From a virus, in IMG/VR virus record IMGVR_UViG_3300036846_000771, positions 1-30,828 of that record: a stretch of DNA of 30,828 bases. The stretch is one strand, 5' to 3'. The translations under genes and the position numbers were made by a program. The notes below the pieces were generated by a model that was not told the DNA's origin, searched no databases, and worked only from the letters and a program-made list of their open reading frames with translations. Positions 1 through 30,828 of the stretch are shown here, piece after piece (position 1 is the stretch's first letter; each line of letters begins with the position of its first letter).

Positions 1-1
1 G

Positions 2-568
2 ATGCAGCCAGGACATCTGAGGGTAGCCGCGAAGGCCGCGCTCAAAGATCAGCCAGCAGAAGTCTTGTGTGCCGCCACCGACCTTGCCGCCGGCACGGAT
101 GTATTCGCCCGGCGGCATCGATGGCCGCGGCGTCAACAGGCGGATGTGGGCGAGTGGCAGCCGCTCGAGGAAGTGCGCTGCCGGCAACCGACGCAGCGGA
201 AAGATCATCGCCGTTTTGCGGCGACTACGATCAACCGCCCTGATGATGAACTCGTCGAGCACTTCGAACGGCGGGTTGCTGACGATGTTGTCGTACATGT
301 CCCGAGATTTAAGAAAATCGCTGGGGCTCCTGGTCGAGTCCCAACCGCGATTGACCAGGTCAAACCCTGCAGCCGCATGGCCGGCGCTCAATGCCGCGAT
401 GACGATTGTGCCCCAGCCGCAGGCGGGGTCGACGATGTGGCCTTCGAACCGCTCGACGGCGAACAGTCGCTCGCTGCACCAGGGCGGGTCGACATAGTGC
501 GAAAGCTCTTCGCGCTTGAAGATGTGCGATTGCCGCAGCCGGGGCTCGTCGTCCTCGATCGTTGTCAT
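2..568 (-). CDS. DNA N6-adenine-type methyltransferase, 3' end outside window
   Basis: 189 codons are visible and the frame is still open at the window edge. Residues 47-54 read DPACGWGT, a motif I for S-adenosylmethionine binding. Residues 68-70 (GFD) fit the acidic loop that follows, and residues 98-101 (NPPF) match the catalytic motif IV of amino-methyltransferases acting on adenine N6. The I-then-IV order and short spacing resemble small phage-encoded methyltransferases, which may protect phage DNA from restriction; target specificity cannot be read. The ATG overlaps the stop of the upstream Cro-like gene (ATGA at 568-565), so the two are translationally coupled in one leftward operon. 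The role is inferred from motifs only. A methyltransferase acting on another substrate is possible but less likely given NPPF. Confidence 0.75.
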   Translation of the reverse strand, partial: MTTIEDDEPRLRQSHIFKREELSHYVDPPWCSERLFAVERFEGHIVDPACGWGTIVIAALSAGHAAAGFDLVNRGWDSTRSPSDFLKSRDMYDNIVSNPPFEVLDEFIIRAVDRSRRKTAMIFPLRRLPAAHFLERLPLAHIRLLTPRPSMPPGEYIRAGGKVGGGTQDFCWLIFERGLRGYPQMSWLH

Positions 569-777
569 GACCCGCCCTCAAACAGCACATTGTGATCGTG
601 CTGGGTCATGAACTTCTGGATGCTCTCGACGAGATCCAGGTTTGGTTTTCTGCCTTTTCGAAGGTCGGGGACGAAATTGGGATCATTGCAGGCGGCCTTG
701 CCGAACGCCGTCGGCGACATGCCGGTGCGTTCGAGGAAGGCTTCGACTTGCTGCAGGAAGACGGCCGATCGGGTCAT
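565..777 (-). CDS. Small Cro-like HTH protein
   Basis: This 70-residue protein has a lambda-repressor-type helix-turn-helix around residues 20-55: a helix beginning SPTAFGKAA, a turn around NDPNFV, then a basic stretch RKGRKPN followed by a helix LDLVESIQKFM. Its size and its position, divergent from a CI-like repressor across a 174-bp operator region, match the Cro position of lambdoid switches. It is the first gene of a leftward operon and overlaps the methyltransferase start by four bases. The ribosome-binding site is weak. By analogy it would bind the palindromes in 778-951 and lower repressor expression during lytic growth. That role is inferred from position and fold. Confidence 0.7.
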   Translation of the reverse strand: MTRSAVFLQQVEAFLERTGMSPTAFGKAACNDPNFVPDLRKGRKPNLDLVESIQKFMTQHDHNVLFEGGS

Positions 778-811
778 CCGGCCAGGCTAGGAGCACCCCG
801 ATTCCCTAACA

Positions 812-827
812 ATAGGAACATTCCTAT
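812..827. promoter_or_regulatory. Operator-like palindrome (left of switch region)
   Basis: ATAGGAA and TTCCTAT form perfect 7-bp arms around a 2-bp centre. The site lies 35 bp upstream of the Cro-like start and overlaps TATTGT (814-809 on the minus strand), a possible -10 box for leftward transcription. It shares the ATAGG/CCTAT half-site with the palindromes at 905-920 and 932-943, as expected of multiple operators for one repressor/Cro pair. Confidence 0.6.
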
Positions 828-893
828 GCTTTTTCTTACAGGGTTCTAATACGAAATATCCTAGCCAAAGCCCCCCTGCGTCACACTTGTCAG

Positions 894-923
894 TTGTAGA
901 AACGATAGGGAATCCCCTATAGT
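894..923 (+). promoter_or_regulatory. Candidate promoter of the repressor gene
   Basis: TTGTAG (894-899) and TATAGT (918-923) are separated by 18 bp and lie just ahead of the repressor ATG at 952. The palindrome at 905-920 sits between and onto these boxes, which suggests autoregulation. The -35 match is only moderate. Confidence 0.4.
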
Positions 924-943
924 GAAAATGACCTATTGATAGG
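905..943. promoter_or_regulatory. Paired operator-like palindromes ahead of the repressor
   Basis: The first palindrome, 905-920, is ATAGGG-AATC-CCCTAT. The second, 932-943, is CCTAT-TG-ATAGG. Both use the half-site seen at 812-827. The second runs into the repressor's ribosome-binding site (AGGGG, 941-945), so a bound protein there could also block expression of the repressor itself. Confidence 0.55.
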
Positions 944-951
944 GGTATTTC

Positions 952-1740
952 ATGGATCGCATCAGGGAATTCATTGTCAAAAGAATCAAGGAAGCGGGTC
1001 TTACGATGGCGGAAATTTCACGCCAGATGAATCGCAATCCTGCTTATATTCAGCAATTTCTTTCTCGTGAAACGCCAAAGGAACTTGAAGAGGAGGACCG
1101 TCTCGTTCTCGCACGCATTCTTGGTGTCGATGCAAACCAACTTAAAGGACCAGGGCGTCCTCGAAAATGGTCGAGGACTGTTCCACTTCGTCCGATCAAA
1201 AACCTCGATCTAGAAATTGCCACAAGACACTTACGGAAAGCTAAAAATATTGATGAAGTCGCCACGCTACTGAAGACGTTGCGTTTACACAGCGACGCCC
1301 TTCTGTCTGCAGACAGTAACGTTCCTTATTACTTTTCAGTACCTCTTCCGTCTGGCGGCATCAAGATTGCTTCTTATGCACGTTTCCGCGCTCCGAAGCT
1401 GCTTACTACGCTATTGAGCGAGCATAGTTACTTCTTACTGATCTCCGACGACATACTTCCGGATCTTCGTCGCGGAGCCATTGCCTTCGTCGATCCAAGC
1501 ATCACTCCTGACGCGGGAATGATTTGTATCTTAAGAAAACGTTCAAGTGAAAATGGTGGCGAAGCTTATATCAGACAGATTTTAGAAGTTACGGAGGAAC
1601 ACTTCAGGGTGTCCGCAAAGGAAGTCGTAAAAGCTTCTAAAAATTCCGTAAACGGTTTGCGACAACCATTTGAAGATTTCTCGCAGGAGGAGTGGCGCGC
1701 CGACATCGTCATCGGAAACCTGTTTCCGCCTGTGACATAA
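952..1740 (+). CDS. CI-like phage repressor with degenerate LexA/S24-type C-terminal domain
   Basis: This 262-residue protein has an N-terminal helix-turn-helix (about residues 8-62; TMAEISRQMNRNPAYIQQFL marks the HTH). A basic linker (GPGRPRKW, 67-73) follows, then a C-terminal region from about 125 that resembles the LexA/S24 fold. The segment SDDILP (165-170), followed by L..G..AFVDPS, aligns with the GDSM.P...GD..LVDPS block of cleavable repressors. The catalytic Ser position is Asp167, and the position of the general-base Lys (VKRL) appears as Arg208 in YIRQI. Autocleavage therefore seems impossible. The start is set by AGGGG six bases upstream. The gene is visibly more AT-rich than its neighbours, consistent with recent acquisition. 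It probably maintains lysogeny by binding the palindromes at 812-943; induction may rely on an antirepressor or Cro rather than RecA. Confidence 0.8.
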   Translation: MDRIREFIVKRIKEAGLTMAEISRQMNRNPAYIQQFLSRETPKELEEEDRLVLARILGVDANQLKGPGRPRKWSRTVPLRPIKNLDLEIATRHLRKAKNIDEVATLLKTLRLHSDALLSADSNVPYYFSVPLPSGGIKIASYARFRAPKLLTTLLSEHSYFLLISDDILPDLRRGAIAFVDPSITPDAGMICILRKRSSENGGEAYIRQILEVTEEHFRVSAKEVVKASKNSVNGLRQPFEDFSQEEWRADIVIGNLFPPVT

Positions 1741-1838
1741 GGATGTTGCAGATTTTCGATACCTTCAGAATTTTGTTTCCTTTTGTTTCTAGATCGAACT
1801 TGCTAAAAATCGTGATCATTGGCACAGGCAGATTCCAT

Positions 1839-1873
1839 TTGACACTGGCAAATCACGGGGAATAGGCTTCCCC
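1839..1873 (+). promoter_or_regulatory. Candidate promoter with overlapping inverted repeat
   Basis: TTGACA (1839-1844) and TAGGCT (1863-1868) are 18 bp apart, about 120 bp ahead of the gene at 1990. An inverted repeat, GGGGAA-TAGGC-TTCCCC (1857-1873), covers the -10 box and could be an operator. It has no T-run, so it is not a standard terminator. The rest of 1741-1989 holds no gene I can support. Confidence 0.35.
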
Positions 1874-1989
1874 GGTCCCGGCATTTTCCTATTTTCTTAT
1901 GCTGGTTCCTGCGACCCCGACAACACCCCCAAGCCATGACACGGCTCGCTTCCGGCTGTGATCACGGCTGTCAGTACGGGAGGAACGGC

Positions 1990-2325
1990 ATGAGCACGGC
2001 CGACATCCTTTTTGACTCAAATCACGAGCCTCCGAAGACCCAGGCTCCCGCCGATGAAACCGACGGCCCCGATGACTTTGCCGGCCACACGCGTCGGGTA
2101 ATCGACGAGATCGTCAACAATGTCGTCACCGAATTCAACCAAGAGATTGGCGAACTGCGCAAGGAACTCGATGATTTCGAGCAGGTGCTGATCAGCCGTG
2201 CGGCGCAAACCAAGGACACGATGACGGGCTATGTCGAGCTGGTCCGCGCCGGTCACGCTCTCACCCGTCACGTTCGCGAGCGCGTCCAGAGCATGTGCGC
2301 GAGCAAATCCCTGGACGAGGAATAA
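1990..2325 (+). CDS. Small acidic, coiled-coil-type phage protein
   Basis: This 111-residue protein is unrecognised. Residues 1-30 are Pro/Asp/Glu-rich and probably disordered. Residues 33-85 have heptad-like hydrophobic spacing (VIDEIVNNVVTEFNQEIGELRKEL) and predict a long amphipathic helix; a second helix runs to the end. The ATG at 1990 was chosen over one at 1936 because GGGAGGAA lies directly upstream at the right distance. It heads the rightward accessory run 1990-4022, with only four bases to the next gene. It may be a DNA-binding accessory or partner protein, but no function can be assigned. Confidence 0.65.
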   Translation: MSTADILFDSNHEPPKTQAPADETDGPDDFAGHTRRVIDEIVNNVVTEFNQEIGELRKELDDFEQVLISRAAQTKDTMTGYVELVRAGHALTRHVRERVQSMCASKSLDEE

Positions 2326-2329
2326 CGCC

Positions 2330-2641
2330 ATGCCCAATGACAAAACATTCCCGATCGAAACCGGGGTTCCGTTTCCTGGCAAACAAAAAACAGCGGCGGG
2401 ACGCCCGTCGATCTACCCGTTCAGCAAGCTCGAGGTTAATCAATCATTCTTTGTGGCATCGGAACGACCAACGTTCTCGTCCGAGCGCACATTGTGCGCG
2501 GCCTATCACAAGGCGCGCGAGACCATGGGGCACAATTTTGCATGGGCGCGCGAAGAAGGTGGCTTTCGGATCTTCCGACTGCCTGGTGAGGCTGTGGTGA
2601 AAAAGCACAGGCCGCGCGAGGTCGACGAGAGGGCCGCATGA
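2330..2641 (+). CDS. Conserved small phage protein with a PFSKLEVNQSFFV core
   Basis: This 103-residue protein has a central motif, YPFSKLEVNQSFFV (about 26-39), followed by a Ser/Arg-rich helix and a GGFRIFRL strand near the end. This matches a family of small phage and prophage proteins in which a PF..L..G.SF.V block precedes an Arg-rich helix and a terminal V.R strand. I know of no function for them; a small DNA- or RNA-binding role is often supposed. The ATG at 2330 follows the previous stop by four bases and was preferred to upstream in-frame ATGs lying inside the preceding gene. Its stop overlaps the next start as ATGA. Confidence 0.65.
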   Translation: MPNDKTFPIETGVPFPGKQKTAAGRPSIYPFSKLEVNQSFFVASERPTFSSERTLCAAYHKARETMGHNFAWAREEGGFRIFRLPGEAVVKKHRPREVDERAA

Positions 2642-2760
2642 TGTTCTGGACCGGTTTCGCAATTTTCGTAGCCGGCGTCTTCACCGGTTCGATGCTTGGC
2701 GTGCTGATCATGGCGATCGTGACGATCAACAAGGACGACCACTATGAAGCGCGAGACTGA
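2638..2760 (+). CDS. 40-residue single-TM membrane protein
   Basis: A short frame starts with ATGATG at 2638, overlapping the upstream stop, and ends in TGA at 2758-2760, 17 bases inside the next gene. Residues 3-30 form one hydrophobic segment (FWTGFAIFVAGVFTG, then MLGVLIMAIVTI) followed by a charged tail NKDDHYEARD. Overlap at both ends suggests translational coupling and a real gene. Function unknown; single-TM phage peptides of this size sometimes act on the host envelope. Confidence 0.55.
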   Translation: MMFWTGFAIFVAGVFTGSMLGVLIMAIVTINKDDHYEARD

Positions 2761-3412
2761 GTTGAACAACAGTATCGCGTACCTCGAGCTGCCCAAAAAT
2801 ATGCGCAGCCTTAAGATCAGCGACGAAGGCTATCCGATCCCGTGGTTCGTCGGCTACCCGGATGGCCCCGATGGCAAGGAAGACTTCCGTTGCATCGACG
2901 GCGAGAAGATGCGGATCGCGGTGCGGCTAAAGCGGTGCTGGCTATGCGGACAGCCGCTTGGGAAATTCATGACTTTTCCAATCGGCAGCATGTGTGTCGT
3001 CAATCGCAACATCGCCGAGCCGCCGAGCCATTTGGCCTGTTGTGAGTTCAGCGTCCGTGCCTGCCCGTTCCTCAGTCGGCCGCGCATGCGGCGCAACGAA
3101 AAGGATGCACCGCAAGGCCATGTCGCCGGCATCGGCATCAAGCGCAATCCTGGTGTCGTCGCGCTGTGGACGACGCTGTCGTACCGGGTGTTTCGCGCGC
3201 CGAACGGCGGTGCGCTGTTCGAGATCGGTAAATCCGAGCACATTGAGTTCTATGCCGAAGGCCGCAACGCCACGCGTGAAGAGATTCTGGCCTCGATGGA
3301 AAGCGGGCTGCAAGACGAACTGATGCCGCGCGCGGTAGCGGAAGGATCGGACGCCGTCGCAGAACTGCAGGCGATGTACGACAAAGCACTGACACTAGTG
3401 CCGGCGGCATGA
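2744..3412 (+). CDS. Phage zinc-binding-type protein (CWLCG motif)
   Basis: This 222-residue protein carries cysteine/histidine clusters that look metal-binding: CWLCG (64-68), a downstream Cys in IGSMCVVNR, and HLACCEF..RACPF (about 96-108). The middle part, PFLSRPRMRR and RNPGVVALW, and the EGR.ATREE block near 175 recur in a family of phage and prophage proteins of actinobacteria and alphaproteobacteria, for which I know no function. The start overlaps the small membrane ORF, in keeping with a compact operon. It is probably a soluble cytoplasmic protein. Confidence 0.65.
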   Translation: MKRETELNNSIAYLELPKNMRSLKISDEGYPIPWFVGYPDGPDGKEDFRCIDGEKMRIAVRLKRCWLCGQPLGKFMTFPIGSMCVVNRNIAEPPSHLACCEFSVRACPFLSRPRMRRNEKDAPQGHVAGIGIKRNPGVVALWTTLSYRVFRAPNGGALFEIGKSEHIEFYAEGRNATREEILASMESGLQDELMPRAVAEGSDAVAELQAMYDKALTLVPAA

Positions 3413-3451
3413 ATCGGGGGTTTATCAATTCCTTACCCCGACGCCTGGAAC

Positions 3452-3511
3452 CACCAGTGCAGCAATGAGAACGGTTCGAAAGCACCCAGAAAATCTCAGG
3501 ATGCACTGGTG
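3452..3511. repeat. Perfect 10-bp inverted repeat in intergenic gap
   Basis: CACCAGTGCA (3452-3461) and TGCACTGGTG (3502-3511) are exact complements separated by 40 bp. They lie in the 120-bp gap before the gene at 3533. CTTTTCC follows, too short a T-run for a clear terminator. It may be an operator pair or a long hairpin. Confidence 0.4.
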
Positions 3512-3532
3512 CTTTTCCAGTGGCCAGGAACG

Positions 3533-3775
3533 ATGAGCAGACTGACGAAGCCGCAGATGCGGGCACTGGATTTTTTCGAGAAGAGCGAGCGTGATCCGAC
3601 GACGGTGTTCGGAAAGGCCGCGCCAGCGACCAAGACCACGAATTGGCTGGTGTGCCGCTTATATGTTGACTGCCGGTCCGTCGGTGCGTTCGACATGAAG
3701 GCGTTCAGGCTGAGCGATAAAGGGCGTGCAGCGTTGCGAGGTAAGGACCATGGCACAAAGACTGCTGACGTATAA
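3533..3775 (+). CDS. Small winged-helix-like phage protein
   Basis: This 80-residue protein begins MSRLTKPQMRALDFFEKS and ends with FRLSDKGRAAL. The LT..Q..AL start and the LSDKGRAAL end are typical of small winged-helix domains (helix-first, wing-last) found in phage accessory regions. The ATG at 3533 follows AGGAACG at 3526, favouring it over the ATG at 3509. The 3' end overlaps the AlpA-like gene by 26 bases. A DNA-binding regulator is plausible; the fold is inferred from pattern alone. Confidence 0.55.
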   Translation: MSRLTKPQMRALDFFEKSERDPTTVFGKAAPATKTTNWLVCRLYVDCRSVGAFDMKAFRLSDKGRAALRGKDHGTKTADV

Positions 3776-4022
3776 TGAGCTGCGTGATCACGGCGTGAAC
3801 TATACGCGCCGGCATCTCGACACGCTCGAGCGCCAGGGCAAATTTCCCAGGCGGGTGGCGATCGGCGAGTTCAGGGTCGGCTGGGTCGAGGCCGAGATCG
3901 ACGCCCATACCGCGGCCAGGATCAAGGCGCGCTCGAGCAGGACCGGTGAATTGGGATCAACCGGGCAGTCAAAGAAAAAGCGCGGAGCCGAAGCCCCGCG
4001 CCTGGATGATGATGCGGCCTGA
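3750..4022 (+). CDS. AlpA/excisionase-type DNA-binding protein
   Basis: This 90-residue protein contains an MerR-like winged helix of the AlpA class: LTYNELRDHGVNYTRRHLDTLE, then QGKFPRRVAI, then a wing with VGWVEAEIDA (residues 4-57). Members of this class act as excisionases or as activators of integrase expression. Its position, facing the integrase operon and about 950 bp from the integrase stop, fits that. The Lys/Arg-rich tail (65-90) is probably disordered, and its DNA also encodes a terminator for the opposite strand. The start at 3750 has AAGGA upstream. Candidate binding targets are the palindromes at 6391-6403 and 6442-6460. Excision control is an inference. Confidence 0.75.
   Translation: MAQRLLTYNELRDHGVNYTRRHLDTLERQGKFPRRVAIGEFRVGWVEAEIDAHTAARIKARSSRTGELGSTGQSKKKRGAEAPRLDDDAA
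3971..4001 (-). terminator. Rho-independent terminator of the integrase operon
   Basis: Read on the minus strand, a 9-bp GC-rich stem (GCGCGGGGC / GCTCCGCGC) closes a TTCG tetraloop and runs straight into TTTTTCTTT. It lies 23 bases beyond the membrane-protein stop and entirely within the 3' coding end of the convergent AlpA-like gene. Confidence 0.85.
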
Positions 4023-4023
4023 T

Positions 4024-4890
4024 TTAACGGGAACCGCGACCGACCATGAGCAGGACACCGCCCATCTGGGGTAACAGCGCCAGCAGCATCAGCCGCAGCA
4101 TGGCGAAATCATTGCCGGCCGGCCGCACCAGGCCACCGGTCAGCCAGCTGACGATGCGGGTGGCCGCCTCGACCTGGGGATCGGCCTGCTGCTCGACCGC
4201 TTGCATGGCGGCCTCGAGGGCCTGGCGCTGCGCCGTGACCGCGGCTTCGCGCTCCCGGCAAAACTTGCCGATGCCACCCTTGCACTCCCGATCGCGCGCC
4301 GCCGTGACGTCAGCCAGGGCGGTTTGTGCCGCTGTCACGGCCGGCGTGACGCGTGACGCCCGTGACGATGTCACGTCGCTGATGTTGGTCGAGGCGAACC
4401 CGATGCCGGCGCAGACGGCAAACAGGAAGGTCGCAAACCAGACCAACCACCCGACCGCTGCGGGACCGCGCTGGCGCTTCGCCGAGAGGCGGGCGCACCC
4501 GGTGGGCAGGAACAACGCGGACACGTCAGCGACCACGCCAATGGCCAGGAACAGCCACCCGGCGATATCGGAACTCCCAAGGCTGCGGGCGTACCAGCCG
4601 TTCATGCAGATACCGACCGCCGCGGAGGCGAAAGCAGCCCCGGTGAGCGCGCTCGAGGCATCGAGCGTTGGTAGCTGGAACCGGGGCATCGCGGGCACGC
4701 CCGTGACGCCCGTGACGCCCGTGACAGGTTTTGGTGTGAGGGTGGGGGTTACACTGACCGTGACGGGGACAGGCTTTGCCGCCTGGGCCGCGGCCTTGCG
4801 GGCCCGGCAGTCGCGCTGCCGTTCAGCCGGCGTGCGCGCTTTGGGGGGTTGTTGGAAGGGTAGGACAGATGAGATAGTTTCGATTGCCAT
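4024..4890 (-). CDS. Four-TM membrane protein with coiled-coil domain, co-transcribed with integrase
   Basis: This 288-residue protein has a basic, Pro-rich N-terminus (residues 1-65) containing a GVT repeat made by three copies of the 9-bp unit GTGACGCCC. Three hydrophobic segments follow (about 81-104, 108-130, 144-167), then a soluble helical region (175-245) with a Cys pair in DRECKGGIGKFCREREA, and a fourth TM (262-284). Similar proteins occur in alphaproteobacterial phages and integrative elements, but I know no function. The ATG at 4890 was chosen; a TTG at 4902 would add four residues. It follows the integrase after 76 bp on the same strand and ends at the terminator 3971-4001, so it may be expressed in lysogens. 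Superinfection exclusion is one possibility; this is speculation. Confidence 0.7.
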   Translation of the reverse strand: MAIETISSVLPFQQPPKARTPAERQRDCRARKAAAQAAKPVPVTVSVTPTLTPKPVTGVTGVTGVPAMPRFQLPTLDASSALTGAAFASAAVGICMNGWYARSLGSSDIAGWLFLAIGVVADVSALFLPTGCARLSAKRQRGPAAVGWLVWFATFLFAVCAGIGFASTNISDVTSSRASRVTPAVTAAQTALADVTAARDRECKGGIGKFCREREAAVTAQRQALEAAMQAVEQQADPQVEAATRIVSWLTGGLVRPAGNDFAMLRLMLLALLPQMGGVLLMVGRGSR

Positions 4891-4966
4891 GATGATGACC
4901 AATCCGCTTTGGTTGTTGTTGATGGAAGTGGTGCGGCGGCGTGCTCGCTACACGCCGTCGCGCCCA

Positions 4967-6277
4967 TTAGGCAGCGGCAGTTTCGACCAGCCGCAGGCGC
5001 GACTGTTCCGGTTCCTTGACGAGCTTCTCGATGTAGTCGCCCCAGGCCTGCATGGCGGCGATGCGCTCGTCCAGGTACTGGGCGAAGTTGTAGTGCTTGC
5101 GCACGCCCTTCTTGGTCTCGCCCATATGGTTGATGCAGGCGTCGGTGACGTGCGGGGCAATCTTGAGGACGTCCTGGCCAAGCGTGTCGAACGACCGGCG
5201 GAAGTCGTGCATGCCCCAGTCCCCCTTGACGACCTCCCGACCGTAGGCGTCGCGCCGCTTGGCGAGCCGCTCCTTCAGCCGCTTTATCGACTTGTCCCAG
5301 CCATCATAGCCACCATCCCCGGTGCCAAAGAGATGCTGATTGGCGCGTTTGGGATGCTGGGCGAAAACCGCCAGCGCCTGGGTCGAAAGCGGAATCAGGA
5401 AGGTCTTGCGGTTCTTCGACAAGCTTTCATTCGCGACCTCGCCAAGCTTGGCGAGCCGGTTGGCTTCCTGAATACCGACCTGACCACCGAGCGTGATCAG
5501 GGCATCGCCCTCGTGCAAATCATCCTGACGCAGGTTGCCGATCTGGCCACGGCGCGCACCCGTCAGCATCAGCAGCTTGATGATGCGACCAAACTCATCG
5601 TCGCCAGCCTCCTGCCAGATGGCGGCAAGTTCCTTCGGCGACAGCACGCGGTCACGGGCCACGCTCTGGAATTTTTCGGTGCGATTGACCGGGTTGTGAT
5701 CGCAGAGGCAGCGCTCGTTCGCCCAGTTGAAGAACTTCGACAGCGTGGCGCGAGAACGGGTCATCCCGATCTTGCCGCGCTTTTTGATCTTGTCGAGTTC
5801 ACGGATGACGGTTGGCTTGTCGATCAGCTTGATCGGAATGGTGTGCAGGCCGGCAAAATCGCCCTCGAGCTGAACGCGCTGCGCCTTGATGTAGTTCGCA
5901 GAACGCTTTTTGTCCTTTTGCGATTCCAAAAATTGCTCGATCAGATCCTTCATCGGCGTGGCGAGGTCGGCGGTCGCCTTCGCGTTTTCGATATTCGGAT
6001 TGACCTTACGCGAGATCATTTCCTCAAAGCGGATGGCTTCCTTCTCGGCGAAGTCGAGGGTGACGGCACCGACCTTGCCGATCTTGATGGTCTCGTACCG
6101 ACTGTTGAGCCCGAAGTAGTAGGTGTAGGTGCCGACCGGGTTTCCATTTCGGAAACGGATGGCAAGCTTGGACATTTTGGGATGCTGCACTTTCACGTCA
6201 GCCTTATCGGCCTTATCAGCCGGCGGGCGCACGTCGAGCACGTTCTTTTCAGTCCAGTTTTCGATCTTCTTGGCCAT
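4967..6277 (-). CDS. int: Tyrosine-recombinase integrase
   Basis: This 436-residue protein fits the size of phage integrases with an N-terminal arm-binding domain (about 30-95), a core-binding SAM-like domain (107-190) and a catalytic domain (210-405). Catalytic residues can be placed: Arg242 in TGARRGQ, Lys near 288-291 in SKNRKTFLIPL, His357 and Arg360 in MHDFRR, His384 in CINHMG, and Tyr396 in KHYNF. The usual Glu after the first Arg motif is Gln245. It catalyses site-specific recombination between attP and a host tRNA gene. The start lies 190 bp from the tRNA-derived core, and nine GGGAGGG motifs flank that core. Two of these are in its own leader, so it may repress itself. Confidence 0.95.
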   Translation of the reverse strand: MAKKIENWTEKNVLDVRPPADKADKADVKVQHPKMSKLAIRFRNGNPVGTYTYYFGLNSRYETIKIGKVGAVTLDFAEKEAIRFEEMISRKVNPNIENAKATADLATPMKDLIEQFLESQKDKKRSANYIKAQRVQLEGDFAGLHTIPIKLIDKPTVIRELDKIKKRGKIGMTRSRATLSKFFNWANERCLCDHNPVNRTEKFQSVARDRVLSPKELAAIWQEAGDDEFGRIIKLLMLTGARRGQIGNLRQDDLHEGDALITLGGQVGIQEANRLAKLGEVANESLSKNRKTFLIPLSTQALAVFAQHPKRANQHLFGTGDGGYDGWDKSIKRLKERLAKRRDAYGREVVKGDWGMHDFRRSFDTLGQDVLKIAPHVTDACINHMGETKKGVRKHYNFAQYLDERIAAMQAWGDYIEKLVKEPEQSRLRLVETAAA

Positions 6278-6368
6278 GGGATTCTCGCGGTTGATGGGTG
6301 GTTTGTGGGAGGGTTTTGGGAGGGTTTGAGTTTTCTATCCAGCTCTTCTCGTCTCCCAATAATCAAAT

Positions 6369-6397
6369 GGTATACACCACAAAAACCCTTACAGCAA
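6369..6397 (-). promoter_or_regulatory. Candidate integrase promoter
   Basis: On the minus strand TTGCTG (6397-6392) and TATACC (6374-6369) are 17 bp apart, about 90 bp ahead of the integrase start. A 13-bp palindrome covers the -35 box. Confidence 0.4.
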
Positions 6398-6403
6398 TGC
6401 TGT
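6391..6403. promoter_or_regulatory. Palindrome over the candidate integrase -35 box
   Basis: ACAGCA-A-TGCTGT is a perfect 6-bp-arm palindrome. It shares its CAGCA/TGCTG half-site with the larger inverted repeat at 6442-6460. It is a candidate operator or excisionase site. Confidence 0.4.
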
Positions 6404-6441
6404 TTACTTCTATTCAGTTCTGCTCAAACCCTCCCAATTCT

Positions 6442-6460
6442 AATGCTGAAAATCAGCATT
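6442..6460. repeat. Perfect inverted repeat next to attP core
   Basis: AATGCTGA and TCAGCATT form perfect 8-bp arms with a 3-bp spacer, ending seven bases before the tRNA-derived core. It may be a binding site for excisionase or another architectural protein. A short hairpin is also possible, though no adequate T-run follows. Confidence 0.45.
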
Positions 6461-6467
6461 TTCACGT

Positions 6468-6512
6468 CTGTTAATCGAATGGTCGCTGGTTCGAATCCAG
6501 CCCGGGGAGCCA
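6468..6512 (+). other. attP core: 3' part of tRNA-Asn(GUU)
   Basis: The segment contains an anticodon loop CTGTTAA (6468-6474, anticodon GTT at 6470-6472), the 3' strand of the anticodon stem, and a 5-nt variable loop. A complete T arm follows (GCTGG-TTCGAAT-CCAGC, 6485-6501), then the acceptor 3' strand CCGGGGA (6502-6508), discriminator G and encoded CCA (6510-6512). The 5' half of the tRNA is absent upstream. A phage-borne tRNA 3' end beside an integrase is the usual attP identity segment that restores the tRNA on integration. The exact 5' limit of identity depends on the host gene. Confidence 0.85.
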
Positions 6513-6760
6513 ACAAATTCAATCACTTAGCAGCTAGTCCGACCGGCCAACCCTCCCAAAAAATCCCCGTGGGAGGGTTTTGGGAGGGTCCGGTCTATCC
6601 CTTTGGGAGGGTTGGGCGATTGGCCGCCGCTTTGCATGCAGATGCATGCATCTCACGGGGCGTCGATGGCAAAAATCAGATGGTCGGGAATCGCCCCCAC
6701 AAGTGGCGGGTGGAAGCCAAAAGGGGTTTTGGGAGGGTTTTGGGAGGGAACCGGGAAAGA

Positions 6761-7009
6761 TCAGCGTGCCGGTTTCTTCAACAGATCGGCCGGCTCGATC
6801 TCGAGCGCCCGCGCCAGCCGCTCGATGTTGTCGAGGCTGATATTGCGCTCGCCCCGTTCCACGGAGCTGACATAGGTCCGGTGCAGGCCGGCGAGATCCG
6901 CCAGGGCCTCCTGAGACAAACCGCGCATCTGTCGCTCCCGTCGCAGGTTGGCGGTAAAGTTTTTGCGGGCGGTAAAGTTTTTGCGGAGCGGCGTGCGCGA
7001 TTCTCTCAT
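6761..7009 (-). CDS. Small XRE-family regulator
   Basis: This 82-residue protein has a canonical XRE helix-turn-helix at about 20-78: LRRERQMRGLSQEALADLAG, HRTYVSSVERGERNISLDNI, then LARALEIEPADLLKKP. Residues 10-20 contain a tandem six-residue duplication (KNFTAR-KNFTAN) caused by an 18-bp DNA repeat. It lies alone beside attP, leftward, ending 13 bp from the last arm motif and opposed to the accessory operon at 7455. It could regulate integration genes or its own promoter at the repeats 7041-7090. The ATG at 7009 has only a weak ribosome-binding site. Confidence 0.8.
   Translation of the reverse strand: MRESRTPLRKNFTARKNFTANLRRERQMRGLSQEALADLAGLHRTYVSSVERGERNISLDNIERLARALEIEPADLLKKPAR
6951..6986. 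repeat. Perfect 18-bp tandem duplication inside the XRE gene
   Basis: GCGGTAAAGTTTTTGCGG occurs at 6951-6968 and again at 6969-6986. The 18-bp length adds six codons in frame ahead of the HTH. It looks like a recent slippage or duplication event. Confidence 0.8.
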
Positions 7010-7040
7010 CTCGCCAGTACGGCATCTTTGATGATTTCGC

Positions 7041-7090
7041 GTCGACAGACCATAAGTCGGCAGCCGATGGGTCGACAGTCTATAAGTCGA
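7041..7090. repeat. Two 20-bp direct repeats, 30 bp apart
   Basis: GTCGACAGACCATAAGTCGG (7041-7060) and GTCGACAGTCTATAAGTCGA (7071-7090) match at 17 of 20 positions. They lie just upstream of the leftward XRE gene and are candidate operators for it. Each contains a short inverted element, GTCGAC. Confidence 0.55.
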
Positions 7091-7332
7091 ATTTTTCGTC
7101 CTATTTTCCGTGAGTTAGGACAGCAGCGCTGGCACGGAAGTCGATGGGCACGTAGGAATTTACCTAAGATGATATCTTAATCGTGTTCTGAAAATGACAC
7201 CGGGTGTGCAAAAAAAATGCAATCCATGCCTCGATTGACCATCACAAAAAATAACAAAGCCCGTCGAGGTTGTGAGGGAATATTGGCGGTTGCCTATTGT
7301 CTTAGTGGCATATCAGGTATTGAAATGACGAC

Positions 7333-7362
7333 GACCCGGTCAGGCCGTAAGCCTGCCGGGTC
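7333..7362 (+). other. Strong stem-loop in the leader of the accessory operon
   Basis: GACCCGG (7333-7339), one bulged T, and CAGGC (7341-7345) pair with GCCTG and CCGGGTC (7351-7362) around a CGTAA loop: twelve base pairs. There is no T-run, so it is not a typical terminator. It lies about 90 bp ahead of the gene at 7455 and may be an RNA leader element. The rest of 7091-7454 holds no gene I can support. Confidence 0.5.
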
Positions 7363-7454
7363 ACCGTGGTGGAAATCCTGTCTGCTGCAGTCAACCGCGA
7401 CGAAGCTGCGGCAACGTGAATCCACCGCCACAATCCTTAGCACGGGGGAACCGC

Positions 7455-8201
7455 ATGGCAAAACAGCCTGAAATCCATGATCACTTCACGATCACGATCA
7501 GGAACATCCCGCCAATCCTCTACGGTGACGTCGTTGCGGACCTGGCGAAGCGCGGCATAACAGACTTTCACCACGAACTTGTGACGGACGTCGTCACCTT
7601 CAAGAACAACAAACAGCACGCGACGACCGGTGCCGAGCTGCTCGAGCCGTGGACGGTCGAGAATCCGACCTTCACCTCGAAAGCAGCAGGGGCGTTTTTC
7701 AAAGAGAACGGTCGAACCAATGCTGGTCTCTACTTCGCACTCAACAAGCTGATCGAAAAAGGCACGTTAAAAAGGCTTGGCGACAAAAACTATGCCCGCA
7801 ACGACGTCAAGGCGATTGCAGGACCAAAGCCAAAGAAGACGACAGCTGCGAAAATTGCGCGTGAATATCACGATGTCGATCACCGCGAGTTCATCCTGCG
7901 CTACGCGCGGTCCCATGGCGGCCGGATTTCGAGACATAAGCTGACGGCCCATTTCGAGGCGCACGGCCGCAAGCCAGCTTCGGTCGGCGGCGCGCTAAAC
8001 ACCTTGGTCCACCGCAAGATGATCAAACAGCTTGGCGAAGGCGAATATGTGCTGCTTGCGAAAAGCGGCGCAAAACCGACGCCCGTCAAAAAACCAGCTC
8101 CAAAGAAAAAAGCTGTTGGACCGAAAAAACCCATCGGCAACGGCTCAGCGATCAACAAACAACCAGCGGTAAACTCAAACGAGGAGGTAACCCATGGCTA
8201 A
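7455..8201 (+). CDS. Unknown protein with two winged-helix-like repeats and a Lys/Pro tail
   Basis: This 248-residue protein has two related winged-helix-like segments. One spans 72-116 (FTSKAAGAFFKENGRTNAGL, then ALNKLIEKGTLKRLGDKNY). The other spans about 143-201 (RISRHKLTAHFEAHGRKPAS, then ALNTLVHRKMIKQLGEGEY). Both end in an LxxLVxRKxIKxLGxxxY-type wing. The region 204-240 is very basic (PAPKKKAVGPKKP) and probably disordered, suiting nucleic-acid binding. The N-terminal 70 residues are a separate small domain that I do not recognise. The start has GGGGGAA upstream. The gene heads a tight rightward operon and overlaps the next gene by eight bases. It is likely a DNA-binding protein; its role is unknown. 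Confidence 0.7.
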   Translation: MAKQPEIHDHFTITIRNIPPILYGDVVADLAKRGITDFHHELVTDVVTFKNNKQHATTGAELLEPWTVENPTFTSKAAGAFFKENGRTNAGLYFALNKLIEKGTLKRLGDKNYARNDVKAIAGPKPKKTTAAKIAREYHDVDHREFILRYARSHGGRISRHKLTAHFEAHGRKPASVGGALNTLVHRKMIKQLGEGEYVLLAKSGAKPTPVKKPAPKKKAVGPKKPIGNGSAINKQPAVNSNEEVTHG

Positions 8202-8553
8202 GGGTTTGAACGGGCGCAGCTGGCTCACGCGGTCCTATAACTTCATCGACAAGGATCCTGCGGTGGATATTTTCCGCGGGCTCTATCAAAAAGAACACAT
8301 CAAGGAGGATGACCTCGCCGCACTGTCGGGACTCGCCACGACCACGATCAAAAATCTTTTTGGCGGCGAGACCCGTCGGCCGCAGCACGCCACCCTGGCC
8401 AAGATGGCATCGGCCATGGGCTACGAATACAAGCTGGGCCGCGAGGAAGCACCAGACTACAGCAGCGAAATCCCGAAAGCGAAAGAGCAACGCAAGCAGT
8501 ATCGGGTTCATTTACGCCTGAAACGCGAACGCGAAGCGCGGCGTGAGAGATAA
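8194..8553 (+). CDS. Phage lambda-repressor-like HTH protein
   Basis: This 119-residue protein has an HTH around residues 35-78: IKEDDLAALSGLATTTIKNL, then the RRPQHATLAKMASAMGYEY helix block. This layout is typical of Cro/CI-type folds that read DNA as dimers. The C-terminal 40 residues are highly charged (KAKEQRKQYRVHLRLKREREARRER) and helical. Similar proteins occur in Rhizobiales prophages without known function. The ATG lies in an eight-base overlap with the gene upstream, behind GAGGAGG. Confidence 0.7.
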   Translation: MAKGLNGRSWLTRSYNFIDKDPAVDIFRGLYQKEHIKEDDLAALSGLATTTIKNLFGGETRRPQHATLAKMASAMGYEYKLGREEAPDYSSEIPKAKEQRKQYRVHLRLKREREARRER

Positions 8554-8562
8554 GAGATAACC

Positions 8563-8946
8563 GTGACCAAGAAAAACCCTTCACCAGCTTCCAGGAATGA
8601 AAGCCCGGCCATCCAGACCGGTCGACGAATCCGCCTTGCTCGCTTGCAGCAAAACATGACGCAAACCGAACTTGGCAAGCGGATTGGGGTCTCGTTCCAG
8701 CAGATCCAGAAATACGAAAACGGCATGAACGGACTTTCGATCGAGCGCCTGCGCCAGATGAGCGAGGCACTCAGCGTCAACCCTCACACCCTGGCCGATT
8801 TTGATGACAACAAAATAGAACTGCCGGCGTTGTCCAAGCAAACAATCCATCTCCTCGAGATCTGGGGGCAACTACCAATCGGGTGTCACGCTCCACTGAT
8901 GCGATTGTTCGCGGCCATGGTTGTCAACCAAGGAGGAAAAACATGA
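8563..8946 (+). CDS. XRE-family transcriptional regulator (GTG start)
   Basis: This 127-residue protein has a canonical XRE domain at about 20-75: IRLARLQQNMTQTELGKRIG, VSFQQIQKYENG, then LSIERLRQMSEALSVNP. This is the alphaproteobacterial type also seen in chromosomal regulators. The 50-residue C-terminus is helical and may mediate dimerisation. Translation begins at GTG 8563, nine bases after the upstream stop; no in-frame ATG suits. The stop overlaps the next gene's ATG. It is presumably a regulator of this accessory operon or of a late function. Confidence 0.85.
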   Translation: MTKKNPSPASRNESPAIQTGRRIRLARLQQNMTQTELGKRIGVSFQQIQKYENGMNGLSIERLRQMSEALSVNPHTLADFDDNKIELPALSKQTIHLLEIWGQLPIGCHAPLMRLFAAMVVNQGGKT

Positions 8947-9443
8947 AGCGAAAAATCAAGCCAAAGGTCGGCCGCGGCGGTCCGCGCACTTATCGTGGCA
9001 AGCCCGTGGTCGATGCCAAGAAACCGGAGTACTTCGAGGTTACCGAGAGTGATTGCAGTCGCGGCGTCGCCAATGACCCGTCCGCCTGTGCAGCTGCGCA
9101 CGCCCTGCACCGCAGCCTGCCTGGCAATCCCAATGTCTATGTGCATCGTTCTGTTGTGATGGTCGAATACAAGGACAAGGTCGTACGCTACAAACCCTCA
9201 CTGGCTTTGCGCGATCAGGAAATCCGGTACGATGCGGCCAAGAAGTTTGCGACCGGCGAATATAATCTCAATCCGCCTCCGCCCAGCACGATAGCGGCGC
9301 GCGGTAAGCAGCATTCGCCGCCCGATCGCAAGCGTGGGAATCCCAACTCTCCGAAGCGCCGCAGACCTGGGGTGGCGTTGCGTCACGAACTTGGACGCGA
9401 TGCATTCCATTTCGACAGCACCAATTCCGATTACAGGCGATAG
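8943..9443 (+). CDS. Conserved basic phage protein of unknown function
   Basis: This 166-residue protein starts at an ATG placed behind a strong AGGAGG (8931-8936). Residues 28-65 contain a TESDCSRGVANDPSACAAAHAL block, a D-C...DP..CA.A.AL pattern shared by small phage proteins, followed by a strand-rich segment (VYVHRSVVMVEYKDKVVRY). The C-terminal third is Pro/Arg/Lys-rich and probably disordered. There are no TM segments. It is the last gene of the tightly coupled run 7455-9443 and is followed by a terminator. Confidence 0.65.
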   Translation: MKRKIKPKVGRGGPRTYRGKPVVDAKKPEYFEVTESDCSRGVANDPSACAAAHALHRSLPGNPNVYVHRSVVMVEYKDKVVRYKPSLALRDQEIRYDAAKKFATGEYNLNPPPPSTIAARGKQHSPPDRKRGNPNSPKRRRPGVALRHELGRDAFHFDSTNSDYRR

Positions 9444-9462
9444 GCCAGAAGTCACGGAAATC

Positions 9463-9507
9463 GGCGCGGAGGCATTTGCGCCCTCCGCGCCAGGTGCCTC
9501 TTTTCTT
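9463..9507 (+). terminator. Likely rho-independent terminator of the 7455-9443 operon
   Basis: A perfect 10-bp GC-rich stem, GGCGCGGAGG / CCTCCGCGCC (9463-9472 / 9482-9491), is followed after nine bases by TTTTCTT. It begins 20 bp past the stop at 9443. The gap before the T-run makes it somewhat atypical. Confidence 0.6.
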
Positions 9508-9621
9508 AACGCGGATGTTGAGAGGTAATTTTGACCCTAGTGGAGAACGAGGCGTCGTCAAGGTAGGGCCTCGCCAATGTCAACAGCAGAAGTTGTAACC
9601 GGCGCATTAGGAGAAACGACG

Positions 9622-9843
9622 ATGAGGCGATACCACCGCCGTTATATTATGCCGCTTCGAAGCGAAGTAGTTGGCATGTGCTTGAAGTGTGGCGAGTGTT
9701 TTACGTGGCTGCCAGAAAATTTTGACATGAGGCACCGCTTCAACAGGGAAACGCATCAGTTATGCGGCGGCGAAATTGAGTTACAAGACGCGCGGCGCAG
9801 TTTGGGAGAGATGCATGACATGGGGAAGCAACGCGACATATAA
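9622..9843 (+). CDS. Small zinc-binding-type protein
   Basis: This 73-residue protein is basic at its start (MRRYHRRYIMPLR) and contains CLKCGECF (about 20-27) and a later HQLCGG, three or four likely metal ligands in a zinc-ribbon-like arrangement. The ATG at 9622 was chosen over one at 9577 because AGGAGA precedes it. No function is known to me. It overlaps the next small gene by 29 bases. Confidence 0.5.
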   Translation: MRRYHRRYIMPLRSEVVGMCLKCGECFTWLPENFDMRHRFNRETHQLCGGEIELQDARRSLGEMHDMGKQRDI

Positions 9844-9970
9844 CCTCTGCCGCTGCCAATACTGTAAAAAGTTGGTCAGCGTTGACGATGCCGATACCGG
9901 GGAAACTAGCCACGAACGCCACTGCCCTTCCCGCACATGGTGGCGGCGAGCGTTGAATTGGTTCACGTAA
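9815..9970 (+). CDS. 51-residue Cys-rich protein
   Basis: The sequence contains CRCQYCKKL near the start and HERHC near residue 36, a C-x2-C...H-x2/3-C-type zinc knuckle, and ends in a Trp/Arg-rich tail (WWRRALNWF). The start has GGGAG seven bases upstream. Overlap with the previous small zinc-type protein suggests the two act together. It is short, so the call is tentative. Confidence 0.45.
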   Translation: MTWGSNATYNLCRCQYCKKLVSVDDADTGETSHERHCPSRTWWRRALNWFT

Positions 9971-10050
9971 ACATCACACATGCAGACGGCGATGGGGCCA
10001 CGCGATGTCACGAACCTCGCCAAGTAACCGAACGCCAGACGACCAGACAT

Positions 10051-10084
10051 GAAAAAAGCGCCCGGCCCTCGCAGGTCGGGCGCT
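10051..10084 (-). terminator. Terminator of the late operon
   Basis: On the minus strand an 11-bp stem (10084-10074 with 10067-10057, one G-T pair) closes a six-base loop and is followed by TTTTTTC. It lies 70 bp after the last leftward late gene. The facing rightward gene ends at 9970. Confidence 0.85.
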
Positions 10085-10153
10085 AGTCTCTGGGAGATCG
10101 ATCAACAGCCCTTGCAGATCGAGGGCGGCGGTGGCGGAACGGGCGGCATCACC

Positions 10154-10387
10154 TCAATGTTGGAGTGTGAGGCGGGGAAAGCGCAGATCGCCGCCGCCTC
10201 CTGCGAGCAGCGACAACAGGGCGATGATCACCAGAATAAGAACGATCAGCCATACCGCCTGCTCGACCCGTTGCGGGATGGCAATCGCCATCACCTGACG
10301 CAGCACATAGAACACAAAATAAATCACCGCGCAGATGATGATGACGCCGATCAGTATCCAGAGCAGATTTATTGCGATTGCAATCAT
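10154..10387 (-). CDS. Two-TM small membrane protein, holin candidate
   Basis: This 77-residue protein has two hydrophobic helices, about residues 3-30 (IAINLLWILIGVIIICAVIY and on) and 43-63 (AVWLIVLILVIIALLSLLAG). A short polar loop (RQVMAIAIPQRVEQ) separates them and the tail is short and polar. Size, topology and position at the end of the late operon beside a lipoprotein and a single-TM protein fit a class II-like holin, but many phage membrane peptides look alike. GGGAG lies upstream of the start. Confidence 0.6.
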   Translation of the reverse strand: MIAIAINLLWILIGVIIICAVIYFVFYVLRQVMAIAIPQRVEQAVWLIVLILVIIALLSLLAGGGGDLRFPRLTLQH

Positions 10388-10411
10388 GGGGTAGCTCCCT
10401 TCCCTTTTCCG

Positions 10412-10597
10412 TTAGCGCCGCACGTCGCAGCGGGCGGCCTGTAGCAGATTGCGCGCCAGCGTCTTGCATTGGGCGGCGGCGTTGATCGCGTCGATATCGG
10501 CCCGCGTGTAATAGCTGCTTTCCAGAACGGCAAATTCGCGATCCGTGATGCAACCGGTCAGGGTCATGGCGAGCAGTCCGAGCAACAACGCTTTCAT
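10412..10597 (-). CDS. Small lipoprotein, possible outer-membrane spanin-like protein
   Basis: This 61-residue protein has a lipoprotein signal, MKALLLGLLAMTLTGC, with a lipobox whose Cys is residue 16. Ile follows the Cys, so it lacks the Asp inner-membrane retention signal. The mature part is about 45 residues, partly helical and ending in basic residues. The ATG overlaps the stop of the single-TM gene upstream by four bases. Coupled inner-membrane and lipoprotein genes after tail genes resemble two-component spanins, but both partners are shorter than usual and the inner one lacks a clear long coiled coil. Confidence 0.6.
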   Translation of the reverse strand: MKALLLGLLAMTLTGCITDREFAVLESSYYTRADIDAINAAAQCKTLARNLLQAARCDVRR

Positions 10598-10791
10598 TTG
10601 GTCCCCTCCTTGTTGATGACGCAATGCTGCATCAGATCGGCCAGCAACCCATCGCGCCGTGTCGCACTGGCGCTGACCTCGCGCAAGGTCAATGCAAACG
10701 CCGCTATGAAGATCACATTGATCACGATCAGCGCGAGCGCCACCGGTTGGTTGCGTAATGATTCGGCGATGTTGCGCGCGAGTTTGATCAT
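10594..10791 (-). CDS. Single-TM small membrane protein
   Basis: This 65-residue protein has an N-terminal amphipathic region (MIKLARNIAESLRNQ), one TM at about 16-37 (VALALIVINVIFIAAFALTL) and a 28-residue polar tail with one Cys. It overlaps the tail-fibre-like gene upstream by four bases (start within 10788-10791) and the lipoprotein gene downstream. The ATG at 10791 was chosen by this coupling; an upstream extension would lie inside the neighbouring gene. It is possibly the inner partner of the lipoprotein in lysis. Function not established. Confidence 0.6.
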   Translation of the reverse strand: MIKLARNIAESLRNQPVALALIVINVIFIAAFALTLREVSASATRRDGLLADLMQHCVINKEGTK

Positions 10792-12458
10792 TGGTTTTCG
10801 TAAACGCCGGACGCAATAATATGCGAACCCACTGCGTAACTTGCACCCTGATTCTGGATGCAATTAATGAAAGTACTGACTCCAGTAATTCGGCATACAA
10901 TGATATTGTTGGTATTGGCAATCTCTTGGCCAGTTAATACAACATTTGCATTCGACGTATTTGGCAGTGTGAATGTAAGTGCACTTGTGCATGATCCTAA
11001 AGCGGTGATTGTAAACTCGACTTGAACGAATGTTGTTTTACCATACTGCTTCGCTCGTGCCGAATTGGTTGTGACGGTCCCGTTGCCACAAGTCGGCGAA
11101 GCCGTGAACGCTGACCACGCGGCCACCAGATCCGTTGCACCAGACGCCCCCGTAACGAGGTGCAACCCGCCAGCATCGGCATAAATTTCCCCGTCAATAC
11201 CGCCGCCGCTATTGAGCCAGCGCATACTTTGTCCACGCGCCATCTCAGTGGCAACACCAGCGCCACCCCTTCCAATTGTTCCGTCCAACGCATTGAAAGC
11301 GAAAATAAACCCCTTGCGGAATAAGGTTGTATTGCCGGGGCCTACAGCAATCGCTCCCGTTACGTTAGTGGTCGCCATCGCGTAAGCGCCCGCCGTCAAC
11401 AAAAGCGGATAGATGGCCGGAGATGGAAGCAGGGCAAAAGGCGTAGCGTCGACAGTAGTGGCGCTGTTGTTAGCATCAAACTGGTTTATCGAAATCCCAT
11501 GGGTGCCGGATGCGGCAATGGCCACCGCGCACATGCCGCACGCGATAGGCGTGCCTGCCGAATAGGTAACGTTCAAAGTAGCTCCAGCGCCGCCGCCGCC
11601 GCTTGTCGCGGCCGGGTTCGCAGGTGGCGTCGTGCAAGCGCCACCGCCATTGGAGGCAATTCCAGTAACGGCTGTTACCGCTCCCCCGGAAACCGTCACG
11701 GCAATTATCGGTTGAACCGTGCAGGTGCCTCCCAGAACAGTTAGAGATTGAGCACCGCTCGCATAACCGGACCCACCGGCTCCCACAGTCGCTGATGCAG
11801 CGCTGGTTTTACTATCATCCTGATAGCCGATACCCGTCATGCCTTGGCTACCACCGGAAGCTATCCCAAACGCGGCACGCTCGTCGCTTGTCCTTGCCGT
11901 GCCCACGATGCCGAGAAGTCCGAGCGTGCTAACCGAAACGATCTGTGCGTTTTGCGTCGTTGAAGGCAATAGCGTTTCCATCCAGTCTGCCGGAACAGGT
12001 GGAATACCCGTGCCGCTTAACGCTGCTGCGCCAACAAGCAAGCGATTGAACCGGCTTACGATAGCCGGGCCACGATTTGTCCACATCGTCCCAGTATTGC
12101 CGATAACAGAAGATGCGTCATTCCATGGCGCTGCACTGAGCAGATTAACCGTTTGTGTCGTCGTGCAATCCTGCGCATTCGTCGTCGATCCGGTTGAATT
12201 GCATTTCACTGTATAAGCCGCCATCGGCCCGGATGATCCTCCACTCGGCGCTTGGAACGTCGGAGCGGCACCGGGGCCATTGCTCGTCAACACCCATCCT
12301 GAAGTACCGGGGACAGCATTGCCGAATCCCGTCACGCCTGCGCCCCTGCCAATCGGAATGGAATTGGTTGGCGTTTGCCATTGCGCAAACGCAGGAGTGC
12401 AGGTCATAAAAAAGGCCGCCGAAGCGACCTGAGCAAACCAGCGATATCGATGTTTCAT
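10788..12458 (-). CDS. Tail-fibre-like protein with N-terminal signal peptide
   Basis: This 556-residue protein starts with a Sec-type signal: basic MKHRYRW, a hydrophobic core to residue 22, and a likely AFA-Q cleavage at 25/26. The mature part is Gly/Ser/Thr/Ala-rich and beta-type, as in phage fibres. It includes a VGAGGSGYASG...SGGAVTAVTG module found in fibre proteins and a C-terminal strand-rich domain. It contains ten cysteines, an even number, consistent with disulfides formed outside the cytoplasm. The ATG at 12458 overlaps the upstream stop as ATGA and is preferred to one at 12473. It lies in the fibre cluster, yet virion fibres normally lack signal peptides. It may be exported by the infected cell or lysogen, or use the hydrophobic end as an anchor. 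Confidence 0.7.
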   Translation of the reverse strand: MKHRYRWFAQVASAAFFMTCTPAFAQWQTPTNSIPIGRGAGVTGFGNAVPGTSGWVLTSNGPGAAPTFQAPSGGSSGPMAAYTVKCNSTGSTTNAQDCTTTQTVNLLSAAPWNDASSVIGNTGTMWTNRGPAIVSRFNRLLVGAAALSGTGIPPVPADWMETLLPSTTQNAQIVSVSTLGLLGIVGTARTSDERAAFGIASGGSQGMTGIGYQDDSKTSAASATVGAGGSGYASGAQSLTVLGGTCTVQPIIAVTVSGGAVTAVTGIASNGGGACTTPPANPAATSGGGGAGATLNVTYSAGTPIACGMCAVAIAASGTHGISINQFDANNSATTVDATPFALLPSPAIYPLLLTAGAYAMATTNVTGAIAVGPGNTTLFRKGFIFAFNALDGTIGRGGAGVATEMARGQSMRWLNSGGGIDGEIYADAGGLHLVTGASGATDLVAAWSAFTASPTCGNGTVTTNSARAKQYGKTTFVQVEFTITALGSCTSALTFTLPNTSNANVVLTGQEIANTNNIIVCRITGVSTFINCIQNQGASYAVGSHIIASGVYENQ

Positions 12459-12877
12459 GGCGCAAAAATCCACGCATTCAGATCAGGGCATGGCCACAGC
12501 GTTGCGGATGTTAATTGTGTAGCAGTCGAGACCAGCGACCATGTCGCTTGCTTCATGATAGTGCTGCCGTCTGTCGTATTCAGTGAGATGGCATGATCAC
12601 CAGCCAAGGCCGTTGACCAATCCACAATGCTCAAGGGTTGCTTGTTCTGCGCAGCGAGGGCCGGGAGCGTGAGGGTTGTGGCACTCGGCGCGCTACGCTG
12701 AATGGCAGCAATCGTTGTCCCGGCAGGAATGACTGCGCTTACTGCACTCATCGAGAAAAACGAATAGGCAATATTCCCACCGCCGCCCGTCCCCGGTATC
12801 CCCGGCGGCCCTTGCGGACCTGCGGGACCGGGGATGTTCGGGATGACCTTGAGCTTGATCTTGGGAGAAATCGTCAT
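12455..12877 (-). CDS. Short tail-fibre-like protein with collagen-like N-terminus
   Basis: This 140-residue protein shares an N-terminal KLKVIPNIPGPAGPQGPPG stretch with the large tailspike upstream (KLKVVPNIPGPVGPQGPPG). A Gly linker follows, then a strand-rich C-terminal domain (about 45-140) with a TTLTLPA and later LNAWIF pattern, also resembling the tailspike C-terminus (ITLTLPA, NWVTM). It looks like a tailspike without the central beta-helix. GAGGAAA precedes the ATG. It probably forms a trimer on the tail; receptor role unknown. Confidence 0.65.
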   Translation of the reverse strand: MTISPKIKLKVIPNIPGPAGPQGPPGIPGTGGGGNIAYSFFSMSAVSAVIPAGTTIAAIQRSAPSATTLTLPALAAQNKQPLSIVDWSTALAGDHAISLNTTDGSTIMKQATWSLVSTATQLTSATLWPCPDLNAWIFAP

Positions 12878-13004
12878 TTTTCCTCAAGTGAAGGTATGAT
12901 GTTCAAGACTGCAAGCACCTTGAGTGAAGGTGATCAGATTTCCGCGGTACTGCGCGCGAGGCGGATCATCTGACATGTTCCCTTCGGCCACGCCGTAACT
13001 TTGC

Positions 13005-14831
13005 TCAATTCCCCATCATCGTAACCCAGTTTGCACCGTCGCTTTGCAACGCGGCAAATTTTGCGGCTGTTGCCGGTAGAATAATGTTGACTGCCGTTCC
13101 ACCACCGAGCGGGATGACCGTAAAGGTTGCGCTCGCTACGGTTTGGGCGGTCGTGTTTTTGATGTAAAGCCACCTGCCGGGAAAGCCGGCTGCAGCTGGA
13201 AGCGTCAACGTAATGGGCGCAGCCGCCGCGCTGATGATGGTTTCATCGGTTATGCCGACAGTATAGTTCGCCGTTAGCGTTTTCGACCGACCATGATCGT
13301 ACAGACTATTGTTGGTGCCTGCGTCAGAGACAGCCGCGCCAGTTCCGACATGAAGGTTCGAATTGGCGGTATTGCCGGATGTGCCAGCGGCTGCGATAAT
13401 ATCCACACCCATGTTCACAAAAATGTTGTTGCTGATTTTGTTCTGGTTGGCCGAGCCTGCCAGTGAAACGCCGTTAGGAATGAACGAACCACCAATCGCA
13501 ATGAAAGTGTTGTCGGCAACGATCGACCATTGCTGATCAAGGACGAGGGCCGGGTAGCCGCTAGCTGTCACGCCACTGCCTGCAAATACCAGATTGCCGA
13601 CGAACTGACTGCAATTTCCGCCACTAACCGAATAGGCTGCGGCTGCGACATTGAACTGGCTGTTAACCACAGAGAATTGGGGACGCCCACCAGAACCGCC
13701 GGTGCCGGCCGTAACCGTTCCGAAGATCGCGTTATTTGCTAGGAAGTTTCCGTTTAGGACCGCAAGCCCTTCCAAATAACCGCTCAGTTGAATGCCAATG
13801 TTGCAATACGATGACGCAAAATTATTGATCGTATAAACGTCCGGGTTTGTGTTCACATTGGTACCGATCAACTGCATTCCAACACCGTTGTTCGCGGTCG
13901 ATCCAACATAATTCACGTTATCGATGCTCACGTTTCCCAGATCGGTGATCTTAAGCCCGACGCCCCAATAATTGAGGGTGCTGGCGTCGTTCCGGAACAT
14001 GAGGTTCTCAAACTTGGATATGCGCGGGACGCCCGCTGTCAGGGAGTTGCCGTACACAGTAAGACCTGCCCCTGCGCTATTTTGCAGCGGGGTGACGAAT
14101 GCCATGTCACTGATTTCGATGCTTGCACCGCTGATCCATGCGAACGATGTGCTGGTGGTGAATGAAAAGTTGAGGCCGTTCCCGGCGCTTGTAAAATAAA
14201 GCTGGGTGTTCTGATTGCCCTGCCCGCGCATCAGAAATTGCTTGGATGCGCCAATATTGAAAGACAGATTGGCTGTGTTGATATTGCACTGCCCATGGGG
14301 GAGCAGTAGTTCCGCGCCGGTAGAAATCGCGGCATTTATGGCGTTTGAGATGGCTGTCGAATTATCGAAACTGCCATTACATACCATGCCGTAGTCGGCA
14401 CCATACAGGGTTCCCCATGTTGTGGTGATCGAACTTCCGTTCACCGCAATCCCGCTGCCGGGAGCGAGAACGCCAACTTTCCCCCCATTATCGAAAAGCA
14501 ATTGATTCGATATTCCGTTGCTGATCGATGTCGCGCCAGCGGCGTCAATCGCACCCGCAGGCGAGGTGTCCGAGGGATGGACGTGATCCTGCCGCGCGAA
14601 ATTGGTCGAGGTACCGATGATAGCGGTAGGGCCATCCATCAACGGCGGCACCGTTGCAGGCGCACCCGCGCCGTCTTGCCCCGGTATCCCCTGTATCCCC
14701 TGCGGCCCCGTATCTCCCTTATCCCCCTTCGGCCCCTGAATATCCTGCCCCGGCGGACCTTGCGGTCCCACTGGGCCGGGGATATTGGGGACGACTTTGA
14801 GTTTAACGTCGGGAAAATCTTCGATGCTCAT
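13005..14831 (-). CDS. Tailspike: collagen-like neck plus right-handed beta-helix
   Basis: This 608-residue protein begins with a short anchor (1-18), then eleven or so Gly-X-Y triplets (19-56), a DHVHPSDTS motif (82-90), and from about 141 an LYGADYG...DNSTAISNAI segment. That segment is the standard entry to pectate-lyase-type beta-helices of phage tailspikes. Repeated short Asn/Gly/Ser-rich strands follow to about 515, then a C-terminal beta domain with ITLTLPAAAGFPGRWLYIKN. Tailspikes bind and often degrade surface polysaccharide; catalytic residues cannot be assigned. The ATG at 14831 overlaps the upstream stop as ATGA, so upstream in-frame codons are excluded. Confidence 0.85.
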   Translation of the reverse strand: MSIEDFPDVKLKVVPNIPGPVGPQGPPGQDIQGPKGDKGDTGPQGIQGIPGQDGAGAPATVPPLMDGPTAIIGTSTNFARQDHVHPSDTSPAGAIDAAGATSISNGISNQLLFDNGGKVGVLAPGSGIAVNGSSITTTWGTLYGADYGMVCNGSFDNSTAISNAINAAISTGAELLLPHGQCNINTANLSFNIGASKQFLMRGQGNQNTQLYFTSAGNGLNFSFTTSTSFAWISGASIEISDMAFVTPLQNSAGAGLTVYGNSLTAGVPRISKFENLMFRNDASTLNYWGVGLKITDLGNVSIDNVNYVGSTANNGVGMQLIGTNVNTNPDVYTINNFASSYCNIGIQLSGYLEGLAVLNGNFLANNAIFGTVTAGTGGSGGRPQFSVVNSQFNVAAAAYSVSGGNCSQFVGNLVFAGSGVTASGYPALVLDQQWSIVADNTFIAIGGSFIPNGVSLAGSANQNKISNNIFVNMGVDIIAAAGTSGNTANSNLHVGTGAAVSDAGTNNSLYDHGRSKTLTANYTVGITDETIISAAAAPITLTLPAAAGFPGRWLYIKNTTAQTVASATFTVIPLGGGTAVNIILPATAAKFAALQSDGANWVTMMGN

Positions 14832-15226
14832 GGCACATTCCCGTCGATGATCGGCAATGGCCCGACGCTCAATTGAACCGTCTGCGATCCATCGGGCACA
14901 GTCAGCGTGAGACCGGTGGGGTAAGTGCCACGGCATAGCGTTGACATCTGCTGCAGGGTGAAATTCCAGCGGAACATGCCGGGATTTGACACGCCGTAAA
15001 TCGTCAGATTGCCGTTGTCGGTTGACGCGACCAGCAAAGGATTACTCGTACTGCTCCAGCCGTCATAATCGTCATACCTCATCGAGCCGCTGCCACACGG
15101 CCCGCAGATTGCGAACACCATCGAGTAGCCGGTCAGATCGATCGGCACGTTGTTGAGGTCGGTCAATTGCCCGACGAACGGCCAGCTCGCTCGATTTGAG
15201 AGTTGAGGGAATTGGATCAGGTACAT
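14828..15226 (-). CDS. Small tail-associated protein
   Basis: This 132-residue strand-rich protein (WPFVGQLTDLNNVPIDLTGYSMVFAI near the start, then GMFRWNFT and YPTGLTLTVPDGS) resembles small phage baseplate or fibre-accessory proteins with an LTG.....I..P....G pattern. It lies three bases after the tail-collar fibre and overlaps the tailspike start, so it probably belongs to the adsorption apparatus, perhaps as adaptor or chaperone. Confidence 0.6.
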   Translation of the reverse strand: MYLIQFPQLSNRASWPFVGQLTDLNNVPIDLTGYSMVFAICGPCGSGSMRYDDYDGWSSTSNPLLVASTDNGNLTIYGVSNPGMFRWNFTLQQMSTLCRGTYPTGLTLTVPDGSQTVQLSVGPLPIIDGNVP

Positions 15227-15229
15227 GGC

Positions 15230-16219
15230 TCAGAGCTTTATATAAAACGTGCAGAGCTTGCGCGGGCCGATGGTGCGAAGTGGGTTGCCGTTCCCGAGCG
15301 CATTCATGGTGAGGGTTGAAGTCACCGTGCCCGATGGAGTGATGTTAAGGTTGCCCGCATCAGTGCCGACGTTACTGCCCAATGAAGCCCTCGTGGTATC
15401 CGATGAGCCGCTGTTGACATAGTTACGAACCGGGATCGGCACGGTACCGCTGAATGTGGAAGCCACACTCCCCGTCGGTGCAGCGTTCGGGAGCTGCGCG
15501 ACGGCCAGCGTAAAACTTTCACCGCCCCCAACCGCGCCGAGGGCGTCCGCGTTCGCCGCGCCGAAATAAGCTGATGTCAACCGCCCGGCCAGAGTATTGC
15601 CCATGCCATCGAGCGCGCCGAGCGCATAGCCGCGCCAGTCCGGTGTTGCAATCGATCTATTCGCCGACCAATCAGCGGAGGCACTCGCGCCACGCGTAAC
15701 CTGAGTCGAGCCCTGATAAACCGGAAGGTTGGGATCTTTTCCCCACAGATAATTGAACAATGCTTGCGCCGATGGGTCAGCCAATTCGCTCCCGGCCGAC
15801 GTCGCTGAGCCGATGGTCTTGCCGTTACAGCGCACGAAACCGCTAATAATCGAGGTATCGTAGCGGACCTTGAGATCGCCCGTTTGCATCACGGTGGTCG
15901 GATCAACCGCACCAGCGCCGCCGCCACCGCCCGCCGAGGGGCCGATCACCAGAATGTTGTCAGCCGCAAGCTGCACGACGCCGTTCACATCCTGCAAACG
16001 AATCTTGATCTGACCGTCAGCCAAAAAGAACTGCGGTATCCGGCCGGCGGCATCGAGCGTGATCGGATTCGGCAACGGAATCGTCAGCGCCGTGTCCTGG
16101 TAGGCATTTTGCGGCGTCCCGACGGTGCCGGCCTGGTATAAATACAATAGGCCGCCAGCCAGCGGCGCGCCGTAGACATCGAGCTGCTGGGTCAGCGAAA
16201 GAGGAATCGTGCCTGCCAT
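15230..16219 (-). CDS. Tail fibre/adaptor with head-binding-like and tail-collar domains
   Basis: In this 329-residue protein, residues 1-92 (YGAPLAGGLLYLYQAGT, then NPITLDAAGRIPQFFLADG and IKIRLQDVNG) form the N-terminal domain used by many podovirus fibres to attach to the virion. A Gly-rich hinge (94-104) follows. Residues 125-215 (GFVRCNGKTIG..., IATPDWRGYALGALDGM, AGRL) match the phage tail-collar domain. The Ser/Thr/Gly-rich end carries the conserved RTIGPRKLCTFYIKL terminus. The start has GGGGGTG upstream, immediately beyond a terminator. It is the first gene of the fibre cluster. Confidence 0.8.
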   Translation of the reverse strand: MAGTIPLSLTQQLDVYGAPLAGGLLYLYQAGTVGTPQNAYQDTALTIPLPNPITLDAAGRIPQFFLADGQIKIRLQDVNGVVQLAADNILVIGPSAGGGGGAGAVDPTTVMQTGDLKVRYDTSIISGFVRCNGKTIGSATSAGSELADPSAQALFNYLWGKDPNLPVYQGSTQVTRGASASADWSANRSIATPDWRGYALGALDGMGNTLAGRLTSAYFGAANADALGAVGGGESFTLAVAQLPNAAPTGSVASTFSGTVPIPVRNYVNSGSSDTTRASLGSNVGTDAGNLNITPSGTVTSTLTMNALGNGNPLRTIGPRKLCTFYIKL

Positions 16220-16230
16220 GGCACCCCCAT

Positions 16231-16256
16231 AAAAAAACCCCGCGATGTGCGGGGTT
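16231..16256 (-). terminator. Terminator between ejection and tail-fibre genes
   Basis: On the minus strand AACCCCGC pairs with GCGGGGTT around a 5-base loop and runs into TTTTTTT. It lies 25 bp past the 992-residue ejection-protein stop, and the T-run ends 11 bp before the fibre start codon. Confidence 0.85.
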
Positions 16257-16281
16257 ATGATCGGTTAAGAAGAAACGGCGA

Positions 16282-19260
16282 CTACTCGGGTGGTCCGGTT
16301 TGTCTGCTGCCGATATCGGCAATGATGGCGAGGCGACCGGCGATGTCGGCCGCGCGTTGCGAACCTGGCGGTGCCAGCGCCAGTTTTTCGAACTCTCTGC
16401 CGGCGTTCGGATTGGTCAGAAGTTTTGTAATCTGATCGATCTTGTTGGTTCGACTGATGTTCTGGATGGCGCGCTGCGCTCGATCCCCCATCTTGAGCAC
16501 GCCGAACAAGGCACCCGGCAACCCACCGGTATGCCCCGCGGCTCCCGTGAACGCGGCCTCGACCGCGGCTGAACCAAAACTGTGCGGGTTCTCCAGCTCG
16601 TGCCGGATCTCCTGGAAGAACGCCGTTGGCGACCCGACGCGCTGCCGCGCCCCCGTGGCCTGCATCACATCCATGAATTTGCTGAATCCATCGGTCGTCT
16701 TGTCGCCATACACGGTACGCAACGCTGCATCGAGATTTCGACGTTGCTGCGGATTGCCGAGTACACCCGCCGCAAACCCGGCACCGCCGTACTGGCTGGC
16801 ACCGGTCTGCAGATCCCGCGTGAACTGATTGAAGCGGGTCTGCAGATAGTGATTGACCAGATCCCTGGCGACCTGTGGCGAGCGTTGTTTCACCGCGGCC
16901 AGGGCATCGGAAATCTCGCCCTCCGTCTGTGCGCCAGGATTGCGCTTGAACAGCACGTCCATGGCATGGCTGACATCCGGGTTCTTGGAAAGCTGACCGA
17001 GCGGCGATGCCATCACCCCCTCGAGGCCCTCCCGCGCAATCGCGATCGACTCGAGCTTGTCCCGCACACCTGGCATTTGCCGCAGCAGATCCTCGTTCTG
17101 CGTGATCGCCTGGCGGATCGTTTTGGAGTTGACGTCAGCGCCCTGACGGCCGGCGTGGTTCAGAACTTCGGTGATGAAATTGTGTTCGTAAGCCTCGCGC
17201 GCGGCTGGCGTCGCCACGCTCTGAAACTCCCGCACCCCCGTAGGACCGCGGCCGGTAACCGCCCCCGGTACCTGTTCGGGCCGCATCGCAAATTCAGGCG
17301 GCGGGCTCCCAGGACCATAAACATGGGATGGCGTGCCCTCGCGTCGCTCGACGATCTGTCCTGGCGCGCGATCGGCGGCAAAGGGATCGAGCGGCCGGCT
17401 CGCCGCCCTAAAATTCTGCATCGCCTCTGCCTGCGCCGGCACCCGCTCGAGCACCTTGTCGAACAGGTCGCGCACATTGAGCAGCTGACTTGCCGCCTCG
17501 CCATGGCCGGCGGTCTTCGCCGAGCCAATGATGTTGTTCAGCTCCTCGCGCGCCCGCTGCATGCCAGCGACGCTGGTGTCGAGGTTGCCGTCCGCATCGT
17601 TGAGCAGCTCGCGCGCCCGTGTCATGTACGGCCTGGTGTCGCCTTTGGCGGACGCAGTCGCGCGATCGAGAAGCTGGGCGGCCGGCGTCGGATCGACCTG
17701 GACATAATGCGTCGGTCCCATGCCGACGATCGGTTTTTCGTTTGGACCGATCGGCCGAATGAGCTGCCGGTTGCGCGCCTCGATCGCCGCTTGCCGCGCC
17801 TGCTCATTGGCAGTCTGTTCGGCGTCGATCTCGTCCTGGGTCTTCCGCACCATGCGGCCTTGCGCATCGCGTTTCATGGTGCCGACAGGCTGCGGGATAT
17901 CGAGCCGCTCGACCGCGAGCTGCTGCTCCGACTTGCGTTCGAACCGGCCGCCTGCGCCACGGCCAACCGGCGGTGGTTCAGGCGGCGTGTAATGTTCCAC
18001 ATAAGGCCCGGTGCGTAGACCTTCGTTCACCGGAACGGTTGGCGGCGCATTGCGTGCCGCGGCGAAATCCTGGTCGGCAAGCGCACTGCGCATGCCCTCG
18101 CGCCGCGCCTCGACGCCGGCCAGTTCAGGCTGGATCACATTGCCCGCCTGCTCCGCGGTCGTCGACGGACCCGCACCCCAGACGTTTTCTTTCAGGATCT
18201 GCCCTTCCGGTGACTGCTCGACCGCCTGGCGCGCCGTGCTCATGACGTCGGGACCGATCATCGACGGCTGCATGTTCGGTGTACCCAGCTCGCCGAACGC
18301 CTGCTGGCCATAACGCTGCACGCCTTCCGGCAGCTGCGAATAGAAATCGGTCAGGCCCCCCGTGCCTTCGACATAGCGCTGAATATTGCCGAGGTTGGTC
18401 GCGCCGCCGGTCACATGCTGCAGCGCTGTCGCGCGGGTCATTGGGATGCCCGACGTGTTGGCGTGCTGGAACAGTTCTTCCGCCTGCTGCACCTGTTGAG
18501 GTGTCACCCGGCCGCCGGCTGCGTTGGTGATGACGCGATCGGCTGCGCCAGGACGCGTCAGGTAGGCAGCGCCGCCAGCGGTCCCAACCGCAGCTGCGCC
18601 GCGCGCCCAGGGCTCGTAGGGCGTCCCCGCCGTCGCCTGGCCGGCGGTTTCCGATGCCGCGCCAGGTGCCCCGACATACTTCAAAAAGTTCGAACCGGCC
18701 TCCTTGGCCTTCTGAAGATATTTGCTGCCAAGGCCCGCCAGTGTCTCGGCCGCGGCGGGCGCTTCGCCGGCACGCGTTTCCGGCGCGAGCAGGCCAGGCA
18801 GGAACGATGCGATGGTATGGGCATACTGCCCCGGCAGCGTCGTCGCCTGGTGCCGGAACGGTTGCGCCTGGTACCAGGCTTCCGGCCCATAGGCCTCGCC
18901 GATCGCCTTGGCGGTCTCCTCCGGAACGACGTAATTTTTCGCCCTTTCCGCATGCACATCCGCCAGTGGCCGGCCCTGCGTCCAGGCTTGCCCGCGCTCG
19001 ATCAAACCCTGGCCATGCCCGATCATCGACGGAATCAGGCCCAGAATGCCGCTGGCACCTTCGGCCAGGCCTGATAAAGAGCTGAGCCCGATATCCTTCC
19101 CGGTCGAACCGTAGGGGTCTGTCAAAGGGGCGCTAAAAGGGGTATTTTTGGTAATGTAGACTCGCGTGAGCGGCTTTGCTTCGTCAGTTTTCTTTTGTCC
19201 AACCGGCCCCAATTCAGGCGGCGGGTCTTTAAATTCGATCGGAGGAAGATCGTTCGCCAT
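16282..19260 (-). CDS. Large internal virion (DNA-ejection) protein
   Basis: This 992-residue, largely helical, Ala/Gln/Glu-rich protein lies between the transglycosylase ejection protein and the tail fibres, where podoviruses encode their largest injected protein. The N-terminal 50 residues are polar and Pro-rich. Residues 55-85 (IGLSSLSGLAEGASGILGLI and on) and a stretch near 915-945 (FTGAAGHTGGLPGALFGVLK) are Gly/Ala amphipathic segments of the sort that insert in membranes. Long coiled-coil-prone regions fill 250-880. No enzymatic motif is apparent. It probably leaves the capsid with the DNA and helps form the channel across the envelope. The start has no convincing ribosome-binding site. 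Confidence 0.75.
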   Translation of the reverse strand: MANDLPPIEFKDPPPELGPVGQKKTDEAKPLTRVYITKNTPFSAPLTDPYGSTGKDIGLSSLSGLAEGASGILGLIPSMIGHGQGLIERGQAWTQGRPLADVHAERAKNYVVPEETAKAIGEAYGPEAWYQAQPFRHQATTLPGQYAHTIASFLPGLLAPETRAGEAPAAAETLAGLGSKYLQKAKEAGSNFLKYVGAPGAASETAGQATAGTPYEPWARGAAAVGTAGGAAYLTRPGAADRVITNAAGGRVTPQQVQQAEELFQHANTSGIPMTRATALQHVTGGATNLGNIQRYVEGTGGLTDFYSQLPEGVQRYGQQAFGELGTPNMQPSMIGPDVMSTARQAVEQSPEGQILKENVWGAGPSTTAEQAGNVIQPELAGVEARREGMRSALADQDFAAARNAPPTVPVNEGLRTGPYVEHYTPPEPPPVGRGAGGRFERKSEQQLAVERLDIPQPVGTMKRDAQGRMVRKTQDEIDAEQTANEQARQAAIEARNRQLIRPIGPNEKPIVGMGPTHYVQVDPTPAAQLLDRATASAKGDTRPYMTRARELLNDADGNLDTSVAGMQRAREELNNIIGSAKTAGHGEAASQLLNVRDLFDKVLERVPAQAEAMQNFRAASRPLDPFAADRAPGQIVERREGTPSHVYGPGSPPPEFAMRPEQVPGAVTGRGPTGVREFQSVATPAAREAYEHNFITEVLNHAGRQGADVNSKTIRQAITQNEDLLRQMPGVRDKLESIAIAREGLEGVMASPLGQLSKNPDVSHAMDVLFKRNPGAQTEGEISDALAAVKQRSPQVARDLVNHYLQTRFNQFTRDLQTGASQYGGAGFAAGVLGNPQQRRNLDAALRTVYGDKTTDGFSKFMDVMQATGARQRVGSPTAFFQEIRHELENPHSFGSAAVEAAFTGAAGHTGGLPGALFGVLKMGDRAQRAIQNISRTNKIDQITKLLTNPNAGREFEKLALAPPGSQRAADIAGRLAIIADIGSRQTGPPE

Positions 19261-19618
19261 GTATCAACGTTTCATCATGCTGATCCAGATTGCACTTTAT
19301 TTGCTGATTTCCTTTTGGCTCTTCAACGCGCTGCCGCCGGAACGCGGCAGAGGACTCATGGTCGGCGTGCTCACCACCGTGATCGTGTTTGTCGCAACAG
19401 TGGTGCCGTGGATGTGGTGCCTGATCATTGGCGATGTTTGGCAGTTCCTGAAGCGCTGGCGCTCAGAACGGCTAGAACGGCGACGGCTTGAGGTCCAGCG
19501 GGATGTCGGTGTCGTCGACGTGCTTCCGCAACTCCTCGTAGACAGCCCCCTTTGGATGTCCCATCGTGAGGAAGCTGCGCGCCTGGTCGAGATAGTACTG
19601 AAGCTGCCCCCGCGTTAG
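19259..19618 (+). CDS. Two-TM membrane protein on the opposite strand (moron-like)
   Basis: This 119-residue frame runs rightward inside the leftward late operon. It fills the 211-bp gap between two ejection-protein genes that has no leftward frame. Residues 7-26 (MLIQIALYLLISFWLFNALP) and 36-64 (MVGVLTTVIVFVATVVPWMW and on) form two TM segments, followed by a basic helix (FLKRWRSERLERRRL). Codon third positions look like real coding. GGAGGA lies twelve bases upstream of the ATG, a little far. The last 49 residues are antisense to the end of the 756-residue ejection gene and may be poorly constrained. Membrane-protein morons in this position can act in lysogens, for example in superinfection exclusion; unproven here. 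Confidence 0.5.
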   Translation: MYQRFIMLIQIALYLLISFWLFNALPPERGRGLMVGVLTTVIVFVATVVPWMWCLIIGDVWQFLKRWRSERLERRRLEVQRDVGVVDVLPQLLVDSPLWMSHREEAARLVEIVLKLPPR

Positions 19619-21742
19619 CTTGCCGCTCTTCGCGTCCATCTGATCAGCCTTCGCCTGAACCACCGGGTCGGCCACGCCGAGACGACGCGTTTTTAGGAAA
19701 TTCTTGAAGTTCTCGTAAGGCGACGGCAGCGCACGCAATTTCTGGACGGTTTCCATTTTGGTCAACCCGCCAGCCAAATAGTCCTGCATGATATCGCTGC
19801 GTGCCTGTTTATCCTGTTCCTTCGCCATCATCGTGCCATGGATGATGTCGTTACCGCCTTCAGTGTTCATCAGCTGTGGCAACGAACGTCTGTACATCCC
19901 TTCTTCAAAATCAGACGTAGAACCTGAACCGGGAATGCGTTGGGCCGGCGTCAACTTGTTAGTGATGGTTTTGTAAGCCTCGATCTTGTCGATGTTCGAA
20001 CCAAACTTGAGGCCGTTGTCCGACAGCCAGCCTTGCAGCGCCGCACTGGGCCCGGTCCCGATACCATGACCAAGATCATTCATCTCCTGCAGCATCTGCA
20101 TGCTTTCCCGCGTGCCAGCGCCTTCCTTGATGATGTTTTCGGCGAACTTGCCGAAATATTGGTCGCGGTATTTCTCTTCTTCGGTCTGCAGCTTTGCTGC
20201 TTGAGTTGTAACGTTGACACCACCGGCACTTAAAATGCGCGGCTTGCCATTATCGAACACCAGCGGCGCATCCGGCGCGACCCCGTACTGAACTTTTTCC
20301 TGCGCGGTTGCCGGGCGAGAACCCCCGCTCAGATCGAACGGCAATTCACGCGACAATTCCGGATTCTGCTTGTTGATCAGGACATAGCGCCCGTCGTGTT
20401 CCTTGATCTCGACATCCTTCGGCGTCAGCTGCTGCGTCAGGATCGCCGCAGCCATCGGCCGCGTGTTCGGATTGGCATAGAGCGCACCGAACAGCTCCGG
20501 GCTCATTCCTGATGGTTTCCGAATTGGCCCCTGTCCCGCCGCCGCCGTCGGTTCTTCGTCATCCTCTGCCGTAACAGGAGGTCGTCGAGCCGATGCTGGT
20601 TGCCGTAATGGTTGCGGTGGCGGCGGCGGCGGTGCGGCCTGCGGTCGCGCAGCCACAGGCGCTGCTGCTGCTGCAGCGCCAGGCAGATTGATAGGCTGAT
20701 CCGGATAGGCCCAGGGCGGCTGGCCTTGCTCGTTCTGGCCATACATCCGCGGATCAAACACATTGACCGGGCCACCGCCTGTTCCAGGCGGAATCGTCGC
20801 AGTTGCCCCTTGTGGCTGAGGCCATGGTCCCGTTGGCGCTGGTCCCGTTGGCGCTATTGCCGCAGCAGGGTTCGGTTGCGGCATCCTGTTGCCAATGTTG
20901 GTTACAGCACGCACAGCAGCCGCAGCGTCGCCTTCACTCCTATCACCTGCATCGGCATAGCCCAGTGCTCTGGCTGCACCAACCGGTGATGCCTGACCAG
21001 TCTTGGCCATGTACCAGGCCATGTTGTGATAACCGTCGCTGGCGTTTGGATTGTTCATATTGCGCTCACCGGCAAACCATGCGCGGTGCGCGCCTTCCGG
21101 ACCATACTTACCGGCGAGACGTCCGAACTCACCACGATAGACCGCGTCCTGCGCTTCTGGATTGAGCACAAACTCGCGCGGCGTCAGCCGCTCGCCATAG
21201 TATTTTTCCGTCCAGTCGCCGACGTTCGCACCCATCACTTGAAAACGCCCATAGGCTCGATCTCCGGTGCGCGACGAAGGCCCGACAAGACGATAATTGC
21301 CGTCAGGACCGCCGCTCTCCGCATTCGAAGTCTGACGCCCATAGGTGTTGACGATATCATCCTGCTGCGGTGGTCCCGCGAACGCATTGGCGTTGGCGTT
21401 GGCGACCGATGGCGGCAATGCGCTCGAGGCCGGCAGCGCCGCTTGCGGTTGGGGTTGCGGCTGCGATTGCGGCGGCGGCTGTGGTTGTTGCGGCTGGAAT
21501 AATTGCTGCAGGCCCGACAGCCAGCTGCCGCCCCCAGGCGGCTGCGGCGGCGGCGGTTGCGGCTGACCGGTCGACGCGGCGTAACCCTGCTGCGCCAACG
21601 CCTGCGCCTGGGCATCCTGCTGCTGTTTCAACTTGGCGGCCTGCGCCGTGCGATAGGTGTTCTCAAGGTCACCCAACATACCGAAGTCGACCTTATTGTC
21701 AGGCGTGTAGGTCGGGACATTGAGGATCGGAATGGTGACCAT
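19472..21742 (-). CDS. Ejection protein with lytic-transglycosylase-like domain
   Basis: This 756-residue protein has an N-terminal module (1-55, IPILNVPTYTPDNKVDFGML and on) shared with the next gene upstream. A Pro/Gln-rich linker follows (58-105), then an SLT-like domain at about 133-250: AESGG with the candidate catalytic Glu142, YGRFQVM (164-170), later AHRAWFAGE and GYHNMAWYM. A second Pro/Ala-rich linker (290-405) leads to a helical C-terminal half. Virion transglycosylases cut peptidoglycan so DNA can cross the periplasm during injection (as T7 gp16 does). The start is four bases from the preceding stop. Confidence 0.8.
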   Translation of the reverse strand: MVTIPILNVPTYTPDNKVDFGMLGDLENTYRTAQAAKLKQQQDAQAQALAQQGYAASTGQPQPPPPQPPGGGSWLSGLQQLFQPQQPQPPPQSQPQPQPQAALPASSALPPSVANANANAFAGPPQQDDIVNTYGRQTSNAESGGPDGNYRLVGPSSRTGDRAYGRFQVMGANVGDWTEKYYGERLTPREFVLNPEAQDAVYRGEFGRLAGKYGPEGAHRAWFAGERNMNNPNASDGYHNMAWYMAKTGQASPVGAARALGYADAGDRSEGDAAAAVRAVTNIGNRMPQPNPAAAIAPTGPAPTGPWPQPQGATATIPPGTGGGPVNVFDPRMYGQNEQGQPPWAYPDQPINLPGAAAAAAPVAARPQAAPPPPPPQPLRQPASARRPPVTAEDDEEPTAAAGQGPIRKPSGMSPELFGALYANPNTRPMAAAILTQQLTPKDVEIKEHDGRYVLINKQNPELSRELPFDLSGGSRPATAQEKVQYGVAPDAPLVFDNGKPRILSAGGVNVTTQAAKLQTEEEKYRDQYFGKFAENIIKEGAGTRESMQMLQEMNDLGHGIGTGPSAALQGWLSDNGLKFGSNIDKIEAYKTITNKLTPAQRIPGSGSTSDFEEGMYRRSLPQLMNTEGGNDIIHGTMMAKEQDKQARSDIMQDYLAGGLTKMETVQKLRALPSPYENFKNFLKTRRLGVADPVVQAKADQMDAKSGKLTRGQLQYYLDQARSFLTMGHPKGAVYEELRKHVDDTDIPLDLKPSPF

Positions 21743-21745
21743 GGA

Positions 21746-22135
21746 TCAACCGAACTGAGGCCGCGCCATCGGCATCGGTACGGATGCTTGCGGAATGGCC
21801 GGTGTCATCGTGGGCGTCGCCACATTGGCGCTGGGGATCATCGTCGGCGGCATAAGCCCCTGTTGCGGGCTCTGCGGCGTACCCATCACGTAATTCGCCA
21901 GGCTCGAGAGCCAGCCACCGCTGCCGGTGGTGCTGTTGCTGGGCCCTGGATCCGGCAATCCCATCTGTACCGCATAGCCACGCTTCGCCAAATCGCTGCT
22001 GCTGGCATCCTGCTGCATTTTGGTCTGTTGCTGCTTCGACGCCTGATAGGTGTTGGCGAGATCGCCGAGCGTGCCGAAATCCACCTTGGTGTTCGGCGTG
22101 AACGTCGGAGCGTTGAGAGTCGGGATGGTTGTCAT
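21746..22135 (-). CDS. Stand-alone paralogue of the ejection protein N-terminal module
   Basis: In this 129-residue protein the first 35 residues (IPTLNAPTFTPNTKVDFGTL, then GDLANTY) match the start of the 756-residue transglycosylase protein at roughly two of every three positions. A KQQQ-rich helix and a GGWLSSL motif (GGSWLSGL in the larger protein) follow. The rest is Pro/Met/Thr-rich and probably disordered. It lacks the catalytic domain. The arrangement suggests tandem duplication of an N-terminal packaging or assembly module. It is probably an internal virion protein. Confidence 0.7.
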   Translation of the reverse strand: MTTIPTLNAPTFTPNTKVDFGTLGDLANTYQASKQQQTKMQQDASSSDLAKRGYAVQMGLPDPGPSNSTTGSGGWLSSLANYVMGTPQSPQQGLMPPTMIPSANVATPTMTPAIPQASVPMPMARPQFG

Positions 22136-22143
22136 GACTCAAC

Positions 22144-22812
22144 TCACAAGAAGGGCAGCGCGCTGCCGGCAAACTTCAAGGCATTCTGGCCGAGATTGAG
22201 CAAATTCTGAGAACCCTGTTGGTTCGCCTGCGCCACCATGTTGTTCTGGCCGATCAGGCCCTGCGTCTGGCCGGTGAGCAGACCGATCTGGTTCGCGGTG
22301 TTGCCCTGGTAGACGTTCGACAGGGCTCCGGACGTCGTCGCCTGACCGCCCGCTGCCGTCATCTCCGGACTGACGAGGCCCTGAAGGCCCGACAACCAAC
22401 CACCATACTGCTGATTATAATTATTCTGCGCATAACCCAATGCGCTGAGATCGGTACCACCGGACCCGAGCTGACCGGATAGCGCCCGCGAACGATTGAT
22501 CGCATCAAGACCATAGTTCTCTTGCTGTTGAGCACCAGGCCCCATCGAAAAATTCTGCTGCGCAGCGGCCTGCGCCTGAGGACCGTTGACGCCCATCGCA
22601 TTGAGATAAAGGTTGGTGCCAGCGCCATACTTGGATTGCAAATCTGATAGATTGCCGATCGACGATGTCAACGGCTGTGTCGCCTGCGGCAACCCCGACG
22701 CCAGAATCTGGTTGCCTTGCGTGGCGTAGTTATTGATCAGGTTGGTATTTTGCGCAGCCGCCTGCGCTGTGGCGCTATTGCTGCCGCCAAACAGATCGTC
22801 GAGAAAGCTCAT
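22144..22812 (-). CDS. Small DNA-ejection (internal virion) protein
   Basis: This 222-residue protein is rich in Gln, Asn, Ala and Gly, beginning MSFLDDLFGGSNSATAQAAA and continuing as long low-complexity helices with repeated A-A-Q-Q-N patterns. It contains a YGGWLSGLQGLV motif related to the WLSGL of its two neighbours. Composition and position after the head-tail genes match P22 gp7-type ejection proteins. The ATG overlaps the upstream stop. Confidence 0.7.
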   Translation of the reverse strand: MSFLDDLFGGSNSATAQAAAQNTNLINNYATQGNQILASGLPQATQPLTSSIGNLSDLQSKYGAGTNLYLNAMGVNGPQAQAAAQQNFSMGPGAQQQENYGLDAINRSRALSGQLGSGGTDLSALGYAQNNYNQQYGGWLSGLQGLVSPEMTAAGGQATTSGALSNVYQGNTANQIGLLTGQTQGLIGQNNMVAQANQQGSQNLLNLGQNALKFAGSALPFL

Positions 22813-23030
22813 GACAGAGTGAACCTCTGGTTTGTCGCATCCCAGTGGAAAGTCGCACCCGTTGCCGCCGTGTTGAAGTCGATAGCGTTGAACAGCTGGG
22901 CAAAGGTGACCAATAACCTAAACGTCGCGTACCAGTTCGGATCGACGCCGTTGTTGTGCGGCATGTCGACTTCGACCGATTGCGCCGGAAGGTTGATCGC
23001 AAGCTTTGGAATCTTCTGTGGTGTCGTCAT
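22809..23030 (-). CDS. Small structural-region protein
   Basis: This 73-residue protein (LAINLPAQSVEVDMPHNNG, then FRLLVTFAQLFNAIDF and FHWDATNQRFTL) belongs to a type of small protein found between gp10-like and ejection genes in related phages. It overlaps both neighbours by four bases. No function is known to me; it could be a minor virion or assembly factor. Confidence 0.6.
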   Translation of the reverse strand: MTTPQKIPKLAINLPAQSVEVDMPHNNGVDPNWYATFRLLVTFAQLFNAIDFNTAATGATFHWDATNQRFTLS

Positions 23031-24457
23031 CTCAGGACATCCGCGTTCATATCCGCCGTCATGAACAGGAACGGCACTCCCGCTGATTCAGAAAAGCGCC
23101 AGCGCACGCCTTGCACCTCCGCCTGCCCCCAGATCGACGAGCGTACCCGCGTGTTGGTCAGCGCCTGGCGGCCGATCTTGATCGCGCGCGGATTGCTCCA
23201 GGTCTCGCCACCGTCCCGCGAAATCTGAATATCGATCGACGGATCCGTCTGTTGCGGGACTGCGCCGGTCGCAATGCCCACCCCCTTGGTGCAGAACAAC
23301 TCAATGCTGTTGATCCGCACCACCTGCGGGAATTGCCCGAACGGTCCGGTCTCGATCCGCATACGCAATGGATTGCCGCACTCATCCTGCGCACTGCCGC
23401 TGAGCTGCAGAACGGCACCCGACAGAAAGTCGCCACAGTACCAAGTGTTATTCCAGGCCATGAACGGCAACGTCCCGCGCCAATAGGTCTGCAGGTAGCT
23501 GCGCCGCTCGTGCCAGCTGCCGGCGTCGACCTCGTACTCCCAGCACCAGTTCGTGCCCTGGACACAGATGAAACCATGACCATTGACCACGTAGGTGCCG
23601 ACTCGGATCGATGTCTTGTTCGGCTCACTCTCGACCGCGAGATCGACCTCCGGAATCGAGATCGGCTGCGGCGTATAGCCGTTCAGCGTGTAGGTCTTCA
23701 TGTCGTCAGAGACGAAGAACAGACCCTTGCCGAAACCGTCTTCGGCACCACTGATTGCATAGGGTCCGATGACGCCGCGGTTGATCGTCGACACGTAGCT
23801 GAACGGATAGCCGGATGTGTTCGCACCGCCCCAGACCTCGATCGAGTTGGGACCGCACAACAGCAGCTGGCCATTGCCGAGGCTCACCGGACAATACAGT
23901 GTGTCCGGTTTTGACTCTGCGGTAGCGAACATCGTCGTATCGATCGATGTCGAATTGACGCCCGATGCCTGGGTCTTGGCATTGCCGTAAGTGAAAAAGA
24001 AAAAACCCTTGAGGAAATTGACCGCGTTGGGCGTGCCCTGATTGTTGACATTGGTGTCCGGATAATTGTTGACCGTGGCCGTCGAAGTATTCAGCACGAA
24101 AGCGCCGAACCCCGGCGACACGATCACGATGTCCGGAACCGTCGCATTGTCACGTGCCAGGAAACAGGGCTGTGTCCCCGGAATCGAATTGGCGTACTGC
24201 GTCAGGTTGTTGCCGGAATCCAGCGAATAGACGTGCGATCCAACGATGAAGTAGACGACACCATTGACAAAGATGGCACCGCGAAAATTGGTGTCGGCCG
24301 TCGCCTTGAGCGTGACCAGACCAGGCACACGCGGATAGCCGTATTGCACAGCCGCCGTCGTTGCCAATTTCTCCGGATAACAATTGATCAGACGGCCGCC
24401 GGCAGCCTGCGGATGCCGCCCTGGCTGCGACAGCAGCGGGAACGGGATGTTGGTCAC
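23027..24457 (-). CDS. P22 gp10-like packaged-DNA stabilisation (tail hub) protein
   Basis: This 476-residue protein starts MTNIPFPLLSQPGRHPQAAG, continues with RLINCYPE, and shows repeating beta-propeller-like strands: GAIFVNGVVYFIVG, FYVSTINRGVIGPYA-like and LFFVSDD. Near the end are WYCGDFLSG and RISRDGGETWS-like segments. This layout is that of P22 gp10, which plugs and seals the head-tail connector and carries the fibres. It starts at GTG (24457). The stop overlaps the next gene. Confidence 0.8.
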   Translation of the reverse strand: MTNIPFPLLSQPGRHPQAAGGRLINCYPEKLATTAAVQYGYPRVPGLVTLKATADTNFRGAIFVNGVVYFIVGSHVYSLDSGNNLTQYANSIPGTQPCFLARDNATVPDIVIVSPGFGAFVLNTSTATVNNYPDTNVNNQGTPNAVNFLKGFFFFTYGNAKTQASGVNSTSIDTTMFATAESKPDTLYCPVSLGNGQLLLCGPNSIEVWGGANTSGYPFSYVSTINRGVIGPYAISGAEDGFGKGLFFVSDDMKTYTLNGYTPQPISIPEVDLAVESEPNKTSIRVGTYVVNGHGFICVQGTNWCWEYEVDAGSWHERRSYLQTYWRGTLPFMAWNNTWYCGDFLSGAVLQLSGSAQDECGNPLRMRIETGPFGQFPQVVRINSIELFCTKGVGIATGAVPQQTDPSIDIQISRDGGETWSNPRAIKIGRQALTNTRVRSSIWGQAEVQGVRWRFSESAGVPFLFMTADMNADVLR

Positions 24458-24483
24458 GGGTGTGCCTGGCTAGGTTTGTCTGG

Positions 24484-24828
24484 CTAGTAGTAGTTGGTCC
24501 GGAGGATTTCGTAGGTCGACGACTGCGCCGCCAAACGGCGCAGTCGCTCCTCGTGCAGAAAGACCTGATTGAGATCGACCGGCTGGTTGGCGAACTTCGC
24601 CGCGCCGTGGATCGCCAGCAGACGCGCCAACGTGTTGAAGAACCGTTGCGGAATCTCGTCACGATCAGCGATGTAGACGATGGTATCCACTTCGGCCAGA
24701 ACGGCGTCGACGCTGGTGTTCAGCGTGTCGTATTCCGGCTGCCCGAGCGCTTCACCCGCGACCGCTTTGCCGAGGATCGAGGCCGCTTCGTAGATGAGCT
24801 GGTCGGCCGTGCGCGTAAGGGAGGACAC
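24484..24828 (-). CDS. P22 gp4-like head-completion protein
   Basis: This 114-residue all-helical protein has the pattern DQLIYEAASILGKAVAGE, EYDTLNTSVDAVLAEVD, then PQRFFNTLARLLAIHGAAKF and EERLRRL, seen in head-tail adaptors of P22-like podoviruses. It sits between capsid-region genes and gp10-like, as gp4 does. Translation starts at GTG 24828 with AAGGT upstream. It joins portal to tail hub. Confidence 0.75.
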   Translation of the reverse strand: MSSLTRTADQLIYEAASILGKAVAGEALGQPEYDTLNTSVDAVLAEVDTIVYIADRDEIPQRFFNTLARLLAIHGAAKFANQPVDLNQVFLHEERLRRLAAQSSTYEILRTNYY

Positions 24829-24831
24829 GGT

Positions 24832-25080
24832 TTACCTTTTGCCTTGCCCTTGGTGCGCGCGGCCTTCGCCCGAGGGGGCGTCGGGATGATCTCCCTGCGT
24901 CTCCGTTGGCTTCTCGGCATGCTCATCGACAGTCCCGACCTTGAAGAACCGGTTGTTTTTCAAGGTCTCGATCAGCTGCGGGTCATAGACATCCGTCGCC
25001 TTGCCATCGAAGAAGGTATAGCCACCGGCCTCGAGCACCTTGTTCTCACCCTGCGCGTTGTAAGTAATGCTTGCTTTCAT
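24832..25080 (-). CDS. Small head-region protein
   Basis: This 82-residue protein has a beta-type N-terminal half (MKASITYNAQGENKVLEAGG, YTFFDGKAT, VYDPQLIETLKNN RFFKVG) and an acidic, Gly/Asp/His-rich disordered tail. GGAGG lies nine bases upstream. A minor capsid or connector role is inferred from the genes around it; no known function. Confidence 0.6.
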   Translation of the reverse strand: MKASITYNAQGENKVLEAGGYTFFDGKATDVYDPQLIETLKNNRFFKVGTVDEHAEKPTETQGDHPDAPSGEGRAHQGQGKR

Positions 25081-25094
25081 TGGGTGTCCTCCAG

Positions 25095-25541
25095 TTACGG
25101 GGCGATGAAGCCCTCGAGGTAGATCGTGACCGGACCTGGCGCTGCCTGGTTGCCGGCCGCCGCCGCCGAGATGTTCATGATCATGTCGGTGTCGGTGGGG
25201 TACTGATAGTAAAGCGCGCCAGCCGGGAACGCCGGGAGAGCGCCGCCCGCCTGTCCCAATGTCGACGCTGCAAGATACCGCGTCGGATTGCCGACATCGC
25301 CGAGGTTGAAGGTCAGCGTCGCGCCGCTATCGAGCTTCGGGAAGGCTGGGCCAAACCAGCCCGTCACCACGAAATCCTTAGGGACGCGGAACAGCGCCAC
25401 GTTCGCATTGAGCGCGAGATCACCCGTGCCGGTCACGCCGGCACCGCCAGCGACGTTGGCAGCGCCGCCGATCACCTTACGCGTGCGGGCAAAGCCCTGG
25501 CTGCCGGCCTGCGGCTGCCGGTATGCAAATCGAGTTGCCAT
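25095..25541 (-). CDS. Capsid decoration-type protein
   Basis: This 148-residue, Ala/Gly-rich beta protein (NANVALFRVPKDFVVTGWFG, TLTFNLGDVGNPTRYLA, YYQYPTDTDMIMNIS and a YLEGFI end) occurs just downstream of the major capsid gene, where small cement or decoration proteins are common. It is separated from the capsid gene by a terminator. AAGGAG lies upstream of the start. Role inferred from position and composition. Confidence 0.6.
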   Translation of the reverse strand: MATRFAYRQPQAGSQGFARTRKVIGGAANVAGGAGVTGTGDLALNANVALFRVPKDFVVTGWFGPAFPKLDSGATLTFNLGDVGNPTRYLAASTLGQAGGALPAFPAGALYYQYPTDTDMIMNISAAAAGNQAAPGPVTIYLEGFIAP

Positions 25542-25568
25542 CGTGATGGCTCCTTTTGGTTGATGTTG

Positions 25569-25602
25569 AAAAAACGAAAAGCACCGCCGTTGCCAGCGGT
25601 GC
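25569..25602 (-). terminator. Terminator after the major capsid gene
   Basis: On the minus strand GCACCGC (25602-25596) pairs with GCGGTGC (25587-25581) and is followed by TTTTCGTTTTTT. It starts nine bases past the capsid stop and lies ahead of the decoration-type gene. Confidence 0.8.
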
Positions 25603-25610
25603 CCTATCTG

Positions 25611-26816
25611 TTACGGGTTCGGCGCTGCGGCGACGAAGCCGGTCCCCATACCCCAGTCGACGAGGTCACCGGTCGTCGCGCCGACAACCGAAAGCGGAGC
25701 CTTGGCGATCTTGCCAACACCATACTGCGCTTCGATGCCGAGGCCGACGATGAACTCGTAATCGCCGTCCTCGAGCTGGGTCGCGCGCGGAGCCTGGCCG
25801 AACGCATAGGCCATGGCACCTTGGCCGCACATGAAGAACGGCTCGACGTCAACGCCGGCTGCACCGACACCCTTCAGGATCAGGCGGGTCGTGATTTCCG
25901 GAATCTCCAGGTAATACACGCCGTCGTAGACAATGCCGCCACCCGAGAAGATCGGGTTTTCTGCAGTCGGTCCGCCTTCAGGCTGCGTGCGAATACGCGC
26001 ATCGCGGTTCGCCTGATAGATGACCGGATCGGCCTTCAGATCCCGCATGGTGCGCGAACCGACGAAGGTCACGTACCACTCCTGATCGGTTTCCTCGAGC
26101 TGCCATGGATTGACTTTGGGCCGCCCGTTGTAGACACCCGGATTGTTCGGATCAGCGCCGGTGACCATCAGCTGTTGCTTCAGCACGCTGCCGATGGCTC
26201 CCGACATCTTGTCTGTCGCCACCGCAAGGCTGGCGACAGACGCCGCGAACGTCGACACCTGATTGGCAATCGCGTGCCCAAACAAAATGCGATCGGTATT
26301 GCCGTTCATCCAGGTGTCCTTCTGACCCGACGTCGCCGCCGTGAACTTCACGCCATTGACGCGATTGCCGGGAGCCTGAAGGCGATTGGCCTGGATCTGG
26401 CTGGTGGGAATCGCCAGCAGACCGTCGACTATATCATCGCGCACAATGCGACGCGCCCAGCCGCGCAACAGCTCACGCGCCGTCGAGCGCACCGAGAACG
26501 ATGACTCCTTGTTGACCGCACGGTTGTTCGCGACTGCGTTGCGGCCCCAGTCGGCCCAAATCGGGAAGCCGTAGGAGTCGATAATTTCTTCATTGCCGCG
26601 CAGCACGCCGGCACCGACGCCGGGACCGGCAAGCTGCGTCACGAGCGGAATGTTGATCTCTTTGCCATCGGCGGCGAGATCATCTAGCCGCACGATGGGA
26701 TAGCGCGAGTTTGCGCCCATGAACGCATCAAACCGCGAAGCCCGCAGGAAGTCGTAGTAAACCTGCCGCCTGAATTTGATGAGTTCATTGTTGGGATGGT
26801 TGGCAGTAAAGGCCAT
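25611..26816 (-). CDS. Major capsid protein (N4 gp56-type, HK97 fold family)
   Basis: This 401-residue protein contains VYYDFLRASRFDAFMG (19-34), then INIPLVTQLAGPGVGAG, VLRGNEEII and RSTARELLRGWARRIVRDDI, matching the N4 gp56-like capsid family, in which an LxGNEE block precedes a basic helix. A later VTFVGSRTMRDLKAD segment and a C-terminal FEFIVGLGIEAQYGVGK-like strand (YEFIVGLGIEAQYGVGK) are also typical. GGAG lies seven bases upstream of the start. It is the main subunit of the icosahedral head, translated after scaffold. The terminator just downstream would favour high relative expression. Confidence 0.9.
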   Translation of the reverse strand: MAFTANHPNNELIKFRRQVYYDFLRASRFDAFMGANSRYPIVRLDDLAADGKEINIPLVTQLAGPGVGAGVLRGNEEIIDSYGFPIWADWGRNAVANNRAVNKESSFSVRSTARELLRGWARRIVRDDIVDGLLAIPTSQIQANRLQAPGNRVNGVKFTAATSGQKDTWMNGNTDRILFGHAIANQVSTFAASVASLAVATDKMSGAIGSVLKQQLMVTGADPNNPGVYNGRPKVNPWQLEETDQEWYVTFVGSRTMRDLKADPVIYQANRDARIRTQPEGGPTAENPIFSGGGIVYDGVYYLEIPEITTRLILKGVGAAGVDVEPFFMCGQGAMAYAFGQAPRATQLEDGDYEFIVGLGIEAQYGVGKIAKAPLSVVGATTGDLVDWGMGTGFVAAAPNP

Positions 26817-26863
26817 AGGCCGACTCCGCGGTCAGCCGCGGCGATCATCCCCTAAAGGTTTTA

Positions 26864-27757
26864 TTACCTGGGAGGTTTTGCGCCGCGAGCGGTGGTTTGC
26901 GCGAAGAGTTCGGCGTCACTGGTGTTGTCTTGCCCTGCATCTTCCGGGGACAACCCCGTTGAGCCAACTCTTGCAATGGACGGAAGAGTGGCGGGCGAAG
27001 CAAACTGACCATTGGAGGTACGAGGCTGGGATCCCCCGGCGGGCACCGCAACATTTGGCGCGCCGCCCCGAGCCGCTGCAATCACCGCAGCCTGGTATTC
27101 AGGGTTTCTCATCGCCTCGTCGAGAATCCGCTTGTTGTAAGCGCTGAGATCGCCGCCGATCTGCGAGAACGCCACCTGCTGCTGATGCCAGCGCACCATG
27201 TCCCCATAGGGGTCCAGTGAGCGCATCAGCCGCATGTAGGTGACGTTCGCGTCCGGATCGCGAGAACGCAAGCCGCTCTCGATCGCGGAGAATGCAGCAC
27301 CAACCTGTTCTGCTCCGAATTCGCGAATAGCGTCACGCTTGGAATAGAATTCCCGCACCTGGGTGAGCTGCTGATTGAGCGGCTCGATCAGAGGCGAAAC
27401 TTCTTCCTGCACGAATCCGGAAGGATTCTCGAACATATCCGCGCGCGGCTTGACCTGTGGCTGCGGTTGCTGGGGCTGGAAACGCTGTAACAGCGCCTCC
27501 ACCTGCATCTGCAGCGCTTCTGCCCGCCGTTCCGCATTACGCGCACGATCGGCTTCCACGCGAAGTCGCGCCGATGGAATAGTCGGCTCGCCATCGATTG
27601 GTTGCCCCGGTGCTACCGGCGCTGCCGGTGGCGTCGGTTGAGATTGATCCTGCGGTCCTGGTTCAGGCGGCGGCGTTGCACCAGGTGTCGTAAGCTCCTG
27701 GAACAGCGCAGAGTCGTCCGCGACGGACGCTTGGTCCGTGGTCATTACTTCAGCCAT
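26864..27757 (-). CDS. Scaffold protein
   Basis: This 297-residue protein has an acidic, Pro-rich disordered N-terminus, a central coiled coil (about 60-140; ARNAERRAEALQMQVEALLQ, PLIEPLNQQLTQVREFYSKR) and a helical then polar C-terminus ending ARGAKPPR. Length, coiled-coil character and position immediately before the capsid gene are those of podovirus scaffolds, which drive procapsid assembly and then leave. The ATG at 27757 (GGAGA upstream) is preferred to one at 27769. Confidence 0.75.
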   Translation of the reverse strand: MAEVMTTDQASVADDSALFQELTTPGATPPPEPGPQDQSQPTPPAAPVAPGQPIDGEPTIPSARLRVEADRARNAERRAEALQMQVEALLQRFQPQQPQPQVKPRADMFENPSGFVQEEVSPLIEPLNQQLTQVREFYSKRDAIREFGAEQVGAAFSAIESGLRSRDPDANVTYMRLMRSLDPYGDMVRWHQQQVAFSQIGGDLSAYNKRILDEAMRNPEYQAAVIAAARGGAPNVAVPAGGSQPRTSNGQFASPATLPSIARVGSTGLSPEDAGQDNTSDAELFAQTTARGAKPPR

Positions 27758-27796
27758 GTCAGTCTCCATCGGAACTGTCGCGTCCGACCAACGAGA

Positions 27797-27842
27797 CCGC
27801 TGTGTCGCCAGCGGCGCGCGAGGCCGTGATGTCGTTCACGGC
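27797..27842. repeat. Two short hairpins between small head gene and scaffold
   Basis: CCGCTG/CAGCGG (27797-27802 / 27809-27814) and GCCGTGA/TCACGGC (27823-27829 / 27836-27842) are both perfect stems with six-base loops. No T-run follows either on the minus strand. They may be RNA processing or stability elements in the 96-bp gap. Confidence 0.4.
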
Positions 27843-27853
27843 AGACGAAAGGT

Positions 27854-28312
27854 TTATTTGCGATCGTCAAACACGATCCGGCCACCACGATTCACCAGCT
27901 GGTCCTGATCATTCCATGCCGGCGCACTGGGTGTGGCCCATTGGCTTTGATTGGAAAACGTTTCATGCAATGGCGTTTTCCAGTAATCGGGGTAATGCAG
28001 TTTGCGGTCATTCGGATCGACCGCCGAGAGGGCTTTCGGATCACCAGCCATCAGGCCCGAGTAAAATCCGCGCATATCATAGTCAGAAGCCTTGGCCCGC
28101 GGGTCGAACGGCACATTGTTCGACTGCAGCCATTGCCGGAACATCGTTTCCTGCATCGGCGGCAGCGGCGTGTTGTACTGGCTTGGAATTGAGCGGGTGT
28201 AAGGCGAATTGTTTGTAGCGACTTGGCCGAGCAATTTCAGCGCTGACGGTGCCGCATAGTCTGGCAGTGATGGATAACGCAGACCGAGCGTCAAAAGATC
28301 ATCAGCCATCAT
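27854..28312 (-). CDS. Conserved phage protein with DYDMRGFY ... HETFSNQS motif
   Basis: This 152-residue protein has the conserved order SDYDMRGFYSGL (about 87-98), then LHYPDYWKTPLHETFSNQSQ (115-134) and a VNRGGRIVFDD end. I recognise the D.RG.....H.PD..K.P.H.TFS..S pattern from proteins encoded between portal and scaffold in many phages. No function is known; a minor structural or assembly role is likely. Confidence 0.65.
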   Translation of the reverse strand: MMADDLLTLGLRYPSLPDYAAPSALKLLGQVATNNSPYTRSIPSQYNTPLPPMQETMFRQWLQSNNVPFDPRAKASDYDMRGFYSGLMAGDPKALSAVDPNDRKLHYPDYWKTPLHETFSNQSQWATPSAPAWNDQDQLVNRGGRIVFDDRK

Positions 28313-28352
28313 TCAGACCCGCACCATGGTCGTCCATCGGATTTCCGAAGGT

Positions 28353-28577
28353 TCATTGTGACCTTGCGCTTCGTTCTGCATGTTCGTCATACCCACGCAT
28401 CAGCGCATTGGCGAACCATGTCGTCATCAACGCGACATCGCCGCCGTGCCATTTCACAAAAGCCTGCGCCCAGTCGCGCGCGTCGAAACTGGGAAGTGGC
28501 CAATCCGGTCGGTCTTCCGGCCTGGTGTCGGCGTGCTCGATCTCGAATTGAGCATGATCACCATTCATGATCTTCAT
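28353..28577 (-). CDS. Small conserved phage protein
   Basis: This 74-residue acidic protein has a PSFDARDWAQAFVK block (28-41) and an MTTWFANALMRGYDEH block near the end, both recurrent in small proteins beside phage portal genes. AGGACGG precedes the start. It lies eight bases after the portal stop. Function unknown. Confidence 0.65.
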   Translation of the reverse strand: MKIMNGDHAQFEIEHADTRPEDRPDWPLPSFDARDWAQAFVKWHGGDVALMTTWFANALMRGYDEHAERSARSQ

Positions 28578-28585
28578 GGTCCGTC

Positions 28586-30828
28586 CTATTTCTGGAACAT
28601 GGGCTTCGGTTGCGGCTGCGGCCGGTTGGCATCGATCAACATCTCGGCGGCCTGCCGGCCGCGGTCGTGAACGTCGAGTCCGCGCTGATGGGCGTCCATG
28701 GATTCGTGATGATCGGCGGCGCGTTGCTCGAGCGTGCGCTTGTGACCGAGGTGTTCCGCCGACGTGTTCAAATGATGGGCGCGCGCCAGCTTCTCGACGG
28801 TCTGCGCCCGCATATTCTGGGTCTTGGCCAGCTGGTCCTGCATCTGCAGGGCCGGCGGCATCTGGAATTCTGGCTGTTGCGGTTGCGACGGCGCTTCGGG
28901 CTGCATTTGCTTTTGCGCCTTCGCCATGTTCAGCGTGCCCCGCGATTGGACTTCGCGCACCTCTGCCTGGGCACCCTCCATCTTGATCTGCTGCGCCATC
29001 TGGTCTTGCGGCGACTGCTGCGACAGCATCGCGATCAGTTTCTTCTTGTCGCTGCCGGGCAGGTTGGAAACCTGGATGATCGCGGCCGGCGGCACCGGCA
29101 CCTTGGACTGCGCCAGCGCAATCAGGATGTCGTAGACATCGCCCATCACCGTCTCAGTGTCCTTGCCTTCGTCGAGCACGATGTCGACGTCGATCTGGCC
29201 GAGCGCATTGACCAATATCGGCTGCTGCGTCATCGGCGACACCTGCAGCATGTTGATCTGCAGGAACTGGGCGATGCCTTGGTCGTCGATGACGCGCAGG
29301 AAACGCTCTTTGGCCCAGTAGCGCTGCGCCGCCCACCACGACTTGCGGTACATTTCGAGCTTCCAGCTGCGATAGTTTTTCAAAAACGGCCCCAGCTCCG
29401 CCAGGCCAGACTGCTGCGCCATCGCATACGCACGACCTGAAGCCGCGGCACCCATGTCGCCGAGCAGAGCCGGGTTCGGCCCGAAGGTTTCGATCTCCTG
29501 CTTGGCATCCTGGAAATACTGGGTCTGCTGCAGGAACTCCTGCTGCGGCTGGATGATCTCGAGGTCGTCCTTGTTGCCGGAATATTCGATCACGCCATCA
29601 GGGCGCGCCGCCTCGCGCCGCAGTTTCTCGATGCCACCATTTTCCTCGACCGCGCCACGCTTCACCTTGACCTGGCGGGTGTTCATGATGTGCAGCGCCT
29701 TTGAGCGGTGCTGGTTCATCGCGTCCTGCGGGCCGCGCAACCGCCGCAAATAGCCGAAATGATCGCCGCGCGAGTCGATGAAATTGGCAAAAGCGGAATA
29801 TTTGCACAGCGACACCCCGCGATCGTCGTAGAACGGCGTCTTGCCCCGCTGCAGCGCCTGCGAACCGATATGCAGGCACCACTGCCAGACGCCATTCTTG
29901 ATGTACCAATGGTCGACCAGGCGGACCCGGTTGCGCTCGTCGGTCCACAGGATCTCGCGGTCGGTATCGAAGGTGGTGTAGACCTCGCTGGCCGACTCGC
30001 CGGCGATATTGAACGACTGATCGGGTCCGACGATCTCGTCGACCTCGTCCTGGGTCGCCCATTTATAGGTACCCATGAAACGCGCATCGGAAAAATCCGG
30101 CTTAACGCTGGTCGGGTCGTAAAAGAACGTGCGCGGATCGATGTAGCACCAGCCGACTTCCGGATCGGGCTGGCCTGGCGGAACATGCGGAAGAAAACCT
30201 TGACCGGGCATGAGCTGTGGAGGCCCGCCCTGACCAGGTGGACCTTGACCAGGTGGACCTTGACCGGGTGGACCCTGACCGGGTGGCATTTGACCGGGCA
30301 TGGGCTGGGCTGGCACGCCTTGACCAAATGAAAGCTGACCGGGCGGCGGTTGACCAAAATCGGTCTGGCCAGGCGGAGCGGAAGCGATAAACGTCATCTC
30401 TGCAGCACACAGGCCCGACACCGCGGCGTCGCGCACGCACTCGGTCTCGATGTCCTCAAAACCTGAAGAGTCCAGGATGGTGCGGACCACTTGGGTGGCG
30501 ACCTCCGCCCCGTTCTCCTGGTTCTGGGTGCGCGGATAACCCTTCGGATCAGAACGCAATCGACGCATGGTACCGACCAGGCCGTCGATCTTGCGGCCAA
30601 TGCGATCGAACACGATCGGTGGCTGGCCGCGCTTTTCCAGGGTCCGGATCTGCGCGTCGGTATATTGCTGGGCGTAGTAGTAGCACCATGAATTCCGGGC
30701 TTCCTCGATCTCGCGAAACTTGGTCGAGGCGTAGCGATTGAACTGGGTCTTCAAGAGCTGGACCGGCGAGTAGCTCTGGGTCTCGCTTTGCGACGTGTTG
30801 GCGCGATCACCACCCTTAACATTCGACG
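28586..30828 (-). CDS. P22-like portal protein with PGQ-rich insert, 5' end outside window
   Basis: At least 746 codons are visible. The frame stays open to the right edge with no in-frame ATG; the TTG at 30754 lies within a coding stretch (SPVQLL just before it), so the true start is outside. From that TTG, residues 19-50 (ARNSWCYYYAQQYTDAQIRT, LEKRGQPPIVFDRIGRKI) and later DPRTFFYDPTS, RGDHFGYLRRL and NPALLGD are hallmarks of P22-type portals, the dodecameric ring through which DNA is packaged. Residues about 126-197 form a Pro/Gly/Gln-rich insert, unusual for portals. The C-terminal quarter is Gln/Ala/His-rich and helical, like the portal barrel. Confidence 0.88.
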   Translation of the reverse strand, partial: SNVKGGDRANTSQSETQSYSPVQLLKTQFNRYASTKFREIEEARNSWCYYYAQQYTDAQIRTLEKRGQPPIVFDRIGRKIDGLVGTMRRLRSDPKGYPRTQNQENGAEVATQVVRTILDSSGFEDIETECVRDAAVSGLCAAEMTFIASAPPGQTDFGQPPPGQLSFGQGVPAQPMPGQMPPGQGPPGQGPPGQGPPGQGGPPQLMPGQGFLPHVPPGQPDPEVGWCYIDPRTFFYDPTSVKPDFSDARFMGTYKWATQDEVDEIVGPDQSFNIAGESASEVYTTFDTDREILWTDERNRVRLVDHWYIKNGVWQWCLHIGSQALQRGKTPFYDDRGVSLCKYSAFANFIDSRGDHFGYLRRLRGPQDAMNQHRSKALHIMNTRQVKVKRGAVEENGGIEKLRREAARPDGVIEYSGNKDDLEIIQPQQEFLQQTQYFQDAKQEIETFGPNPALLGDMGAAASGRAYAMAQQSGLAELGPFLKNYRSWKLEMYRKSWWAAQRYWAKERFLRVIDDQGIAQFLQINMLQVSPMTQQPILVNALGQIDVDIVLDEGKDTETVMGDVYDILIALAQSKVPVPPAAIIQVSNLPGSDKKKLIAMLSQQSPQDQMAQQIKMEGAQAEVREVQSRGTLNMAKAQKQMQPEAPSQPQQPEFQMPPALQMQDQLAKTQNMRAQTVEKLARAHHLNTSAEHLGHKRTLEQRAADHHESMDAHQRGLDVHDRGRQAAEMLIDANRPQPQPKPMFQK
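30164..30379 (-). repeat. PGQ-repeat-coding segment within the portal gene
   Basis: This stretch encodes about 72 residues dominated by GPPGQ and PGQ units. The core 30231-30290 is four 15-bp tandem units of the form TGACCAGGTGGACCT with a few substitutions, so copy number may vary by slippage in multiples of five codons. Confidence 0.8.

Follow-up and report, generated by a model that had tools for sequence, protein, structure and literature searches.

The attP of the Mesorhizobium symbiosis island ICEMlSymR7A spans 283 bp and contains five arm sites of sequence TGKTGGTATC, all of which are required for efficient integration; attP-bound IntS has also been proposed to shut off intS transcription (PMC11963761). 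In the KplE1 prophage, IntS represses its own gene from the att sites (PMC2951348), and arm domains of the DUF4102-like type have been described (PMC8138268). In this report, we examined positions 6278-6760 of a virus fragment of 30,828 bp (the entire stretch is termed “the window” below). The initial annotation had taken this interval for an attP with repeated integrase arm sites around a tRNA-derived core, and a comparison with related loci supports that view. We estimate a probability of about 0.93 that a temperate phage has its attP at 6278-6760, with integrase arm sites flanking a tRNA-Asn core. Its nine G-rich repeats are almost certainly the arm-type sites, putatively bound, of the adjoining integrase. 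The arrangement is ordinary phage biology; in the data searched, the repeated word did not turn up beside any other integrase.

Exact GGGAGGG occurs seven times on the plus strand of the interval (6307, 6318, 6571, 6582, 6605, 6731 and 6742) and twice on the minus strand (6429 and 6551). This count confirms the nine copies first noticed at 6307-6748, where about 0.2 would be expected by chance: in 5000 dinucleotide shuffles of 6200-6860, the number of copies averaged 0.22 and never exceeded 3. The rest of the 30.8 kb has a single further copy, at 17027. The 11-mer TTGGGAGGGTT describes the repeat unit better than GGGAGGG does, and its copies start at 6305, 6316, 6427(-), 6549(-), 6569, 6580, 6603, 6729 and 6740; none of them deviates from the unit by more than two mismatches. 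All nine are inside the 483-bp gap that separates the start of the integrase gene (6277) from the next ORF, the stop of which is at 6761, and they surround a 45-bp att core on both sides. On the integrase side are a plus-strand pair at 6305..6326, about 28-50 bp upstream of the integrase start, and a single inverted arm-like site found by motif scan at 6427..6437 (minus strand). The motif scan places on the distal side an inverted site nearest to the core (6549..6559, minus strand), a pair at 6569..6590 and, 23 bp after it, a single site at 6603..6613, both on the plus strand. An outermost plus-strand pair, the last unit of which is degenerate, occupies 6729..6750, just past the stop of an HTH gene. 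The three tandem pairs all have a repeat spacing of exactly 11 bp, as the positions confirm. The sites are indeed unusually many: nine, compared to five both in ICEMlSymR7A and at a related locus, L008.

Across all of its 45 bp, the att core (6468..6512, plus strand) matches the 3′ part of tRNA-Asn(GTT) exactly, beginning in the anticodon loop and ending with GAGCCA. Exact copies are found at tRNA-Asn loci in bacterial genomes of one bacterial order, and the identity continues up to the 3′ end of these tRNA-Asn(GTT) genes, which bears out the proposed tRNA origin of the core. At 22 tRNA-Asn loci with the core, GGGAGGG was present at most three times per 3 kb, and integrases of the window’s family were not detected; the check for spaced pairs at these loci is valid only where the core reads on the plus strand. 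A 13-bp core element (AATCRAATGGTCG-like) at 6473-6485 repeats on both sides, at 6361-6373 and 6674-6686, and these flanking copies are perhaps secondary core-type sites. The distal arm also contains a palindrome-rich stretch, TGCATGCAGATGCATGCATC, at 6635-6655. A scan with the IHF consensus WATCAANNNNTTR gave no match in the attP region.

The gene at 4967..6277 (minus strand) encodes a tyrosine integrase of 436 aa (PHROG integrase, 9e-34; Phage_int_M, 4e-7) with arm-binding N-terminal, core-binding and catalytic domains. The catalytic residues R242, K288, H357, R360, H384 and Y396 are invariant or nearly so in an alignment of 57 sequences, and a profile made from this alignment matches the arm domains 3ju0 (1.6e-17) and 3jtz (1.2e-15). 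In the AlphaFold model of the protein (pLDDT 87.9), the N-terminus fits these two solved domains at 1.9 Å; the Pfam arm-domain match of the single sequence (0.0019) is below the cut-off. By type, the enzyme belongs with the P4/SXT integrases, and its arm domain is DUF4102-like. The parallel to lambda-type integrases drawn initially holds for the general logic of arms and core, but not for the type of enzyme. Another gene, at 3726..4022 (plus strand), specifies a small AlpA/Vis-like HTH protein (PF05930, 1.4e-6; PHROG excisionase, 1.8e-6) that, judging by these matches, is a candidate recombination directionality factor. The attP region is bounded by a small HTH_3 regulator (6761..7009, minus strand; PF01381, 1.1e-17), which the arm-site reading does not need. 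The start of the HTH ORF contains an imperfect duplication of GGCGGTAAAGTTTTTGCGG (~6945-6985), and GTCGACAGNCNATAAGTCG is present twice a short way upstream of the ORF (~7040-7092); these are possible operators. The int strand has one weak promoter-like match at 6437-6465, with a chance expectation of 0.4.

The relatives set, which counts the window as a member, comprised 62 distinct integrase loci for which upstream DNA was at hand; the relatives found are about 22-34% identical to the window integrase. In 22 of the 62 loci, an identical word of 8 bp or more is repeated in direct orientation with 11-bp spacing, no more than 150 bp upstream of the integrase start (shuffles: mean 0.09, maximum 1), a result that supports the arm-site reading. 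Widening the spacing to 10-12 bp increases the number to 31 of 62, with 1 in a coding control, and about half of the relatives have no exact 10-12-bp pair upstream of the integrase. The commonest tandem spacing of the integrase arms is 11 bp. The window pair at 6305..6326 matches the relatives’ pairs in position and spacing, which supports its assignment to the integrase leader.

The words themselves vary by locus. Read on the int strand, they include GCTTCCCA, ATCTTCCCA, TGTTACCCC, GGAACCCCA, GTGCCCCCG and others, and the window has AAACCCTCCCA. Word similarity tracks integrase relatedness (Mantel r 0.34, p 0.001). Partial correlations of 0.19 (N-terminal domain given the rest) and 0.31 (the rest given the N-terminus) did not single out the N-terminal domain, as opposed to the integrase as a whole, as what the word tracks. 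The words of the nearest relatives, TGGGAAGCA/TGGGAAGAT, are close to that of the window; the arm-site sequence, which had been called novel, is therefore new in the data searched but not remote from its nearest counterparts. Two loci, L008 and L013, have the same tRNA-Asn core as the window and other words on both sides; L008 has five TTGGTATCTT sites, of which two precede int and three are distal. The constant 11-bp geometry, combined with varied words that in some cases surround the same tRNA core, furnishes a panel for studying how N-terminal domains read arms, and the same panel is usable for the design of integrases without cross-reaction. The nine-site attP serves as a site-rich test case.

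Both att copies were located for three complete integrated elements, the repeats of which are 48, 53 and 47 bp long. In all three, the word of the int-proximal pair returns at attR, on the element side and partly degenerate: GCTTCCCATAGTCTTCCCA plus an inverted TGGGAAGATT in L037, GTGTCCCCGGCGCGTCCCCT in L050 and AGGAACCCATACAGAACCCC in L087. Further, a distal-arm stretch of the window (6511..6585, minus strand) is collinear with the attR of the integrated element L037/L161. The alignment scores 53, whereas the best score was 40 among 349 genomic pieces and 39 among 500 shuffles; it concerns a single pair of loci, and it sets L037 TGGGAAGA opposite window TGGGAGGG. It runs up to the core boundary, and the GGGAGGG sites are thereby tied to the arms of a related integrated element. 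The int-proximal arm of L037, aligned directly to the window, has no significant similarity outside the pair.

Searches for the word returned little. The exact word had seven matches in 84,980 genomes scanned, none beside a detected integrase of the window’s family, and we read these as chance or low complexity; the single pairs at L005 and L006 in the viral scan are likewise read as chance. A first genome scan yielded unrelated stretches only, a single-protein search of viral contigs gave no matches, and none of the papers searched combines “arm-type”, “GGGAGGG” and “integrase”. A 40.6-kb relative (L152/G760) has the same structural genes as the window (portal 63% identical), but it encodes another integrase and lacks the GGGAGGG array. 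Judging by this one case (n=1), array and integrase module seem to move together.

One viral contig, L007, has the identical word and no integrase, and it led to a second class of arrays, situated directly after D5-type primase genes. These arrays, 300-400 bp in length, occur both in phage contigs and in bacterial genomes, the latter all from one order (L007:3361-3650; L146 from 18201; L128-L145 beside the primase stop). Of 34 primase loci, about two thirds have at least five copies of a G-rich word just past the primase stop. The word differs between loci (GGGAGGGTT, GCGAGGGTT, GGGAGGAT, AGGGAGGC and others), and the mostly 9-bp tandem spacing and the order of orientations recur. The primase-linked arrays are candidate replication-origin iterons, and they are possibly more interesting than the attP array.

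Could the window array instead be a replication origin, composed of iterons for a D5-type primase/initiator whose gene lies beyond the end of this fragment? The G-rich arrays after the primase genes of L007, L091 and L098 (word GGGAGGGTT) and those with other words at many primase homologs would favor this idea. Inverted pairs in L007 and L091 resemble window 6549(-)/6569(+), and the identical 11-mer TTGGGAGGGTT is present in these two primase-linked arrays and in window 6305-6750. However, the 9-bp spacing that prevails at primases differs from that of the window pairs (11, 11 and 11), which equals the mode of integrase arms, and a D5_N primase is absent both from the window record, itself a fragment, and from G760. 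The alignment of 6511-6585 with an attR arm, the presence of sites on either side of the att core and the pair at the family position before int also speak against an origin, which we deem very unlikely. Given the 11-bp spacing and the lack of D5_N in the window and the 40.6-kb relative, the shared word may be a convergence of two G-rich word families. A dual use, in which both this integrase and the D5-type primase initiators of co-resident or other phages recognize TTGGGAGGGTT, is just as improbable; if true, the attP could double as a replication or interference site.

It is even less probable that the sites serve as operators, whether for the HTH regulator (6761-7009) or for the AlpA-like protein. 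The HTH gene does adjoin the outermost pair, and the PHROG annotation of AlpA-type proteins makes both excisionase and regulator roles possible. But the pairs recur before the relatives’ integrases, integrated elements have them at either att end, and the outermost pair is located past the stop of the HTH gene, away from its promoter. Least credible is a G-quadruplex of the G-rich strand acting as a structural switch at attP: the potential suggested earlier exists, in that the plus strand of the region has three canonical G3-run motifs and the three tandem pairs fit the canonical motif, but a motif upstream of int is unconserved (the window and 1 of 61 homologs) and is lacking in the attP regions of L008 and L013, so the architecture persists without it, and the quadruplex is a by-product of the word and not the selected feature.

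Some observations weigh against the arm-site reading: the exact word was not seen beside other integrases, it is present in primase-linked arrays, the Pfam arm match is below the cut-off, and many relatives have no exact pair. For the attP with integrase arm sites, we infer the following course of events. The integrase would cut and rejoin DNA inside the 45-bp tRNA-Asn core, and its N-terminal domain would bind the TTGGGAGGGTT arms, grouped 2+1 on the integrase side and 1+2+1+2 on the far side. Arm binding could then assemble a higher-order complex, or intasome, that brings attP and attB into alignment. Integration would divide the array between attL and attR, and the arms could therefore have a part in excision as well, probably together with the AlpA-like protein. 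Through the pair 28-50 bp before int, the integrase may repress its own gene; such autoregulation is plausible by analogy to the systems described above.

Of those systems, lambda Int/attP resembles the window in having arm sites that flank the core and in its integrase fold, but its arm domain is of another subfamily, its arm word is different and its sites are fewer. The att region of KplE1 intS attL has, like the window, sites between the tRNA core and int. There, the int promoter overlaps att and autoregulation was shown, whereas in the window it is a prediction by analogy; further, the KplE1 arm word contains TAAA, whereas the window unit is TTGGGAGGGTT. The HPI and HAI7 integrases (3jtz, 3ju0; P4/SXT type, DUF4102/Arm-DNA-bind_3) have in common with the window the predicted arm fold, the catalytic residues, the tRNA target and an AlpA-like partner, although the window has its own arm word and a single-sequence Pfam arm match below the cut-off. 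ICEMlSymR7A shares with the window several arm motifs around a core, an attP of a few hundred bp and an adjoining int; it differs in its word and number of sites (five of TGKTGGTATC, as opposed to nine of TTGGGAGGGTT) and in its directionality factor, RdfS, where the window candidate is the AlpA-like protein. The five sites of L008 contain the word part TTGGTATC/TGGTATC of ICEMlSymR7A, and they accompany the tRNA-Asn core of the window.
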